NCBI RefSeq assembly: GCF_002938435.1
Contig: NZ_POQT01000003.1
Coordinates: forward strand, 62,001 to 126,000
Source of the DNA: Blastococcus saxobsidens
Lineage (GTDB): Bacteria > Actinomycetota > Actinomycetes > Mycobacteriales > Geodermatophilaceae
Length of the DNA stretch: 64,000 bases
Reading direction: 5' to 3'
Shown here: positions 1-64,000 of the stretch, one piece after another
Layout: every line of letters begins with the position of its first letter
Position numbering within the stretch: position 1 is the stretch's first letter
Notes under the pieces: generated by a model
Databases searched by the model: none
What the model was told of the DNA's origin: nothing
The model's input: the letters and a program-made list of their open reading frames with translations, nothing else
Position numbers and translations under genes: made by a program

Positions 1-1812
1 GACGAGGACGTCGTCGGAGACGCGCACGCAGCCCTTGCCGGCGCGCTTGGCCTCGCGCAACGCGCTGTCGGCGGCGCGGAAGGCGGCCTGCCCGCCCAGG
101 GAGGCCAGGCCGGCGACGCCCACGCTGGCGCCGACGGCGAAGGTCGTGCCGTCGGTGCGGAAGGGCATGGCCATGACGTCGACGATCCGCCGGGCGACGT
201 CCTCGCCGTCGGCCACCGAGCCGGCGACGACGACCGCGAACTCGTCGCCGCCCAGGCGCGCGACCAGGTCGTCGTCCCGCACGACGGTGTGCAGCCGGCG
301 GGCGACCTCGATGAGCAGGTGGTCGCCGGACTCGTGGCCGGCGACGTCGTTGACGGCCTTGAAGCCGTCGAGGTCGAGGACCAGCAGGCAGCGCTCGTCG
401 TCGGAGACGGCGCCGAGCTCGCGGAAGAGCAGCGCACGGTTGGGCAGGCCGGTGAGGTGGTCGGTGTAGGCCATCCGCTCGAGCTCCCGCTCGCGGGTGC
501 GCCGGGTCGTGACGTCGCGCAGGTAGAGGACGCGGCGGGTGCCGCCGGGCCGCTCGGAGGAGATGACCTCCAGCTCGCGGGTCCGGGTGCCCTCGACCGG
601 CACGCGCAGGTGCAGGGCCGCGCCGTCGCCGGCGGCCTGGGCGAGCGCCGCCGCGCGCACCGGCTCACGGTCCTCGGGGACCAGGAGGTCGAGCAGCGAG
701 ACGTCGTCGGACAGCTCGCCGTCGATGCCGAGCAGGCTGCGGGCGGCGGGGGAGGCGAACAGCAGCCGGAAGCCGCCGTCCATGATCGCGATGCCGTCCG
801 AGCTGGACTCGATGAGGTCGCGGAAGTCCTCCTCGCTGCGCACGAGGTCCTCGGAGACACGGCCGTCCTCGCGGATGCGCAGCACCAGTCGGACGCTCAT
901 CAGCACGAAGGCGAGGCCGCAGCCGAGCAGGGCGGCGGTGCTGACGTCCTCGCCCTGCAGGACGCCCCACACCATGGCCGCCGGCACGCCGAGGATGGCT
1001 GCGACGACGAGCGAGAGCCCGGCGGCGCTCACCTGGGGGGCGGACGCGCGCGCGGAGCGGCCGGCCGCGCGCAGCGGCGCGCGGTGCGCGGCGAGGCCGG
1101 CGCACAGCAACGCCGCGGCGACGGCGTAGTCGGAGACCGCGGTCCAGCCCCAGCTGGGGTCGACGATGGCCATCGCCTCCGCGCCGGCGGCGCACGCCTG
1201 CAGCGAGACGCCGGCGATGAGCGTGGTGGCCGAGCGGCGCATCGCCGCGGTGGACACGGTGCACAGGGCCCCGACGCCGCCGAGCATGACCGCGGCGTAG
1301 GCGCCGTAGACCAGCACGAGCGAGCGCAGGTCCTCCGGCGCGGCGGCCGGGCTGACCAGCGGGGTGCGCAGCAGCTCGGTGATCACCAGGATCGCGGTGA
1401 CGACGATGGCGCCGTCGAGCACCAGCGCGCTCCAGCGGGTGCGGCTGACCCCGCGGGCCAGCAGCGCGCAGGTGATCAGCGGTGAGGTGGCGCCGGCCAG
1501 CAGGACGACGTCGTCGACGCCGAACCCGTCGAAGGCCGGCCCCGGGAAGGAGCCGGCGAGGAACTGGGCGACGGCGAAGCCGAGGGCGCCGACAGCCGGC
1601 GGCCACCAGGGCCGGGCCGACGCCCGGTCCATGATGCGCAGCCGGCGCACGATCCCCACCGCGCAGCTGGTGGCGACCGCGCCGAGGACGAGCTCGTCCC
1701 ACTGCATGCCGGTGCCGTCGGGCGCGCTGTGCGGCACCGTCAGCGCGAGGCCGACGATGCCGAGGACGACGGCCCAGCGGATCGGGCGGGGGACCTCCCG
1801 CACCCAGCTCAC
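1..1812 (-). CDS. Membrane PAS-GGDEF diguanylate cyclase, 3' end cut by the window
   Basis: Makes c-di-GMP from two GTP at the membrane. I translated the minus strand: 604 codons are visible with no stop before the window edge. Residues about 1-290 are a chain of hydrophobic helices, about 300-415 a PAS domain, and about 440 onward a GGDEF domain. The motif GGDEF is intact at residues 521-525 (bases 252-238). RDDD lies nine residues before it, at the position of the inhibitory I-site, so product feedback is likely. The GTG start (1812-1810) overlaps the TGA of the upstream EAL gene by four bases (GTGA), so the two genes are co-transcribed and probably translationally coupled. Only the last residues are missing. 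Domain assignment is firm; the signal sensed is unknown. Confidence 0.88.
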   Translation of the reverse strand, partial: MSWVREVPRPIRWAVVLGIVGLALTVPHSAPDGTGMQWDELVLGAVATSCAVGIVRRLRIMDRASARPWWPPAVGALGFAVAQFLAGSFPGPAFDGFGVDDVVLLAGATSPLITCALLARGVSRTRWSALVLDGAIVVTAILVITELLRTPLVSPAAAPEDLRSLVLVYGAYAAVMLGGVGALCTVSTAAMRRSATTLIAGVSLQACAAGAEAMAIVDPSWGWTAVSDYAVAAALLCAGLAAHRAPLRAAGRSARASAPQVSAAGLSLVVAAILGVPAAMVWGVLQGEDVSTAALLGCGLAFVLMSVRLVLRIREDGRVSEDLVRSEEDFRDLIESSSDGIAIMDGGFRLLFASPAARSLLGIDGELSDDVSLLDLLVPEDREPVRAAALAQAAGDGAALHLRVPVEGTRTRELEVISSERPGGTRRVLYLRDVTTRRTRERELERMAYTDHLTGLPNRALLFRELGAVSDDERCLLVLDLDGFKAVNDVAGHESGDHLLIEVARRLHTVVRDDDLVARLGGDEFAVVVAGSVADGEDVARRIVDVMAMPFRTDGTTFAVGASVGVAGLASLGGQAAFRAADSALREAKRAGKGCVRVSDDVLV

Positions 1813-3713
1813 GGCGCGGCCGCCGGTGGCGGGGCGTCGAGGGCGACGGCGTCGAAGGTGCGCCAGGCGCCGGCGGCGAGCTGCTCTGCCTCCAGCGGGC
1901 GGGAGAACGCGTAGCCCTGGACGAAGCGGTGGCCCATGTCGCGCAGCAGCGCGAGCTGGCCGGGGGTGGCGACGCCCTCGACGATCACCGGCAGGCCGAG
2001 GCCGGCACCCAGCTGCAGGACGGTGCGGCACAGGGCCTGGCGCTGCGGGTCGGTCTCGATGCCGGCCAGGAAGTGCTGGTCCATCTTGAGCAGGTCGACC
2101 GGCATGCCGACGAGGTAGGCCAGCGACGACCAGCCGGTGCCGAAGTCGTCGACGGCGACGCGGACGCCGAGGTCGCGCAGGGTCTGCAGGTCGGCGGCGA
2201 CGTGCGCGTCCAGCAGCATCGACTCGGTGATCTCGACGACCAGCCGGGAGGCGGGCAGCGCGCCGGCCTCCAGCGCGGCGACGACGTCGGAGACCAGCTC
2301 GCCGCTGCGGACCTGGCGGGCGGAGACGTTGACGGCCACGGACAGCTCGTCGTCGGTGGTGCGGGCGACGGTGCGGCAGGCCTCGCGCAGCACCCACCGG
2401 CCGAGCTCGCTGATCAGCGGGGACTCCTCGGCCAGCGGCACGAACTCCTGCGGGGAGACGTCGCCGAGCTCGGGGTGCCGCCAGCGCAGCAGCGCCTCCA
2501 CGGAGACGGTGCGGTGCAGGACGACGTCGACGACGGGCTGGAACGCCAGCCGCAGCTCCCCGCGGGCCAGGGCGCCGGCGAGGTCGGCGGCCAGGGTGCT
2601 GCGGCGGTCGCGGGCGATGCGCAGGGCGTCGTCGTAGCGGTGCACGGAGCCCAGGCCGGCGGAGCGGGCGCTGTAGAGGGCGAGGTCGGCGCGGCGCAGG
2701 GCCTCGCCGGGGTCGACGTCGGAGGCCAGCCCGGTGACGCCGGCGGTGGCGGTGAGCGGCCCGGCGTCGGTGGCCAGCCGGCCGATGGTGGCGACCAGGC
2801 GGGTGGCGACCACCTCGGCGTCGGAGACGGTGCCGTCGACGAGGACGACGAAGTCGCCGTCCTTGCCGCGCGCCAGCCAGTCCTCGCCGCGCAGCTCGCG
2901 GGCCAGCCGGGAGGTGAGCACCCGGAGCACGGTGGACTCGGTGCCGCGCGGCGTGGCGGCGGCCAGGCCGTCGACCGACACCAGCACGAGCGCGACGGGG
3001 GAGGCGTCGACCTGGCGCTGGACGGCGCCCAGCCGGCGGCTGAGCGCGGTGCGGTTGGGCAGCCCGGTGACCGGGTCGGTGAGGGAGAGCTCGAGCAGCT
3101 CGGGGTCGGTGCCCCGGCCGCGGGAGGTGACGTCGCGGCAGTACAGGACGATCGCGCCGACGTCGGGGTCGGCGCGCAGGTCCCGCACGGTGGCCTGGAC
3201 CAGCCGCCACTGGGCCTCGCCGGTGCGCACGCGGACGGTGCGGACGGCGAACTCGCCGTGCTCACCCGGTGCGGGGCTGCTCGGGCCGAAGAGCCCGGGC
3301 CGGTCGTCGGGGTGGACGGCGTCGGGCAGGGACAGGCCGACGACGTCGCCGGGCGCGCGGCCGAGCAGGGTGGCGACGGTCGGGGAGGCGAAGGTGATGC
3401 GCAGCTGCCGGTCGAGGATGACGACCAGGTCGACGCTGCTCTTCACGAGCGTGCTGAACGCCGCCTGGCTGCTGCGCAGGTCCCTGGTGAGCCGGTTCTG
3501 CCGGCGGCTCAGCGCGGTGAGGGCGGCGGTGAGCGGGACCAGCCCGAGCAGGGCGACGAGCAGCCGGAGCAGGGGGTGCCCCGGCAGTGCCACGGGGACG
3601 ACGGCGGCCAGCGCGATCCCGAGGGCCAGCACGGCGACGATCCCGGTGCGCCGTCGGGAGGGCGCGGCCGGGTGCGCAGCCGTCGGCTGCCCCAGGTCGG
3701 GGGCGGTGGTCAC
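1809..3713 (-). CDS. PAS-GGDEF(degenerate)-EAL protein, probable c-di-GMP phosphodiesterase
   Basis: Likely hydrolyses c-di-GMP to pGpG. From the GTG at 3713 it has 634 residues: two membrane helices at about 23-43 and 47-67, a PAS domain at about 85-205, a GGDEF-like domain at about 212-370 and an EAL domain at about 385-620. The cyclase signature has decayed to KDGDF, although the RGED before it still matches the RxxD inhibitory site, so synthesis is unlikely. The EAL domain keeps EALLRW, VNVSARQV, VEITES, VDDFGTG and VEGV, so hydrolysis is likely. It overlaps the downstream cyclase gene by four bases, which gives a cyclase/phosphodiesterase pair in one operon. The start is uncertain: GTG at 3770 is an alternative and neither has a strong ribosome site. 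Confidence 0.85.
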   Translation of the reverse strand: MTTAPDLGQPTAAHPAAPSRRRTGIVAVLALGIALAAVVPVALPGHPLLRLLVALLGLVPLTAALTALSRRQNRLTRDLRSSQAAFSTLVKSSVDLVVILDRQLRITFASPTVATLLGRAPGDVVGLSLPDAVHPDDRPGLFGPSSPAPGEHGEFAVRTVRVRTGEAQWRLVQATVRDLRADPDVGAIVLYCRDVTSRGRGTDPELLELSLTDPVTGLPNRTALSRRLGAVQRQVDASPVALVLVSVDGLAAATPRGTESTVLRVLTSRLARELRGEDWLARGKDGDFVVLVDGTVSDAEVVATRLVATIGRLATDAGPLTATAGVTGLASDVDPGEALRRADLALYSARSAGLGSVHRYDDALRIARDRRSTLAADLAGALARGELRLAFQPVVDVVLHRTVSVEALLRWRHPELGDVSPQEFVPLAEESPLISELGRWVLREACRTVARTTDDELSVAVNVSARQVRSGELVSDVVAALEAGALPASRLVVEITESMLLDAHVAADLQTLRDLGVRVAVDDFGTGWSSLAYLVGMPVDLLKMDQHFLAGIETDPQRQALCRTVLQLGAGLGLPVIVEGVATPGQLALLRDMGHRFVQGYAFSRPLEAEQLAAGAWRTFDAVALDAPPPAAAP

Positions 3714-3960
3714 GGTGGAGTTGTCGGCGTGCGCGCGGCCCTTGCTGCAGCGCAGTTCCCGGGGCGTCACCCGGACGGGGGGCCCGCGCTCCGCCGGGCC
3801 CGTCGACCGGCTCGTCGACCGAGGCGGCGAGGTCTTGCGGTTCTCTTGCGGTTGCCCGCAGGGCACCCTGCGTCTCCTCGGCCAGTGTCGTCGGTGGGAG
3901 GGGTGGAGATGCCTCTCCGGACGGCACCGATCGCTGACCCTGGTCGAGGCGTCCCTGATC

Positions 3961-4005
3961 CGACGACGGCACCCGCTCCCACGGGGGGAGCGGGCGCCGT
4001 CGTCG
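3961..4005. repeat. Near-perfect 20-bp inverted repeat with 5-nt loop
   Basis: Arms 3961-3980 and 3986-4005 pair with a single A:C mismatch at 3971, around the loop ACGGG. It would look like a factor-independent terminator, but it lies upstream of genes on both sides and has no T run. A role as cruciform, attenuator or mobile repeat fits as well. Confidence 0.7.
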
Positions 4006-4026
4006 GTGTTCCCGGCCCTTCCCCGT

Positions 4027-4099
4027 GTGATCGTGGAGCTCGCGTGGCGGCACGCCGGGAGGACGTCGGTGCGGCGCCACCGGAAGTTCATGATCACGC
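4027..4099. repeat. Imperfect 73-nt inverted repeat (REP/MITE-like)
   Basis: The end GTGATCGTGGAGCT is mirrored by AAGTTCATGATCAC. With the inner segments GTGGCG and CGCCAC, about 19 of 26 positions pair, counting two G-U wobbles. The form suggests an intergenic repeat family. No second copy is visible in this window. Confidence 0.45.
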
Positions 4100-4158
4100 C
4101 AGCGCTGCGGTGGGCGGGTCGAGGTGCGGGACGCCGGAACTGCGCCCACGATGCGGGC

Positions 4159-4434
4159 ATGGTTCCGAGGCAGAAGCCTGATCCGGTACCGGCACCTCGC
4201 GGCACGGGGGAGCGCGGCACGGTCGACCGCAGGCGGGTGGCGCTGCTGCTGGAGACCGCGGAGGTGCTCGCCGAGCGGGCGCGACGCACGGACGACGCCG
4301 CGCAGTCCCAGGTGCTGCTCCGGCGGGCCGCCCAGCGCCGCGCGCAGGCCCAGCGGCTCGCCGCCTCGGGCCGCGCCCCGGAGCCGCGCCGGCTGACGGG
4401 TGCGGCCTGGCCCGGCCGGCTCGCGCCCTCCTGA
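4159..4434 (+). CDS. Small hypothetical helical protein
   Basis: 91 residues from ATG 4159. The middle section, with segments such as ETAEVLAERARRTDD and QVLLRRAAQRRAQAQRLA, is strongly helical and charged; the ends are Pro/Arg rich. I recognise no family. No Shine-Dalgarno sequence precedes the ATG, and an in-frame ATG at 4091 is possible. Amino-acid composition and absence of stops favour a real gene, but the evidence is thin. It is followed 106 bases later by the SGNH-like gene. Confidence 0.45.
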   Translation: MVPRQKPDPVPAPRGTGERGTVDRRRVALLLETAEVLAERARRTDDAAQSQVLLRRAAQRRAQAQRLAASGRAPEPRRLTGAAWPGRLAPS

Positions 4435-4528
4435 GACGCCCCGGCTGCCCGGCGTGACCGGTGCTCCGGAGCACCTCCCGTCCTGCCCACCTGAACCAGA
4501 TCGCGCGGCGGGGTGTGCGCACCCCGCG

Positions 4529-4534
4529 TACCTT
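4529..4534 (+). promoter_or_regulatory. -10 element TACCTT of a probable leaderless promoter
   Basis: TACCTT fits TANNNT and ends six bases before the ATG at 4541, as in actinobacterial leaderless genes. Just upstream is a perfect hairpin (4508-4527, arms GCGGGGTG and CACCCCGC, loop TGCG) that could be an operator. Confidence 0.4.
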
Positions 4535-4540
4535 GCGGTC

Positions 4541-5296
4541 ATGCTGGGGGGACTGCCGCCGGCCCCTCGCTGGGCCTGGATCGTGATGGCGCTGAGCGTC
4601 GTGGCGATCGCGGTCATGTCCTACCTGGTCGTCAACCGGCCCCCGCCGCCCGGTTTCACGGCCCCTGCCGCGGCGGGGGGCTCGGCCGCCCGCGAGGACG
4701 CACCCCCGGCCGAGGCGGAGGCCGGGGCCGAGCCGTTGCGGCTGCTCGTGGTCGGTGACGGCACCACCGTCGCACCGGCCGGTGAGCCGGGCTGGGCCCA
4801 GCTGCTGGCCGACGACCTCGCCGCCGACGGCCGGCCGGTCGCGCTCACCGTGCAGGCCGCCGCGGGCGCCGGGTACGTGGAGCCGGCATCGGGCGGCGAG
4901 ACCTTCGACGGCCTGCTCCGGGCGGCGGGACCGGGCCACGACGTCGTCGTCTTCTTCGGGTCGCGGGACGACATCGAGGCCGCACCGGACATCCGCGCCG
5001 CGGCGGAGTCGGTGTTCGCCGTCGCGCGGACGGCGTCGCCGGGCGCCGAACTGCTGGCCATCGGCCCGGCGTGGCCGACGACGGACCCGCCGGGCTACAT
5101 CGTGACGAACCGGGACGCGGTGTCCGCGGCGGCCGCGGCCGCGGGCGTTCCGTTCGTCGACCCGCTGGTGGCCGGCTGGCTGGCCGAACCCTCGCGCATC
5201 GGGCCCGACGGGGTCGGCCCGACGCGGGCGGGCCACCGGTACGTCGCCGACCAGATCCGTCCGCTGGTGGAGGACCTGCTCCCGGCGGACCGCTGA
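4541..5296 (+). CDS. Membrane-anchored SGNH-hydrolase-like protein lacking catalytic residues
   Basis: 251 residues: one membrane helix at about 9-31, a Pro/Ala/Glu-rich linker, then an SGNH (GDSL) fold facing outside. The family's block I GDS is GDG here, so the nucleophilic Ser is missing. The GxND block reads GSRDD, and the C-terminal DxxH block reads DGVGPT with His replaced by Gly. Fold landmarks such as RAGHRYVAD and the IGPAWP strand remain. A clear paralog at 47092-47874 also lacks the Ser and Asn but keeps DGVHPT. The protein is therefore probably a binding or structural member, or uses other residues, rather than a classical esterase. Fold call is fairly sure; function unknown. It lies just upstream of the formate dehydrogenase genes, probably without functional link. 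Confidence 0.75.
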   Translation: MLGGLPPAPRWAWIVMALSVVAIAVMSYLVVNRPPPPGFTAPAAAGGSAAREDAPPAEAEAGAEPLRLLVVGDGTTVAPAGEPGWAQLLADDLAADGRPVALTVQAAAGAGYVEPASGGETFDGLLRAAGPGHDVVVFFGSRDDIEAAPDIRAAAESVFAVARTASPGAELLAIGPAWPTTDPPGYIVTNRDAVSAAAAAAGVPFVDPLVAGWLAEPSRIGPDGVGPTRAGHRYVADQIRPLVEDLLPADR

Positions 5297-5512
5297 CCGG
5301 TGGAGGGCCGTCGCGGACGGGTGGACGCTCCGCCTCTGCTCCCCGGTGCGGGCAGAGCCGGAGTGCGTGGCGCACGCAGGTGCCGCAGCGGGGCGGAGGG
5401 CGGACCGCGCGCCATGCCGCGGCCCCGGGAGTCGCGGCAGATCGGCCGTCCACAACCGATCGGGGGAGAACCGGGGCCTGTCGTCGCGCCACGGGGCGGG
5501 GGAGATGGCAGA

Positions 5513-8500
5513 GTGCCGGGTGTGAAGACCTGGCTCGAGAGCTGGCCGGTGTACCGGCAGCTGACCGGTTCGGACCCGTTGGGTCGCGGCAAGGCCGCCC
5601 GCAGCAAGGCGACGGAGGCCACGGTGTCGCGCACCGCGACCGCCGACCGCGTGGTGAAGAGCGTCTGCCCGTACTGCGCTGTCGGCTGCGCGCAGAACGT
5701 CTACGTGAAGGACGAGAAGGTCGTCCAGATCGAGGGCGACCCGGACTCGCCGATCAGCCGCGGGCGGCTGTGCCCCAAGGGCAGCGCCAGCAAGCAGCTG
5801 GTCACCAGCCCCTCGCGGGTCACGACGGTCAAGTACCGCCGTCCCCACGGGACGGAGTGGGAGGACCTCGAGCTCGACACGGCGATGGAGATGATCGCCG
5901 ACCGCGTCCTGGAGGCCCGCCGCAAGGGCTGGCAGGACACCGACGCCGAAGGCCGGAAGCTCGGCCGGACCATGGGGATCGCGAGCCTCGGCGGGGCGGC
6001 CCTCGACAACGAGGAGAATTACCTCATGAAGAAGCTGTACAGCGCCCTGGGCGCTGTGCAGATCGAGAACCAAGCACGCATATAGCACTCTGCGACGGTG
6101 CCCGGTCTGGGTGCCTCGTTCGGTCGTGGCGGTGCCACGAACTTCCTGGAAGACCTCGCGAACTCCGACTGCATCGTCATCGAGGGTTCGAACATGGCCG
6201 AGTGCCACCCGGTGGGCTTCCAGTGGGTCGGTGAGGCCAAGGCGCGCGGCGCCAAGGTCATCCACATCGACCCCCGCTTCACGCGGACCAGCGCGATCGC
6301 CGATCTGCACGTCCCGCTGCGCATCGGCACCGACATCGCGTTCCTCGGTGGCCTGATCAACTACGTCCTGAGCAACGACCTGTACTTCGAGGAGTACGTG
6401 GCCGCCTACACCAACGCCGCGGCGCTGGTGCGCGAGGACTTCGTCGACAGCGAGGACCTCGACGGCCTGTTCTCCGGCTTCGACCCCGAGACCCGGACCT
6501 ACGACGAGTCCTCCTGGCAGTACGAGACGGAGGAGCCGCCCGAGTCCGCGGCCGACGACCCGGCCGAGGCCGCCGAGCAGCGGGAGCTCGACGACGACCC
6601 GAGCGTCCGCCACTCCGACCAGGCGCAGGCAGCCGGCAGCGGTGGGCCGCCGATCCCCGGCAAGCCCAAGCGCGACGAGACCCTGCAGCACCCGCGGTCG
6701 GTCTTCCAGATCCTCAAGCGGCACTACGCCCGCTACACGCCGGAGATGGTGGCGGAGGTCTGCGGCATCGAGCCGGCCGTGTTCGAGCAGGTCGCGCAGT
6801 GGGTGACCGACAACAGCAACCGCGACCGGACGACGGCGTGGGTGTACTCCGTGGGCTGGACGCAGCACAGCGTCGGCGCGCAGTACATCCGCACCTGCTC
6901 GATCCTGCAGACGCTGCTGGGCAACATCGGCCGCCCCGGCGGCGGGATCCTCGCCCTGCGCGGGCACGCCAGCATCCAGGGCTCGACCGACATCCCGACG
7001 CTGTTCAACATCCTCCCGGGCTACCTGCCGATGCCGCACGCGCTGCAGCACGGCTCGCTCGAGGAGTACGTGGCCGATGCCGCCGGCAAGGCCGGCTTCT
7101 GGGGCAACAAGCGCGCCTACATGACCAACCTGCTCAAGGCGTGGTGGGGCGACGCGGCGACGGCGGAGAACGATTTCGCCTTCGACTACCTGCCGAAGAT
7201 CAACGGGGACCACAGCTCCTACCGCACGATCGCCGACATGATCGAGGGCAAGGTCTCCGGCTACTTCCTGGTCGGGGAGAACCCGGCGGTCGGGCACCCG
7301 AACGGCCGGATGAACCGGTTCGGCCTGGCCAATCTCGACTGGCTCGTCGTCCGCGACCTGCAGCTGATCGAGTCGGCGACCTTCTGGAAGGAGTCGCCGG
7401 AGATCGAGACCGGCGAGCTGGCGCCGGAGACGATCGGCACCGAGGTCTTCTTCATGCCGGCGGCCACGCACGTGGAGAAGGACGGCACCTTCACCCAGAC
7501 GCAGCGCCTGCTGCAGTGGCGGGACAAGGCTGTCGAGCCGCCGGCCGACGCCCGCAGCGACCTGTGGTTCTTCTTCCACCTCGGTCGCATCCTGCGCGCG
7601 CGGCTGGCGGACTCCACCGACCCCCGGGACCGCCCGCTGCTCGACCTCACCTGGGACTACCCGCTGCACGGGGAGACGCAGGACCCCAGCGCCGACGCGG
7701 TGCTGCGCGAGATCAACGGCACCGGTCCCGACGGCCGCGCGCTGTCGTCCTACATGCAGATGAAGGACGACGGCTCCACCTCCGGTGGCTGCTGGATCTA
7801 CTGCGGCGTGTACGCCGACGAGGTGAACCAGGCCGCGCGCCGGAAGCCGGCCAAGGAGCAGGGCGCCGTCGCCTCGGAGTGGGGCTGGGCCTGGCCGCTG
7901 AACCGCCGGATGCTCTACAACCGCGCCTCGGCCGACCCCGACGGCAGGCCGTGGAGCGAGCGCAAGAAGTACGTGTGGTGGGACGAGGCGGCCGGTGAGT
8001 GGACCGGCCTGGACACCCCGGACTTCGAGAAGCACAAGCGGCCGGACTACGTGCCGCCGGAGGGCGCCCGTGCTCAGGACGCGCTGGCCGGCACCGACCC
8101 GTTCGTCATGCAGGGCGACGGCAAGGCGTGGTTGTTCGCGCCCGCGGGCGTGGTCGACGGCCCGCTGCCGACGCACTACGAGCCGGTCGAGTCGGTCGCG
8201 GAGAACGCGCTGTACAAGCAGCAGGCGAACCCGACGGTGGAGCGCATCCCGGGTCCGTGGAACCGGGAGAACCCGTCGATGAGCGAGGTCTTCCCGTTCC
8301 AGGTGACCACCTACCGGCTCACCGAGCACCACACGGCCGGTGCCATGAGCCGCACGCTGCCCTACCTGTCGGAACTGCAGCCGGAGTTCTTCGTGGAGGT
8401 CAGCCCGGAGCTGGCGGAGCTGCGCGGGCTGACCAACGGGGAGTTCGCCACGCTGGTCAGCGCGCGCACGGCGATCGAGGCGAAGGTGCTGGTCACCGAG

Positions 8501-8815
8501 CGGATCCGGCCCATCCGGCTGCGCGGCGGGCAGGTCGTGCACCAGATCGGCATGCCCTACCACTGGTCCTACAGCGGCCTGTCCACCGGCGACACCGCCA
8601 ACGACCTGCTGGGCATCTCGCTGGACCCGAACACCCACATCCAGGAGGACAAGGTCAGCACCGCGGACATCGTCCCCGGGCGGCGCCCGCGCGGGCCGGG
8701 GCTGATCGACTTCGTCGAGGAGTACCGCAAGCGGGCCGGCGTGCAGTCGGGCCGGGTGGGCCTGAACGGCCGTGACCCGGTGGACGCCGACGCGGGTCAG
8801 GGATCGAAGCTGTGA
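5513..8815 (+). CDS. fdhA: Formate dehydrogenase catalytic subunit, selenoprotein with UAG-encoded Sec
   Basis: Molybdopterin (Mo/W-bisPGD) catalytic subunit oxidising formate to CO2. Read through TAG 6083-6085 it has 1100 residues with the TAG at residue 191. The N-terminal 4Fe-4S site is C52-x2-C55-x3-C59-x27-C87. The residues around the TAG, QARI-x-HSATVPGLG, match the active-site strand of respiratory formate dehydrogenases, where selenocysteine or cysteine stands at x. Reading frame and homology continue without shift (FGRGGATN, GSNMAECHPVGFQW). An acidic stretch at about 330-365 looks like a lineage-specific insertion. The start is GTG 5513, eight bases after GGAG; GTG 5522 is the alternative. 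A SECIS-like hairpin follows the TAG. It heads the operon with fdhB and nrfD. If UAG were not recoded, the product would be a 190-residue fragment without active site. Confidence 0.92.
6083..6118 (+). promoter_or_regulatory. UAG selenocysteine codon and bacterial SECIS-like hairpin
   Basis: TAG 6083-6085 is followed after 11 bases by GGTGCCC (6097-6103), loop GGTCT (6104-6108) and GGGTGCC (6109-6115): seven pairs, two of them G-U. Three more pairs below (CGA 6093-6095 with TCG 6116-6118) flank a bulged C at 6096. GGUC begins 18 nt after the stop codon. As I recall it, the E. coli fdhF element has the same apical GGUCU and the same 18-nt distance. GGUC in the loop is the SelB recognition feature. 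The stem also codes for the conserved residues VPGLGA. Confidence 0.85.
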
Positions 8816-8847
8816 CGACCGCTGGGATCAGGTTCCCTGATCGTGGC

Positions 8848-8883
8848 GCGTCCTCCCGCACGGTGGACGGCCAGGGAGGACGC
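8848..8883 (+). repeat. Hairpin between fdhA and fdhB
   Basis: Perfect 10-bp arms GCGTCCTCCC (8848-8857) and GGGAGGACGC (8874-8883) with a 16-nt loop, in the 112-base gap between fdhA and fdhB. It could set differential expression, stabilise processed mRNA ends or act as an internal partial terminator. Confidence 0.55.
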
Positions 8884-8927
8884 CTCCCGGTGAGGGAGGA
8901 CGTCGAGACGAACGGGAGGGCAGCGCG

Positions 8928-9989
8928 ATGACGATCAGCTCGGCGAGCCCGGGCCTGGCGATGCCGGACCCGAAGAACCGGCTGTTCGGGCCGCTGCCCG
9001 ACGTGTCGGCGGAGGCCGGGTACGAGGAGGACCACCCGAAGCGGGTCGGCTTCTTCACCGACACCTCGGTGTGCATCGGCTGCAAGGCCTGCGAGGTGGC
9101 CTGCAAGGAGTGGAACACGCTCCCGATGGACGACTCGTTCGGCGTCAAGGACGCCATGGGCCTGTCCGGCATGTCCTACGACAACACGGGGCAGCTCGGC
9201 GCCAACTCGTGGCGGCACGTGGCGTTCATCGAGCAGAGCCGCGCCGTCGACCTGCCGATGCCGACGTTCGGCCGGCCCGGCGACGACCGGCACGACCACG
9301 GTGCCTCGCCGACGACGCCGGGCGACGACTTCAGCCTGGCCAACGCCCAGCAGAGCGTCCTGAACGCCGAGGCGCTCAGCGAGTTCGACCCGCAGACCGG
9401 CCAGACGGGCGCGGACAAGCAGATCCGCTGGCTGATGAGTTCCGACGTCTGCAAGCACTGCACGCACGCGGGCTGCCTCGACGTCTGCCCCACCGGGGCG
9501 CTGTTCCGCACCGAGTTCGGCACCGTGGTGGTGCAGCAGGACATCTGCAACGGCTGCGGCTACTGCGTGGCGGCCTGCCCCTACGGCGTCATCGACCAGC
9601 GCAAGGAGGACGGCCGGGTCTTCAAGTGCACGATGTGCTACGACCGGCTGACCGACGGGCTGCAGCCGGCGTGCGCCACCGCGTGCCCCACGCAGTCCAT
9701 CCAGTTCGGCGACCTCGACGAGCTGCAGGAGCGCGCCGACGCCCGGCTGGCGACGCTCAAGGCGCAGGGCGTGGAGACCGCCCGGCTGTACGGCCGGGAC
9801 GAGAACGACGGCGTCGGCGGGGACGGGGCGTTCTTCCTGCTCCTCGACGAGCCGGAGGTCTACGGCCTGCCGCCGGACCCGATCGTGACGACGCGGGACC
9901 TGCCGGCGATGTGGAAGGCGGCCGGCAAGGCCGCAGTGATGATGATCGGGGTCGCGGTCACGGCCGTCCTCGGTTCGCGGAGGCGCTGA
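8928..9989 (+). CDS. fdhB: Formate dehydrogenase iron-sulfur subunit
   Basis: Transfers electrons from the catalytic subunit to the membrane subunit. 353 residues with four cysteine groups typical of the four [4Fe-4S] clusters: CIGCKACEVAC (from residue 49), CKHCTHAGCLDVC, CNGCGYCVAAC and CTMCYD with CATAC. The segment TAAVMMIGVAV-type hydrophobic helix before the C-terminal SRRR would anchor the protein. An insertion between the first and second cysteine groups (about residues 65-165) is longer than in the simplest family members. ATG 8928 has GGGAGGG seven bases upstream. It ends one base before the ATG of the membrane subunit gene, so the two are tightly coupled. Confidence 0.93.
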   Translation: MTISSASPGLAMPDPKNRLFGPLPDVSAEAGYEEDHPKRVGFFTDTSVCIGCKACEVACKEWNTLPMDDSFGVKDAMGLSGMSYDNTGQLGANSWRHVAFIEQSRAVDLPMPTFGRPGDDRHDHGASPTTPGDDFSLANAQQSVLNAEALSEFDPQTGQTGADKQIRWLMSSDVCKHCTHAGCLDVCPTGALFRTEFGTVVVQQDICNGCGYCVAACPYGVIDQRKEDGRVFKCTMCYDRLTDGLQPACATACPTQSIQFGDLDELQERADARLATLKAQGVETARLYGRDENDGVGGDGAFFLLLDEPEVYGLPPDPIVTTRDLPAMWKAAGKAAVMMIGVAVTAVLGSRRR

Positions 9990-9990
9990 C

Positions 9991-11034
9991 ATGACCGGCG
10001 GTATCACCAGCCCCGACGCCGGGTGGCGTCAGGCCGACCGCGGCCCCTCGACGCAGCACACGACCAAGAAGCGCCGCAAGCGTGGCGGCGGTCGGGGTCG
10101 CGGCGAGGTCGCGATGGTCGACGACGTCGAGTTCACCTCGTACTACGGCCGGCAGATCGTCAAGACGCCGGTGTGGAAGTCGCCAGACGTGCCGCTGTAC
10201 CTGTTCCTGGGTGGGGCGGCCGGGTCGTCGTCGATCCTCGCCGCGATCGCCGACCTGACCGACCGGCCGACGCTGACCCGCGTCGGCCGGTACACCGCCG
10301 GCGCGGGCTCGCTCCTGTCGGTGGTCGCCCTCGTCCACGACCTCGGGCGGCCGGAGCGGTTCCTGCACATGCTGCGGGTGTTCAAGCCGACGTCGCCGCT
10401 GTCGGTGGGCACCTACATCCTGTCGCCGTTCAGCGCGGCGGCCGCGGCGACGGCGGCGGTGGAGCTGCTGGGCTGGTTCCCGCGGCTCAAGCGCTTCGGG
10501 GGAGTGGTGTCGGCGATCTTCGGCGGACCGCTGGCCACCTACACCGGTGTGCTGCTGGCCAACACCGCCGTCCCGTCGTGGCACGCGGCCCACGAGCAGC
10601 TGCCCTACGTCTTCGGTGGCTCGGCGATGGCCGCCGGCGGCGGCATCTCCATGATCTTCGTGCCGGTCGACGAGGCCGGGCCCGCCCGCAAGATGGCGGT
10701 CGCGGGAGCAGCGATCGAGCTCGCCGTGGTGCACAGGGTGGAGAACGACCACGGCATCGAGAGCGAGCCGTACCACGAGGGTCGCCCCGGAAAGCTGATG
10801 CAGGCGGCGAAGACGTGCACCGCTGTGGGCGCCGGGCTGACCGTCCTGGCCGGGCGCACCCGGATCGGGGCCATCGCGTCCGGAACGCTGCTGGCGGCCG
10901 GCTCGCTGCTCACCCGCTTCGGGGTGTTCGAGGCCGGCATCGCCAGCACCAAGGACCCGAAGTACGTCGTCATCCCGCAGCGCGAGCGGCTGGCCGCCCA
11001 GCAGAACGGGCACGCCTCGACGATCACCCGCTGA
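9991..11034 (+). CDS. nrfD: NrfD/PsrC-family membrane subunit of formate dehydrogenase
   Basis: Quinone-interacting membrane subunit that anchors the FdhAB complex. 347 residues. After an unusually basic, hydrophilic start (about residues 1-45, containing KKRRKRGGGRGRG) there are about eight hydrophobic helices. Family landmarks include PLYLFLGGAAGSSS, HDLGRPERFLHMLRVFKPTSPLSVGT split over two helices, and GPLATYTGVLLANTAVPSW. The gene begins one base after the fdhB stop. A quinone-reducing respiratory formate dehydrogenase is the natural reading. The start is the coupled ATG; an internal ATG at about residue 42 could instead give a protein without the basic tail. Confidence 0.9.
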   Translation: MTGGITSPDAGWRQADRGPSTQHTTKKRRKRGGGRGRGEVAMVDDVEFTSYYGRQIVKTPVWKSPDVPLYLFLGGAAGSSSILAAIADLTDRPTLTRVGRYTAGAGSLLSVVALVHDLGRPERFLHMLRVFKPTSPLSVGTYILSPFSAAAAATAAVELLGWFPRLKRFGGVVSAIFGGPLATYTGVLLANTAVPSWHAAHEQLPYVFGGSAMAAGGGISMIFVPVDEAGPARKMAVAGAAIELAVVHRVENDHGIESEPYHEGRPGKLMQAAKTCTAVGAGLTVLAGRTRIGAIASGTLLAAGSLLTRFGVFEAGIASTKDPKYVVIPQRERLAAQQNGHASTITR

Positions 11035-11064
11035 CCGGTCCGGCGCCCGCGGGCGCCGGACCGG
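11035..11064 (+). terminator. Perfect 30-bp palindrome after the fdh operon
   Basis: Arms of 15 bases (CCGGTCCGGCGCCCG and its complement) with no loop begin right after the nrfD stop codon. In GC-rich actinobacteria such U-less hairpins often mark operon ends. No T run follows. Confidence 0.6.
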
Positions 11065-11270
11065 CGGTCGGCCGGGTCTGCTGTCGCGCGACTGCGGCCA
11101 GGGCCCCGGTCGGGCACTGGCCGCTGATCCCGGCCACCGGAACCGTTCGGCCCGGTTCCGTGCCTTCCGTCGGTCTCGGCGCCTATCGTGACCGGACCGT
11201 GCCCTGCGCGCGGCGGCGGTGCTGGAGCGGTGGGCGGTCGAGGTGGACCGCCCGGTGAGGGTGGTAGTGC

Positions 11271-12290
11271 GTGAGCGGAAGCGATCCGCAGGGCCCGGCG
11301 CCCTGGTACCCCAGGGGCGGCGTGCCCGCGCCGCCGGACGCCCCCGGGAGCAGCGGCCCGCCCGCGCCGGTTCCGCCCGCAGCGCCGATCGAACCCGTGC
11401 CCATGGTCGGTCCGCAGGCCTGGCTGGCCGAGGCCGCGCAGACCATGCCCCCGGCCACGGCGGCGCCCGCCGCCCCGCCCCCGTGGCCGGACCGGCAGCC
11501 ACCGGCGCAGCAGCCACCGGCATGGCAGCAGCCGGTCCCCCCGCAGCAGCCGGCCACGCGTCAGCAGCCGACGCTCGTGGGTGGCCCCTGGGCGTCGCAG
11601 GAGGAGCAGCTGCCGCGGGTCACGGCGCGGCGCCGCACGCGACCGATCGGGCTCTCCCTCGCCGCGGTGGCGGCCGTGGCCGCGGTCATCGCCGGCGGGC
11701 TCGTGGTCTCGGACCGGTTGTCCCCGGCGTCCGACGAGCGGTCGGCCGGCGAGGCGACCACCGGCGGTACCGGCGAGCAGGGCGACGGCGCGTCGCCGTC
11801 GGCCGGTGCCCCCTCCGGCAGCTCTGCGCCGCTGCAACCGGTGTCGGTGACGGCCACGTGCCAGGCGCCACCGGGGCTGGACGCCGCCGGTAACCCGGTC
11901 ACCTACGAGCCGCAGCTGACGCTCGACGCCGTCGGGGCCACCGCCTGGCGCTGCCCGGGGGCGGCGGTCGGGCAGCAGCTCGTCTACGACTTCGGTGCGC
12001 CGGTGACCGTGACGTCGGTGGCCCTGGTGCCGGGCTACGCCAAGGTGGACCCGGCCGACGGCACCGACCGGTTCCTGGAGAACCGCACCGTGACCGCGGT
12101 CGCCTGGCAGTTCGACGACGGCCGCACCGAGCGGCAGGACATCGCCGCCCCCTCGGCGGGCATGGCGGAGTTCCAGCTGCCGGAGGCGGTCACCACGCGG
12201 CGGGTGGTCCTGGAGATCGCCGGCACGGGGAACGACTCCGCCGTCCGGGACTTCACCGCGATCAGCGACGTCCGGTTCGCCGGCTCCTGA
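11271..12290 (+). CDS. Membrane protein with proline-rich cytoplasmic tail and discoidin-like outer domain
   Basis: 339 residues. About 1-115 are Pro/Gln rich and lack order. RRRTRPIG then leads into one membrane helix (about 126-145), a Ser/Gly/Ala linker follows, and about 185-339 form a beta-rich domain of discoidin (F5/8 type C, carbohydrate-binding) character, with YDFGAPVTVTSVALVPGY, FLENRTVTAVAWQFDDG and RRVVLEIAGTG. This architecture recurs in actinobacteria next to signalling or cell-wall genes. GTG 11271 follows GAGGGTGG by seven bases. A -10 like TATCGT lies at 11184-11189. Convergent with the amidase gene. The ligand is unknown; a cell-wall or exopolysaccharide glycan is a guess. 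Confidence 0.75.
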   Translation: MSGSDPQGPAPWYPRGGVPAPPDAPGSSGPPAPVPPAAPIEPVPMVGPQAWLAEAAQTMPPATAAPAAPPPWPDRQPPAQQPPAWQQPVPPQQPATRQQPTLVGGPWASQEEQLPRVTARRRTRPIGLSLAAVAAVAAVIAGGLVVSDRLSPASDERSAGEATTGGTGEQGDGASPSAGAPSGSSAPLQPVSVTATCQAPPGLDAAGNPVTYEPQLTLDAVGATAWRCPGAAVGQQLVYDFGAPVTVTSVALVPGYAKVDPADGTDRFLENRTVTAVAWQFDDGRTERQDIAAPSAGMAEFQLPEAVTTRRVVLEIAGTGNDSAVRDFTAISDVRFAGS

Positions 12291-12300
12291 GCCGCCGGGA

Positions 12301-13164
12301 TCAGCCGGTCAGGAACCGCTGCACCGCCTCGGTCAGGGCATCGGCGAGCACCGCTCGTCCGCCCGGGTCGGTGAGCATCGCGGCGTCCCCGGGGCTGCGG
12401 AGGTTCCCGGCCTCCAGCATCACCGCCGGCACGTCGGCCCGGTTCAGGGTGCCCAGGTCGGTGCGCACGTCCAGGCCGTCGCGGCCGGTGTAGGTGGCCG
12501 GGGTCAGTCCGGCGCCGACGAGCGCATCCCGGACGACGACGGCGGCCCGCTCGCTCTCGCCGGCGATGTCGTCGGTCCACCCCGGCACGACCCCCGGCAT
12601 GATCACGTGGAAGCCGCGCCCGCCCGCCGCTGCGCCGTCGGCGTGCAGGGAGAGCAGCAGGTCGGCGCCGGCCCGGTTGGCGATGGCGGCCCGCTCGTCG
12701 ATGCACGGCCCCCAGCCGGCGTCCTCGTCGCGGGTCATCACCACGGTCGCGCCAAGGGCCTGCAGCCGCTCGCGCACGGCGAGGGCGAGTTCCCAGTTGA
12801 CGGTCGCCTCGGCCACGCCCTGGTCGGTGGCCGTGCCCGTGGTGTTGCACGCCTTCTGGAACCCGCCGGCGTCGACCGGACGGCTGATCTCCCCGGGGTG
12901 CCGGCCGTTGTCCCGGTTGTGGCCCGGATCCAGGGCGACGGTCCGCCCGGCGAGCGGCAGGGCTGCGCGGCTCGGCTCGGCGGTCGGTCCCGCGGGGCCG
13001 GCAGACGGCGGATCCCCGGCCGGCGCCCGGGCGGAGGCGTCGGAGCTCCCGTCGTCGGGCAGGCGGGTCAGGGCGAGCGCGACGGCCGCCACCGCGCACA
13101 GGACGACCGCGACCAGCAGGGCAGCCCGTCGTGCGCGCGGCCACGCACCGCCGACTGGGCCCAT
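12301..13164 (-). CDS. N-acetylmuramoyl-L-alanine amidase (Amidase_3)
   Basis: Cuts the amide bond between muramic acid and the stem peptide of peptidoglycan, using zinc. 287 residues: a cytoplasmic start, one membrane helix or uncleaved signal at about 14-34, a linker, then the amidase domain at about 85-285. Zinc and catalytic motifs are visible: DPGHN (first His), SLHADG (second His) and VMLEAGN (Glu). A longer loop containing CNTTGT and GPCID carries two Cys that may form a disulfide. ATG 13164 is seven bases behind GGAGG. It is convergent with the discoidin-domain gene, only ten bases apart. Confidence 0.9.
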   Translation of the reverse strand: MGPVGGAWPRARRAALLVAVVLCAVAAVALALTRLPDDGSSDASARAPAGDPPSAGPAGPTAEPSRAALPLAGRTVALDPGHNRDNGRHPGEISRPVDAGGFQKACNTTGTATDQGVAEATVNWELALAVRERLQALGATVVMTRDEDAGWGPCIDERAAIANRAGADLLLSLHADGAAAGGRGFHVIMPGVVPGWTDDIAGESERAAVVVRDALVGAGLTPATYTGRDGLDVRTDLGTLNRADVPAVMLEAGNLRSPGDAAMLTDPGGRAVLADALTEAVQRFLTG

Positions 13165-13598
13165 CGCCGATCCTCCACCGGTCGCCGGGGACGAAGGGGT
13201 TCGAGACCCGGCCGGAGGTCCCAGTCTGCACGCGTTCCACCGCGGGGGTGGGCGAGCAGGCGAGGGGACGTGATCGCGGAACCCCACGGGGACCGGCCGC
13301 GGCGATCGGGTGACCGGAGCCGGCCCGGTGATCACCCACCGCGGTGGCGCCCGGTCTCCGGCGTCCCGACGCTGCTCACCTGGTTGGCGTCATCGGCTGC
13401 GTGCACCGACGGAGGCCCGCGGCATGAAGCGGTGCAGGCCTCGTCATGGGGCAGGTGTTTACGGCACGGACGTGGGTAGGAAAGGGCGGCTCTCATGGCG
13501 CGGCGCTCGACGTCCCTCCCGGGACGGGGGCCTACCTGTGCTCGGGGGAGGGCGGGTCCCTGTCGCCAGGCAGGGACCGTCGAGCGCGAGGAGGCGGA
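13165..13598. other. Divergent intergenic region with a hairpin before the repeat-protein gene
   Basis: 434 bases between the amidase and the repeat-protein gene. A hairpin with arms GGTCCCTG (13555-13562) and CAGGGACC (13571-13578) sits about 20 bases before the start codon of the latter and could affect its translation. Nothing else is clear. Confidence 0.5.
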
Positions 13599-15092
13599 AT
13601 GGGCCGGCACGGCGGGCGGCATGTGGTTCCAGAGGCAGGGCGGCCCGAGGTGTCCCGGGCCGGTCGCCACCGGGCTCCCGAAGAGGGACAGCCGGCAGTG
13701 CCCTACGACGGTCGCCACCGGGCTCACGACGTGGCGCCTTCCCGGGAGGTGTTCCTCCGGGAACGGGCCATCCCGGCGCTGTGGGGTGCGAACGGCGCGC
13801 TGGCGGCTGCTGCATTGGCGGCTGCCCTGTTCGTCGGACAGTCGGATTCGGGCCTCGGGCTGCTGGCGGACCCGCCGTACCGACTCGGGCCCTGGGACTC
13901 GGGGCCGGACAACGGGGCAGGCGGCGCCGGTGCTGCTGCCGACGTCGCCGAGGTCGGCCTGCAGTTCTCCCTGAACCCCGGGGTCCCGAGCCAGAACTCG
14001 CCCGGTGCTGGTCGGGCCTCGCTCGAGGGGGATGCCCTCTTCGCCGAACCCCTCGCGGCGCAGTCGCCGGCGCCCTTCGGCAGCGTTTTCCGCGCGCCGT
14101 CGGCCGGTCCGGTCGGAGCGCCGACGCCCGCAATCCCCGCGCAGCGCGCCGGTGGGCAGGCAGCGCCTGGGCCGGTGGCGACTGCCGACGCCGGCCTCGC
14201 CTCCCCAGCCGCCCAGCCGGAGAGCCGGATGGTGGGTACGCAAGCGCCGGCGGGGGAGCCGGTGGCGCCCGCGGCGGAACCCGGGAACAGGACGGTGGAG
14301 CCGGTGGCCCCCGTGGCGGAGCCCGGGGACAGCACGGTGGAGCCGGTGGCTGGGCCGGTGGCTGGTCCGGTGAGCCGGGTGGTGGAGCCGGTGGCCGAGC
14401 CCGTGGCTGAGACGGTCGCGCCGCTGGTGGAGCCGGTGGCTGGGCCCGTGGCTGGTCCGGTGAGCCGGGTGGTGGAGCCGGTGGCCGAGCCCGTGGCTGG
14501 TCCGGTGAGCCGGGTGGTGGAGCCGGTGGCTGAGCCCGTGGCTGGTCCGGTGAGCCGGGTGGTGGAGCCGGTGGCCGAGCCCGTGGCTGGTCCGGTGAGC
14601 CGGGTGGTGGAGCCGGTGGCCGGGCCCGTGGCTGGTCCGGTGAGCCGGGTGGTGGAGCCGGTGGCTGAGACGGTCGCGCCGGTGGTGGCGCCGGTGGCCG
14701 AGCCCGTGGCTGAGACGGTCGCGCCGCTGGTGGAGCCGGTGGCTGAGACGGTGGCGCCGGTGGTGGAGCCGGTGGCTGAGACGGTGGAGCCGGTGGCTGA
14801 GACGGTGGCTGAGACGGTGGCGCCGGTGGCTGAGACGGTGGCGCCGCTGGTGGAGCCGGTGGCCGAAACGGTGGAGCCGGCGGCCCAGACAGTGGCCGAG
14901 ACGGTGGCGCCGGTGGCCGAGCCCGTGGCCCAGACGGTGGCGCCGGTCGTGGACGAGGTCGTGGCCCCGGTGGAGGCCGTCAGTGCCCCCGTGTCGGAGG
15001 CAGCGGCGTCAGCCGGAGACGCCGACGTCCCCTCGAAGCCGGCGGACATCCCGCTCGGCGGGGGCGAGACGCTGTCGGGCGGACTCGGCTGA
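13599..15092 (+). CDS. Membrane-anchored protein with long PVAEPVA-type tandem repeats
   Basis: 497 residues, family not recognised. About 1-60 are basic and probably cytoplasmic, about 63-84 one membrane helix (LWGANGALAAAALAAALFVG), about 85-225 a low-complexity region with a few hydrophobic stretches, and about 230-470 a Pro/Val/Glu/Ala repeat built on PVAEPVAGPVSRVVE and shorter PVAETVAP units. The C-terminal tail is acidic with no cell-wall sorting signal. The repeat lacks Gly and aromatic residues and would form an extended, charged rod outside the membrane, perhaps spanning the wall. ATG 13599 has GAGGAGG upstream with good spacing, which rules out the longer open frame starting at 13446. 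Function unknown. Confidence 0.7.
   Translation: MGRHGGRHVVPEAGRPEVSRAGRHRAPEEGQPAVPYDGRHRAHDVAPSREVFLRERAIPALWGANGALAAAALAAALFVGQSDSGLGLLADPPYRLGPWDSGPDNGAGGAGAAADVAEVGLQFSLNPGVPSQNSPGAGRASLEGDALFAEPLAAQSPAPFGSVFRAPSAGPVGAPTPAIPAQRAGGQAAPGPVATADAGLASPAAQPESRMVGTQAPAGEPVAPAAEPGNRTVEPVAPVAEPGDSTVEPVAGPVAGPVSRVVEPVAEPVAETVAPLVEPVAGPVAGPVSRVVEPVAEPVAGPVSRVVEPVAEPVAGPVSRVVEPVAEPVAGPVSRVVEPVAGPVAGPVSRVVEPVAETVAPVVAPVAEPVAETVAPLVEPVAETVAPVVEPVAETVEPVAETVAETVAPVAETVAPLVEPVAETVEPAAQTVAETVAPVAEPVAQTVAPVVDEVVAPVEAVSAPVSEAAASAGDADVPSKPADIPLGGGETLSGGLG
14371..14685 (+). repeat. 45-bp in-frame tandem repeats
   Basis: The string TGAGCCGGGT recurs at 14371, 14461, 14506, 14551, 14596 and 14641, that is, at 45-base steps with one 90-base step. 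Each unit codes for 15 residues. Copies are nearly identical in DNA, which suggests recent expansion or gene conversion and possible copy-number variation between strains. Confidence 0.9.
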
Positions 15093-15129
15093 GGACGTCG
15101 ATCCGCACGGCCGCCGCTGCCCAGGGGGA

Positions 15130-15921
15130 CTACCGCGGTGGCGGGTTCGCGGACGCCTCCGTGCGGCGGGACGTCGGCGGTCGCCACCCCGTCGTGTCGC
15201 GGCGCGGGGGCAGCGACCGTTCCGGCCGGGCACGCGGGGCGACGGTGCCGCGGGTGGGCGCCAGGTCGACCGGGTCGACGACGATCGAGCGGAACATCCC
15301 CGAGTCGAGCGCCGGCACCAGGTCCGGACGCGCCGCGGGCACCTCCACCTCGGCCTTCCGCAGGTCGAACACGCAGGGGGTGCTGGCCGGTGAGCCCAGG
15401 TAGGGCCGGGACGATGCCCCCGCCATCGGGCGCCACGGCAGGCCCAGGACACGCAGCACCCGGAGCACCCGGTCGTCCAGGATGGTGACGAGGCCGTGGA
15501 CGCCGGTGCCGGTGGCGTACCGCCAGACGCCGTGGCACAGGGCGAGCGTGATCTCGGCGCCCGCCGCACCGGTGCGGTAGCGGGGGTCCACGGCCAGGCT
15601 GGCCACGTCCCACACCGCCTCGGGCGTGAGGTCGATCGTCGCCAGGCTGTCCGCGACGGGCAGGTGCCACGGCTCGCCCGCCACGTCGGCCAGCGTCTTC
15701 ACCGGTGCGGGGCCCGCCGGGATCAGCCGGATGGCGCCCAGGGCGCGGCCGCTCTCGTCGTCGACCACCGCCACGAAGCGCGACCGATCCTCGTACGGGC
15801 CGTACTCCTGCTCCATGACCGCCGGGGTGTTGCCGAAGGCCTGCAGGAAGACGTCGGCCTCGACCCGTCGTGCGGCATCCCGCTCCCCGGCGGAGTGCGC
15901 CACGAGCAGTCGGAGGGCCAT
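15130..15921 (-). CDS. LuxI/GNAT-like N-acyltransferase
   Basis: Probably transfers an acyl group to an amine. 263 residues with the fold landmarks of autoinducer-synthase and N-acyl amino acid synthase proteins: RRVEADVFLQAFG near the start, YEDRSRFVAVVDDESGRAL, then GAIRLIPAGPAPVKTLADV, and VWDVASLAVDPRYRTG. The last 60 residues are Pro/Arg rich and not part of the fold. ATG 15921 lies one base after the TGA of the SpeD-like gene, so the two are translationally coupled. Acyl donor and acceptor cannot be read from sequence. The coupled SpeD-like gene suggests that the acceptor is a decarboxylation product or a SAM derivative (inference). Confidence 0.7.
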   Translation of the reverse strand: MALRLLVAHSAGERDAARRVEADVFLQAFGNTPAVMEQEYGPYEDRSRFVAVVDDESGRALGAIRLIPAGPAPVKTLADVAGEPWHLPVADSLATIDLTPEAVWDVASLAVDPRYRTGAAGAEITLALCHGVWRYATGTGVHGLVTILDDRVLRVLRVLGLPWRPMAGASSRPYLGSPASTPCVFDLRKAEVEVPAARPDLVPALDSGMFRSIVVDPVDLAPTRGTVAPRARPERSLPPRRDTTGWRPPTSRRTEASANPPPR

Positions 15922-15922
15922 C

Positions 15923-16327
15923 TCAGAAGGACTTCGCGACGACGGTGCCGGCCGCGAAGAAGTCGGCGGTGAAGGCAACGGCGGCGTCCGGGTCGAACGC
16001 CTTGCACGTGTAGACGTCCACCGAGAAGAACAACCGCGGCTGCTCCCAGGCGTAGAAGTGCGCCCCCGAGGTCTCCCAGTGGATCCAGCCGGCCCAGCCG
16101 TACCGGTCCGAGCGGTGCGTCACCGGCTCGAGCAGCTGCACCATGTCGACCTCGCGGGACAGCGCGGAGAGGTACGTCCGGATCTGCGCGTCGTCCACGG
16201 GCCGGGCCGGGATGCCCTCGATCACCAGCCGCTGCCGGACGATCTCCGGCGCGAGGTCCTGCCAGGCGACGGGGCGGGGGAGCAGCTCGCGGGCGGGGGA
16301 GGAGGGCAGCACACCCCCATGGTTCAC
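15923..16327 (-). CDS. SpeD-like (S-adenosylmethionine decarboxylase family) protein
   Basis: 134 residues from GTG 16327. The C-terminal half resembles prokaryotic AdoMet decarboxylase, a self-cleaving pyruvoyl enzyme. ETSGAHFYAWEQ aligns with the ESHxxxHTWPE processing site, so Ser87 could become the pyruvoyl group, and VDVYTC supplies the conserved catalytic Cys (108). The His normally five residues after the Ser is Tyr here, with a His at +3 instead, so processing or substrate may differ. SpeD relatives with changed substrates (ornithine or arginine decarboxylases) are known. One base separates it from the acyltransferase gene; the GGDEF-EAL gene ends 65 bases upstream. The start is uncertain (GTG 16312 is the alternative). 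Confidence 0.6.
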   Translation of the reverse strand: MNHGGVLPSSPARELLPRPVAWQDLAPEIVRQRLVIEGIPARPVDDAQIRTYLSALSREVDMVQLLEPVTHRSDRYGWAGWIHWETSGAHFYAWEQPRLFFSVDVYTCKAFDPDAAVAFTADFFAAGTVVAKSF

Positions 16328-16392
16328 AGTGCGCTGCGGAGAGTGCTGATCCGTGACGGCGTGTCGCGGCCCGAGGTGCAGATGACCCGTGG

Positions 16393-18714
16393 TCAGTCCC
16401 GAGCCGGATCCCGGCCGAGCTGGGGCATGAGCGCCTCCTCGACGAGCCCGGAGTCCGAGGCGGCCAGCCAGTCCAGGAAGTCCTCGACCGGCATGGGACG
16501 GGCGACGGCGTACCCCTGCGCGACGTCGCAGCCGAGACGGGCGAGGGTGGCGCTGGTCGCCAGGGTCTCGACCCCCTCGGCCACCAGGCTCAGGCCCAGG
16601 GCGTGGGCGAGGGCGACGGTGCTCTGCACGATCGCCGCCGCCCGGGGGTCGCGGTCGACGTCGGCGGTCAGGCTGCGGTCGAGCTTCAGCTCGTCGGCCG
16701 GCAGGTGCCGCAGGTAGGCCAGCGAGCTGTAGCCCGTGCCGTAGTCGTCGATCGACGTGCGGACGCCGGAGGCGCGCAGGGCGGCGAGCACCGCGCGGCC
16801 GCGCTCGGGGTCGGCCATGAGGGTGTCCTCGACGAGCTCCAGGGTGAGCGCCCGTGCGGGCAGGCCGTGCCGGTGCAGGGCGGCGGCGACCTTGCCGGCC
16901 AGGTCGAGGTCGGTGACGTTGGCCGCCGAGAGGTTGACCGACACCGGCACCTCGCGCTCGGGCCACCACCGGGCGGTTGCCGCCAGCGCGAGCTCGAGCA
17001 CCCGGTCGGTCAGGGGCCGGAGGAGGCCGGCCTGCTCGGCGGCCGGCAGGAGGTCGGCGGGGGAGAGCAGCCCCCGCGTGGGGTGGTCCCACCGGACCAG
17101 TGCCTCGGCGCCGGCGATCCGGCCGTCGCGCAGGTCCATCTGGGGCTGCAGGAAGATCCGGAGCTCGTTCCCGTCCAGAGCGGTGCGCAGCTCCTCCATG
17201 GTGCGCAGCCGGTCGCTGGCACCGGTTCCGGTGACCGGGTCGGGCACGTAGAGGTGCACGCCCTCGCGGGTGCGCTTGGCGCTGTACATGGCGACGTCGG
17301 CGCAGTGCAGCAGCTCCTCGACCGTCGTCGCCGGGGCCGGCGCGGTACCGACGCCGATGCTGACGCCCACGTGCAGCCGCACGTCGGCCACCGTGAACGG
17401 CGCCAGCAGCTGCTCGCGCAGCCGCTCGGCGAGCGCGCGTGCCTCGTCGGGCTCGGCGACCGGCATCAGGACGGCGAACTCGTCGCCGCCGAGCCGGGCC
17501 AGGACGTCCTCGGTTCGCAGGGAGCCGCGCAGCCGCGGGCCGACCTGGCGGAGCAGGTCGTCGCCGGCGGAGTGGCCGAGGCTGTCGTTGATCTCCTTGA
17601 ACCCGTCCAGGTCGAGCAGCAGGAGGGCGGCGGGCCGGTCGATGACCGCCGAGGCGACGACGCGCTGCGCCCGCTCGAGCAGCGCGCGCCGGTTGGCGAG
17701 GCCGGTGAGCTCGTCGGTGCGTGACTCGAGCTTGACCTGGTTGTACTCGCGGACCTCGCGGAAGGTGACGGCGATGCGGACGAGGCCGGCCAGCACGCAG
17801 CCCATGGCCAGCCAGCCGGCGAGGTCGGGCACGGGATCCGACCAGGCCGGGCTGAGCACGACGAGGCCGGCGACGAGGCTGGCCAGTGGCACGGCGAGCA
17901 GCCGCCAGCCGATGCGGGAATCGAAGGCGTCGACGGGAGCCGGCCGTTCGACGGCGCCCGTCGCGGCCGCGGCCGTCAGGACGACGCCGGCCAGCCAGCC
18001 CAGTTCGAGCGGGCCGCCGTCGACGTAGGTGCCGCGCACCTTCAGTGCGAACAGGACCAGGTCGGAGATGCAGACGGCGCCGAGCCCGGCGCCGAGGAGC
18101 ACCGCGGTGCGGTCGAGGCGCATGCCGAGGATGCCGCCGACGGCCATGACGACGGCGATGAGCAGCACCGTCGTGATCGGCGCGACGAGGTCGACGGCGG
18201 CGACCGGTGCCTCGCCGGGGTCGGTGCGGAGGTAGGGGCCCAGGACGAAGGCGACCCCGGCGGACAGGCTGCCGAGGGCGGCCACGACGCCGTCGAGCCA
18301 CATGCTGGGGTGGAAGCGGGCGACCCGGACGCGGATGAGCACGACGACCGGGACGTACATGACCAGGTACGCCGCGAGCAGGACCGCGTGCGAGAGCCAG
18401 GACGCCGGTTCGTTGCCCTGCAGGCCGGCGGACAGCACCCGCAGGGCGTTGCCGACGGCGCCCAGGGTCAGTGCGACGGCGAGCGCCACCCAGGCGACCC
18501 GCTCCGTCCGGACCCGGCTCGCCGCCAGCACGCAGGCCGCGGCGGCGGCGAGGTAGGGGAGGTTGAAGAGGACGACGTCGTAGGTGCGGTCCCATGCGGC
18601 GCCGTCCGGGCGTGGCCCGATGCCGGTGGCGAACAGCGCGGCCAGGCCGATCGTCAGCACCAGCGCACGGCGGGCAGGCCTCGGCGTGGCCGCAGCCTGC
18701 GATCGCTGGTCCAT
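16393..18714 (-). CDS. Membrane GGDEF-EAL protein, both domains intact
   Basis: Bifunctional or switchable c-di-GMP enzyme. 773 residues from ATG 18714: about ten hydrophobic helices over roughly 1-325 with no recognised sensor domain, GGDEF at about 335-495 (LARLGGDEFAVL intact, RTED before it as I-site) and EAL at about 510-755 (EALVRWDHP, NLSAANV, ELVEDTLM, DDYGTGYSSL, KLDRS, AEGVET). All EAL metal and substrate residues that I can check are present. It heads the operon with the SpeD-like and acyltransferase genes, so c-di-GMP turnover may be tied to that module. GTG 18732 is an alternative start; neither has a clear ribosome site. Confidence 0.88.
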   Translation of the reverse strand: MDQRSQAAATPRPARRALVLTIGLAALFATGIGPRPDGAAWDRTYDVVLFNLPYLAAAAACVLAASRVRTERVAWVALAVALTLGAVGNALRVLSAGLQGNEPASWLSHAVLLAAYLVMYVPVVVLIRVRVARFHPSMWLDGVVAALGSLSAGVAFVLGPYLRTDPGEAPVAAVDLVAPITTVLLIAVVMAVGGILGMRLDRTAVLLGAGLGAVCISDLVLFALKVRGTYVDGGPLELGWLAGVVLTAAAATGAVERPAPVDAFDSRIGWRLLAVPLASLVAGLVVLSPAWSDPVPDLAGWLAMGCVLAGLVRIAVTFREVREYNQVKLESRTDELTGLANRRALLERAQRVVASAVIDRPAALLLLDLDGFKEINDSLGHSAGDDLLRQVGPRLRGSLRTEDVLARLGGDEFAVLMPVAEPDEARALAERLREQLLAPFTVADVRLHVGVSIGVGTAPAPATTVEELLHCADVAMYSAKRTREGVHLYVPDPVTGTGASDRLRTMEELRTALDGNELRIFLQPQMDLRDGRIAGAEALVRWDHPTRGLLSPADLLPAAEQAGLLRPLTDRVLELALAATARWWPEREVPVSVNLSAANVTDLDLAGKVAAALHRHGLPARALTLELVEDTLMADPERGRAVLAALRASGVRTSIDDYGTGYSSLAYLRHLPADELKLDRSLTADVDRDPRAAAIVQSTVALAHALGLSLVAEGVETLATSATLARLGCDVAQGYAVARPMPVEDFLDWLAASDSGLVEEALMPQLGRDPARD

Positions 18715-18801
18715 GCCTACGACAACGGTCACGGACCCGGCGGGCTTGACGGATGAGCGCCCGGGATCACCCCGAGGAGGGAGGCACGGCGGCCCCTGCG
18801 G

Positions 18802-19599
18802 TCAGATGAGGCCGCTGTCCAGGGACTGCTGCCAGGACATCTCGTCGATGACGGCGCGCTTCTCGACGTCGTCGAAGCGCACCTTCTTCCAGCTGTGTCC
18901 CTGCTCGGTGCCGGCCGTGGCGCTGCGGTGCCACTCGCCCTTGCGGGTCAGGAACCAGGAGCGGCCGTGGTAGCCGGAGCCGGTGAAGATCCAGCCGGAC
19001 AGGCTGGTGAGCCCGTTGCGCTGCTTGTGCGGCTCGCGGGCGTAGGGAAGCAGGTAGAGGCAGACGTCGGTGAACTCGGCGGCGGTCAGCCGGCGCAGGG
19101 TGTGCGCGGCGGAGCGGATCTCCTGCTCGGTGCGCTTCTCGTCGCGGGCGTAGAGGATCCAGACGGCGTCCTCGTCGGCCAGCTCGAGCAGCGTGGTGCG
19201 CTGCCGGAGACGCTCGGCCTCGGCGGCTGCTGCCTCCTCCTCGCGGCGGCGTTCCTCGGCGGCCGCGGCCGAACGAGCGCGCACCCTCGCCAGGGCCAGG
19301 TCGCGATCGCAGACCCGCCACCCCTGCCAGAGGTCGGAGTGGTCGGCGCACACCATGCGGGAGCACTCGGTGCACTCACCGACCGCGGGGTCACCGCACC
19401 GGCAGCGCGCGGAGCCGGGGCCGTCGTCGCGGGTCTGGATGTAGACCTTGCCGCAGCGGGTTTCCGTCACGGTGGCAACCGACGCCGTGGCGTCGCCGAC
19501 GGCAGCGGGCCGGCCGGCCGGGACGAGGGCGTCGCAGCGCCAGTACCCGGGAAGGATCTGCGTGCGTGCGTCCGTCGCCCCACACGAGGGACAGGGCAT
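18802..19599 (-). CDS. Zinc-ribbon hypothetical protein with coiled coil
   Basis: 265 residues, family not recognised. The start MPCPSCG with a later WRCD forms one Cys-based zinc site. CRCGDPAVGECTECSRMVCADH is a second, denser Cys/His cluster like B-box or RING-type ribbons (about residues 68-88). About 105-135 are a charged Ala/Glu/Arg coiled coil. The rest (about 145-265) is an unknown globular domain with many aromatics (GWIFTGSGYHGRSWFLTRKGEW). No membrane segment, so probably cytoplasmic; protein or nucleic-acid binding is a guess. ATG 19599 appears leaderless (see promoter entry). Confidence 0.65.
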   Translation of the reverse strand: MPCPSCGATDARTQILPGYWRCDALVPAGRPAAVGDATASVATVTETRCGKVYIQTRDDGPGSARCRCGDPAVGECTECSRMVCADHSDLWQGWRVCDRDLALARVRARSAAAAEERRREEEAAAAEAERLRQRTTLLELADEDAVWILYARDEKRTEQEIRSAAHTLRRLTAAEFTDVCLYLLPYAREPHKQRNGLTSLSGWIFTGSGYHGRSWFLTRKGEWHRSATAGTEQGHSWKKVRFDDVEKRAVIDEMSWQQSLDSGLI

Positions 19600-20064
19600 G
19601 AGCCGAAGGCTAAGGGGCCAGTAGCACCGGACCGCGGAAGGGCTTGGATGTCGTCCGACACGGATGAAGCAGGCGTAACTACCGTCCCGGTTGCCACGGC
19701 AGCGCAGCCCCGGTCGCTGCCGGCCGGCAGTCACCGGGCGATGCAAGGTGGCCGGGCCTGGAGGCTTGATGGACCAGGAAACGATGCGCGGCGTGGAGCG
19801 GCGGCGACATGGCTGGCTAGCTCATCAGCGCGGGCTGTGGCTGCAGCCGGCCCGACACGAGCCGAGGACGCAGAGGACGGCCACGAACCGCCGGCGCGGT
19901 AAGGGCCAGGTGGCGAAGGCCGACGTGCGGGATTCACGGGACACGGTCCGCTGGATCGCTACTACGCCCCGTGTGGATGTCGCCGGACGGAAACCTCAGC
20001 CTTACGACGGATCCCCTCCTGCGGACCTAGCGGCTCTGGAGCCGACGCCGGCGCCTACGGCTGT
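19600..20064. other. Gene-free stretch at the left border of exopolysaccharide locus A
   Basis: 465 bases without a convincing gene; the open frames here have shadow-like composition. The sequence is less GC-biased than the flank to the left. No repeats or tRNA that could be an integration site were seen. Confidence 0.5.
19607..19612 (-). promoter_or_regulatory. -10 element TAGCCT of a probable leaderless promoter
   Basis: On the minus strand TAGCCT ends seven bases before the ATG at 19599, and no Shine-Dalgarno sequence is present. This is the spacing expected for transcription starting at or next to the start codon. Confidence 0.4.
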
Positions 20065-21180
20065 TCATCTCTTCACCAGAACGGTGTGAACGACGTCCGC
20101 CATCGCACGTCGAAAGGCCGGGCGGGAGAAAGACTCCGCGTGAGTGCGGATGCGGTGGGCGTCGTAGGTTGATTCGTCGAAGGTTCTCAGCGCTCGGGCC
20201 CAGGTACTCACGTCGTCAGACCCGTCCGTCGGCACCAGCTCACCGGAGACGCCGGGAAGTACGGAATCCCGCGCACCTCCGGCGTCGATGGCGATAACCG
20301 GCGCGCCGCAGGCTTGGGCTTCGACCGGCACGATGCCGAAGTCCTCGATGCCTGGCATGAGAAGGGCACGGCAGCGGCGGAAGAGGTCGCGCAGACCATC
20401 GTCGTCGACGCGCCCCACGAATCTCGTCTGTGGTCCGGCCAGCTGTTCGACCTCGGTACGCGAGCGACCGTCGCCGGCGACGACCAAGGGGACCCCGGCT
20501 TTCTCGGCGGCCCGGACGGCCAGGTCGGGTCGCTTGTACGGGACCAGCCGTCCGGCGAGCAAGAAGAAGTCCTCACGTTCGACGGCGCCATCCGCCGTGT
20601 AGAAGTCTGTGTCCACGGGAGGGTGAACAACGACCGACTCGCGGCCCCACCAGTCCGCGATGCGTTCTGCGACGGCGCGGGAGTTGGCGACCAGCGTGTG
20701 CACCCGCGCGGCGGCGCGACGGTCCACGGGCCGGAATGCCGCCGAGAACGCGCCAAGAGCGACTCCCCCCAATCGTCCGCCGAATTCCCCGGTGCGCATG
20801 ACAGGGTCCCAGACCCACCGGGCGGGGGAGTGCACGTAGGCAACGACCGGAGCTGACGTCGCATGGACGACCTGCGTCGCGAAGGCGTGATGAGAGGCGA
20901 TGACGACGTCCGACTCAGGGATCGTCATACACCGCATGGCCACCGGCAGTGCCGGCAGCAGGTGCGCGTAGGTCGTCCCGCGCAAGAGCCGGCTCAGTGG
21001 CGTAGTGCGCAGGCGCGCCTGCATGTCATGAGCCAGGACACCCGGGCGGGCGATCGGCGCCAGAATCGGCGCGCCGGGCCACTCGAGCGCCAGTTGCTCG
21101 ACGACGGCCTCGGACCCGGCAAATTCGGTGAACCGTTCGTGGGCAAGGGTCACGCGCGCGCCGTCTGCGCTATCGGGCAT
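20065..21180 (-). CDS. Glycosyltransferase family 4
   Basis: Adds a sugar to the exopolysaccharide repeat unit from a nucleotide-sugar donor, in the cytoplasm. 371 residues. The C-terminal Rossmann half has FLLAGRLVPYKRPDLAVRAAEKAG, then MPGIEDFGIVPVEAQACGAPVIA, which holds the Glu-x7-Glu donor-binding pattern. The N-terminal half includes VAYVHSPARWVWD, common in mannosyl- or rhamnosyltransferases of the WbaZ type. ATG 21180 was chosen because the conserved start (RVTLAHERFTEFAGSE) follows closely; ATG 21207 is possible. Divergent from the acyltransferase gene; the 168 bases between must hold both promoters. Sugar specificity cannot be called. Confidence 0.87.
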   Translation of the reverse strand: MPDSADGARVTLAHERFTEFAGSEAVVEQLALEWPGAPILAPIARPGVLAHDMQARLRTTPLSRLLRGTTYAHLLPALPVAMRCMTIPESDVVIASHHAFATQVVHATSAPVVAYVHSPARWVWDPVMRTGEFGGRLGGVALGAFSAAFRPVDRRAAARVHTLVANSRAVAERIADWWGRESVVVHPPVDTDFYTADGAVEREDFFLLAGRLVPYKRPDLAVRAAEKAGVPLVVAGDGRSRTEVEQLAGPQTRFVGRVDDDGLRDLFRRCRALLMPGIEDFGIVPVEAQACGAPVIAIDAGGARDSVLPGVSGELVPTDGSDDVSTWARALRTFDESTYDAHRIRTHAESFSRPAFRRAMADVVHTVLVKR

Positions 21181-21348
21181 TTGCACGTGGTCATAATGCC
21201 GGTGCACGCGTCGCTACAGCGATCTCGTGCGCGTTGATTGTTCGGCCCTTGAAGATGCTGCGGCGGCCGAACCATGCCGGTTGCCCTGTGCAGCGGCGGA
21301 CACGACCGACAGGATGCCGCTGTATCACCGATGTGGGGGGAGATCGCT

Positions 21349-22500
21349 GTGACGTCGACCGACACGCTGACGCGCGGGCGTCATCATCAGGCGGTTGACG
21401 GACTGCGTGCCGTCGCGGTAGTCGCCGTCATCGCCTTCCACTTGTCGGAGCGTCGAGTGCCCGGCGCCTTCCTTGCCGTCGATGTCTTCTTCGTCATATC
21501 CGGCTTCGTCATCACCTTGACCTTGCTCCGGGAGCATGACCGCACTGGTCGGATCAGTCTCATCGACTTCTACCGCCGTCGCTGGTGGAGGCTCACGCCG
21601 GCGCTAGCACTCGCCGTCCTTCTCGGGCTCGTCCTGACAACGGTCTCAAGTCACCAGTCGCTGGGTACATGGTTCCGCGAGGCCGTGCTGGGGCTGACCT
21701 ACACCTACAACATCGGCCAGGCCGTCCGGCAGGACGGCGGCGGGACGATTCTCAACCACCTGTGGTCGCTCTCCGTCGAGGAGCAGTTCTACCTGGTGTG
21801 GGCGCCTCTGCTCGCACTGTCTCTCGGGCTCGTCGCAGTGCGCAGTCGCCGCATGGTATTCGTGGCAGCAGCCGTGCTGGTCCTCGCCATCGGACGGTCA
21901 GTCACTGCGGTCGCCCTTGGTAATCTCAGCGCCTTCTTTCTCCCCTGGACCCGCTTTGACGAGTTTCTCTGCGGCGCGCTAGTGGCCGTGGCACTGCACG
22001 GCGAGCAGCGGCCGGCGCGCCTGTTCACTTCGGCGTGGCCGGCGGTCGTTGCCGCAGCCGCTCTAGTCCTGATGATCCCGTTCGTGCACATCTTCGTCGA
22101 CGACTGGATGTACCACGGCGGCTTCCTGCTGGTGGCGCTGCTGACGGCGGTCGTCGTCGGCCACGCCGCCGCACCCGGTGGATCGGTGGTCAAGACGGTG
22201 CTCAGCTGGGGGCCGGTGGTCTGGCTCGGGCAACGCTCGTACGGCGTCTATCTCTACCACCTGCCGCTCATCTTGGCGATGTTCACCATGGGTGCGCCCC
22301 GTTGGCTGTACGGGACGGCGGCGCCGGCCCTCACCGTCCTGCTCGCCGCGGCGTCCTACAGATGGGTCGAGGTGCCGCTCCGGCGGCGCGGACAGCGACG
22401 ACCTGCTTGGCGAGGAAGCGAGCAGGTTCATGCAGCACCTGGCGGGGAGGCGCAGTCGGCGAGGCGCGTCCGGCGTCCTGAGGGGGTTTCGGAAGGCTGA
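21349..22500 (+). CDS. Membrane acyltransferase 3 family protein (OafA/YrhL-like)
   Basis: O-acetylates or otherwise acylates the polysaccharide at the membrane. 383 residues with about ten helices. Family marks: VDGLRAVAVVAVIAFHL near the start with its conserved His, FLAVDVFFVISGFVIT, YRRRWWRLTPAL, and NHLWSLSVEEQFYLVW. The C-terminal tail after RWVEVPLRRRG is hydrophilic. GTG 21349 follows GGGGGAG by six bases, better than the in-frame ATG at 21331, which overlaps that site. Its paralog in locus B is at 47878-49074. Confidence 0.9.
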   Translation: MTSTDTLTRGRHHQAVDGLRAVAVVAVIAFHLSERRVPGAFLAVDVFFVISGFVITLTLLREHDRTGRISLIDFYRRRWWRLTPALALAVLLGLVLTTVSSHQSLGTWFREAVLGLTYTYNIGQAVRQDGGGTILNHLWSLSVEEQFYLVWAPLLALSLGLVAVRSRRMVFVAAAVLVLAIGRSVTAVALGNLSAFFLPWTRFDEFLCGALVAVALHGEQRPARLFTSAWPAVVAAAALVLMIPFVHIFVDDWMYHGGFLLVALLTAVVVGHAAAPGGSVVKTVLSWGPVVWLGQRSYGVYLYHLPLILAMFTMGAPRWLYGTAAPALTVLLAAASYRWVEVPLRRRGQRRPAWRGSEQVHAAPGGEAQSARRVRRPEGVSEG

Positions 22501-22820
22501 CTGCTGACTCGCCGGCGATGCGACTTCTACGAGCGTGTCGCGACGCGCAACGCGGGAACCGGACGCATGTGTACCAGGGGCTGGCGAGCGCCCCGAGGCC
22601 TGCGCGCGTCGAGTCTCGGCGGACGTGACCCAGCCGATGCCGGTCATCAGCACGACGGACGGCCTCGAGCACGTGCTGGTGGCTTCCGGCCGTCGTTCAG
22701 CGCTTCCCGTCTCCCCGGGGGTAGACGCCGGAGCCTCGGCCGGCGCCCGAGCATTGGGTCACCGACCAAGCCACGGCAGCGATAGGCGCCGACGAGGGCA
22801 CGCGCGCTTCTTCTCGGAAG
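22501..22820. other. Gene-free stretch between convergent genes
   Basis: 320 bases between the ends of the acyltransferase and GH16 genes. I see no gene, clear hairpin terminator or repeat in it. Confidence 0.5.
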
Positions 22821-23993
22821 CTAGAGGCTCCTGACTTCTACCCGGTCCACGAGCATGACAGCTGGCTGGGTAGCCCGGTTCTGCTGTCCGCCAGCCCCGC
22901 CTACGGCAAGGTCCAGGATCAAGAAGTTCGGGTCGGTCAGCTGTGGGCCGAACGCGTACGGCTTGCCAACGCCCAAGTCGGGGGTGATGGTTCGCCCGCA
23001 CTGCTTGTCGTCGAAGAAGAACGTGAGCCGGCCGGGTTCGACGCGCGCTGTGTACTTGTGGAACCCGGCGGTCAAGTCGACGTTGCCGCAGACCGCGTCA
23101 CCGCCGTGCCAGGTCCGGTCGCCGTTCCAGTTGTGCACTGCCCTGTGGTAAAGCGTGTCCCAGGTCGTGTACTGCTCCATGATGTCGAGCTCGCCGACCG
23201 GGAGCTTCTTCGCGGCGCAGCAGGTTTGTTCGGCGTTGAGGGTCCAGAACGCCGGCCAGTAGCCGTCCTGAGCGGGCACCTTGATCCACGCGGAGACCTC
23301 GCCGTACACGAAGTCGAACTTGCCAGCGGTAGAGATGGCACTACCGGCTGTGGGGGTGGCCGGTATCCGCAGGTGCCCTTGCCCATCCAGGGTCTCGGTG
23401 TCGCCGCAACGGATGTTCCCGAACGCCGCGGAGGAGTGGTAGGTGCACGACGACCAGTCGCGCCACTTGGTGCGGTCGAACGACTGCCCAGCGGGGCCGG
23501 TGAAGTCATCGACGAAGAGCAGGTTCGACGGCGGCTCTGGTGCCCGTTCCTGCTCTGCCGCGGGTGCGGGTGCGGGTGCGGCGAAATACAGCAGGCAGTC
23601 CGCCTTGCCGTCCAGCGCAACCCCGACACGAACTCGCACCTTTGCCCCAACGCCGGCCGGGTCGTGTGCGTCGACGCGGTACCGACTATTCGACGTGCCG
23701 TAGTCGTATCGCGTCTGTCCGCGGAGGGTGCCGGCCACCGAGGAGTCCCCGTTGTAGGACCGCACCTCCCATTCCGTCAGTACGGTTTTAGTGGAGGTCC
23801 AGCGCACCTCCAGTCTGGTGCGCTGCACCCCGCGGCTGTCGGTGAAGGGAGCCCCCCACTGGGCAGTGACCTGCCACGGTTTGCCAGAGGTGCACGACTG
23901 ACTCTCTGCGGCGGCCTGCGCTACCGCGGGAAGCCAGGCAACGGGTAGTAGCAGGGCGCACAGGCAAACGGCGATCGCGCGCAGCGTAGTCAT
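22821..23993 (-). CDS. Secreted GH16 glycoside hydrolase
   Basis: Likely cleaves or remodels a beta-glucan or the locus's own polysaccharide outside the cell. 390 residues. Signal peptide at about 1-29 with AQA-A cleavage, a beta-rich N-terminal domain (about 33-135), a Pro/Ala linker, then GH16 at about 155-390. The catalytic pattern ExDxxE is present as GELDIMEQY, with YGEVSAWIKVPAQDGYWPAFW before it and the usual FLILDLAVGGAGG and VDRVEV end. Four to six Cys probably form disulfides. The stop is TAG. A promoter with good -35/-10 elements lies about 150 bases upstream. The second GH16 in locus A is at 39522. Confidence 0.88.
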   Translation of the reverse strand: MTTLRAIAVCLCALLLPVAWLPAVAQAAAESQSCTSGKPWQVTAQWGAPFTDSRGVQRTRLEVRWTSTKTVLTEWEVRSYNGDSSVAGTLRGQTRYDYGTSNSRYRVDAHDPAGVGAKVRVRVGVALDGKADCLLYFAAPAPAPAAEQERAPEPPSNLLFVDDFTGPAGQSFDRTKWRDWSSCTYHSSAAFGNIRCGDTETLDGQGHLRIPATPTAGSAISTAGKFDFVYGEVSAWIKVPAQDGYWPAFWTLNAEQTCCAAKKLPVGELDIMEQYTTWDTLYHRAVHNWNGDRTWHGGDAVCGNVDLTAGFHKYTARVEPGRLTFFFDDKQCGRTITPDLGVGKPYAFGPQLTDPNFLILDLAVGGAGGQQNRATQPAVMLVDRVEVRSL

Positions 23994-24399
23994 GAGTCGT
24001 CATCCGGTCATCGTCGGCAAGCAACATGGGCCGTTGGATCAGGCGATGCGGCGGGCCCAGGGCAGAGCCTCGGGCGGGGCGCATGCGGCCCTCTCCCTGG
24101 CCTGGCGGTACGTCGCCGCTAACGGCAAATGATCACAAAGCGTAGTTACATCGTAACGCTATATTGCTATTGAGGCAATCCGTAACCGACCGATCACAGA
24201 CAGGCGGGCATCTCAGCGGAAACGTCGCCCGACTGCTCCGACGCCTCGTAGCAAGGGGCACTGATCGCGCACGCGGCCGATCGGAGCCAGTCAGCACGGC
24301 AACCGGCGCCCCTGCCGGTCATTGGCGACTCAGGGGCGACCTGCAGTGGACCCCGCCGTCGCGACGTCCGAGTGCCGCCCACTCAGAGCCTGGGGTGGC
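23994..24399. other. AT-richer intergenic region upstream of the GH16 gene
   Basis: 406 bases between the GH16 start and the end of the GMC-epimerase gene, both minus strand. It contains the GH16 promoter (24150-24178) and the 13-bp palindrome GTTAC-ATC-GTAAC (24145-24157) overlapping its -10. No gene is seen. Confidence 0.55.
24150..24178 (-). promoter_or_regulatory. Predicted promoter of the GH16 gene with overlapping palindrome
   Basis: On the minus strand, -35 TTGCCT (24178-24173) and -10 TACGAT (24155-24150) are separated by exactly 17 bases in a locally AT-rich stretch. The palindrome GTTAC-ATC-GTAAC (24145-24157) covers the -10 element, a usual place for a repressor operator. Confidence 0.45.
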
Positions 24400-27066
24400 T
24401 CATTCCTGCGAAGGGTCGCCCGAGGCGCCAGAACCCGCGCTGTCGGCCTGGGCGATCTTCCCTAGAGCAATTTCATACGCGCTGGCCAATCCATGACGCG
24501 GTGCGTACCCAGCCGCACGCAGCGCGTCGTTCGGAAACCGCATTCTCCAGAGGGGGTTGCGCAACGTGAGCCTGCGGAAGCGCAGGAAGTCGTGTGCCCA
24601 GTCGGCCACGCCGGGGATTCGTGCCACTCGGAACCTGGGGTCCCCACTGGCCTTGAAGGCTCGCCGTAGGAAGTCGGCGTGGGTGGGCTCGGGGTACTCG
24701 TCCTCGGACAGGTTGTAGACCGCCACGCTTCCCGGCTCACCGCGCCCCGCGAGGGCGCCCTCCATCGACCAGATGAGGGCGTCGGACACGTCGCGCACGA
24801 ACACGTGGTGCGCGTGGCGATGCGCCGTAAGCACGCGCTTGATGGGGTTCCAGTCCCGGATCCGGAGGATGTCGTCGATGTCAACGACGACCGTCGGCCG
24901 GAAGATGACGTAGCGCACTCGCTTCGCCGCTGTTCGGATGGCCAGTTCCCCGGCCAACTTTGTCCGCCCGTAGGTGCGGACGTAGGGAAGCGCCCAGTAC
25001 TCCGAGGGCACGTCGTGATCGACCGTCAGGACGGGGGCGTCCTCCGACATCACGCGGCCGCGGCCGCTGCCGTAGACGGAGACCGAGCTCGTGTAGCAGA
25101 ACGCGTCGACGCCGGCCCGTTCCGCCGCTTCGGCGAGGTGCCGGGTCGCTTCGGCGTTCACCCTCGGCATCCGCTCGGCATTGCCGATCGCTGCGGCGAG
25201 GTGCAGCACCGCGACGCACCCGTCGATCAGGCCGTCGTAGTCGTCGGCTGTGGCCCGCAGGAGGTCGAACGTCCGCCACTCCAGCTCGGCACCTCCTGTG
25301 TGCGAGTCACCGGGCGTGCGGGAGGTGGTGGCGCGCACGTGGTAGCCGCGTTCGAGCAGGTCGGCGAGCACCACCCGGCCGATCCGACCGGTGGCACCGG
25401 TGAGGAGGACCGTCGTCGGCTGTCCCTCGCGCTTGCGAGCTCGCAGGACCGCTGCGGTGTCCGCGGCCGCGTGCGCTTTGAGGTGGTCGGCCAGCCTGAT
25501 CGCCATGGCGACGATCATCTGGGTGGGATTGCAGTGACCCACGGTCGGGAATACGGACGTTCCGGCTACGTACAAGCCGGCGACGCCGTGCACCTGTCCG
25601 TCCGCATCCACCACTCCCTGGGTGGGGTCCGTCGACATCCGAGTCGTGCCAGTGGGGTGCGCCACGTCGACGAAGGACGAGGGGAAGTTCTCGCCGTTGG
25701 CCACCCAGTCGGCGAGGTCGGGTGCTGGGAAGCCCATCCGAGCCAGCTGGTCGGCGACCAAGACGGCCATCCGCCGCATGGTGTGTGGTTCGTCGTCGTG
25801 GATGCGCCAGTCGATGCGGGGCAGCCGCTGACCGAAGCGATCCCGCCGGTCGGAGAGGGTCACCCGGCTGGCCGGGTCCGGCCGCTGCTCCACCATGCCG
25901 ACCAGTTCCAGGCCGGCAAGTTTCCGTGGCACGCCGTTGCGCTCGATGAAGTAGTCGCGGGCGCCGCGCGCGAGGAATCCCACGTTCTTCGTCAGGGCGA
26001 CGACATCGTCCGGCATCCGGGGCCGGCCACCGAGGACCCGCCGCATGGCCGCCCACGGGTCGTCAGTGGCCCATTGCTCGCCGAGCCATGCGGAGCAGTT
26101 GAGCAGCCCCTCCGCCTGTTGGACCTCCGGGCTCAGGCGGAAGCCGGCGCGGAAGAAGTGCCCGTGCACGTTGTAGCGGCCCAGTCGCTTCTGGAGATCG
26201 CCCGTTCCCCGGACGGGGAACGTGCCGACGGTGCCCCTCGGATGATCCATCAGGTAACGGCCCACCAAATCGTGGTCGTTCCCCAGTCCGTCCGGCGTGA
26301 CGGTGTCCGAGGCGAGGAGGAGTCGAGCGTTCTCGATCCCGCCGGCGGCTAGGACGACGGTCTCCGCTGCCAGCGAGCGGGTCCGTCCGTCCGGACCGGT
26401 GAAGCGGACGCCTCTCGCGGCCCGGCCCGACTCCACGGGGTCGACTCCGGTCACCGTCGCATGCAGCACCACGGTGACGTGGTCGCCGAGCCGCTCCAGC
26501 AGGCCGCGGCCGAACCTCGTGTACTCGAAGGGGTAGGACTCCGCCGGGTCGCGGCTGAACTGCCAGAAGAACGACAACAACTTCGAGGGATCCGGCGTCG
26601 CGGTCGGCGGGCGACGTCCCGCCAGGTCCCAGAAGCGGTCGTCTTGAAAGCCGTTCCCGACCGCGAGACCGAGATGGGAGGTCGTCCGCTCGAGGTAGGG
26701 AACCAGCTCATCGAGGCTGAACGGCCATCCTGACGCCGGCACCCAAGAGCGGTACGAGAAGTCGATGGCGTCGAAGGGCGCGCACCGACCGCCCCATGTG
26801 TGCGAGGAGCCGCCGAGTATGCGGTTGCGGACGCTCCACTGATCGACAGCCCTCGCCCGACCGACGTTCTCGACGTCATTGAGCTGGTCTACATCGGGGT
26901 CCCGTTCGATCCCGCCGCTCTCGAGCACCACGACCCGGAGCGCCGTGCCTGAGAGCTCACGGGCGAGTGTGGCGCCGGCTGGACCGGTGCCGACCACGCA
27001 GACATCACACGCGGTGATGGCGGAAGACGCGTCCTCGCCGGCCGCGCCCAGATCTATGACGGGCAT
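24400..27066 (-). CDS. GMC-type FAD oxidoreductase fused to an NAD-dependent epimerase/dehydratase
   Basis: 888 residues with two enzymes in one chain. About 1-560 form a GMC oxidoreductase: CDVCVVGTGPAGATLARELSG (FAD Rossmann motif), ILGGSSHTWGGR, and the C-terminal HPTGTTRMS and VFPTVGHCNPTQMIVAMA with the catalytic-region His and Asn. About 570-870 form an extended SDR: VLLTGATGRIGRVVLADLL (NAD motif), SSVSVYGSG and YGRTKLAGE with the YxxxK pair. I see no stop or frameshift at the junction (RARKREGQPTTVLLTG). The likely role is oxidation at a sugar or lipid-linked sugar followed by stereo-reduction, like a two-step epimerisation; this is inference. Separate GMC plus SDR pairs occur in some polysaccharide clusters. 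Confidence 0.83.
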   Translation of the reverse strand: MPVIDLGAAGEDASSAITACDVCVVGTGPAGATLARELSGTALRVVVLESGGIERDPDVDQLNDVENVGRARAVDQWSVRNRILGGSSHTWGGRCAPFDAIDFSYRSWVPASGWPFSLDELVPYLERTTSHLGLAVGNGFQDDRFWDLAGRRPPTATPDPSKLLSFFWQFSRDPAESYPFEYTRFGRGLLERLGDHVTVVLHATVTGVDPVESGRAARGVRFTGPDGRTRSLAAETVVLAAGGIENARLLLASDTVTPDGLGNDHDLVGRYLMDHPRGTVGTFPVRGTGDLQKRLGRYNVHGHFFRAGFRLSPEVQQAEGLLNCSAWLGEQWATDDPWAAMRRVLGGRPRMPDDVVALTKNVGFLARGARDYFIERNGVPRKLAGLELVGMVEQRPDPASRVTLSDRRDRFGQRLPRIDWRIHDDEPHTMRRMAVLVADQLARMGFPAPDLADWVANGENFPSSFVDVAHPTGTTRMSTDPTQGVVDADGQVHGVAGLYVAGTSVFPTVGHCNPTQMIVAMAIRLADHLKAHAAADTAAVLRARKREGQPTTVLLTGATGRIGRVVLADLLERGYHVRATTSRTPGDSHTGGAELEWRTFDLLRATADDYDGLIDGCVAVLHLAAAIGNAERMPRVNAEATRHLAEAAERAGVDAFCYTSSVSVYGSGRGRVMSEDAPVLTVDHDVPSEYWALPYVRTYGRTKLAGELAIRTAAKRVRYVIFRPTVVVDIDDILRIRDWNPIKRVLTAHRHAHHVFVRDVSDALIWSMEGALAGRGEPGSVAVYNLSEDEYPEPTHADFLRRAFKASGDPRFRVARIPGVADWAHDFLRFRRLTLRNPLWRMRFPNDALRAAGYAPRHGLASAYEIALGKIAQADSAGSGASGDPSQE

Positions 27067-27344
27067 GTAGCTCCCGGACGTCCGGCCCCGGAGTCACCAG
27101 GGCGCCCTGTGCTGCTCAGAACTCGTGGCCGTTCGGATCGCGCGGCCCCTGGAATCTAGGCGAGCGCTTGAGGGCGACGCCAGAGGTTCGGCCGACCACG
27201 TGCCGCTCGTTCAACCTGCTGGCTGACGACCATCCGGCATTCCGGGGCACTGCTGCGGCCACCACTGCCGTCGCGGTCCGCGTGCGGGCAGAATGCCCCC
27301 AGCCGGACGGGACAGGTCCCGTGCCAGTCGCCCCAGGAGGCTCC

Positions 27345-28253
27345 GTGTCGGTCAGGCAGTGCCACGTCGTAGTCCTGCTCGCGTCGGCGGGTCGCCCGGG
27401 ACTGCTCGGTGAGGTGGTCGCCGACCTAGGACGCCAGACGTGGCAGGACTTCACGCTCGTGCTCTCTGTGCCCGACGCCGACAGCCTGCCCTCCACCCCC
27501 CTGCCGGAGAACGCGATCGTGGTGTACGGCCGCGGCCTGGCTGCCCAGCGCAATGCTGGGCTGGACGCAGTACCTGAGGCGACGCATATCTTCTGCTTCG
27601 ACGACGACGCAGTGGTCCGTGAGGACTACCTGGAGCAGGCGCTGGCCTTCTTCGAGTGCTGCCCGGATGCCGTCGCTCTCACGGGACGGGTGCTCGTGGA
27701 CGGGGCTACCGGCGAGGAGGTGTCGCGGGAAGCCTCCGAGCAGGCGCTGGCGACGTCGCGGCTGGAACCGCCTGGCGGTCGCTGGGAAAGCAGTCGGGAG
27801 TTGTACGGCTGCAATTTCGCCTTCCGCCCTGACGCTCTGGCCGGCCAGCGGTTCGACGCCCGGCTTCCGCTCTACTCGTGGCTGGAGGACCATGACTTCG
27901 CCCGACGTGCCATGCGCCATGGCCTGCTCGCTCGAGTCGAGGACTGTGTGATCGTCCATAGAGGCGTGAAGTCCGGGGGTCGGGTCGCGCACGAGAGACT
28001 CGGGTACTCGCAGGTGATGAATCCGGCGTACCTCCACCATGTGGGCAGCTTCCCGTTGTGGCTGACACTCCACGAAACCCTCCCACGTGTGGGGAAGAAC
28101 GCGCTCCGCTCGGTCCGCAGTACGGAACGGTCGTGGCGGCGCGAGCGGTTCCGTGGCAACTTGCGGGCGGCCGTGGACGTCGCCCACCGGCGGTTCACCC
28201 CTGAACGCGTGCTGGAGATCCCGGTTCCAGAAATTCGCCCCCCGGCCGGCTGA
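27345..28253 (+). CDS. Glycosyltransferase family 2
   Basis: 302 residues, cytoplasmic, inverting GT-A fold. The start CHVVVLLASAGRPGLLGEVV and the metal-binding acidic motif in FCFDDDAVVREDY are typical; the acceptor part shows YGCNFAFRPDAL and WLEDHDFARRAMRHG. GTG 27345 sits four bases after AGGAGG; a longer frame to 27168 has shadow-like composition and is rejected. Divergent from the GMC-epimerase gene with about 280 bases between, convergent with the flippase gene. Confidence 0.85.
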   Translation: MSVRQCHVVVLLASAGRPGLLGEVVADLGRQTWQDFTLVLSVPDADSLPSTPLPENAIVVYGRGLAAQRNAGLDAVPEATHIFCFDDDAVVREDYLEQALAFFECCPDAVALTGRVLVDGATGEEVSREASEQALATSRLEPPGGRWESSRELYGCNFAFRPDALAGQRFDARLPLYSWLEDHDFARRAMRHGLLARVEDCVIVHRGVKSGGRVAHERLGYSQVMNPAYLHHVGSFPLWLTLHETLPRVGKNALRSVRSTERSWRRERFRGNLRAAVDVAHRRFTPERVLEIPVPEIRPPAG

Positions 28254-28281
28254 GCGGTCCGCGCGTCAGGTCCGGCGGCCG

Positions 28282-29667
28282 TCACTCAGTTCGCTTCCTA
28301 CCAGCGGTCTTGGAGGTGGGAGTGGTCCTGACGTCGTGGCGCCGTCGGCTGGGGAGCAGTCGCCGCGTCAGCCGCCCCATTTCTTCCACGGCCACTCGGG
28401 CGTCGGAGGGCCGGGGGAGCAGGAAGTCGCTGGGCCGAGCCTTGATCAGCCGGCAGGCGACGCTGACCATGTAGCTCGTCAGGACCACGTTGCTTATCAA
28501 ACTCGTCCAGCAGGCCCCGTACACGCCGAACGGAGGCACGAGCAGCACGAACGAACCTGCGTTGGCGACGAGGGTGACGACTAGTCCGAGGCTGCGCAGG
28601 CCCGGGCGGCCCCACGCGGCGACAGCGGAGGCCGCCATCAGGCCCGGAATGCAGATGAGGGCTGAGACCAGCAGCATCACCGTCGGCAAGGTGGCCGCGG
28701 CGAATTCCGGGCCGAACAAGAAGCCGATCCAGAGGGGCAGCGTGATGCCGATCAGCGTGCATCCCAGCACCCCGATGAGCAGCGTGGTCCGGGTGGTCGC
28801 GGTCAGGCGCCGTGCGTCTGTCGATCGGCTGTCGACGCCGTATAGCGCGCCCTGAACCGCCAGCGCGACGACCAGCGGGAGATCCGAGATGGTCGTGGCG
28901 ACCGTGTAGAGCCCCAGGTCCTCCACGGTCGAGAGAGGGACCATGAGGAGAGGCGCCAGTCGTGCCAGCAGCATGCTTGCGACCGAACCGAGCCAGGCAC
29001 GGCTGCCGAACGACACGATGTTCCTCAAGGGAATGGGTGAGGAGGAGTCTCCCGAAGGCGATGCGACCGGGAGGAACAATCGCCAGTAGGCGAGCCCCGT
29101 GATCAGCGGGATGAGCGCGCTGACCAGGACCGCGACGAATACGGTCAGCTCGCCGAGAAGCCACAGTGCGCCGAAGGTGAGAACCCGCAACGATGAGTTG
29201 ATCAGGCGTTCGGTCGCGACGGCGAACCACATCTGCCGACCGGTCGCAGCTCCCCGGAGGACCCCTACCAGCAGAGCTGGCACGGTAAGGGCCGTCGCGA
29301 GGAGGATGAGTTCCCCGAGGCCTTCATCGCCCGACGAGAGGAAGGGGCGGGTGTAGTACACGGCAAGCAGGCAGAGGCTGCCGAGCGTCGCCGTCAAGAG
29401 GAAGGCCCACAGGACGGCCGGCCGAGTGATGCCTGGGCGCTTCGCGATGTAGTAGGTGAGCGCGTCCGGCAGACCCAAGGTCGCGACCGCCAGCATGAGT
29501 ACCGACGGTGCGAGCGCCGCTGCCATCTCCCCACGGCCGTCGACATCGAGAGCTCGCGCCAGGATCGGTGCCGTGATCAGTCCTGCCGCCGGGATGAGGA
29601 AACTGGAAGCGGTCATGAGAGCGACCGCACGTCGGAATGATGTCTCCGGAGCCCCGTCCGTCGCCAT
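28282..29667 (-). CDS. Polysaccharide flippase (Wzx/MATE-like)
   Basis: Moves lipid-linked repeat units across the membrane. 461 residues with 12-14 hydrophobic helices and the usual start (AVALMTASSFLIPAAGLITAPILARALDVDGRGEMA), where the small-residue/Gly pattern of oligosaccharide flippases is clear. The C-terminal tail is basic. The start at ATG 29667 has only a weak AGAAAGAG upstream; ATG 29709 is an alternative. Its counterpart in locus B is at 51289. Confidence 0.82.
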   Translation of the reverse strand: MATDGAPETSFRRAVALMTASSFLIPAAGLITAPILARALDVDGRGEMAAALAPSVLMLAVATLGLPDALTYYIAKRPGITRPAVLWAFLLTATLGSLCLLAVYYTRPFLSSGDEGLGELILLATALTVPALLVGVLRGAATGRQMWFAVATERLINSSLRVLTFGALWLLGELTVFVAVLVSALIPLITGLAYWRLFLPVASPSGDSSSPIPLRNIVSFGSRAWLGSVASMLLARLAPLLMVPLSTVEDLGLYTVATTISDLPLVVALAVQGALYGVDSRSTDARRLTATTRTTLLIGVLGCTLIGITLPLWIGFLFGPEFAAATLPTVMLLVSALICIPGLMAASAVAAWGRPGLRSLGLVVTLVANAGSFVLLVPPFGVYGACWTSLISNVVLTSYMVSVACRLIKARPSDFLLPRPSDARVAVEEMGRLTRRLLPSRRRHDVRTTPTSKTAGRKRTE

Positions 29668-30037
29668 CGGTCGCCCACTCTTTCTTGTCGTCCGCGCGCA
29701 GGGCGTCATCGTCTGCGTCGGCTGATGATGCCCGCCCGGCCGTCGAGGTGGTGCGGGGCCTCGGCGCCTGCGCGCGTGTCAGGCTCAGTCCACGGGGTCA
29801 GCGAGGTCGCTGACCGTCGTCGTCGACCCGACGTCGTGCGAGGGCCTCGGCAGCGGCCAGCGCTGGGACGACAGGTTGCAGACAGCATGGCCGTGCTGCC
29901 CGTCGCCCGACATTCGACGTGCTCGTACCGACGGGCCGTTCGCACGGATGTGGTGTGCCCGCAGATGAGAGCCGTTGCCACCCGGCACCCGGAACGGCAG
30001 AGTGCGAGAAATCGCCGATTCCGACGGAAGCTGACTC
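29668..30037. other. Gene-free stretch upstream of the broken methyltransferase
   Basis: 370 bases between the divergent flippase gene and the FkbM remnant. Open frames in it have no recognisable homology and shadow-like composition. Confidence 0.45.
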
Positions 30038-30563
30038 ATGAAACGTGTGATCAGGGGGCGCTGGTCGTCGGTCACCGCCGCAATCCCGTTCCGCAGGGCG
30101 CGGCGTGGAGGCTCACCTTTCGCGGAAATGTACGAGAACGTCGATTGCAGTGCGACACCGATGGAGAGGTGTGGCTCGTCGACCGCCTGGGTTCGGCCGG
30201 TCTGCGGTGCGCCTTCGATATGGGCGCCAAGGTCGGGGATTGGCCGGCACCGGTTCTCGGGCGAGCCCCCGCTGCTTGCGTGGACGCCTTCGAGATCATG
30301 CAGTCGACCGCGGAGCTCATGGCGCAGCGCTTTGCCGGGGCCGACTGTGTGGTCGTCAACGCGATCGGTCTGATGCAGGAACCGGGGTCTCGCTCGAGTA
30401 CTCTTCCTCCGGCACGACGCAGACCGGCGTCTTGGACTACCCCCGCGAGGCGCCGCACGGATGGGCGTGAGTACCTGTTAGGCCGGGGGATGCGTATTGC
30501 CAGGAGTGCGGCATCGAGCGCATCGACCTGCTGAAAAGGGAGATTGCGGATAGGACCGGCTGA
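30038..30563 (+). pseudogene. Decayed FkbM-family methyltransferase
   Basis: Pieces of one FkbM-type SAM methyltransferase lie in different frames. Frame one begins at about 30038. The SAM-binding core, as CAFDMGAKVGDW and VDAFEIMQSTAEL ending at NAIGLMQEPG (about 30385), is in a second. The following SSSGTTQTGVLDYPREAPHG is in a third, which meets a TGA at 30468. After that TGA the same frame continues with DAYCQECGIERIDLLK and ends at TGA 30561. The normal continuation after IDLLK, an acidic DxEGxE segment, is absent. So there are at least two frameshifts, one nonsense codon and a lost C-terminus. It presumably once O-methylated a sugar of the locus A polymer. Confidence 0.7.
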
Positions 30564-30850
30564 GCAGTCATCGGCCGGCGCTCTTGCGGGCCACGTGGTG
30601 ACGCCTCGGCCCCAGGTGCCGCCCCGTGCAGAGACCGTGATCGGTCTACCGGCTTGGGGTGCCCTGGGCAGCGTCGGTCTCGTGCGCCGGAAAGGTGCTC
30701 CGCCGTTCCAGTATGGAGGGAGTCTTCAGGGCAGAGCCTGCCGGAGCCGTGGAAGGCGCGGTCGCCAGTAGGGCCCCCTGATCGTGGATGCACTGTGTCA
30801 TCGACTGCTCTGGACTACCGTCGACCTGCCGTCTGCGTTGGGAGGACGCC

Positions 30851-32227
30851 ATGGCTGACGCTGATGAATCGCCTCCCGCAGGCGGGAGTCACGGCGACGA
30901 GGTGGAGCCCTTAGACGCGATCGTTCTCGGAGCCGGGATCAGCGGGCTGGTGTCCGCGTCGATCTTGGTCGATCAGGGCAACTCGAGGATTCTCGTCGTC
31001 GACGAGTACCGGAGCGCTGGAGGCAACCACCTCGACTTCACGTACGGCCCGTACACCTTCGACGTCGGAAGCTTGATCTTCCAGGACGATTCGCCGCTGC
31101 TCCAGCACTTTCCCGAACTGCTCTCCAGATACGTCGCGATCGACCCTCGATGGTCACGTCTCAACCCGCAGGGACGGGTGACCGAGTACCCATTCTCCTA
31201 CCGGGACGACTTTCTCTCTGCAGGGCCGTTCGAGTGCGCCCGGCTGGTGCTCTCCGCAGTGGCTGGTCGGCTCCGGTACCGGCACCCGAGAAACGCGCGG
31301 GACTTCGCACGCCGGTGGATCGGCCCCCGGTTGCTTCGCCGGTCCGGCCTGGAGAGCTACATGACTAGGTTCTGCGGGCTGCCGCCGGAGCGCATCGAGC
31401 TCCAGTTCGCCGAGCAGCGCATGATGTGGATCGCCGAGCACGCCACGGCCGCCTCGCTCGGCCGGCGGGTCCTGCATGCCTGGCGGAGTCGTCGGTCAGG
31501 CCGAGCTGGCAGCGCACCACCGGGTGATGAGCGGCGCAACCAGCAGCTCGCCCGGCCGCCTGAGGGCTTCGCGCACCTGTACAGGCCGGCCGTGGAGCGG
31601 CTCGAGACCCGCGGGGTGGAGTTCGCGTTCGGGGCACGTGCCGATCGGCTGAGCAGAGAAGGTGCCCTCTTCCGACTCGACATCGGCGGCCGGGTCATCC
31701 GGTCGCGTCGCGTCCTGTCCACGATCCCGCTGGACCGGGCCTTGGACCTCATCGGCGCGTCGTCCGATGAACAGCTCCCGACCGTGACCCTCATCAGCCT
31801 CTTCTACAGCTTCGACGGGCGACGAGGCTTCTCCGACCCGATCCTCTACAACTTCTCGCACGGTGGGGCGTGGAAGCGTCTGACCGTCCATTCGGACTTC
31901 TACGGGCGGGCGGGCGGGCGCGAGTTCTTCACTGTCGAGGTGATCGGGGATCATATCGGGCGGTCGACCGAGCAGGCGGACCAGGACTTCCGGCAGCACA
32001 CGGCTGACAACGGGCTCCTCGTCGGGCAGCTCAGCCTGGAGGGCAGCCATGTCCTCGAGCACGCCTATCCGATATACACGGCGGGCGCAGGTGAACGATC
32101 GAAGCGGAATATCGCTCGCCTACGAGAGTTCGGCCTGGAGTCCTTCGGCCGGCAAGGTGCTTTCCAGTACCAGCCGACCGCCCGGGTGTCCACCCGAGAG
32201 GCGGAACGCATTCTCGGCGCACGGTGA
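30851..32227 (+). CDS. FAD-dependent oxidoreductase, UDP-galactopyranose-mutase/amine-oxidase-like
   Basis: 458 residues. The N-terminal LDAIVLGAGISGLVSASIL with DEYRSAGGNHLDF is the dinucleotide-binding fold with the Gly-Gly-Asn-His loop of mutase-like flavoproteins. Later, PPEGFAHLYRPAVERL and the second FAD-contact region VRVST-type end are seen. Length and start fit UDP-galactopyranose mutase relatives, which make UDP-galactofuranose, but the C-terminal motif does not settle it; a desaturase or protoporphyrinogen-oxidase-like enzyme is possible. ATG 30851 lies six bases after GGAGG. It is followed by the GT2 gene in the same direction. Confidence 0.72.
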   Translation: MADADESPPAGGSHGDEVEPLDAIVLGAGISGLVSASILVDQGNSRILVVDEYRSAGGNHLDFTYGPYTFDVGSLIFQDDSPLLQHFPELLSRYVAIDPRWSRLNPQGRVTEYPFSYRDDFLSAGPFECARLVLSAVAGRLRYRHPRNARDFARRWIGPRLLRRSGLESYMTRFCGLPPERIELQFAEQRMMWIAEHATAASLGRRVLHAWRSRRSGRAGSAPPGDERRNQQLARPPEGFAHLYRPAVERLETRGVEFAFGARADRLSREGALFRLDIGGRVIRSRRVLSTIPLDRALDLIGASSDEQLPTVTLISLFYSFDGRRGFSDPILYNFSHGGAWKRLTVHSDFYGRAGGREFFTVEVIGDHIGRSTEQADQDFRQHTADNGLLVGQLSLEGSHVLEHAYPIYTAGAGERSKRNIARLREFGLESFGRQGAFQYQPTARVSTREAERILGAR

Positions 32228-32319
32228 GGCCAGGGTGGTCACCCATGGTGGGCAAGGGGTTGGCGCCCTCGCGCCTGACCAGGCAAGATCATCTCCGGAC
32301 GCGACCACGGGAGCACGGT

Positions 32320-33459
32320 GTGAGTAAGACGCCTGACCAGCGCCTTGGCACAGGGGGTCATGGGGGGCCTGACGCATCCGGCGGCACCGGATCAAGGGCG
32401 TCTCTCCCGGGGGAGGCTCCCATCGGGCGGATCAGCGTAGTCATCGCCAACTACAACTACGGCCGATACGTCGGTCAGGCCATCGAGAGCGCCCTGGCAC
32501 TCGAGTGGGACGACGTCGAGGTCATCGTGGTCGACGACGGCTCTACCGACGACTCCCGCGAGGTCATCGACCGGTACCGCGATCGGGTCACCGCTGTGTA
32601 CCAGGAGAACGCGACGCAGCGGGTCGCGCGCAACCGCGGCTTCGAGCTGACCACCGGGGACGTCGTCATCCACCTCGACTCCGACGACGTCCTCTTCCCG
32701 TCGCTGGCCCGGGAAGTGGCCCGTGTGTGGCATCCCGGCATCAGCAAGGTCCAGGTCCAGATGCAACGCATCGACGAGGACGGGCGCCCGGCGGGAGGCG
32801 TCTTCCCGACCTTCCGCCACGAACCGACCCCTGAGCAGATCCGGCACTGGGCTCAGCGCACGTCGGCCTACCCCACACCGCCCGGCTCGGGAAACGTGTA
32901 CTCCAGGGAGTTCCTGGAACGCATCTTCCCGCTCGACGACAGCTGCGGGGCCGCCACCGACTCGGCGTGCCTGGCCGCAGCCCCCTTCCTGGGTGACGTC
33001 GTCACTATCGCCCAGCCGCTCGTCGGATATCGAGTTCATGGTGCGAACGTGAGCGACATGGTCGCCGATTTCCGCCGCTTCCCCAAGGCGGTCGAGCGGG
33101 CGCGTCAGCGGCGGCTGTACGCGAACCGGGTCATGGGTACCGCGGCGGATGAGCGGGCGTTGTCCCGGAGTCGGGAACTGCTCCAGCTGAGGGTTGCCGC
33201 TCACCGGATGGTGCCCGATGTACGAGCTCTTCCGGACGAATCGCGGTGGCGTCTGCTTCGCGACGCCGTCCTCTGTCCGGTCCACCCCGGTCCCGAGTCG
33301 CTGGGCGCCCGAGTCCAGATCCTCCTCTGGTCTCTGGCAACTCTGCTCGCACCCCGGGGGATGGCTGAGAACCTGGTACGACTCCGCTACCGGCGGGATG
33401 TCGCTCGGGTCACAGACCGCGTGGCCGCTGGTGTCCGGGCCCTACGACGCCCGGGGTAG
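32320..33459 (+). CDS. Glycosyltransferase family 2
   Basis: 379 residues. The GT-A domain begins IGRISVVIANYNYGRYVGQA, with VIVVDDGSTDDS and the metal motif HLDSDDVLF, and a C-terminal extension (about 270-379) with amphipathic helices that may touch the membrane. GTG 32320 has GGGAG six bases upstream. An earlier in-frame GTG at 32224 would overlap the previous stop as GTGA, so coupling from there cannot be excluded. The stop codon is TAG. Specificity unknown. Confidence 0.87.
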   Translation: MSKTPDQRLGTGGHGGPDASGGTGSRASLPGEAPIGRISVVIANYNYGRYVGQAIESALALEWDDVEVIVVDDGSTDDSREVIDRYRDRVTAVYQENATQRVARNRGFELTTGDVVIHLDSDDVLFPSLAREVARVWHPGISKVQVQMQRIDEDGRPAGGVFPTFRHEPTPEQIRHWAQRTSAYPTPPGSGNVYSREFLERIFPLDDSCGAATDSACLAAAPFLGDVVTIAQPLVGYRVHGANVSDMVADFRRFPKAVERARQRRLYANRVMGTAADERALSRSRELLQLRVAAHRMVPDVRALPDESRWRLLRDAVLCPVHPGPESLGARVQILLWSLATLLAPRGMAENLVRLRYRRDVARVTDRVAAGVRALRRPG

Positions 33460-33552
33460 GCCGGGTCGGTATGTCACGATCATGTCCGACGCGGGGGTGT
33501 TCGCCCCGCGCGCAGCTGCTGGGTCTACTGCAACAGTGCTGAAGGGGAGTGA

Positions 33553-34287
33553 ATGTCGCTCGCTGCGCTGTCGCAGGCCATAGCGTCCACGCCGAATCCC
33601 GTCGTGTCCACGGACCTGTTCGACACGGTGCTTCTCCGCGATCACACGACCGAGACGCAGCGGCTCGCCAAGGCGGCCCGGCGCGCCGGGGTGCTGCTCG
33701 GGGTGGATCCCGACGTCGTGGTCAAACTCCGCTGGACCTGTCATGACAGCGCGTATCGCGCCGTGGCGATGGAGCGACCGGGTGGCGAAGCGACCCTGCA
33801 GGCGATCTGCCGCACGATGGCTTCGGCCATGGGACTCGACGACCGGGCCGCCGCTGTCCTGCTCGACACGGAGGTCTCGGTCGACATCGAGCATCTGCGG
33901 GCCAACCGCCGCCTGACCGCCGTCCTTCGCCGAGCCCGAACGGCGGGGGCTCGGGTGGTCGCGGTGTCCGACACCTACTACTCCGGTAGGGAACTCCGCA
34001 GGATCCTGAACGCTGTGGTCGGGGATGCGCCGATCGACGCCGTCTACTCGAGCGCTGACCTCGGCCGCACCAAGCACGCTGGCGGGATCTTCGACCTGGT
34101 CGCCGAGGCCGAGGCCGTGCCAGTGTCCCGGATCCTCCACGTGGGCGACGACCACCCGGCCGATGTCGTACGGGCGCGGGCGGCCTCCTGGGTCCCGATC
34201 CACCTGCCTCGCGGAGGTGCCTACCGCGCCGTCGCCACAACGGGCCGTGTCCTGGGCATGCCCTCCCGATTGCGCAGACTGCGTTGA
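33553..34287 (+). CDS. HAD-superfamily hydrolase, N-terminal part of a split COG5610-type protein
   Basis: 244 residues. HAD motifs: STDLFDTVL (nucleophile Asp), VAVSDTYYS (motif II), GRTKHAGGIFDLV (Lys) and LHVGDDHPADV (acidic motif IV). COG5610-like proteins in capsule loci carry this HAD unit followed by a large unknown domain; here the second part is a separate gene that overlaps by four bases. ATG 33553 has GGGGAG nearby upstream. Likely a phosphatase or a domain that sets up a sugar-phosphate step; the substrate is unknown. Confidence 0.8.
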   Translation: MSLAALSQAIASTPNPVVSTDLFDTVLLRDHTTETQRLAKAARRAGVLLGVDPDVVVKLRWTCHDSAYRAVAMERPGGEATLQAICRTMASAMGLDDRAAAVLLDTEVSVDIEHLRANRRLTAVLRRARTAGARVVAVSDTYYSGRELRRILNAVVGDAPIDAVYSSADLGRTKHAGGIFDLVAEAEAVPVSRILHVGDDHPADVVRARAASWVPIHLPRGGAYRAVATTGRVLGMPSRLRRLR

Positions 34288-35531
34288 GCCGGCGAGCCCT
34301 CAACGTTCGCCAGTTCGGCGAAGAGATCCTGGGTCCGGTCGTCGCGGAGTTCTGCCTCCGTCTCTGGTCGGTCACTTCGTTGTTCGAGCGACCCGATGAC
34401 GCAGCGCTGCTCTTCTGTGCACGCGGTGGGCTGCGGATGCAGCTGGCTTATGAACGCTTCCTGCAGGCGACGGCCCTGCCGTCGGCGGTCCGGATCAGCC
34501 CGCTGATGGTGTCGCGCCTGGTTGCGGTGCGGCCGACGCTCCAACGTTCCCTCGAGGAGGGGCTGCCCACACTGCTGCCCGCGGCCACGGCCGCGTTGAC
34601 CACGGAGTTCCGCCGGGGCACCATCGCCGACGTCTTCCGCGCCGTGACCGGGGTCTCGCCGGAGCAGGGTGATCAGCGCTGGAATGCCGACTTCACCCCA
34701 GCGGGCTTGCTCGAACTCCTCCGGCAGCCGCACGGAGCAGCGGGAGCAACTGCTCTCGCTGAGCAGGCGCAGCTCTTCACCCGGCACCTGCGCGAGGTAC
34801 TCGGTGACCGACGGACCGCTGTGCTGGTCGACACCGGGCTCTTCGGGACGACGCAGGACCTCCTCGCGGAGGGGTTGCCGGATCTCAACATCAGCTGCGC
34901 GCTGATGGTGCGGTCGTTGCGGCCGAAGATCGCCGGGGTCGACCCGCGCACCTTCGGACTCTCCGTCGAAGCCTTCGACTACTCACCGATCCGTGCTCGT
35001 ACGGCGGTCCTGCGGTACTGGCACTACATCGAGTGGCTCTTCGAGCCAGACCTGCCAAGCGTCCGTACCTTCGTGACCGAGGACGGGAGGGTTCGGTCCA
35101 ACCTGGAGGTGACCGGTTGGCCGGACCGTGTGGAGCCTGCCCCGGAAAGCGCCTTTGCCGGCGTCCTGCACTACCTCGACGGGCTCGGCCCGGGGCCGGC
35201 CGAGCAGATCAGTGCTGATGCTGATCGAGCATGGCGGCGATACCGGAGGATCGTCGTGTGGCCGCACAGGGAGGACGGCGACGTCCTAGCAGTGGGCACG
35301 AGGTCCCACGATTTCGGCCGCGCCGCGACCTGGGATCAACCCACGGTGCACTCTGTCGTCGCGGCTCTGCGCGGCAATCCCATGTGGCGAGAGGGTGAGG
35401 TGGCGCGAAGTGGGTCGCCGTTCCGGGCTCCGCTGCTGCTGGCACTGGAAGCGGCCCATGCGGCCCGGTTGGCGCGGCGGATGGTGCGTCGTGGCCGTCG
35501 GACGGGGCCGGGAGAGCCGCTGCAGCAGTGA
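34284..35531 (+). CDS. Large unknown protein coupled to the HAD gene (C-terminal part of COG5610-type)
   Basis: 415 residues starting at TTG 34284, which shares four bases (TTGA) with the HAD gene stop; no better start exists, so translation probably depends on coupling. No catalytic motif is recognised. FCARGGLRMQLAYERFL near the start and VLVDTGLFGTTQDLLAEGLPDL in the middle are the most conserved-looking parts and recall the unknown half of COG5610 proteins. The end is basic. It most likely acts with the HAD protein as a two-chain enzyme in polysaccharide synthesis. Confidence 0.7.
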   Translation: MSRRALNVRQFGEEILGPVVAEFCLRLWSVTSLFERPDDAALLFCARGGLRMQLAYERFLQATALPSAVRISPLMVSRLVAVRPTLQRSLEEGLPTLLPAATAALTTEFRRGTIADVFRAVTGVSPEQGDQRWNADFTPAGLLELLRQPHGAAGATALAEQAQLFTRHLREVLGDRRTAVLVDTGLFGTTQDLLAEGLPDLNISCALMVRSLRPKIAGVDPRTFGLSVEAFDYSPIRARTAVLRYWHYIEWLFEPDLPSVRTFVTEDGRVRSNLEVTGWPDRVEPAPESAFAGVLHYLDGLGPGPAEQISADADRAWRRYRRIVVWPHREDGDVLAVGTRSHDFGRAATWDQPTVHSVVAALRGNPMWREGEVARSGSPFRAPLLLALEAAHAARLARRMVRRGRRTGPGEPLQQ

Positions 35532-35891
35532 CCGGAGGTGGAAAGCCTCTGGTGAGATCATGCCGGACTGAGCGCAGGCAGGGAACGAGGCCTGAGGTCG
35601 GGACATCGGCCTTGGTGTGCCGCCTGTCGGACGGCCCGCCCCCGTGACGCCTGGGGGTCATGGTGGCGAGGGGCCCATGCGTCGATCCGCCACCCCGCTC
35701 TGGCGCCGCCTCAGTGCGGCCACGCCCACCGGCGGTCACACGGTTGACGAGCGGCGGTGGAACGTCCGACCGGGCCGCATCGGCCAGGCGGGCTCAGCAC
35801 GATGCCGGACCGCGCCTCAGACATGCGAGGATGCGGTCGACGGTCGTCCACCGCGGACGTGGGGTGGGCCGCGACGATCATGGGTGGCTCC
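35532..35891. other. Intergenic region before the GT4 pair
   Basis: 360 bases, no credible gene. It should carry a promoter for the three plus-strand genes that follow; no clear elements were picked. Confidence 0.45.
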
Positions 35892-36968
35892 GTGAAAATC
35901 ATGCACCTGCTCAAGCACAGCGTGCGTGGCAACGGCCACGTGCACGTGGCAGTCGACCTCGCGTGCCGGCAGGCGGACGAGGGGCACACTGTCGTCTTCG
36001 GCAGCGCGGGTGGCACGTTCGACGAGCTCCTGACACGGCACGGTGTCGAGGTGGCGACGCTCCCGCCGGCTGAGGGCGTCCAGGGTGCCGCGCGGAGTGG
36101 AGCGGCATTGCTCTCCCTTAATCGAAGGACCCGGCCCGACGTCATCCACGCGCACATGATGACCTCTGCGGTCTTGGGGTTCGGCGTGTCGAAGCTGCTT
36201 CGGATACCCATGCTGACGACGATGCACAACTCGTTCGAGAAGCACTCCGTGCTCATGCGTCTGGGCAAGGTCGTCGTCGCGGTCAGCGAGGCGGAGCGCT
36301 CGCTGCTCCTGTCCCGTGGCTACCGGCCGTCCAAGGTGGTCACCGTGCTCAACGGTGCCGACGGTTCCCCTCGCGAGGAGGAGGGCGAGGCCGAGCAACT
36401 GCCTCCGCTGGCGAGGCCCTGTGTGATGACCCTCTCCGGCTTGCACCGCCGTAAGGCGGTGGGGGACGTCATCGCGGCGTTCGCACGCCTCGCCGGCGAC
36501 TTCCCGGACTGGCACCTCAACGTGGTGGGCTGGGGAGCAGATCGCGAGCGGCTCGAGGCACTGGCTGCAGACCTAGGAGTCGAGGAGTCGGTTCATTTCC
36601 TGGGCTCAGCGCTCCGGCCGCGCCCGCTGCTTGAGCAGGCGGACATCTTCGCGACGGCGTCCCTCGCCGATCCCTGCCCTCTCACGGTCGCCGAGGCGCG
36701 TGCCGCTGGCTGTGCCGTGGTCGGGACCGCGGTCGGGGGGATTCCCGAGTTGCTCGGGAAGGGCGAGGCTGGGCAGCTCGTGCCTCCCTCGGATCCGCCT
36801 GCGATGGCCGCCGCATTGCGTCGGCTCATGGCCGATCCCGATGCACTGGCCGAGTGGCAGAGGAGGGCGCGCGAAGGCGCCGAGTACTTCCGCGTGGAAC
36901 GCATGGCTGCCGACTACGAGCGGGTGTACGAGTCCCTCCTCACGCGTCGTCCGCTGAGCGTGCGGTGA
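35892..36968 (+). CDS. Glycosyltransferase family 4
   Basis: 358 residues. KIMHLLKHSVRGNGHVHVAV is the usual start with the Gly-rich acceptor loop, DVIHAHMMTS follows, and the donor half has MTLSGLHRRKAVGDVI and a weakly kept Glu pattern (SLADPCPLTVAEARAAGC: the first Glu is replaced by Asp). The substitution is seen in some active members. GTG 35892 with GGGTGG upstream was chosen; ATG 35880 is possible. The next GT4 gene starts seven bases after the stop, so the two form an operon with the polymerase gene. Confidence 0.87.
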   Translation: MKIMHLLKHSVRGNGHVHVAVDLACRQADEGHTVVFGSAGGTFDELLTRHGVEVATLPPAEGVQGAARSGAALLSLNRRTRPDVIHAHMMTSAVLGFGVSKLLRIPMLTTMHNSFEKHSVLMRLGKVVVAVSEAERSLLLSRGYRPSKVVTVLNGADGSPREEEGEAEQLPPLARPCVMTLSGLHRRKAVGDVIAAFARLAGDFPDWHLNVVGWGADRERLEALAADLGVEESVHFLGSALRPRPLLEQADIFATASLADPCPLTVAEARAAGCAVVGTAVGGIPELLGKGEAGQLVPPSDPPAMAAALRRLMADPDALAEWQRRAREGAEYFRVERMAADYERVYESLLTRRPLSVR

Positions 36969-36975
36969 TCTCGGC

Positions 36976-38127
36976 ATGACAGGACCGGCCGAACGGGTAC
37001 GGGTGGCCTACTTCGTCCCGCCGTCCGCACACTTCGCCGGGATCGAACGCGTGGTGCACGAGATCGCCACCGGCCTCGTGGAGGCGCACGGGGACGTGCT
37101 CGACGTGCACGTCCTGTTCTCGACGGGCTATGACGAGCCTCTGCTCGCGGACACGCGGTACACCCGGCACGTGCTCCACGTGGAGCGGCTGCGGGGCATG
37201 GTGCGCTCCTTGCGGCGCCACGTGGCCGCTCTCGGCGTGGACGTGCTCGTCGTCCCCCAGGTCGAGGCGTCCGTCATCGCGTGGACGGCTACACGGGGAT
37301 TGCGCCTCCCGGCCTTCGTGACCCATCTGCACGGGAACCCCAGGATCGAGGAGGCCGATGGCACCCGGCGGACGCGGCTGGCGTTCGCCGCCTTCCAGCA
37401 TCTCGTGTCCCGGCGGATCGCCGGCATCCTGGCGGTGTCGCCCTCGCTCCGGGACCACGCAGCGCAAGCGGTGACGCGCGCGGCCCCTGTCCATTTCGTC
37501 CGCAATCCGGTGCGCGACCTGCCGGAGGATGTGAACAGGGAGGCGGCGCAGGACGTGTTCCACTTCCTGACCGTGGCGCGGTTGTCGCGGCAGAAGGGGC
37601 AGGACATCCTGCTCCGGGCGCTGGCGTTGGCACGGACGGACCTGCCCGCCGTGCGGTTGACCCTGGTCGGTTCCGGTCCGGACGAGTCGGACCTCCGGCG
37701 GCTGGCACGCGAACTGGCAATCGACGATCTCGTGGACTTCGCCGGGTACACCACTGATCCCACCGTCTATTACCGATCAGCCGACTGCTTCGTCCTACCG
37801 TCACGGTGGGAAGGCTTCGGCGTGGTGCTGGTGGAGGCGCTCGCCTTCGGGCTGCCGCTGCTCGCCGCCGACTGCGAATTCGGTCCAGCCGACGTCATCT
37901 CGTCGCCCAGGATCGGCGACCTGGTGCCGGTCGAGGACGTCACAGCTCTGGCCGAGGGGCTCCGGCGTGCCGTTCGCCGGGCCCGGATCCCGGAGGACGA
38001 GGCGCTCCGGCGGGAAGTGGCGAGCGCCTACAGCCGTCCTGCGGCATCCGAGGACCACTTCGACGCACTCCGCCGGATCGCCACCAGTCGTCCTGATGGC
38101 CGCCTCACCGCGCTTGCCGCCGGGTGA
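36976..38127 (+). CDS. Glycosyltransferase family 4
   Basis: 383 residues. VRVAYFVPPSAHFAGIERVVHEI start, FLTVARLSRQKGQDILLRAL for nucleotide contact, and PSRWEGFGVVLVEALAFGLPLLA with the full Glu-x7-Glu pattern. The C-terminal helix is basic. ATG 36976. It sits seven bases after the preceding GT4 and nine bases before the polymerase gene, so all three are probably one transcript. Confidence 0.9.
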   Translation: MTGPAERVRVAYFVPPSAHFAGIERVVHEIATGLVEAHGDVLDVHVLFSTGYDEPLLADTRYTRHVLHVERLRGMVRSLRRHVAALGVDVLVVPQVEASVIAWTATRGLRLPAFVTHLHGNPRIEEADGTRRTRLAFAAFQHLVSRRIAGILAVSPSLRDHAAQAVTRAAPVHFVRNPVRDLPEDVNREAAQDVFHFLTVARLSRQKGQDILLRALALARTDLPAVRLTLVGSGPDESDLRRLARELAIDDLVDFAGYTTDPTVYYRSADCFVLPSRWEGFGVVLVEALAFGLPLLAADCEFGPADVISSPRIGDLVPVEDVTALAEGLRRAVRRARIPEDEALRREVASAYSRPAASEDHFDALRRIATSRPDGRLTALAAG

Positions 38128-38136
38128 CGTGAACGC

Positions 38137-39531
38137 ATGACCTCCTTGACGCTCCTCACCCTGGCGGTGGTCGTCTTCGGCATGGTGAACACCCGGGGGT
38201 ACGGACGCGCCCTCGCGCTCGGAGCGTCGACGCCGGTGGGCGCAGCGGCCGTTCTGGGAGGAACTGTCGTCCTGACGTTCTACGCGGTGTCCATCGGTGC
38301 CGCAGTCGGCCTCGTCGTCCGTCTGCTCACTCGAAGCCGTCGGCAGGAACGCATCCCGGACCCTGCAGCCCCAGGTGTGTACCTCCTGGTGGCCTTCACC
38401 GGCTGGGCGGTCCTGGTCACCCTGCTGGCGCCGTACCTGTTCACGGGGCTGGAGGTCCTCGGTCCGCTGGGAGCCCGACGGCTCGACCCGGGCGTTCTGA
38501 GCCAGTCCAATCTCGCGCAGACGATATACCTGGTGCTCGGCGTCTGCGTCGTCGCCTTCCTGTCCCGATCGCGCTGGGCCGGCCCGGAGATCATCGGCAC
38601 GGCGGTCGGGATCCCGGTCCTCTTGTCCCTCTGGGCCTACCTGGGCACCCTGGGGCTGCCATTTCCGATCGGCTTCTTCGACAACGCGCCGAACTTCGCG
38701 TACATCGACACAGCGGCCGGCGGCATCGACCGCTTCCGGGGCATCTTCTCCGAACCATCAGGCCTGGGTGGCACGTGCCTCGTGGCTATCGCCTACCTCT
38801 GGTCGCGGCTGAGCCACGTCGACGGAGCACGACGGCTGGGAACTCTTCTCGTCATGGTGGTCGCCGGGTACCTCGGCCTCATCTCCACATCCGCCACCTT
38901 CGTCGTCGCCGGGGTGGCGGTGCTCGTGATCGCCGGTGGCGTCAGCATCGCTCGCCTCGTGCTGCGGCGCGGGCCTGTGACGCTGCTGTCGTTCTCACTG
39001 ACGTGGGCGGCCGCCGTCGCGGCGCTGTGGTATCTCCCCCTCCTGGCGACCCTCTTCAACCAGGTGGTCGACGACAAGGTGGTCTCGGACTCGTTCACCG
39101 TCCGATCCGGGGCTGACAGCTACTCCTTCGGGCTGGCGTGGGAGACCCTGGGCGTGGGAGTCGGCATCGGCAGCAATCGCCCGTCGTCCTTCGTCGCCAC
39201 GTTGCTGAGCACGGTCGGTGTTGTCGGTACGGTGCTGTTCGTAGCCGTCGTCGCGACCCTCGTCCGGCGGGGCTATGACTTCGCCGAGATGCGACCCGTC
39301 ATCTGGGCTCTGGTGGCTCTCCTCGTGACGAAGGCAATCGCGGGCCCCGACCTCAACGATCCCAATGGTCTGACGTGGCTGTGTCTGGGCATCCTCGCGC
39401 ACCACGCCGTCGTAGCGCGAAGAACTCGAGGTCGCGTACTGGGCAGCCTGCCCACCTCACCGCCGGGCGACGGAGTTCTGCCTGCGCAGGCCGACTCCCG
39501 GCCGGTTCTCGCGCCCCCCCGTCAGGTGTAG
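38137..39531 (+). CDS. O-antigen-ligase/polymerase-type membrane protein (Wzy-like)
   Basis: Polymerises repeat units at the outer face of the membrane. 464 residues with about 11-12 helices and one larger outer loop between about 170 and 225 (FFDNAPNFAYIDTAAGGIDRF, then GIFSEPSGLGG), the segment where polymerases keep their functional residues. GVGIGSNRPSSF in the second half is another typical motif. The stop is TAG; the last ten bases overlap the convergent GH16 gene. The locus B counterpart is at 54338. Confidence 0.82.
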   Translation: MTSLTLLTLAVVVFGMVNTRGYGRALALGASTPVGAAAVLGGTVVLTFYAVSIGAAVGLVVRLLTRSRRQERIPDPAAPGVYLLVAFTGWAVLVTLLAPYLFTGLEVLGPLGARRLDPGVLSQSNLAQTIYLVLGVCVVAFLSRSRWAGPEIIGTAVGIPVLLSLWAYLGTLGLPFPIGFFDNAPNFAYIDTAAGGIDRFRGIFSEPSGLGGTCLVAIAYLWSRLSHVDGARRLGTLLVMVVAGYLGLISTSATFVVAGVAVLVIAGGVSIARLVLRRGPVTLLSFSLTWAAAVAALWYLPLLATLFNQVVDDKVVSDSFTVRSGADSYSFGLAWETLGVGVGIGSNRPSSFVATLLSTVGVVGTVLFVAVVATLVRRGYDFAEMRPVIWALVALLVTKAIAGPDLNDPNGLTWLCLGILAHHAVVARRTRGRVLGSLPTSPPGDGVLPAQADSRPVLAPPRQV

Positions 39532-41648
39532 ACCCGCACCCAGTCGACGTAGAGATCGCTCGTGTCCTGGGTCGACGAGAGGTCGACCGGCCAACCGCCG
39601 CCCAACGCCAGATTGATCAGGAAGAAGAATGGCTGGTCGGTGTGGATCAGCCCCGATCTGGTTCCTACTTCGTGCCCGTCGATGAAGAAGATCGCGCCCC
39701 CCGGCACGATGCGTACGCCGTAGGTGTGCCAGGTCATCGTCCAGTCGGTGAATCCGTTGGTCGCGCGGCACCTTGGTGCTCCGTCGTTCTCGGGAGGGGG
39801 CGCGGGCGCGGAGTCGTTCCAGCTGTGCAGGGTGTGGCAACTGCCCCGCGGGTTGTGTCCGTACAACTCCACCGCGTCGACCTCCGCGGCGGTTCCTGTG
39901 TCCCTGGCAGCAGCCTCACTGTTCAGCATCCAGAACGCTGGCCACGTTCCCGCCCCGGGCGCACCCATCAGCCGGGCCTCGAAGTAGCCGTACTGGGCGG
40001 AGAATCCGGAGGCGCCGACGCGGAAGGAGGACAGCAAGCCGGATTCATGCTGCTGACCCCACGAGGCGGTCACGCCCACACCGATCGGCTGCGCCCGGAT
40101 ACGCAGGTATTCGCCCTCCAGCGTGCTCAAGGTCTGGGTCCCCGTGGCTGGGTCGGCGAAGACGGCGTCGCCGAATTGAGAAGACCCGCCCGGCTCCGGC
40201 TTCGAGGCAGCGTACTGCGCGCCACGCCCGGAGGCGCTGACGGAGAGGGGTTCTCGGAACTCTTCGGACCACTGCAGCGTCATCCCGGGAGGCGCGTGGT
40301 CGGGCTGCTTCACGACAAGCCCGGCACGGTTGAAAAGCTGCACGGACAGGGGCGTCGTGTATGCCCGACTGAGGCCGAGGGCGCTGATCTCCAGGGTGAC
40401 TGGACCGTGAGGAAGCATGGCCATGTCCACCTCGAGAGCCGCGTGTCCGCTGGTGCCCACGGTGACCAGCGCGACGGGTCGGGGAGTCGTCAGCGACTGG
40501 GCGTCCTCGGCCGACCACGCCACTGCCTGTAACTCCGTCCCGGGCGTTCCGGCAACGACGATCCTCGTGACACCCTCGACCGCCGCGCCCGGCGGCGGGC
40601 AGACGAGTCTGAGACTGCCGGGCGCAGCCATGCCCGACAGGGTGGCCTGGTCGCAGCGCTCGGCCACCGGAGCCTCAGTGGCGTAACCGCGGCCAGGAGC
40701 AAACTCCGGCCACGTGGGCGGGGTCACGCCGGCGCGGTAGGCGACGAACTCCCGCAGAGATATCGCACCATCCGGTTCGGGCTCGAGCTCGAGACGGACC
40801 CAGCTGCTCATCCGAGGGGCGAACGCGACCGTGGTGGGACCTTCGTCGCCCGCCACACCCGAGACCACCACGCTGCTGCCGTCGGAGAAGTGCAGTTCAC
40901 CGCGCAGCGTCTGTGCTGCCGACTCCGTCACGGCAGCCGAGGGGCCCAGCACCTGCACGCTGGCCACCTCATGGGCAGCGGACCAGGCCAGCTGTACCCA
41001 AGGTGCCGAGTCGTCGGCGGCCGCGTGCCACTCGCCGCCGGGGTCACCGCTCGACAGGTTTCCGTCCACGAGAGAAGCAGCGGGTGACCGGCCTGTGCTT
41101 GACGCGGTTGCCACCACGGGCGGGGCAGGATCGACGGTTGTATCTGGCGTTCCCGAGGAGTCGGCCCAAATGCTTGCCAGGCCCACTGACGTTGATTGCT
41201 CACTGGCCCCCGCGACGGTCACGCGGACAGCGGAGGCAGTCCGCGGCGAGAAAGTGATCTCGGCGTCTCCGTGGACATCCGCGGTGACGAGCAAGGGGCT
41301 GCCGCCGTCGAAGGTCAGCAGTACAGAGGTCGGACGCAGTAGCGGCTGCGCCACCCCGTCGAGCGACAGGCGGTTCACGGCTCGGGGACGGCGTGTGGTC
41401 AGCTCCACCCATGCGCCGACGGTCTCGTCGGCGCTGCGCCAGGCGACGGCCCCATCCAGTTGCTGGCGGGCTGAGCCATCACCGGACGACGGGATCAGCG
41501 CCATCGGATCGTAGCCGGCGGCGGTGGAGGATGCGCTGACCCGGACCTCGATCGACGACTCCGGCGGCGGGGTCACGACGACCCACGTGATGAGCATGAG
41601 CGAGGTGACCAGAACGGCCAGGCTCGACAGGCTCAAGGAACGGGGCAT
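39522..41648 (-). CDS. Secreted discoidin-GH16 multidomain hydrolase
   Basis: 708 residues: N-terminal signal or anchor at about 7-27, two discoidin-like carbohydrate-binding domains at about 30-160 and 170-310, an Ig-like middle (about 345-440) and GH16 at about 450-708. The catalytic ExDxxE appears as AEVDAVELYG, with YGYFEARLMGAPGAGTWPAFW before it and FFFLINLALGGGWP and LYVDWVRVYT at the end. It probably trims the exported polymer or releases it from the surface. Next to the polymerase and Wzz genes, which fits that role. The start ATG 41648 has a short leader from the Wzz gene stop at 41685. Confidence 0.88.
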   Translation of the reverse strand: MPRSLSLSSLAVLVTSLMLITWVVVTPPPESSIEVRVSASSTAAGYDPMALIPSSGDGSARQQLDGAVAWRSADETVGAWVELTTRRPRAVNRLSLDGVAQPLLRPTSVLLTFDGGSPLLVTADVHGDAEITFSPRTASAVRVTVAGASEQSTSVGLASIWADSSGTPDTTVDPAPPVVATASSTGRSPAASLVDGNLSSGDPGGEWHAAADDSAPWVQLAWSAAHEVASVQVLGPSAAVTESAAQTLRGELHFSDGSSVVVSGVAGDEGPTTVAFAPRMSSWVRLELEPEPDGAISLREFVAYRAGVTPPTWPEFAPGRGYATEAPVAERCDQATLSGMAAPGSLRLVCPPPGAAVEGVTRIVVAGTPGTELQAVAWSAEDAQSLTTPRPVALVTVGTSGHAALEVDMAMLPHGPVTLEISALGLSRAYTTPLSVQLFNRAGLVVKQPDHAPPGMTLQWSEEFREPLSVSASGRGAQYAASKPEPGGSSQFGDAVFADPATGTQTLSTLEGEYLRIRAQPIGVGVTASWGQQHESGLLSSFRVGASGFSAQYGYFEARLMGAPGAGTWPAFWMLNSEAAARDTGTAAEVDAVELYGHNPRGSCHTLHSWNDSAPAPPPENDGAPRCRATNGFTDWTMTWHTYGVRIVPGGAIFFIDGHEVGTRSGLIHTDQPFFFLINLALGGGWPVDLSSTQDTSDLYVDWVRVYT

Positions 41649-41684
41649 CCGTGCTGCCGAGATCGACCCCGGCTACCTCCCCCC

Positions 41685-43034
41685 TCAGGACCGTGCAGAG
41701 CTGTCCGTGAGCCAACTATTCCAGACCCGGAGATCGGAGACGTTGACACGGTCGATCGCAACGTTCACCGAGGTCACGCGGACACCGGCGAGTCGCTCCA
41801 GGGCCAGAGAGACGTCGGCGCGGCGTGTCCTCCCCGCTTCCACCACGACGAGGGTGCTATCAGCGAGGGCTGCCACGACGACCGACTCGGAGCGCTCGAC
41901 GAGAGGTGGCGAGATCACGATCACCAGATCGAAGCGTGCCCTGAGGTCTGCGAACAGCTGGGCCGTGGCCGGCGTGCTCAGCAACTGCGCCGACGAGGGG
42001 CGAGTGGTGCCCGCCGGTATCCAGAGCAAGTCGTCGGTACCGTGGTCCCCTGACTGGATCACCGCGTCCAGCGGCGCGGCACTGCCCAGCACGTCTACGA
42101 CGCCCAACGGTTGCTTGGCTCCCGGGCGCGAGGCCTTCTCTGGGCGTTGACTCTCCTGACGCAAGTCGGTGTCCACGACGACGACTCGTACCCCGACTTC
42201 TGTGAAGGCGCGGCCCAGCTGCCGGGCCACCTTGGCTGCATCGGCAGCTGCGCTGACGCCGACCACGGCCACAACCCCGGTGCCCCGGCCCCCGAATTGC
42301 AGGTTGGCACGGAGACTCCTGAAGGACTCCAAACGCAGATCCGACGTCGGACCGCGGCGGAAGCGAGTGGGGCTGGTCGGCACGGACGTAATCGTTGCGA
42401 TGACCGGGGATCGGGGCAGGTCGCGGGGGGTTCGCACCCGGGTGTTCAGCGCGTCGGCGACGACGAGGAAGCCCACTCCCAGAAGCAGCCCGACCAGCGA
42501 GCCGATCACGATGTTGTTGCCGGGTCGAGGGGTGAGCGCGTTCTCCGGCACCTCCGCCGTCTGAACGATCGTCAGCTGAATGGGCGTGGTACCCCCCGGC
42601 GAGTCGAGCAGCGGCGCTTGGGTCGAAAGGGCCCCCGCGACGGCGTTTGCCTGGTCCGCGACGACGACCGGATCACGGCCTGTGGCCGTGATGTCGATCA
42701 GAGCCGACTGCTCGCGTGCGACAGCCGAGATCGCCTGACGCAGATCCCTGATGTTCGTTCCGTCGCGCAGTTGGGTGACGGCACGATCGAGGACCGTCTC
42801 CGTGGTGGCCAGGCCGGCATAGGTTGTCACACGCTGGACGGTGAAGACGCTGCCCTGCTGGAGTTCCCCGGCTGACGCACTACCTGGCAGGCCTACGTAG
42901 AGGGTGGCCTGTGTGTAATACACGGGCGTGGCCGTGAGAGTGAGGATGACGGCCGCGCTGGCGCCGAGGGCGATGAAGCTCACGACGAGCCACCATCGGT
43001 GCGCGAGGAGCCGCACGTAGTCGTGCAGGATCAC
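41685..43034 (-). CDS. Wzz/BY-kinase-like chain-length regulator with ruined P-loop
   Basis: 449 residues. Two membrane helices (about 15-36 and 174-195) frame an outer domain of Wzz type; about 235-449 is a BY-kinase-like cytoplasmic domain. Where the family has GEGK-S/T-T, this protein has DAAKVA: Lys stays but the Gly and Thr/Ser residues are gone, so ATP binding is doubtful. The Walker A' strand VVVVDTDLRQES is kept. There is no C-terminal tyrosine cluster. The intact paralog is at 58137-59699. ATG 43034 has GAAGGAAG upstream. It may set chain length without kinase activity or act with the other paralog. Confidence 0.83.
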   Translation of the reverse strand: MILHDYVRLLAHRWWLVVSFIALGASAAVILTLTATPVYYTQATLYVGLPGSASAGELQQGSVFTVQRVTTYAGLATTETVLDRAVTQLRDGTNIRDLRQAISAVAREQSALIDITATGRDPVVVADQANAVAGALSTQAPLLDSPGGTTPIQLTIVQTAEVPENALTPRPGNNIVIGSLVGLLLGVGFLVVADALNTRVRTPRDLPRSPVIATITSVPTSPTRFRRGPTSDLRLESFRSLRANLQFGGRGTGVVAVVGVSAAADAAKVARQLGRAFTEVGVRVVVVDTDLRQESQRPEKASRPGAKQPLGVVDVLGSAAPLDAVIQSGDHGTDDLLWIPAGTTRPSSAQLLSTPATAQLFADLRARFDLVIVISPPLVERSESVVVAALADSTLVVVEAGRTRRADVSLALERLAGVRVTSVNVAIDRVNVSDLRVWNSWLTDSSARS

Positions 43035-43595
43035 CGGCGACTTCCTTCAAGGACAGGGGTGCATCGTGCGGCCTCGGAAGTGCACACCGTAGCAACAGAG
43101 GCCTCCGCGCTCGGCACCTTCGCATAGAGCTGCCCGGCGTCGCCAACGGCTAGCGTGGTCGAGTCGGTCTGCACCGGGTGGCCAGCGGGGTTGTGGCCGA
43201 CCACCTGCGCGCATCGGCAAGGTATAGGACGCCGTCGGCCTAGCCGTCAGCGCGCGAGCATGCAACAGCCCGAACGGTGTGGGACACGCGGTCCCGACCG
43301 CAGGGAAGGTCGAATGAGTTCGTGAGGCGTTGCGCGGCTCTGAACTGCCGGCTTCGACGGGAGAGTCACTTCGGTGGTTGACGACGCGATGGCCCGAATC
43401 GGTATTCGCGCCCTCAAGAATGGGCGCCTTTATGGCCGCTCCGGGGCATTCGCCGATAGTCGGGGATGAAATTCTATGTCCGTGACGTACTCGGAGATGG
43501 GGCTGGTCAAGGGCCTTCTGTTTCCGTTGGCGGGCTGGGGCGAGGCTGGCCGCACCGGAGCGCGGGCACCGACCTGTCGGACAGCCTCAACCCCG
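43035..43595. other. Gene-free stretch with a small hairpin
   Basis: 561 bases between two minus-strand genes; it should hold the Wzz gene promoter. A hairpin GCGCCC (43408-43413) and GGGCGC (43422-43427) followed by CTTTAT resembles a weak plus-strand terminator, but no plus-strand gene precedes it. No gene seen. Confidence 0.45.
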
Positions 43596-44705
43596 TCATG
43601 GCTGCTGTTGCGCTCCTGGCGCAGTGACGACCGCGGCGACGGTCTCTGCGGCGACGTCATCCCATGTTCGGGCGCTGCGGCGAGGGGCAGTGGCCGGTGG
43701 GTTCTCCAGTCGGCGCAGCACGGCCTGCGCCCACCCGGTGACATCTTCGGCGGGCAGGTGTTCGGCGGCATCTCCACTGACCTCCACCAATGCCGGGTCC
43801 ATTGAGGTCACCAGTGGTGCCCCCAGGTCCAGTGCCTCGACGGCGGGCAGGCCGAAGCCCTCCACCAGGCTGGGTGCGAGAACCACCGCGCAATTCTCAT
43901 AGCACCAGCGGAGCATTCCGTCGTCGATACCGGTCAGCTGAACGATGGATCCGGATGCGGCCAGGGCGGCATGATCGGGTCCGTAGGCTTCCGCACCCCA
44001 AGCCGGTGGACCGACGAGCGCGAGAGCGGCGTCCGGACGTCGCCGCACGACCTCCGCCCATGCGGAGACGACGACGGAGACGTTCTTGCGCTTCGAGGCA
44101 TCGCCCACCACCAGGGCGAACGGTCGCCGGGCCAGGGCGTCGACGGGTGTCGGCGGGCTGTCCAACAGATGCGGACTGGTCGCGGAGAGCACCGTGGTCG
44201 CACGGTCGGTCAGTCCGCTGTCCCAGTGCAGCAGACGGTCGCGAGTTGCCGCACTGACGCACACCAGCACGTCCGCCTGTCTCAATGATGCGGCGTAGGG
44301 CCGGCGGAGCAGCGTGCGCTTGGCGAGTGGGTAATCATCCGGACGGTCGAAGAGTAAGAGATCGTGGACGGTGAGCACCGTCCGCGCCGATACCGTGCGG
44401 GGCAGCAAATGCTTGGGGCCTTGGACGACGTCGAAGGCGGATCCCAGCCTCGGTCCGAGTGCGAAGCGCTCCCACATGGGCAGGAGGGCGCCGGAAATCG
44501 TCGGGTGTCGGATGACGCGGTCCGCGCTGCCGATCAGCTCGGCCAGCGGATCGGCGGCGGCGGGCGAAGAAAGGACGTGTAGCTCGACGTCGTCCCGGCG
44601 AGCCAGGGCGTGGGTCAGCTCCACGGTGTAGCGAACGATGCCGCCGCCACGTAACGTCGGCGGGACGTGGCCTGCCATCATCAGCCACCGCGGCACACTG
44701 GTCAC
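43596..44705 (-). CDS. Glycosyltransferase family 4
   Basis: 369 residues. LMMAGHVPPTLRGGGIVRYTVEL start, TVLTVHDLLLFDRPDDYP, VCVSAATRD, and ALVVGDASKRKNVSVVVSAW with PSLVEGFGLPAVEALDLGAP carrying the Glu-x7-Glu pattern. It resembles mannosyltransferases of the WbdA/MtfB type by these motifs, but specificity is not readable. GTG 44705 is the first start; GTG 44696 is possible. Confidence 0.87.
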   Translation of the reverse strand: MTSVPRWLMMAGHVPPTLRGGGIVRYTVELTHALARRDDVELHVLSSPAAADPLAELIGSADRVIRHPTISGALLPMWERFALGPRLGSAFDVVQGPKHLLPRTVSARTVLTVHDLLLFDRPDDYPLAKRTLLRRPYAASLRQADVLVCVSAATRDRLLHWDSGLTDRATTVLSATSPHLLDSPPTPVDALARRPFALVVGDASKRKNVSVVVSAWAEVVRRRPDAALALVGPPAWGAEAYGPDHAALAASGSIVQLTGIDDGMLRWCYENCAVVLAPSLVEGFGLPAVEALDLGAPLVTSMDPALVEVSGDAAEHLPAEDVTGWAQAVLRRLENPPATAPRRSARTWDDVAAETVAAVVTAPGAQQQP

Positions 44706-45070
44706 GCGGCCCCCTCGGGGGGCGGGTTTGTCCTGCGGTTTCGCCGGCCGGTTCCAACTCGTCGGGTCATGCGGCCACCCTCACACACCCGGGGGATCTA
44801 AGACACGCATGGCGGACGAGCTTCTTCGGAGCGTCGGCGACTTCCCGTGCCGGCAGCAGTGCGTCAATCAGTGCGCGTGTCACAGCGCACTGATATGCCC
44901 CAGCTGCAGAGAGTGAATGCCCCGTTCTCGGGCGACGACTCCTCGAAGTGGGGGGATTAGGTCCCTTCCATGACACCCCAGGCGCCGCTACCTTTCTCCT
45001 GCCGGTTGAACGATGAAGTTCCCTGGCCACAAGGTCATTGTCGCTTCTGGCGCCCACGGGGGCTCTACAC
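44706..45070. other. Divergent intergenic region before the glycosylphosphotransferase gene
   Basis: 365 bases. A -10-like TACCTT lies around 44991, about 75 bases before the ATG, without a good -35 at 17 bases. No gene or strong repeat. Confidence 0.45.
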
Positions 45071-46576
45071 ATGTCTATGCTCGGAACTAGTGATGAGACG
45101 CGCCATGTCGTCACGGAGACAGTCGGCCGACGGTGGTGGTGGCTCGCTCCCCGGCTGCGTGGAGAGGGAACAGCCGCCCGTCGGGCCTGGCGCAAGGCCT
45201 ACCTCCGCCAGCTGATCATCCTGGACGGCCTCGGCGCGCTGGTGGCCGGTTGGGTGGGGTCGCTCGCGCCGGGAGATCGCTACGCCATCGGCCTGGGTGG
45301 ATTTCCCTGGCTCGTGGTCCTCCTGCCCATCGTGTGGTTGGGCGCCATGCTCGTCGCCCGCACCTACGAGGAGCGCTACCTCTGGGTCGGTCCCGACGAG
45401 TTCCGGAGAGTGTTCTCCGCTGCCGCGCTGCTGCTGGCCACGGTGGGCACGGTGTCCTGGGCGTTCAAGCTGGACGTCGCCCGGAGCTTCGTCGTCGTCG
45501 CCCTGCCGCTAGCGACCCTGCTGACTCTCGCCAGTCGCGTCACGCTGCGACTGTGGTTGCACGGGCGGCGGGCGCAGGGCCGGCACGTGCAGACGGCGGT
45601 CTTGGTGGGGCACCGCAGCGGCGTTGCCGCCCTCAGTGCGCAGTTGGAGCGCGAGTCACGCCACGGCTACCGGGTCATCGGCTGCTGCCTGCCGCTGTCC
45701 GCGAATGATCGCGACACCTTCGATGGGCTGCCGGTCCTGGGCAACCTCGACGAGGTCGTAGACGTCGTCCGCCGCTACGAGATCGACGCCGTCGCGGTGT
45801 TGCCCTCACCGGAGCTCGACGGTCCGCGGCTGCGAAAGCTCGGGTGGGATCTGGAGGTCACCGAGGCGGAGTTGATGCTCGCTCCTGCCGTGACCGAGGT
45901 GGCCGGCCCGCGGGTGCATGTCCGGCCCGTTGCGGGTCTGCCTCTCATGCACGTCGAGCGGCCGGAGTTCACCGGTCTCCGCCGCATCGTCAAGGACGTC
46001 GTCGACCGTACGGCCGCAGGGATCGGCGTCGCGCTGCTGCTTCCGCTCCTGTTTACGCTGGCCGTGCTGGTGAAGACCAGCAGCCGGGGCCCGGTGTTCT
46101 TCAAGCACGAGAGGATCGGGCGTGACGGGCAGCCGTTCCACGTTCTGAAGTTCCGCAGCATGGTGGTCGACGCGGACAAGGTGGAAAGGGATCTCCTCGA
46201 CTGCAACGAGGGCAACGCAGTGCAGTTCAAGATGCGCCGAGACCCGCGCGTCACCCGCATCGGCGCGGTCATGCGTCGCTATTCGCTTGACGAGTTGCCG
46301 CAATTGTTCAACGTGCTCGGCGGCAGTATGAGCCTCGTAGGACCGCGCCCGCATGTCACCCGTGAGGTCGAGCAGTACGGCTACGACATGCGCCGTCGGC
46401 TGCTGGTGAAGCCAGGGATCACTGGCCTTTGGCAGGTGAGTGGCCGGTCTGACCTGTCCTGGGACGACTCTGTGCGCATAGACGTCCGATACGTCGAGAA
46501 CTGGTCGTTGATGTTCGACTTCATGATCCTGTGGAGGACGGTCGGTGCAGTCGTCCGTGGGTCGGGCGCCTACTGA
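45071..46576 (+). CDS. Polyprenyl glycosylphosphotransferase (priming enzyme of locus A)
   Basis: Starts repeat-unit synthesis by moving a sugar-1-phosphate to undecaprenyl phosphate. 501 residues: four N-terminal helices, a CoA-binding-like middle domain (about 150-285), a fifth helix, and the catalytic bacterial sugar transferase domain with [33 protein letters not shown] and [19 protein letters not shown]. All usual catalytic Asp/Glu residues are seen. ATG 45071 has GGGGGC seven bases upstream. Strong paralog of 59964-61448, sharing even [18 protein letters not shown] and RYVENWSL; the two probably arose by duplication and serve separate polymers. Confidence 0.92.
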
Positions 46577-47091
46577 CGGGCACGCTGTCTCGCGTTCACC
46601 GGCTGGGCGCGCTAGCACTGTCACCGCGACCGCTACCGGGGACCTGCTCGCTATGCCGGGCGGCCGCTACTGGAAGGTCGCGCGCGCGTTGCCTGACGGC
46701 GGCTCTGCGGTGTACCGGGTCAGGCCCTGGCGGAACGTCCGGCGAGGCGCGGTGGTCGTGGAGGAGGAACCGTGCGGGTAGCCCAGCAGGCACCGCGCGC
46801 TCGGCAGCTCGTACCGTCGACGTCGAGCTTCCGACGAACCCGCCTTGGTGCGCGCAGACTCGACCATTAGGACGGCGGGCTCTCTGTGTCCGTCTGTGCG
46901 GCCCTCTCGTCGGATGCTGGGCGCTGTGCCCGATCAGGCGTCCGAGCGCGACAGCGATGAGCACCCACGCCGCGGTGATCACCGAGGCGCGGGACTGGCT
47001 GGTGGCGTCGGCCGCACTGAGGGTGTGCACCACCGCTGCCGGGCGCCAGCGTGACCGCTGAGCCTGTCCGCCGAGGAGCGGCGCCGCACGG
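46577..47091. other. Gap between the two exopolysaccharide loci
   Basis: 515 bases without a supported gene. A minus-strand open frame at 46596-47033 has one short hydrophobic segment and otherwise shadow-like composition. I see no mobile-element ends. Confidence 0.5.
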
Positions 47092-47874
47092 TCAGGCCAG
47101 GGTGTCGCGCACGATCGGCTCGATGAGGTCGGCCAGGTAGCGGTGCCCGGCCGGGGTGGGGTGGACGCCGTCAGCGGCGATCAGCCCGCCCTCCTCGCCG
47201 AACCAGCCTTCGGCCAGGGGGTCGACGAAGCGCACGCCGGCCTCGGCAGCGGCTCCCGCGATCGCGTCACGGTTGGCCGTCACCTCGGCCGGCACCTCAG
47301 CGCCCGGCCAGGCCGGGCCGATGACCACGATGCCGGCGTCGGGCGCCGCGGCGCGCGCCTGCGCGAGCACGTCGCGCGCCGCCGTCCCCACCTCGCCGGC
47401 GACGTCGGGCCCGTCGGCCCGGCCGGCGAAGACGACGACCACGTCGGCCCCGGCCATCGGGGCCGCCGCGGCCAGGCTGCCGATCGTGCGCCCGAAGACG
47501 TTCGTGGTCACGAAGCCGGCACCGTCCGCGGCGGACACCTCGACGGTCACGTCGTCACTGCGGCGGTCCAGCAGCGCCGGCCACGCGCCAGGGTCCTCGC
47601 GTCCCTGCGCCGTGCCGGCGGTGTAGCCGTCGCCGATCACGACCACCCTGGCGTCCTCGGCCGGGCCGGCCATCGCGGTGGACCGCCCGGATGCGGCATC
47701 CATGGTCACCGAGGCCCGGTCGCGCTGGACGGCGAGGGCCGTGGCCACGGCGAGCGCCACCGCCCCGAGCACGATCAGGACCCAGGCCCACCACGGCGCC
47801 TCGCTCCACCAGTGGCTGCGCGCAACCCGGTGGTGGCGGCGTCGCCGCTCCCGTCGCCTCGAGAGGACGGACAT
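47092..47874 (-). CDS. Membrane-anchored SGNH-hydrolase-like protein
   Basis: 260 residues: basic start, one helix (about 28-50), then an outer SGNH-type domain. Block I is GDGYTAG (Ser replaced by Gly), the GxND block reads GRAD, but the C-terminal DGVHPTPAGHRYLAD keeps the Asp and His. It is the paralog of 4541-5296, which has also lost the His. ATG 47874 comes three bases after the TAG of the acyltransferase gene, so the pair is co-expressed. In acyltransferase 3 proteins an SGNH domain is often fused and completes O-acetyl transfer outside the cell; here it may be the separate partner (inference), although the missing Ser argues against classical chemistry. Confidence 0.78.
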   Translation of the reverse strand: MSVLSRRRERRRRHHRVARSHWWSEAPWWAWVLIVLGAVALAVATALAVQRDRASVTMDAASGRSTAMAGPAEDARVVVIGDGYTAGTAQGREDPGAWPALLDRRSDDVTVEVSAADGAGFVTTNVFGRTIGSLAAAAPMAGADVVVVFAGRADGPDVAGEVGTAARDVLAQARAAAPDAGIVVIGPAWPGAEVPAEVTANRDAIAGAAAEAGVRFVDPLAEGWFGEEGGLIAADGVHPTPAGHRYLADLIEPIVRDTLA

Positions 47875-47877
47875 CTC

Positions 47878-49074
47878 CTACCGCCTTCCGGCGTGTCCCG
47901 TACCGCCCAGGCTGATGGGCATCGTGCCGCCGCGCAAGCGCCTCTCCAGCGGTCGCTCGACGAACGTGTAGAGGACGAAGGCGCTGGCGAGCGCGCCGAC
48001 CAGGCTCAGGGCCGAGGCGGCGATCGCCTGCCCCGCGCTGGTGGGTGCCAGCACGTAGTCGATCGCCCGGATCACCAGCTGGTGCGTGAGGTAGAAGGCG
48101 AAGGACCATTCCCCGAGCTTGACGAGCACCGGGTGGCGGAACACCGAGCGGGAGCCCTCGAGGTCGGCCTGGGCGGCGGCCGCGATCGTCAGGGCGAACG
48201 GCACGAACAGCAGCACGACCCAGATGAGGTACGCGGGGGAGAAGACGGCCACGGTGTAGGCCAGGGCGACCAGGCCCAGGCTGCCCCGCAGGCCCACGTG
48301 GCGCAGGCGGCCGCCGTTCCTGATCCACAGCGCGATCAGGATCCCGAGGATGAACTCCCACAGGCGCTGGACCGGGAAGATGAAGATCGCCCAGTCGGCG
48401 ACGGCGGCGCCGTGGGTGAGCGGGCGCAGCACGAGCGGTGGGACCACCACGAGCACGGCGAGCACCCCGGCGGCCCACCACCGCGCGCGCGGCGACAGCC
48501 GCACCGCCTGCACGATGAGCAGCGGGAACAGCGCGTAGAAGAACATCTCGCAGGAGATCGACCACGTGACGCCGTTGCCGGCCCAGTAGTAGTCGGCGTC
48601 GGGGATCCAGGCGTGCAGACCGAGGAACTGCGGGGCCATGTGCAGCAGCAGCGACCCGGTCTCCTCCGGGCGGGCCACCGCGGTCATGGGGATGAACAGC
48701 ACCACGGCGACCCAGTAGGACGGGGCGATGCGGGCGAACCGCCGGCGGTAGAACGGGCCGGCCCGGTCGCCGGGACGGTGCGTCCAGGTGAGCACGAAGC
48801 CGCTGAGGATGAAGAAGAACGAGACGCCGGCCGCCCCCGGCTCCAGTGCCGGGTAGATCGACCCGCTCAGCGGTGTCTCGTCGAAGAACGCCAGCGTGTG
48901 GGAGCCGAACACCAGCAGAGCGGCGAGGAAGCGGAGCCCGGTCAGGGAGTCGAGCCGGGTGACCGGGGTCGAGGAGCGTGCCCCGGTCGAGCCCGCCGGC
49001 TGCCCGACCTCCTGGCCGGGGCGCGCCCTGGTCGGGTCGGGGCCGGCGGACCGGCTGGCGGGGGTCGTCGACAC
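47878..49074 (-). CDS. Membrane acyltransferase 3 family protein
   Basis: 398 residues, about ten helices. RLDSLTGLRFLAALLVFGSHT with its conserved His, GAAGVSFFFILSGFVLTW, YRRRFARIAPSYW and SISCEMFFYALFP are family marks. The first 40 residues are hydrophilic and variable. GTG 49074 starts the frame. The stop is TAG, three bases before the SGNH-like gene. Likely O-acylates the locus B polymer. Paralog of 21349-22500. Confidence 0.9.
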   Translation of the reverse strand: MSTTPASRSAGPDPTRARPGQEVGQPAGSTGARSSTPVTRLDSLTGLRFLAALLVFGSHTLAFFDETPLSGSIYPALEPGAAGVSFFFILSGFVLTWTHRPGDRAGPFYRRRFARIAPSYWVAVVLFIPMTAVARPEETGSLLLHMAPQFLGLHAWIPDADYYWAGNGVTWSISCEMFFYALFPLLIVQAVRLSPRARWWAAGVLAVLVVVPPLVLRPLTHGAAVADWAIFIFPVQRLWEFILGILIALWIRNGGRLRHVGLRGSLGLVALAYTVAVFSPAYLIWVVLLFVPFALTIAAAAQADLEGSRSVFRHPVLVKLGEWSFAFYLTHQLVIRAIDYVLAPTSAGQAIAASALSLVGALASAFVLYTFVERPLERRLRGGTMPISLGGTGHAGRR

Positions 49075-49361
49075 CGCTAGCGCCTCCGCGGCGCGCAGAG
49101 CGCCCGGAGGACGTGCAGGCGTCCGGTCGAGGTCATCCCCGGTGAGAGTAGTCGGTGATGCTGTCGGCGAGGGGGCCCGTCACATGCCTGACACGTGAAG
49201 AGCAGGTGCGGTGGAACGGCGGCGCTGCAGGAGGCGGCTCGCCGTGGGTAACCTCGGTCGTCCGGTCGATCCAGCAACCTCACCGGCGGGTTCGACGGCG
49301 CAGGTCGGACGCCGTCCGGCTCCGCTCCTCCACGTCGAGGACCTGTCGCGAAGGGCTCGCT

Positions 49362-50279
49362 GTGACACCACGACGCCGGCAGGTCCCCCTCACCCTCGCG
49401 GTGGCGACCGCTCTGCTCGTCGCCGGGTGCGGATCGGAGGACCCTCCCGCGCCGCCGGTCGACACGGTCTCGACGCCCATCGAGACCTCCGAGGTGCCGG
49501 CGTCCGAGCTGTCGGACAGCGGGGCCACGTCGTCGCCGGGAGCGGCCACGCGGACCGCCGGCGATCCCGAGCACGAGTGGAGCTACGCCGACGGCACCCT
49601 CGACGAGTGGAGCGAGGTGCAGGTCGCCCGGCCCGAGCAGGTCGAGGTGGTCCAGGACCCGGTGCGGCCGGGCTACGAGTACGCGGCGGCGTTCACGGCC
49701 GGCCCGGGGGACCACACCTTCGGGGTGACCACCACCATCCGAGGCGAGGTGCGCTCCACGGTTGCCGAGGCCGGCTCCCCGACCGAGGGCGACGTCCAGT
49801 GGTACTCCTGGTCCAGCTACTTCCCCGAGGACTTCGAGTGGGACGGCGAGGACGAGTTCCTCATCTACACGCAGTGGCACCAGGAGTCCAACAGCGGCTC
49901 CCCGAACATCGACCTGTGGGTCACCGACGGGGACGACCCGCAACTCCGGCTGTCGGTACGGGGTGGGCTGCTGGGCGGGGAGGTCTCGCAGTACACCGCC
50001 GTCTACGACCTGGGCCCGCTGGTCCTGGGCGAGTGGCTGGACCACACCGTCCGCATCGACTGGTCCGCCGACCCGGACGAGGGCGAGACCCGGGTGTGGA
50101 TCGACGGGGAGCGGAAGGTGCACGCCGTCGCGGCCAACCTGTACGAGGGCCAGAGCGTCTACTTCAAGCAGGGCATCTACGCGGCGAGCAACACCGACCG
50201 CGAGCACACCGTCTACTTCACCGACGCCCGCCGCGGCCCCTCCCGGGAGAGCGTGGCGATAGAGCCACCCGGCGACTGA
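49362..50279 (+). CDS. Lipoprotein with heparin-lyase-like polysaccharide lyase fold
   Basis: 305 residues. Lipobox LLVAGC (Cys about 22) after a short basic start marks a lipoprotein. A Ser/Thr/Pro linker leads to a jelly-roll domain (about 70-300) like the Polysaccharide lyase family of heparin-lyase-like proteins: GDVQWYSWSSYFPEDFEW, LIYTQWHQ, LRLSVRGG, WLDHTVRIDWSADPDEG and VYFKQGIYAA are typical. It probably cuts or binds the locus B polymer at the cell surface. GTG 49362 is preceded by AAGGG. Longer frames upstream lack sense. Confidence 0.8.
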   Translation: MTPRRRQVPLTLAVATALLVAGCGSEDPPAPPVDTVSTPIETSEVPASELSDSGATSSPGAATRTAGDPEHEWSYADGTLDEWSEVQVARPEQVEVVQDPVRPGYEYAAAFTAGPGDHTFGVTTTIRGEVRSTVAEAGSPTEGDVQWYSWSSYFPEDFEWDGEDEFLIYTQWHQESNSGSPNIDLWVTDGDDPQLRLSVRGGLLGGEVSQYTAVYDLGPLVLGEWLDHTVRIDWSADPDEGETRVWIDGERKVHAVAANLYEGQSVYFKQGIYAASNTDREHTVYFTDARRGPSRESVAIEPPGD

Positions 50280-50397
50280 CCGCGCAGCATTCCGGGCACG
50301 GTGGTGCCCGGAGCCAGGGCTACCCGCGACCGAGGTGCACCGTGAACGCCCGAAGGCTTGTAGGCTGCTGAGCTCCGAACCGGGGGCGAGCGATCCG

Positions 50398-51258
50398 TTG
50401 AACATATATGCGCGTGGCCGTCGCGCGTACTACGGGGCGATGGCGCTGTTGCCGCTCGCCCTGCGGCGCCGGCTGATGTACGCCGTCAAGCACCGCCGCT
50501 TCCCGCGGGTGCGCGATCCGCGTACCTACACGGAGAAGATCAACTGGCGGATCCTGCACGACCGGCGCGACCTCCTCGTGCGCACGTGCGACAAGCTGGC
50601 CATGAAGGAGTACGCGGCAGAGCGGGCCGGGGACCTGGTGCGCATCCCGGAGACCTACTGGCACGGCGTCGACCTGCGGGAGCTGGCGGACGTCGAACTG
50701 CCCGGCGCCTGGGTGCTCAAGCCGACGCAGGGCACGATGCGGGTGGTCGTCGGCTCGGGTACGGCCGACGTCCCGGACCTCCTCCGGAGGACCGCCGGGT
50801 GGCTCGACGAGTTCAATGCCGAAGTCCTCGGTGAATGGGCCTACAGCCAGGCGGAGCGTCAATTCCTGGTGGAGGAGTTCATCGGAGCGCCCGGATCGTC
50901 CCCGGACGACTACAAGATCTTCGTGTTCGACGGGGAGCCCCGGCTGGTCGAGGTGCACCAGGGGCGGTTCACCGAACACCTGGAGCGCATGTACACCTGC
51001 GACTGGGAGCCGCTCACCGTCACCAACCAGTCGTCGCTGGGCCCCGTGGTCGACCGGCCCGAGACCCTGGAGCGGATGCTCGCCGCTGCCGCCGCCCTGG
51101 GAGCGGGCTTCGACTTCCTCCGCGTGGATCTCTACACCGTCGACGGTGTGGTCTGGTTCGGCGAGACCAGCCCCTACCCCTCCAGCGGTCTCGCGCCGTT
51201 CACGCCACGCAGCTTCGACCGTCAGCTCGGCGACTGGTGGACGCTGCCCGAACTCTGA
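50398..51258 (+). CDS. TupA-like ATP-grasp protein
   Basis: 286 residues from TTG 50398. PRTYTEKINWRILHDRRDLL, CDKLAMKEYAAER, AWVLKPTQGTMRVVVG, DDYKIFVFDGEPRLVEV and DFLRVDLYTVDGVVWFGE form the ATP-grasp core of TupA-like proteins, named after teichuronopeptide synthesis; such enzymes are thought to ligate amino acids to polysaccharides. The start is uncertain: ATG 50440 would drop residues that match the N-terminus of the paralog at 62886-63806. It sits between the lyase gene and the convergent flippase gene. Confidence 0.83.
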   Translation: MNIYARGRRAYYGAMALLPLALRRRLMYAVKHRRFPRVRDPRTYTEKINWRILHDRRDLLVRTCDKLAMKEYAAERAGDLVRIPETYWHGVDLRELADVELPGAWVLKPTQGTMRVVVGSGTADVPDLLRRTAGWLDEFNAEVLGEWAYSQAERQFLVEEFIGAPGSSPDDYKIFVFDGEPRLVEVHQGRFTEHLERMYTCDWEPLTVTNQSSLGPVVDRPETLERMLAAAAALGAGFDFLRVDLYTVDGVVWFGETSPYPSSGLAPFTPRSFDRQLGDWWTLPEL

Positions 51259-51288
51259 TCCCGGCCCGCGGTCCGTCCAGCGTTGCCG

Positions 51289-52647
51289 TCAGGGGGCGGC
51301 GGGCAGCGCTCCGGCGACGGGGTCGTGCCCCGATGTGGCAGGAACCGGCTCGGGGTCCTGCTCCGCGTCGGTGCGTGATCCGCCGCGGATCACCCGGACG
51401 GCGGCGATCCAGCTGACCAGGGACATCGCCGCGGCCGCGACGAGGATCCCGGCCATCAGCCCCGTGCGCCCCCACAGTGCGGTGAACAGCAGCGGGACGA
51501 CGAGGGCGATCGGGGTCACGATGACCCGCACCCACAGCGCCGCACGGGTGTTGCTGGAGCCGCGCAGTGCGAGCAACGCGCCGTGGGTGATGCCGAACAG
51601 GACCATCTGCACGCTCACGGCGGCCACGAGCAGGCCCGACCCCCACGACTGGCCGAACAGGGCCCGCCCGGCGTCCTCGGGGAGCAGTGCGAGCGCACCC
51701 CCGTAGACGACGGCGACCCCGGCGAGCGCGGCCGAGGCGAACAGGCCGATGCGCAGGGCGACGGCCCGGCCCGAGGGGGAGTCGACCGCTCTGGCCACCA
51801 TCGGCAGGCAGATGACGGTCGCGGCCGCCACGGTGATGTTGAGCGGGCCGTTGGCCACCTGGGCGGCCTTGAACGAACCGAGCAGCGCCGTGCTCGCCAC
51901 CAGCGGCAGGAGGAACACCGTCAGCTGGGAGGCGCCGTTGGAGAGGGCGAAGTCGCCGAGCAGCGGGCCCGACACCGGCCAGATCTCCCGGAGCCGCCGG
52001 CGCAGGTGCAGCCGTGCGAACCGGACCCGGAGGAGCAGGAGCCCGAGCAGGTTCGCCAGGAGCGCCCCCAGCACCCACAGGCCGAGGACGGCAGCCGTTC
52101 CCGAGATGACGCCCGTGACGGCGAGGACCGTGGCCCCGACCATCACGACCAGCCAGACGCCGTCCAGCAGCACCACCCGGCCCGGCCGGTCGGCCAGGAA
52201 GCCGACGTAGCGCAGCGCGTCCTGCAGGAGCAGCACCGGGAGCCCCAGGAAGAAGACGGCCCAGGCGACGTCCAGGGGCGTGAGCAGCAGCGCGAGCCCG
52301 ATCGGTATGCCGAGGGCGCCCACCGCCGTCGCGGACAGGGCGGCGATCGAGTGGACCGGCGCGTCCTTGAGCGTGTTGTGCTGCACGATCAGCAGCGGGT
52401 CGAGGACGGCTGCGCGGGTTCCGCCCAGGAGCAGCCAGTAGATGCTGTAGATCAGCGCGAACTCGCCGAAGACCGCCGCGCTCACGCCCGAGGCGATGGA
52501 CACCGACAGCAGCATGTTGCTGGCGCTGGAGATCCCCTGATCGGCGAAGGTCAGCGCCCGGCCGGCGAACTTTCCCCCGCGCAACGCCCGGCCGAGGCGC
52601 CCTCTCCTGGGGGGAGGGGCGTCGAGGGCGCTGGGTGGTCCGTGCAC
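51289..52647 (-). CDS. Polysaccharide flippase (Wzx-like)
   Basis: 452 residues with 12-14 hydrophobic helices: start GRALTFADQGISSASNMLLS, then SVSIASGVSAAVFGEFALIY. Hydrophilic Pro/Arg-rich ends. GTG 52647 is seven bases after the stop of the UDP-glucose dehydrogenase gene, so the two are one operon. It exports the locus B repeat unit; the counterpart in locus A is at 28282. Confidence 0.83.
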   Translation of the reverse strand: MHGPPSALDAPPPRRGRLGRALRGGKFAGRALTFADQGISSASNMLLSVSIASGVSAAVFGEFALIYSIYWLLLGGTRAAVLDPLLIVQHNTLKDAPVHSIAALSATAVGALGIPIGLALLLTPLDVAWAVFFLGLPVLLLQDALRYVGFLADRPGRVVLLDGVWLVVMVGATVLAVTGVISGTAAVLGLWVLGALLANLLGLLLLRVRFARLHLRRRLREIWPVSGPLLGDFALSNGASQLTVFLLPLVASTALLGSFKAAQVANGPLNITVAAATVICLPMVARAVDSPSGRAVALRIGLFASAALAGVAVVYGGALALLPEDAGRALFGQSWGSGLLVAAVSVQMVLFGITHGALLALRGSSNTRAALWVRVIVTPIALVVPLLFTALWGRTGLMAGILVAAAAMSLVSWIAAVRVIRGGSRTDAEQDPEPVPATSGHDPVAGALPAAP

Positions 52648-52654
52648 GGAGCCG

Positions 52655-53974
52655 TCAGCCGGCGCGGCGGCCGAGCGCCCGGTACGCCCACCCGGCGGCG
52701 GTCCAGGCGTCGCGGTCGAGGGCGTTGCGGCCGTCGAGCACCCGCTTCTGGCGGACGACCGTGCCGAAGGCGACCGGGTCGAGCTCGCGGTACTGCTTCC
52801 ACTCGGTGAGGACCAGGACGGCGTCGGCCCGCTCGGCGGCCTCCTCGGCGGTGTCGGCGTAGTCCAGCTGCGGCCACAGCCGGCGGCTGTTCTCCACGGC
52901 CGCCGGGTCGGTCACCCGCACCACCGCGCCCTGCAGCTGCAGCTGCGCGGCGACGTTGAGGGCCGGGGAGTCGCGGATGTCGTCGCTGTCGGGCTTGAAC
53001 GCCGCGCCCAGGACCGCCACCCGCTTGCCGAGCAGCGACCCGTCGCAGACCTCCCGGGCCAGCTCGACCATCCGGATCCGCCGGCGCATGTTGATGTTGT
53101 CGACCTCGCGCAGGAAGGTCAGCGCCTGGTCGGCCCCCAGCTCCCCGGCGCGGGCCATGAACGCGCGGATGTCCTTGGGCAGGCAGCCGCCACCGAAGCC
53201 GAGACCGGCGTTGAGGAACTTGCGGCCGATGCGGTCGTCGTAGCCGATCGCGTCGGCGAGCAGCTTCACGTCCGCACCGGTGGCCTCGCACAGCTCGGCC
53301 ATCGCGTTGATGAAGGAGATCTTCGTGGCGAGGAAGGAGTTCGCCGCCGTCTTCACCATCTCGGCGGTGGCGTAGTCGCTCTCGACCTTGGGCGTGCCGC
53401 GTTCCACGATGGTCGCGTAGACCTCGTCGAGCAGCCGGCGGGCGGTGTCGGCGTCCGGCCCGGCAGGGAGGCCGTAGACCAGCCGGTCGGGGTGCAGCGT
53501 GTCCTGGACGGCGAAGCCCTCGCGGAGGAACTCGGGGTTCCAGGCCAGCAGCGCGCCCGGCACCTTGCCCGCGACCAGCTCCGCCAGCGCGGCCGCCGTC
53601 CCCACCGGCACCGTCGACTTCCCGACGACCAGCTCGCCCGGGGCGAGGACGCCGAGCAGGGACTCCACCGCACCCTGCACGTAGCGCATGTCCGCCGCGT
53701 ACTCGCCGCGCTTCTGCGGGGTGCCGACGCAGACGAAGTGCACGGACGCCCCGGCGGCATCGGCGAACTCGGTGGAGAAGCGCAGCCGCCCGGTCTCCAG
53801 CGTGCGGGCCAGCAGCTCCTCGAAGCCCGGCTCGAAGAACGGCGCCTTCGCCTGCGACAGCAGCTCGATCTTGGCGCGGTCCACGTCGATGCCGACGACG
53901 TCGTGGCCGAGCTCGGCCATCGACGCTGCGTGCACGGCGCCCAGGTAGCCGCAGCCGATGACCGAGATCTTCAT
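52655..53974 (-). CDS. ugd: UDP-glucose 6-dehydrogenase
   Basis: Oxidises UDP-glucose to UDP-glucuronate with two NAD+, so the locus B polymer is probably acidic. 439 residues, normal length. MKISVIGCGYLGAVHAASM is the NAD site; VVGKSTVPVGT, NPEFLREGFAVQD, the catalytic Cys in FGGGCLPKDIRAF, and AFKPDSDDIRDSPAL are all present. A UDP-N-acetyl-hexosamine dehydrogenase is less likely given these motifs. ATG 53974. The flippase gene follows at seven bases. Confidence 0.93.
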   Translation of the reverse strand: MKISVIGCGYLGAVHAASMAELGHDVVGIDVDRAKIELLSQAKAPFFEPGFEELLARTLETGRLRFSTEFADAAGASVHFVCVGTPQKRGEYAADMRYVQGAVESLLGVLAPGELVVGKSTVPVGTAAALAELVAGKVPGALLAWNPEFLREGFAVQDTLHPDRLVYGLPAGPDADTARRLLDEVYATIVERGTPKVESDYATAEMVKTAANSFLATKISFINAMAELCEATGADVKLLADAIGYDDRIGRKFLNAGLGFGGGCLPKDIRAFMARAGELGADQALTFLREVDNINMRRRIRMVELAREVCDGSLLGKRVAVLGAAFKPDSDDIRDSPALNVAAQLQLQGAVVRVTDPAAVENSRRLWPQLDYADTAEEAAERADAVLVLTEWKQYRELDPVAFGTVVRQKRVLDGRNALDRDAWTAAGWAYRALGRRAG

Positions 53975-54337
53975 GCCAGTGCTCCACTCGTCGAACGGGT
54001 CGTGCGCGGGATGTCCGCAAAGATGGCCTCACCCGTCGCAGGCCTCAGCCATGGTCCGCCACGAGGCAGCACGATGACCACCCCGGATGCCGCCGGTAGC
54101 CCGACAAGGTGGTGGAGGAGCCGGATTCCGGCACGATCAGTCGCACAGCGTGACCAGCGGCGGCCTGGACGGCGTGCGGCGAGTGCGGGGGGTCACACGC
54201 GATCGCCCGGACGTGCCGTCGGAACCGCGGGGTGGCGCCGCCGTGGCATCCTCGGGCGTCGGCCCCTCGTGTCACGCTCCGTCGTCCGGAGCGGGCCGGC
54301 TCGCCGGGGCACCTCGGCGCACGGGAAGGAGGCGGGA
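53975..54337. other. Divergent promoter region between ugd and the polymerase gene
   Basis: 363 bases that must carry promoters for both directions. No clear -35/-10 pair, palindrome or gene stands out. Confidence 0.45.
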
Positions 54338-55870
54338 ATGGGCGACGCGCTGACCAGGAGCATGGCGCGCACCCTGGTCCCCTGTCTCCTCGCCGTCGTC
54401 GCGCTGACCGTCGCGGCGGCCTTCGAGCCGGTGCTGGTGCTCGTCGCGGTCTTCGGTCTGCCGTTCGTCGCGTGGGGGTTCCTGCGGCCCAAGCGCTTCG
54501 TGGCGGTCGCGCTGCTGATCTGCCTGTTCACCAAGTCGGCGGCCGTGCTGACCGGCATCGCCGCGGTCGACTTCGCCGACGAGGCCATGATCGCCGCGTC
54601 CCTGCTCGTGTGCCTGGGCCCACGGCTGCTCCGCGGCCGGCCGATCAGGACGTTCCCGGGCTTCGGCTGGTTCGTCGTCTTCCTCGTCCTGGGCGTGGTC
54701 AGCGCACTGGCGGTCGACGTGCCGCTGGTGGTGCTGGGCGCCGGGACCTCGCTGGCGGCGAAGGGCATCCTGCTGAGCCTGGCCATCGCGCAGATCCGGT
54801 GGACGACGTCGGACGTCCACCGGCTGGCGCGCGGCGGGGTCGTCGTCCTCCTGTTCATCATCGCCTGCTCGCTGGTCAACCTCGCGATCCCGCAGACGTG
54901 GCAGCTGCTGATCGGCAACATCGACACGGTGAGCTACCGGGCCTCGGTCCCCTCGCTGATCGGCCCGTTCGTGGAGCCGGGGACGCTCGGCCTGATCTCG
55001 GCCATGGGGTTCCTCGCCGTGGTCGCCTGGAACACCGCCGTCGGCTCCTCCCGCACCACCCTGCTGCTGTCGCTCGGGATGGCGCTGGTGGCCGTCTTCT
55101 CCTTCCGCCGCAAGACCTGGCTGGGCATGATGGCCAGCTTCCTGTGGCTGAGCTCGCGGGCCCGCCGACCCGGGGTGTTCGCGACCGCGGTGCTCACCGT
55201 CGTCGGCATCGTCGTGCTGTTCGCCTCCACGCTCGCCAGCGCGATGACCGCCCTCGTGGCCACCTACTTCGACCAGTCCGAGGGCACGGCCGCCCGGACC
55301 GTGATGACGACCGACTCCTTCTTCGTGGCCCTCGACCACTTCCCGCTCGGCGCCGGGTTCGGCAGGTTCGGGTCGGAGACGGCGTCGGAGTACTACAGCC
55401 CCGTCTACCTGGAGCGCGGGTACCAGTACATCTGGGGCCTCTCCGAGGCCGCGGGGAACGACCTGTTCCTGACCGACACCATGTGGCCGGCCATCCTCGG
55501 CGAGGCCGGCATCTTCGGGCTCCTGGCCTTCGTGCTGGCGCTGGTCGCCGTCTTCCGGCGGCTGCGCGCCCTCTCCTTCGACGAGCGGCCGATCGTCCGC
55601 TGGCTGGGGCTCACCGGCATCGCCTGGATCGCGCAGTACCTGCTGGAGTCCACCGGCAACCCGGTGTTCGTCTCCCCGCCGTCCTACGTGCCGCTCTTCC
55701 TGCTGATCGGCCTCCTGGGCTCGTTCGGCGGGAAGCGGCAGGCCGCCGAGGCCGGCGCGGAAGAGGCGGTGACCGAGCGGGAAACGGTGGCACCCGGGAA
55801 CGGCGGGGGGTCGGCGGAGCGCCGCGATGCCGAGCCGGCGGAGGACCGCGCGGTGCTCGCGCACCGCTGA
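54338..55870 (+). CDS. O-antigen-polymerase-like membrane protein (Wzy-like)
   Basis: 510 residues, 11-12 helices, large outer loop at about 310-380 (STALDH-type region with FFVALDHFPLGAGFGRFG and YYSPVYLERGYQYIWG). GPFVEPGTLGLISAMGFL and the PLGAGFG motif are usual in O-antigen ligase/polymerase proteins. The hydrophilic tail (about 470-510) is acidic. ATG 54338 has AAGGAGG upstream. It starts the plus-strand block of locus B that runs to the glycosylphosphotransferase. Confidence 0.83.
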   Translation: MGDALTRSMARTLVPCLLAVVALTVAAAFEPVLVLVAVFGLPFVAWGFLRPKRFVAVALLICLFTKSAAVLTGIAAVDFADEAMIAASLLVCLGPRLLRGRPIRTFPGFGWFVVFLVLGVVSALAVDVPLVVLGAGTSLAAKGILLSLAIAQIRWTTSDVHRLARGGVVVLLFIIACSLVNLAIPQTWQLLIGNIDTVSYRASVPSLIGPFVEPGTLGLISAMGFLAVVAWNTAVGSSRTTLLLSLGMALVAVFSFRRKTWLGMMASFLWLSSRARRPGVFATAVLTVVGIVVLFASTLASAMTALVATYFDQSEGTAARTVMTTDSFFVALDHFPLGAGFGRFGSETASEYYSPVYLERGYQYIWGLSEAAGNDLFLTDTMWPAILGEAGIFGLLAFVLALVAVFRRLRALSFDERPIVRWLGLTGIAWIAQYLLESTGNPVFVSPPSYVPLFLLIGLLGSFGGKRQAAEAGAEEAVTERETVAPGNGGGSAERRDAEPAEDRAVLAHR

Positions 55871-55988
55871 GCTCTTCCGTCACGCCTTCCGGGCGAAAGA
55901 TGCCCACGGGGAGGGCCTCCTAGCGTGGGCCCTCTACGCTCCTGATGTGTCAGCTCAGGGCAACCGGTACGAGACGGCAGGTGAGACG

Positions 55989-56951
55989 GTGGATCTGTCC
56001 ACCGCACTCCGCGGCAAGCGGGCGCTCCTCGTCGCCTCGACGGGCGGCCACCTGGCGCAGATCGTGCGGTGGGCGGAGGTCCTCGGGCTGCGCCCGGACT
56101 CCGTCTTCGCCACCTTCGCCTCCGAGCAGAGCCGGTCGCTGCTGCAGGGGCGCGACGTGGTCACCCTCGACTACGTACCGCCGCGCGGCTACCGGGAAGC
56201 GGTGCGCTCCGTCGGCCAGCTCTTCCGGCAGACGCGGCGGGAGCGCTTCGACGTCGTCCTGAGCACCGGCGCCGCGGTCGGCGTCGCCGCCTACCTTGTC
56301 GGGCAGGTCCGGCGGATCCCGGTGATCTACATCGAGAGCGTCTCGCGCTTCGACGGGCCCTCCGCCACCGGTCGCATCCTCGAGCGCCTGCCCCGGGTCG
56401 ATCGCTACACCCAGCACGCCGGCTGGGCGGACCGGCCCCGCTGGCGGAAAGGCCCCTCGCTGCTCGACGACTACCGGGTGATCCCCGCGCCCGAGCGTGC
56501 CGCCCGCCGGCCGGGTGAGCAGCGCAGCATCTTCGTCAGCCTGGGCACCATCCAGCCGTTCCGCTTCGACTCGCTGGTCGACGCCGTGCGCGATCGCCTG
56601 CGCCCGGGCGACACCGTGACGTGGCAGCTGGGCGCCACCGTCCGCGACGACCTCCCGGGCACGGTGGAGCAGGAGCTGACCGCCGAGGCCTTCGACCAGC
56701 TCATCGTCGGCAGTGACGTGTTCGTCACCCACGCCGGCGTGGGCACGCTGATGCGGGCGCTCGAGCTCGGTGTCCGCCCCCTCGTGGTCCCGCGGCGGGT
56801 CGAGCGCGGGGAGCACGTGGACGACCACCAGCTGCAGGTGGTCCGGGAGCTCGCCGAACGTGGGCTGGTACTGCTGCGGGAGCCGCACGACCTGACCGAC
56901 GGCGACCTCGAGCCGCCCGACGTGGCCATCCGCCGGGGTGTGGCGCCGTGA
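55989..56951 (+). CDS. Alg13/Alg14-like glycosyltransferase (PssD-PssE fusion type)
   Basis: 320 residues. The N-terminal half (ALLVASTGGHLAQIVRW, STGAAVGVAAYLVGQ) is like Alg14/PssD, the C-terminal half (FVSLGTIQPFRFDSLV, VFVTHAGVGTLMRALELGV, RRVERGEHVDDHQLQ) like Alg13/PssE, that is, GT28 C-terminal. Such proteins add the second sugar, often glucuronic acid, to the primed lipid; ugd in the same locus agrees. GTG 55989 with AGGTGA upstream was chosen. GTG 55947, behind a -10-like TACGCT six bases away, would be a leaderless alternative. Ends overlapping the next GT4 by four bases. Confidence 0.87.
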   Translation: MDLSTALRGKRALLVASTGGHLAQIVRWAEVLGLRPDSVFATFASEQSRSLLQGRDVVTLDYVPPRGYREAVRSVGQLFRQTRRERFDVVLSTGAAVGVAAYLVGQVRRIPVIYIESVSRFDGPSATGRILERLPRVDRYTQHAGWADRPRWRKGPSLLDDYRVIPAPERAARRPGEQRSIFVSLGTIQPFRFDSLVDAVRDRLRPGDTVTWQLGATVRDDLPGTVEQELTAEAFDQLIVGSDVFVTHAGVGTLMRALELGVRPLVVPRRVERGEHVDDHQLQVVRELAERGLVLLREPHDLTDGDLEPPDVAIRRGVAP

Positions 56952-58033
56952 CCGACGGTCCCGGTCGCGTCCTGCGCGTCACGCAGATCGGCAACGCGTC
57001 GCAGGGCCCGGGCGGTGTCGCTTCGGTGGTGCGCACCGTGAACTCTTGGGCCGACGAGGCCCTCGAGGTCCGGGAGTGGCCGACCTACTGGCACGGGAGC
57101 CGGCGTCGGACGCTGGCGTCCTTCGCCCGGACGGCGCTGCGCGTGGTGTTCGGCCGGGTGAGCAGCAGGGACGTCTGGCACTTCCACCTGACGCAACAGG
57201 GTTCCTTCCTGCGCGAAGGCCTGCTGCTCGGGATCGCGAGGCGGCGCGGGGTGTGCTGCACCGTCCTGGTCCACGGCTCGGACTTCGTCGACTTCGCGCA
57301 GGACCACCGCCGCCTGGCCGGCCGGGTGCTGCGCCGGGCGGCGGTGGTGTTCGTCCTGACCGACCCCGCCTCCACCGTGCTGGAGTCGCTCGGGGTGTCC
57401 GCGGTCAAGGTGGCGAACGCGGTGCCGGTCGAGGGCGAGCCGGGGCCCGGGCCCCGCTCGGGTTTCGTGTTCGCCGGTGAGGTCGGGCTGCGCAAGGGAG
57501 CCGACATCCTGCTCAGCGCCTGGGCGGACGCGCGGGTCGACGGTCACGAGCTGGTCGTCTTCGGCGATCTCGAACCGCGGTTCGAGCTGCCGGCGCCCCT
57601 GCCCGACGGCGTGGTCGTGGCGGGACGCGTCGAGCCCGGTGACGTCCTCGCCCGGCTGCGGACCGCGGTCGCCCTGGTGCTCCCCAGCCGGGCCGAGGCC
57701 ATGCCGATGAGCATCCTGGAGTCGATGAGCCTGGGCACCCCGGTCATCGGCACCGACGTCGGCCAGGTCGCCGAGGTGGTCGGCGAGACGGGGCTGCTCG
57801 TCCCACCGGAGGACCCGGCGGCCCTGGGCGCGGCGATCCGCCGGATCGCCGACTCGCCGGACACGGCACGCGAACTCGGCCGCTTGGCCCGGCAGCGGGT
57901 GCAGGAGCGGTACTCGACGGACGCGGTCAAGCACACCTTCGTCACCCGCTGGGCGGCGTGCGTGGCCGGCCTGCACCCGCCCGGCACGGCGACGCCGGAC
58001 CCACCGCCCGGCACGCGGGAGGACCCGGCCTAG
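56948..58033 (+). CDS. Glycosyltransferase family 4
   Basis: 361 residues. RVLRVTQIGNASQGPGGVAS start, VLVHGSDFVDFAQDH, FVFAGEVGLRKGADILLSAW, and PSRAEAMPMSILESMSLGTP with Glu-x7-Glu. The GTG start shares four bases (GTGA) with the previous stop, so coupling is sure. The stop is TAG. Close in motif style to the GT4 at 61476. Confidence 0.9.
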   Translation: MTDGPGRVLRVTQIGNASQGPGGVASVVRTVNSWADEALEVREWPTYWHGSRRRTLASFARTALRVVFGRVSSRDVWHFHLTQQGSFLREGLLLGIARRRGVCCTVLVHGSDFVDFAQDHRRLAGRVLRRAAVVFVLTDPASTVLESLGVSAVKVANAVPVEGEPGPGPRSGFVFAGEVGLRKGADILLSAWADARVDGHELVVFGDLEPRFELPAPLPDGVVVAGRVEPGDVLARLRTAVALVLPSRAEAMPMSILESMSLGTPVIGTDVGQVAEVVGETGLLVPPEDPAALGAAIRRIADSPDTARELGRLARQRVQERYSTDAVKHTFVTRWAACVAGLHPPGTATPDPPPGTREDPA

Positions 58034-58136
58034 AAAGCTGCTCGCCCAGAGCCGGTGCCCGGCACCATGGGCGGAGCCGTCGGGAGAGGCCGCACCTGGC
58101 ACCGTGCGAGGTGCGGATACCGGAAACGAGGAACCA

Positions 58137-59699
58137 GTGGAATTCAGAGAGACGATGGCGGCGATCCGGACCGGGTGGTTCCTGCCCGTGATCGGACTGC
58201 TCCTCGGCGGAGCGGTCGGTGCCGTGACCGCTCTGCTGATGACGCCCACGTACACCTCGGCGACGCAGCTGTTCGTCACCTCGACCGACGCGACGTCCAC
58301 CGCCGCCGCCTTCCAGGGCAGCCAGTTCTCGCAGAACCGGGTGACGTCCTACGTCCAGCTGCTCACCAGCGAGCGGCTGGCCGACCGGGTGATCTCCGAC
58401 CTCGAGCTCGAGCTCTCCGCGCAGGACCTGCAGGAGAGGATCGAGGCCTCCGTGGTCCCGGACACCACGGTCCTGGACATCGTGGTCACCGACTCCTCGC
58501 CCCAGCGTGCCCGCGACCTGGCGGACGCCATCGCCACCGAGTTCACCTCCCTGGTCGAGGAGGTGGAGACGACCACCACGACGCCCACGGACCCGACCGA
58601 GGAGCCGGTGACGACGGTGCCGGTGAAGGTCACCGTGCTGGACAGCCCCGAGGTCCCCAGCTCCCCCGCATCGCCGAACCTCTACCGGAACATCGCCGTC
58701 GGTGTGCTGATCGGCCTGGTCGTCGGCTTCGTCAGCGCGTACTTCCGGGTGCGGCTGGATCGCTCCGTCCGCGATCCCAAGGTCGCCTCCAGCGTCGCCG
58801 GTGCCCCGGTGATCGGTGTCGTCACCCGTGACCCCCAGCTGGCCTCGGACCACGTCCTGGCGCGTCACAGCCGATCCGCGGCCGCGGAGAGCTTCCGCCA
58901 GATGCGCACCAACCTGCAGTTCCTGGACGTCGACCGGCCGCCGCGGGTGATCATGGTGTCCAGCGCGATGGCCGGGGAGGGCAAGAGCACGGTCGCGGTC
59001 AACCTGGCCATCACCCTGGCCGAGGGCGGTCACCGGGTGACGATCGTGGAGGCCGACCTGCGGCGTCCCCGGGTCACCCGGTACCTGGGTCTGGTCGACG
59101 GCGCAGGGCTCACGAGCATCCTGTCCGGCGCCGCGGACCTGGACGACGTCCTCCAGTCCTACGGCGACGGCAGGCTCTCCGTGCTCGCGGCCGGATCGAT
59201 CCCGCCCAACCCGAGCGAACTGCTGTCGTCCTCCAGGCTGGCCGGCCTGGTCGACGAACTGCGGGCGCGCAACGACTTCGTCATCGTCGACACGCCTCCG
59301 CTGCTGCCCGTGTCGGACGGCAGTGCGGTCGCCGTGGTGATGGACGGCGTGCTGCTGGCCGCCCGTCACGGCAAGACCCGGCGCGAGGAGCTGGAGCAGG
59401 CGGCGGCGGTGCTGGCCCGGATCGGCGCGAAGACCCTGGGCGTGGTGCTGACCATCGCGCCGCCCTCCGCGGATGCCTCGAAGGTGTACGGCTACGACTC
59501 CGACGTCCCCCTCCCGGTCGCCCCTGCGGAGGAGGTGTCCCCCGTACGCGCGTCGCGGGGCGGGCCGCCCGGGGCGACACCTGCGGCCGACCAGGCGGCA
59601 GCGGCCACGAAGCGCCGGCCGGTCCGGGGCCCGGGTGGTGTGCAGGGCGCTGACGGGCTCGGGACGACGAGCAAGCCCACCGGAGCGGCGGGACGGTGA
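58137..59699 (+). CDS. Wzz-BY-kinase chain-length regulator with intact P-loop
   Basis: 520 residues. Helices at about 15-36 and 184-205 enclose the outer Wzz domain; the cytoplasmic kinase domain (about 235-450) has VIMVSSAMAGEGKSTVAVNL (Walker A), TIVEADLRRPRV (A', with Glu-Ala-Asp as usual in actinobacteria) and FVIVDTPPLLPVSDG (Walker B). The C-terminal tail is Pro/Ala/Gly rich with Tyr residues in VYGYDSD, not a classic tyrosine cluster. GTG 58137 has ACGAGGA upstream; GTG 58104 is the alternative. Autophosphorylation would tune polymer length. Compare the decayed paralog at 41685. Confidence 0.9.
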   Translation: MEFRETMAAIRTGWFLPVIGLLLGGAVGAVTALLMTPTYTSATQLFVTSTDATSTAAAFQGSQFSQNRVTSYVQLLTSERLADRVISDLELELSAQDLQERIEASVVPDTTVLDIVVTDSSPQRARDLADAIATEFTSLVEEVETTTTTPTDPTEEPVTTVPVKVTVLDSPEVPSSPASPNLYRNIAVGVLIGLVVGFVSAYFRVRLDRSVRDPKVASSVAGAPVIGVVTRDPQLASDHVLARHSRSAAAESFRQMRTNLQFLDVDRPPRVIMVSSAMAGEGKSTVAVNLAITLAEGGHRVTIVEADLRRPRVTRYLGLVDGAGLTSILSGAADLDDVLQSYGDGRLSVLAAGSIPPNPSELLSSSRLAGLVDELRARNDFVIVDTPPLLPVSDGSAVAVVMDGVLLAARHGKTRREELEQAAAVLARIGAKTLGVVLTIAPPSADASKVYGYDSDVPLPVAPAEEVSPVRASRGGPPGATPAADQAAAATKRRPVRGPGGVQGADGLGTTSKPTGAAGR

Positions 59700-59778
59700 A
59701 TCCGGCTCGGGTCCAGGCGTGTCGTGGCCCCGGGCGAGCCGCCGAAGTGCGAGGCATCTCGGCGCACGCTATGTGATC

Positions 59779-59797
59779 GCACGCAATCATTGCGTGC
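59779..59797. promoter_or_regulatory. 19-bp palindrome upstream of the locus B priming gene
   Basis: GCACGCAA-TCA-TTGCGTGC is a perfect inverted repeat in an AT-richer stretch 167 bases before GTG 59964. Just downstream, TGTGA (about 59798) is mirrored by TCACA about 20 bases further on. Both look like protein-binding sites; the regulator is unknown. Confidence 0.5.
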
Positions 59798-59963
59798 TGT
59801 GACGCATTTCGTGTTAGGGCAGTCACAAGAGTGGTTACCCTGGGTCACGTGGCCCGGGCGATCCTGCCCGTCGTCCCGTGCTCCCGACGAGCCGGGATGC
59901 AGCGCCGTAACGACGACACGACATGCACGGGGGTGCGGGATCTCCATCCATTCGCGCGAGGCC

Positions 59964-61448
59964 GTGGCCCCCGACCGGACAGCCCGCCTGACCAGCCGGC
60001 CCTCACTGATCCGCCGCCTCCGGGGTGAGGGGACGGATGCCCGCCGTGCCTGGCGGTCGGCCTACGTCCGCGACATCGTCGTCGGCGATGCGATCTGTGT
60101 GGTCGTCGCGTCGGTCACCGGCTACTTCGTCCGGTTCGGCACCTACGTGGAGGGGGCGGCCCAGCACTCCCTCTGGGCCGCGGTGCTCCTGCCCTTCCTG
60201 TGGCTGGCCGCGATGCACGCCGGGCGCACCTACGAGGAGCGTTTCCTCTGGGTGGGGCCCGACGAGTTCCGGCGCGTCTTCGACTCGGCCGTGCTCCTGT
60301 TCGCGCTCGTGGCCGCGGTGGCGTGGGGCCTGGACCTGGCGATCTCGCGGGGCTTCGTCGTCGTCGCGATCCCGCTGGCGACCCTGCTGACGCTGGCGCA
60401 GCGCTACTGGCGCCGGCAGCGGTTGCACGTGGCCCGGACCGACGGGGCCTTCCAGCAGACGACCGTCGTGGTCGGCCACCGCGCCGCCGTGGCCTCGTTG
60501 CACGCCCAGCTCGAGCGGGCGGCCTACCACGGCTACCGGGTCATCGGCTGCTGCCTCCCGGGTGGGCGGGACGTCGACGGTTCCACCGACTTCCACGGTC
60601 TCCCGGTGCTGGGCGGGATCGACGAGGTCGTCGACGTCGTCCGCCGGTACGAGGTCGACACCGTGGCGGTCATGCCGTGCCCGGAGCTGGACGGTGCGGC
60701 GCTCCGCCGGCTCGGCTGGGAACTGGAGACCACGGAGGCTGAGCTGCTGCTCGCCCCCGCCGTCACCGAGTTCGTCGGTCCGCGGGTGGGCATCCGGCCG
60801 GTGTGCGGGTTGCCGCTGCTGCACGTCGAGCGACCCGAGCTGCGGGGCGTGCGACGGATGGGCAAGGCCGCCGTCGACCGCGGTCTGGCCGCGCTGACGC
60901 TCGTCCTCACCCTCCCGCTGTTCCTCGGCATCGCGCTGGCGGTGAAGTCCACCAGTCGAGGCGCAGTGTTCTACCGCCAGACCCGGGTCGGCCGGGACGG
61001 GCAGACCTTCCCGATGCTGAAGTTCCGCAGCATGGTGCACCGTGCTGACCGGATGACCGAGGTGCTCACGGCGGCCAACGACGGCAACGGTGTGCTCTAC
61101 AAGAGCAAGGCCGACCCGCGGGTGACCCGGGTGGGCCGGGTGCTGCGCCGCTACTCCCTCGACGAGCTGCCGCAGTTGCTCAACGTGTTGCGCGGCGACA
61201 TGAGCCTGGTCGGTCCGCGGCCGCCGCTGCCGAGCGAGACCGAGCGATACGGCGCCGACATGCGCCGTCGCTTCCTGGTCAAGCCCGGTATCACCGGCCT
61301 GTGGCAGATCAGCGGGCGCTCCGACCTGTCCTGGGACGACTCGGTGCGCATCGACGTGCGCTACGTGGAGAACTGGTCGCTGAGCTTCGACCTGATGATC
61401 CTCTGGAAGACCGTCGGGGCCGTCGCGCGGGGTCGCGGAGCCTACTGA
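59964..61448 (+). CDS. Polyprenyl glycosylphosphotransferase (priming enzyme of locus B)
   Basis: 494 residues with the same layout as 45071-46576: four helices, CoA-binding-like middle (VVVGHRAAVASLHAQLERAA, YEVDTVAVMPCPELDG), a fifth helix, and the catalytic domain with [38 protein letters not shown] and [19 protein letters not shown]. It transfers a sugar-1-phosphate to undecaprenyl phosphate. GTG 59964 has only a weak site; the true start may be slightly different because the frame is open far upstream with shadow-like composition. Convergent with the GT4 gene. Confidence 0.9.
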   Translation: MAPDRTARLTSRPSLIRRLRGEGTDARRAWRSAYVRDIVVGDAICVVVASVTGYFVRFGTYVEGAAQHSLWAAVLLPFLWLAAMHAGRTYEERFLWVGPDEFRRVFDSAVLLFALVAAVAWGLDLAISRGFVVVAIPLATLLTLAQRYWRRQRLHVARTDGAFQQTTVVVGHRAAVASLHAQLERAAYHGYRVIGCCLPGGRDVDGSTDFHGLPVLGGIDEVVDVVRRYEVDTVAVMPCPELDGAALRRLGWELETTEAELLLAPAVTEFVGPRVGIRPVCGLPLLHVERPELRGVRRMGKAAVDRGLAALTLVLTLPLFLGIALAVKSTSRGAVFYRQTRVGRDGQTFPMLKFRSMVHRADRMTEVLTAANDGNGVLYKSKADPRVTRVGRVLRRYSLDELPQLLNVLRGDMSLVGPRPPLPSETERYGADMRRRFLVKPGITGLWQISGRSDLSWDDSVRIDVRYVENWSLSFDLMILWKTVGAVARGRGAY

Positions 61449-61475
61449 GCGCCCGGTCCGGTCCTCGCCGCGCGT

Positions 61476-62597
61476 TCAGCCGGCCGCCTGCGCCCACAGG
61501 GCGCGGAGGTCCTCGTACATGGACCGGGCGTCGAAGCCCTGCGCCCAGGTGTCGTGGGCGGAGCGGGCCATCGCGTCGCGCAGCGCCACGTCGTCCAGCA
61601 GCCGGCGCAGCTGCCCGGCCAGGGCGTCGGGGTTCCCCGGCTGGACGAGGACGCCGTTCACGCCGTCGGTGACCGCTTCCTCCATGGCGCCCACGGGCGT
61701 CGTCACGCAGGGGACACCCAGGGACATGGCCTCGACGACCACCATGGGCAGGCCCTCCGCGTGGCTGGGCAGCGCGAGGAGGTAGGCCTCGCGGAGCAGG
61801 TCCCGGGACCTGGCCCGCGCGAGGGCGCCGGCGTAGCGGATCCGGTCCGGGCGGGTGCGGACGGCCTCCTCCACCTGCCGGACGACGTCCGGGTCCGACG
61901 GGGACGGGGGACCGGCGAGCACCAGCTCGGCGTCCGGGACGGCGTCGAGCTGCTCGAAGGCCCGGAGCAGCTCCGGAACGCCCTTGCGTGCACCGATCTC
62001 CCCGAGGAAGACCACCCGTTTCCGGCGGTCCGCCGGCCAGGGGACGTCGGGCGGTGCGCCGCCGGAGACGCCGTTGTGGACGATGTGGATCCTCGACCGC
62101 GGAACGGAGAGCTCGTCGGCCACCAGACGTGCCCACGGCTCGCCGAGGACCACCACGTACGCCGCCCCGTGGAAGAAGTGCTCGACCAGGCGCTTCCCAG
62201 CCGGCGAGGACGAGGACAGGAAGCCGGCGTACCCGGCGCCGTGCAGGTGGATCCCGTAGGGCAGCCCGCGCAGCGAGCACGCCCGGGCTATCGCCGCCTT
62301 GCGCCACGTGCTGCCCCGCGAGGCGACGTGGAGGTGGGCGACGTCCACGCGGGCGGTGACGGCGCCGAGCAGTGCCCGGGCGAAGCGGGCGCCACGCCGC
62401 GGCGGGGAGCCGATCCCGCCGGAGTCGACGACGCGGAGGTTCACGGGGGCGGCGCTCAGCCGGTTCTGGTCGGCGAGCTCGGCCACGACCGACGCCATCC
62501 CGCCCGGCTGTTCGGCCGTCGGCCCGACGTTGAGGACTCGGATCACGGGTGCGGTCGCCACCGTTCGTAGGTCGGAGTGCGAGCCCGGCGGTGTCAC
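61476..62597 (-). CDS. Glycosyltransferase family 4
   Basis: 373 residues. VIRVLNVGPTAEQPGGMASVV start, HLHGAGYAGFLSS, RVVFLGEIGARKGVPELLRAF, and PSHAEGLPMVVVEAMSLGVPC with Glu-x7-Glu. GTG 62597 starts two bases after the stop of the broken ATP-grasp remnant; an internal GTG about 12 codons later is also possible. Probably the last gene of the minus-strand operon that starts at 63806. Confidence 0.88.
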   Translation of the reverse strand: MTPPGSHSDLRTVATAPVIRVLNVGPTAEQPGGMASVVAELADQNRLSAAPVNLRVVDSGGIGSPPRRGARFARALLGAVTARVDVAHLHVASRGSTWRKAAIARACSLRGLPYGIHLHGAGYAGFLSSSSPAGKRLVEHFFHGAAYVVVLGEPWARLVADELSVPRSRIHIVHNGVSGGAPPDVPWPADRRKRVVFLGEIGARKGVPELLRAFEQLDAVPDAELVLAGPPSPSDPDVVRQVEEAVRTRPDRIRYAGALARARSRDLLREAYLLALPSHAEGLPMVVVEAMSLGVPCVTTPVGAMEEAVTDGVNGVLVQPGNPDALAGQLRRLLDDVALRDAMARSAHDTWAQGFDARSMYEDLRALWAQAAG

Positions 62598-62599
62598 GG

Positions 62600-62836
62600 T
62601 TAGGAGCCCAGGTCGCGCAGGACCCAGAGGCTACCGAGCCGGTCGTCGCACTCCTGCGGCTCGTAGCGGCGGACGCCGCCTGCCGGGGACGGGGTGACCT
62701 CGCCGGACCAGATCGTGCCGCGCACGTCGGAGAAGTCGATGCGCGCGAAGTCGAACGAGCAGCCCAGCTCTCCGGCCGGCCGGTGGGCGGGCCGGAGGTG
62801 CGTCCGGATCCTGGCGTCGGCCCTGTTCGGCGGCAT
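62600..62836 (-). pseudogene. C-terminal remnant of a TupA-like ATP-grasp gene
   Basis: 78 residues from ATG 62836. The stretch GCSFDFARIDFSDVRGTIWS then GEVTPSPAGGVRRYEP matches the last 55 residues of the intact gene just upstream (YDFMRVDLYSTRGKVWLGEL, TPYPAGGTIQYHPREF). The N-terminal 220 or so residues are missing. It looks like the leftover of a tandem duplication or a recombined third copy. It may still be translated, but it cannot form an ATP site. Confidence 0.7.
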
Positions 62837-62885
62837 GCTCACTCCTGCTCGGCGGGCGCCGGCGCCCCGAGTGGCCCCCGGTCCG

Positions 62886-63806
62886 TCAGGTGCCGTGGCG
62901 TCCACGGCCTGGGACGGCACCGAGCGGAGGCAGGGCCCACTGCTCACCGAGGTACAGGTCGAACTCGCGCGGGTGGTACTGGATGGTGCCGCCGGCGGGA
63001 TAGGGGGTCAGCTCGCCGAGCCAGACCTTCCCTCGCGTGCTGTAGAGGTCGACCCGCATGAAGTCGTACGGCCGCCCGAGCGTCTCGGCCGCGTGCACCA
63101 TGGCGTCCAGGTCCTCCGGCGGGGGCGCCTGCTCGCCGATCGGCATGATGTCCGCGACGGGAGCGGGTTGCCAGTCGACGGTGTAGAAGGTGCGCGCGTG
63201 GCCGCTCGTGAACCTGCCGCGATCGACCTGGATCAACACGACCTTGCCGCCGAACACGAAGAACTTGTAGTCGTCCAGGGGCTCGCCGGCGGCGAGGTCC
63301 TCCTCGATGAGGTGCAGCCTGCGCGCCTGGCTGTAGGCCCATTCCCCGAGCAGGACGCTCTGGTCGTCCTGCAGCCAGGTGCGCGTCGACTCGACCATGT
63401 CGGCGTCGACGGCCTCCGATGCCGCCCCGAACCGGACGAGGCCGCTGCGGTGATTCGGCTTGAGGACCCACGGCCGATCGAACGTCCGCCCCAGCACTGC
63501 ACCCAGGTCGTCCCCCGCCCACAGCGTCTCCGGTACCTCCAGCCCGGTCTCCCGGTGCAGGCCGATCGCGTAGTCCTTCATCGCCAGCTTGTCGCAGGTC
63601 CAGGCGAGTTCCGGTCGTCGGTCGTGGACGATCCGCCAGTTGATCTTCTCCGTGAACAGGCGCGGGTCGTTCAGGCGGGGGAGCCGGCCGTGGCCGGCCA
63701 GGTAGAGGTAGCGCCGCCTGGCGGGCAGGGGGAGCAGGCTGGCGATCGTGCGGTGCACGGGTCTCAGGGACTTGCGGAGGGTCGTGTTGAACCCGCTCCG
63801 GGGCAT
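62886..63806 (-). CDS. TupA-like ATP-grasp protein
   Basis: 306 residues. DPRLFTEKINWRIVHDRRPE, CDKLAMKDYAIGLHRETG, PWVLKPNHRSGLVRFG, LDDYKFFVFGGKVVLIQVD and YDFMRVDLYSTRGKVWLGEL are the family core. It likely ligates an amino acid or similar group to the polysaccharide. ATG 63806 has GAGAAGGA seven bases upstream, which fixes the start. Paralog of 50398-51258. The broken copy follows 49 bases after its stop. Confidence 0.87.
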   Translation of the reverse strand: MPRSGFNTTLRKSLRPVHRTIASLLPLPARRRYLYLAGHGRLPRLNDPRLFTEKINWRIVHDRRPELAWTCDKLAMKDYAIGLHRETGLEVPETLWAGDDLGAVLGRTFDRPWVLKPNHRSGLVRFGAASEAVDADMVESTRTWLQDDQSVLLGEWAYSQARRLHLIEEDLAAGEPLDDYKFFVFGGKVVLIQVDRGRFTSGHARTFYTVDWQPAPVADIMPIGEQAPPPEDLDAMVHAAETLGRPYDFMRVDLYSTRGKVWLGELTPYPAGGTIQYHPREFDLYLGEQWALPPLGAVPGRGRHGT

Positions 63807-63966
63807 CGTCGGTCCTTCTCGCGATCGCGGGCGTGTCAGCGGGTGAGTGGCCGGAGGCACACACCCGAAACCGAAGTTCGCACGAATGTCACCGCGCGCC
63901 CCGGTCGACCGCTCGCCGTCGTGCGCCACCCGGGCCGGTGAACCACCCCAACGGAGGTGTCGGGCG

Positions 63967-64000
63967 ATGACACCGCCCCGTCACACTGGGAGCCGTGTCC
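63967..64000 (+). CDS. Possible start of a plus-strand gene, cut by the window end
   Basis: ATG 63967 lies nine bases after GGAGG, and eleven codons are open to the window edge. That is too short for any family call. It would be divergent from the ATP-grasp gene. Confidence 0.2.
   Translation, partial: MTPPRHTGSRV

Follow-up and report, generated by a model that had tools for sequence, protein, structure and literature searches.

A SpeD-like gene and a predicted LuxI/FeeM-fold acyltransferase gene are inherited together and recur beside signalling genes from Blastococcus to Saccharibacteria

What is made by a gene resembling that of an S-adenosylmethionine (SAM, AdoMet) decarboxylase, SpeD, when it lies between a GGDEF-EAL gene and a gene for a LuxI-like acyltransferase? 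The locus is on the minus strand of a 64,000-nucleotide stretch of the Blastococcus saxobsidens genome, here called the window, in the 5' to 3' order GGDEF-EAL gene, SpeD-like gene, LuxI/FeeM-fold acyltransferase gene (Table 1). Coordinates and motifs agree with the original prediction of a full GGDEF-EAL gene followed by a SpeD-like/LuxI-like pair one base apart: the RLGGDEF, AEALVRW and DDYGTGYSS motifs are all present in the GGDEF-EAL protein. Its gene has an alternative ATG start at 18714, and a simple hydropathy script predicted about eight transmembrane (TM) helices in the N-terminal region. A scan of 15050-18850, which spans the whole three-gene stretch including the gap behind the GGDEF-EAL gene, revealed no terminator-like site.

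Table 1. Features of the three-gene set, in window coordinates
Feature	Positions	Strand	Details
GGDEF-EAL gene	16393-18732	-	779 aa; Pfam GGDEF 143 bits, EAL 235.5 bits
Intergenic gap, GGDEF-EAL gene to SpeD-like gene	16328-16392	-	65 bp
SpeD-like gene	15923-16327	-	134 aa; GTG start (approximate); PF02675 (AdoMet_dc) 40.3 bits, cut-off 25
Single base between SpeD-like stop and acyltransferase start	15922	-	SpeD-like TGA ends at 15923; acyltransferase ATG at 15921
Acyltransferase gene	15130-15921	-	263 aa; LuxI/FeeM-fold GNAT, predicted structure

The predicted model of the SpeD-like protein (pLDDT 91.5) places it in the AdoMet decarboxylase fold, consistent with the original assignment. The top five PDB matches of the model were all bacterial AdoMet decarboxylases (E 2.5e-07 to 1.4e-05); against the Thermotoga maritima enzyme, it gave a Z-score of 14.3 over 106 residues at 2.4 Å for 1vr7 and a TM-score of 0.76 for 1tmi. 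Searches of solved-structure sequences with the protein returned nothing useful. As originally noted, the alignment retains the cleavage Ser (Ser87, at the Ser63 position) and the catalytic Cys (Cys108, at the Cys83 position) and has Tyr92 in place of His68, in a segment, from the Ser to the Trp, whose alignment with canonical SpeD has no gaps. These three residues, Ala79 at the Ser55 position and His90, two residues before Tyr92 on the same strand, occur in 92 of 92 rows, which hold 82 distinct sequences, some genomes having entered by two routes, and in which conservation is inflated for loci L014-L093 by their retrieval with the patterns WAGWIHW and ETSGAHFY. Like His68, Ser55 is important for self-cleavage of the canonical enzyme; self-processing is therefore uncertain in a protein with Tyr92 and Ala79 at these positions.

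The family also lacks the AdoMet decarboxylase proline, the canonical HTWPE being YAWEQ or YAWDx. According to passages of PMC10407285, this proline is invariant among bona fide AdoMet decarboxylases. Of the eight Pfam-defined rows used for comparison, one (L133) is likewise without it (HTYAD), so not all eight are proven AdoMet decarboxylases. The same passages of PMC10407285 describe SpeDA and SpeDC as arginine and ornithine decarboxylases neofunctionalised from SpeD, SpeDA being marked by the missing proline, as in the present family, and SpeDC by Gln, Thr, Phe and Tyr residues. With class 1b SpeD, as in T. maritima, and with SpeDA and SpeDC, the SpeD-like protein shares the predicted fold, the cleavage Ser, the catalytic Cys and a small single-domain size. 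It differs from class 1b SpeD in the Tyr, the Ala, the missing proline and the motif HWETSGAHFYAW, and from all of these enzymes in being linked to acyltransferase and signalling genes rather than to speE, speB or speY. The tree places the family on its non-canonical side (support 88, long branches), the group for the AU test having been chosen after inspection of the tree. Judged by its residues, the SpeD-like protein is not a canonical AdoMet decarboxylase.

Three distant sister genes, on plasmids of Acaryochloris, Halioglobus and Nostoc, keep the Ser, Tyr and Cys, and no member of this acyltransferase family was found near them. The Acaryochloris sister is annotated as S-adenosylmethionine decarboxylase and has another GNAT protein, of 350 aa, as its neighbour.

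The predicted model of the acyltransferase (pLDDT 92.1) gave LuxI/FeeM-type structural matches spanning 164-194 residues at Z-scores of 15-17: 17.4 for FeeM, 15.9 for LasI and 15.3 for BjaI. The FeeM match covers 175 residues at 14% identity. By sequence, the protein scored 20.5 bits for Pfam Autoind_synth, under the cut-off of 24, and weakly matched Acetyltransf_5 and an exosortase-associated acyltransferase; its profile, searched against the sequences of solved structures, found LasI alone, not significantly (E 0.077). The LuxI hallmark residues, which we take to be R25, F29, W35, R70, E101 and R104, were mapped through this weak LasI alignment and correspond to E21, F25, N31, R65, D105 and Thr or Ser108. 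Thus, F29 and R70 are kept, E101 is conservatively replaced, and R25, W35 and R104 are changed. Asn occupies the W35 position in all 60 rows counted (near-copies and cut genes were omitted from this alignment and from another of 66 rows, and both were also thinned by hand). With several hallmarks missing, the protein does not, on this alignment, qualify as a canonical LuxI member.

The pairing of the two genes recurs in relatives; a lack of such conservation, like a fold outside the AdoMet decarboxylase family, would have refuted the original prediction. Among relatives, the pair lies side by side in 11 of the 12 having the SpeD-like gene, with acyltransferase identities of 63-79%; 10 of these also have the GGDEF-EAL gene upstream, and in the remaining one (L012) the contig is too short to show it. 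A wider survey covered the best 80 of 131 related loci, ranked by similarity. In 74 of these 80, in groups ranging from Actinomycetota to Saccharibacteria, the acyltransferase gene is directly downstream of the SpeD-like gene; the two overlap or are at most 5 bp apart in 66 of the 74, based on script-chosen starts. One locus scored as a miss (L055) has at the acyltransferase place an ORF with a similar PYExxSxF motif and no profile match. The SpeD and acyltransferase trees agree: their distances correlate at 0.74, with 0 of 500 permutations as high, and the nearest neighbour is in the same clade in both trees for 64 of 64 labelled rows, the labels having been taken from the pair tree itself, which holds 65 of 70 eligible pairs from a total of 74. 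The two genes are a real co-inherited unit. One genome, G421, carries the acyltransferase and GGDEF-EAL genes without the SpeD-like gene.

A signalling gene adjoins the pair in 52 of these best 80 of 131 loci, a quorum-sensing-type layout in which the putative synthase gene sits next to a signalling gene. In 42 loci the neighbour is a GGDEF/EAL gene; in the other 10 it is a histidine kinase gene, a response-regulator gene or both. The 655 kb of flank of these 80 loci revealed no GGDEF/EAL gene away from the pair: all 42 lie within ~250 bp of it, whereas the frequency of EAL genes in the window genome (28 in 4.52 Mb) predicts about four anywhere in that flank. They are upstream and co-directional in 21 cases, downstream and convergent in 17, upstream and divergent in three and downstream and co-directional in one, with the sides in L025 and L036, and adjacency in L025, assigned by hand. 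In G024 and G223, the GGDEF-EAL gene lies between the two genes of the pair, which brings the gene orders over all loci to five. The kinase that follows the pair in Saccharibacteria and Mycolicibacterium sphagni is of the HisKA_7TM type, by Pfam in L038 and L047 and by similarity to these two in the others. In the remaining 28 of the best 80 loci, no signalling gene lies within reach: 17 are from Micromonosporaceae, where such a gene is mostly missing, two are from Cryobacterium, five lack the acyltransferase and four are at contig ends. With GGDEF/EAL genes at 42 of the 80 loci, the original tie to c-di-GMP enzymes is stronger than first seen; the two kinds of neighbour, GGDEF-EAL protein or histidine kinase, favour a signal and its receptor over turnover as such. 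Recurrence in relatives, the rate of pairing, the agreement of the trees and the signalling adjacency together rule out a chance association or local oddity.

The sensors belong to several families. No N-terminal domain links L061, L084/L086 or the kinases to the others, and a search for one common to the 7TM kinases and the GGDEF-EAL proteins found none. In the Geodermatophilaceae sensors, the N-terminal domain shows only a weak relationship to its counterpart in the other linked GGDEF-EAL proteins (70-89%, depending on direction). It is strongly related (98.8-100%) to L164, L165 and L166, GGDEF-EAL proteins encoded away from the pair in the window genome, in a comparison with 18 of 27 other EAL stretches, nine having failed the motif filter and some of the 18 possibly being fragments; L164 also matches the convergent group (97.3%). 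The domain is therefore not confined to the module. A search of the window genome for an autoinducer-binding LuxR domain gave none; therefore, another receptor would be needed.

Among known systems, the LuxI-type acyl-homoserine lactone synthases (LasI, BjaI, RpaI, TofI) and FeeM resemble the acyltransferase in predicted fold, and F25 and R65 match LuxI F29 and R70. It differs from LuxI in E21 for the N-terminal Arg, N31 for Trp and Thr/Ser108 for R104, and from both types in its decarboxylase-like partner gene and the lack of a LuxR domain. In passages of PMC7567580, LuxI homologs of CPR bacteria adjoin sensory kinases, as here, and have retained aromatic residues at the F29 and W35 positions, in contrast to the Asn at W35 in the present family. 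The CPR LuxI passages of that paper mention no SpeD gene, and an overlap of those homologs with this family is unlikely. In the part of PMC13136126 considered, rhdI of Rhodococcus kroppenstedtii is a solitary luxI homolog and thus, like the present gene, an Actinomycetota LuxI-family gene without luxR. There, the luxI homologs of two new strains adjoin iscS, mnmA and etf/fixB genes, and a Salinispora homolog is near the sensor histidine kinase gene sasA; the words decarboxylase and GGDEF are absent from its main text.

We consider it an even call that the pair and the adjacent sensor constitute the synthase and receptor of an acylated-amine signal. Specifically, from the predicted folds, the retained Ser and Cys, the co-inheritance of the pair and its recurrent adjacency to signalling genes in differing gene orders, we infer that the two enzymes together synthesise a small molecule. 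In this scheme, the SpeD-like protein would be a pyruvoyl-type decarboxylase converting an amino-acid-like substrate, probably not SAM, to an amine; the LuxI/FeeM-fold enzyme would N-acylate this amine, or acylate the amino acid first. The adjacent sensor would read the product. In Geodermatophilaceae and many other Actinomycetota, the sensor is mostly a multi-TM GGDEF-EAL protein, which would alter c-di-GMP; in Saccharibacteria, it would be a 7TM histidine kinase with its response regulator. We know of no signal synthase that combines decarboxylation with acylation. Fatty-acid synthesis is not known in Saccharibacteria, which makes the acyl donor there a weak point of this reading. More tentatively, and at somewhat less than even odds, the system may represent a new class of signal, in which a new SpeD-subfamily decarboxylase and a LuxI/FeeM-fold acyltransferase produce an acylated amine that, through an adjacent membrane receptor, changes c-di-GMP in Actinomycetota or kinase signalling in Saccharibacteria, and perhaps carries messages between the groups. 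Actinomycetota and Saccharibacteria appear to have exchanged the module, which could thus serve such messages; some actinobacteria are hosts of Saccharibacteria.

It is unlikely that the pair instead makes an envelope aminolipid or surfactant, an acyl amine or acyl amino acid, whose production the neighbour regulates rather than senses. The nearest fold, FeeM, is that of an N-acyl amino acid synthase, and the weak Acetyltransf_5 and exosortase-associated matches fit such a product; however, direct adjacency to signalling proteins of two kinds better resembles the layout of a signal with its receptor, and no recurring lipid gene was noticed among the neighbours, by eye. Quite improbable is a wholly SAM-based route, in which SAM is both the substrate that the SpeD-like protein decarboxylates and, as such or once decarboxylated, the amine acceptor of the acyltransferase. 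SAM use is classical for both folds, two spermine-synthase-family matches lie elsewhere in the window genome, and the SpeD-like protein could be its sole AdoMet decarboxylase, a Pfam search having found no canonical SpeD there, although that search missed the SpeD-like gene too. Against this stand the absence of the proline described for bona fide enzymes in passages of PMC10407285, the replacement of the LuxI Trp, N-terminal Arg and R104, and the failure of four mutually recognising queries to find a spermidine synthase relative in 93 loci. On these grounds, the analysis gives no support to the shared use of SAM, the rationale of the original prediction. Least probable is that the SpeD-like protein is a pseudoenzyme, binding the acyltransferase to regulate it in the way that the non-catalytic trypanosome prozyme regulates AdoMet decarboxylase: the Tyr and Ala substitutions and the strict pairing and co-inheritance would fit, but the cleavage Ser and catalytic Cys are invariant, and the plasmid sisters with no such acyltransferase nearby keep Ser, Tyr and Cys, which is what an active site with Tyr for His would show. 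The signal synthase and receptor remains our preferred reading.

Other origins of the module were also considered and rejected. For phage cargo, tblastn at E 0.1 against 50,697 phage records gave no relative; among viral contigs, 27 pattern matches yielded no confirmed relative; in plasmids, the three distant sister genes were the only ones found; and no PADLOC match indicated a defence system. A search of titles and abstract beginnings, with most subscription papers and preprints outside its scope, returned no published description of the module, and a term search of PMC5539150 gave no match.

Should the product turn out to be no signal, this SpeD subfamily, in which Tyr replaces the processing His and the acyltransferase partner is fixed, would still be a defined target for enzyme discovery; its genes can carry a plain S-adenosylmethionine decarboxylase annotation, as the Acaryochloris sister does. 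If the signalling reading is true, Actinomycetota would have their own signal synthase-receptor pair with direct c-di-GMP output, and the module would provide a testable lead on communication between Saccharibacteria and actinobacteria.

The GGDEF-EAL, SpeD-like and acyltransferase genes of the window all lie on the minus strand, with 65 bp between the first two and one base between the last two. This confirms the operon-like trio proposed in the original prediction. Neither a terminator-like nor a sigma-70-like site was detected at window positions 15050-18850. The gene upstream of the GGDEF-EAL gene encodes a MPCPSCGATDARTQILPGYWRCDA stretch, and its product matched nothing above cut-off in Pfam; a similar gene precedes the GGDEF-EAL gene of L014, a locus of the wider scan. 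Convergent with the acyltransferase gene is a gene for a long, low-complexity protein built of VAEPVAETVAP repeats, ending 37 bp before the acyltransferase stop. A tblastn search did not find this protein at any of loci L002-L013.

Coordinates of the genes in the window and at four compared loci
Feature	Position	Strand	Sequence
GGDEF-EAL gene	16393-18732	minus	window
SpeD-like gene	15923-16327	minus	window
Acyltransferase gene	15130-15921	minus	window
VAEPVAETVAP-repeat gene	13446-15092	plus	window
Gene upstream of GGDEF-EAL gene	18802-19746	minus	window
Acyltransferase, PYExxSxF type	5375-6157		L055
Acyltransferase, PYExxSxF type	5391-6266		L149
Region with the amidinotransferase-like gene	5447-6580		L066 (Planctomycetaceae contig)
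Region with the nicotianamine synthase-like and aminotransferase genes behind the SpeD-like gene	5168-7560		L087 (Bdellovibrionales contig)

The conserved pairing of the two families was evaluated in relatives. The SpeD-like gene occurs in 13 of the 40 genomes searched: the window genome, 10 of 22 other members of the genus, G023 and G024. The acyltransferase gene lies directly behind it in every carrier except G024, where the GGDEF-EAL gene stands between the two. A wider scan kept the best 80 of 131 loci, which are mostly from Actinomycetota of many families, then Saccharibacteria/Patescibacteria, with one Planctomycetaceae and one Bdellovibrionales record; the named records nearest to the window genome are Blastococcus, so that this genome is probably Blastococcus-like. 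An acyltransferase profile match directly follows the SpeD-like gene in 74 of these best 80 loci, bearing out the pairing, and the two genes overlap or are at most 5 bp apart in 66 of the 74 (starts chosen by script). The six loci without such a match are L055, L058, L059, L066, L067 and L087. L055 carries an ORF of similar size in the acyltransferase place, and the SpeD genes of L059 and L067 are additional copies in assemblies that hold the pair as L044 and L049. At L066, an arginine deiminase-family (amidinotransferase-like) protein (PF02274, 33 bits) replaces the acyltransferase. At L087, the next gene behind the SpeD-like one encodes a protein that is nicotianamine synthase-like by eye, with no Pfam match, and a class I/II aminotransferase comes after it.

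In an even sample of the phylum (396 genomes), the SpeD profile (E 0.001) matched 8 genomes, the window's own included, with four other clear matches (G402, G315, G223 and G298) and three weak ones. The acyltransferase profile matched 12, those clear besides the window's own being G402, G315 and G421. In G402 and G315, the SpeD-like and acyltransferase genes are adjacent and a convergent GGDEF-EAL gene lies alongside; G223 has all three genes in a different order, its acyltransferase match being weak (E 1e-9); G421 has the acyltransferase and GGDEF-EAL genes and no more of the module; and G298 has a lone divergent SpeD on a 7.9-kb contig. Based on this varied, sparse occurrence, the distribution of the module is patchy.

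A third partner recurs beside the module. In 42 of the best 80 of 131 loci, the pair adjoins a GGDEF and/or EAL gene, upholding the proposed tie to c-di-GMP enzymes. This gene is upstream and co-directional in 21 (Geodermatophilaceae), downstream and convergent in 17, upstream and divergent in three, and downstream and co-directional in one; in a fifth arrangement, found in G024 and G223, it lies between the SpeD-like and acyltransferase genes. The 655 kb of flank yielded 42 GGDEF/EAL genes, all adjoining the pair, where approximately four EAL genes would be expected anywhere from the window genome's density of 28 per 4.52 Mb. As detection relied on single-sequence queries and the loci are related to one another, independent support comes from how many distinct arrangements there are rather than from the count. 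A histidine kinase and/or response regulator adjoins the pair in ten more of the best 80 loci: those of Saccharibacteria/Patescibacteria, L056 of an uncultured bacterium, with a regulator alone, and Mycolicibacterium sphagni, with a kinase alone. A HisKA_7TM domain is present in the kinases of L038 and L047, and the remaining kinases were recognised by similarity to those two. The 28 loci without a signalling neighbour comprise 17 from Micromonosporaceae, two from Cryobacterium, five lacking the acyltransferase and four at contig ends.

Eight to ten N-terminal TM helices were predicted in 20 of 27 linked GGDEF-EAL proteins, compared with 4 of 18 window-genome EAL proteins that are not linked to the pair. 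In HHalign, the convergent group, L041, L048, L054 and L153 matched the G024/G223 profile at 99.7-99.8% and L151 at 97.1%; compared directly, the convergent group and L041, L048, L054, L151 and L153 matched weakly, at 2-20%. The Geodermatophilaceae proteins scored 89% against the convergent group and 87% against the G024/G223 group in one direction; in the reverse direction the values were 70-71%. The Geodermatophilaceae profile was matched at 98.8-100% by L164, L165 and L166, three window-genome GGDEF-EAL proteins not linked to the pair. With the convergent group, L164 gave 97.3% and L165 gave 92.0%. Since these unlinked proteins share it, the N-terminal multi-TM domain is, judged by profile matches, a wider actinobacterial domain that does not mark out the module. 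It was not found in the pair-linked kinases, L061 or L084/L086. L164, L165 and L166 are on contigs C11 and C5, two of them close together on C5.

The original prediction took the small protein to be SpeD-like, and structure search with its predicted model agrees. The protein passes Pfam AdoMet_dc (40.3 bits, cut-off 25). The model, predicted with an alignment of relatives (mean pLDDT 91.5), has bacterial AdoMet decarboxylases as all top five Foldseek matches (TM-score by target 0.69-0.76), and VIA-align gave Z 14.3 with an AdoMet decarboxylase over 106 residues at 2.4 A. In T. maritima, Ser63, His68 and Cys83 are required for self-processing and catalysis, according to passages of PMC10407285. 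Aligned with Pfam-found SpeD proteins of Actinomycetota, their equivalents are Ser87, Tyr92 and Cys108, consistent with the proposal that the cleavage Ser and catalytic Cys are kept and Tyr replaces His. These residues, His90 and Ala79 are invariant in 92 SpeD-like rows (82 distinct), an invariance that is in part a product of sampling, most rows having been collected with patterns spanning the same region; L099, found by profile instead, likewise has Ser, Tyr, Cys, His90 and Ala79. Ala79 sits at the position of Ser55, which presumably has a role in canonical self-cleavage. The marker proline described in part of PMC10407285 as completely conserved among bona fide AdoMet decarboxylases is missing from the SpeD-like protein, and also from one of eight comparison rows (L133). 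Three sister SpeD genes from Acaryochloris, Halioglobus and Nostoc plasmids (L146, L147 and L148) have Tyr at the His68 position and lack His90; this family also features a DLAP/NLAP start and an SG..xYxW motif. We conclude from the alignments that the His-to-Tyr replacement is a property of a wider SpeD subfamily, whose member here probably has a substrate other than SAM. On contig C43 of genome G167 (L122/L145), a canonical SpeD has as its tandem neighbour another SpeD copy, whose QLIETSSITGHF motif makes it resemble SpeDC by eye; passages of PMC10407285 describe comparable two-SpeD genomes.

The acyltransferase scored 20.5 bits for Autoind_synth, under the cut-off of 24, and weakly matched the exosortase-associated acyltransferase family. 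The structure nearest to its model (predicted with an alignment of relatives; mean pLDDT 92.1) is FeeM (Z 17.4, 175 residues, 2.8 A), and the AHL synthases LasI and BjaI gave Z 15.9 and 15.3; Foldseek ranked BjaI and RpaI on top. Certain small GNAT acetyltransferases also reach Z 15-17 over approximately 140 residues, so the substrate cannot be read from the fold. A weak LasI alignment puts Glu21 at the N-terminal Arg of LuxI, Asn31 at Trp and Thr/Ser108 at Arg104; Phe and Arg70 are retained. The enzyme is LuxI-like by fold and, judged by these residues, not an AHL synthase. A second, divergent acyltransferase type with a PYExxSxF motif occurs at L055 and L149, in the usual acyltransferase place or across the GGDEF-EAL gene.

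Co-inheritance was evaluated using SpeD-like and acyltransferase trees of 65 pairs. The two sets of distances correlated at 0.74, a value reached in 0 of 500 permutations, and for each of the 64 labelled rows the nearest SpeD neighbour belonged to the row's own acyltransferase clade (clades labelled on the acyltransferase tree). Two Cryobacterium pairs (L074 and L089) fell among Saccharibacteria when 28 pairs were placed in a joint tree; grouping the six Saccharibacteria and Patescibacteria rows without Cryobacterium was disfavoured (AU p 0.028, the group having been named after the tree was seen). For the Mycolicibacterium sphagni pair (L047), the grouping with Saccharibacteria is limited to the acyltransferase tree and to its nearest neighbours among SpeD sequences. 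The G+C contents, 0.36-0.47 for the six Saccharibacteria/Patescibacteria loci and 0.66-0.67 for Cryobacterium, speak against mis-binned contigs. The trees suggest that the pair was transferred between actinobacteria and Saccharibacteria at L074, L089 and L047. The two-gene module is real and appears to move between lineages.

Parts of this picture have precedents. LuxI homologs beside sensory kinases in CPR genomes are listed in passages of PMC7567580, which do not mention SpeD; those homologs are described there as keeping aromatic residues at F29 and W35, whereas the acyltransferase here has Asn31 for Trp. PMC13136126 (2026) describes solitary luxI homologs of Actinomycetota in other contexts and a Salinispora luxI homolog near a sensor kinase. 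SpeD neofunctionalisation is already known from parts of PMC10407285, the main text of which lacks the terms acyltransferase and GNAT. Our literature search found no description of a SpeD-like/acyltransferase module, and neither subfamily is close to any curated family. No autoinducer-binding LuxR domain was detected in the window genome.

SpeD-fold enzymes are decarboxylases of SAM, arginine or ornithine whose pyruvoyl group arises by self-cleavage, and enzymes of the LuxI and FeeM kinds transfer an acyl group to the nitrogen of an amino group. Given this chemistry, the strict pairing and the signalling neighbours, the simplest reading is a two-step signal synthase with an adjacent receptor. 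The SpeD-like protein would decarboxylate a substrate to an amine, the acyltransferase would then N-acylate it, and the neighbouring signalling protein may be the receptor of the resulting acylated amine signal. The amidinotransferase-like protein in the acyltransferase's stead at L066 is a weak clue for an amine that is then N-modified. A signal-synthase function of the module is plausible.
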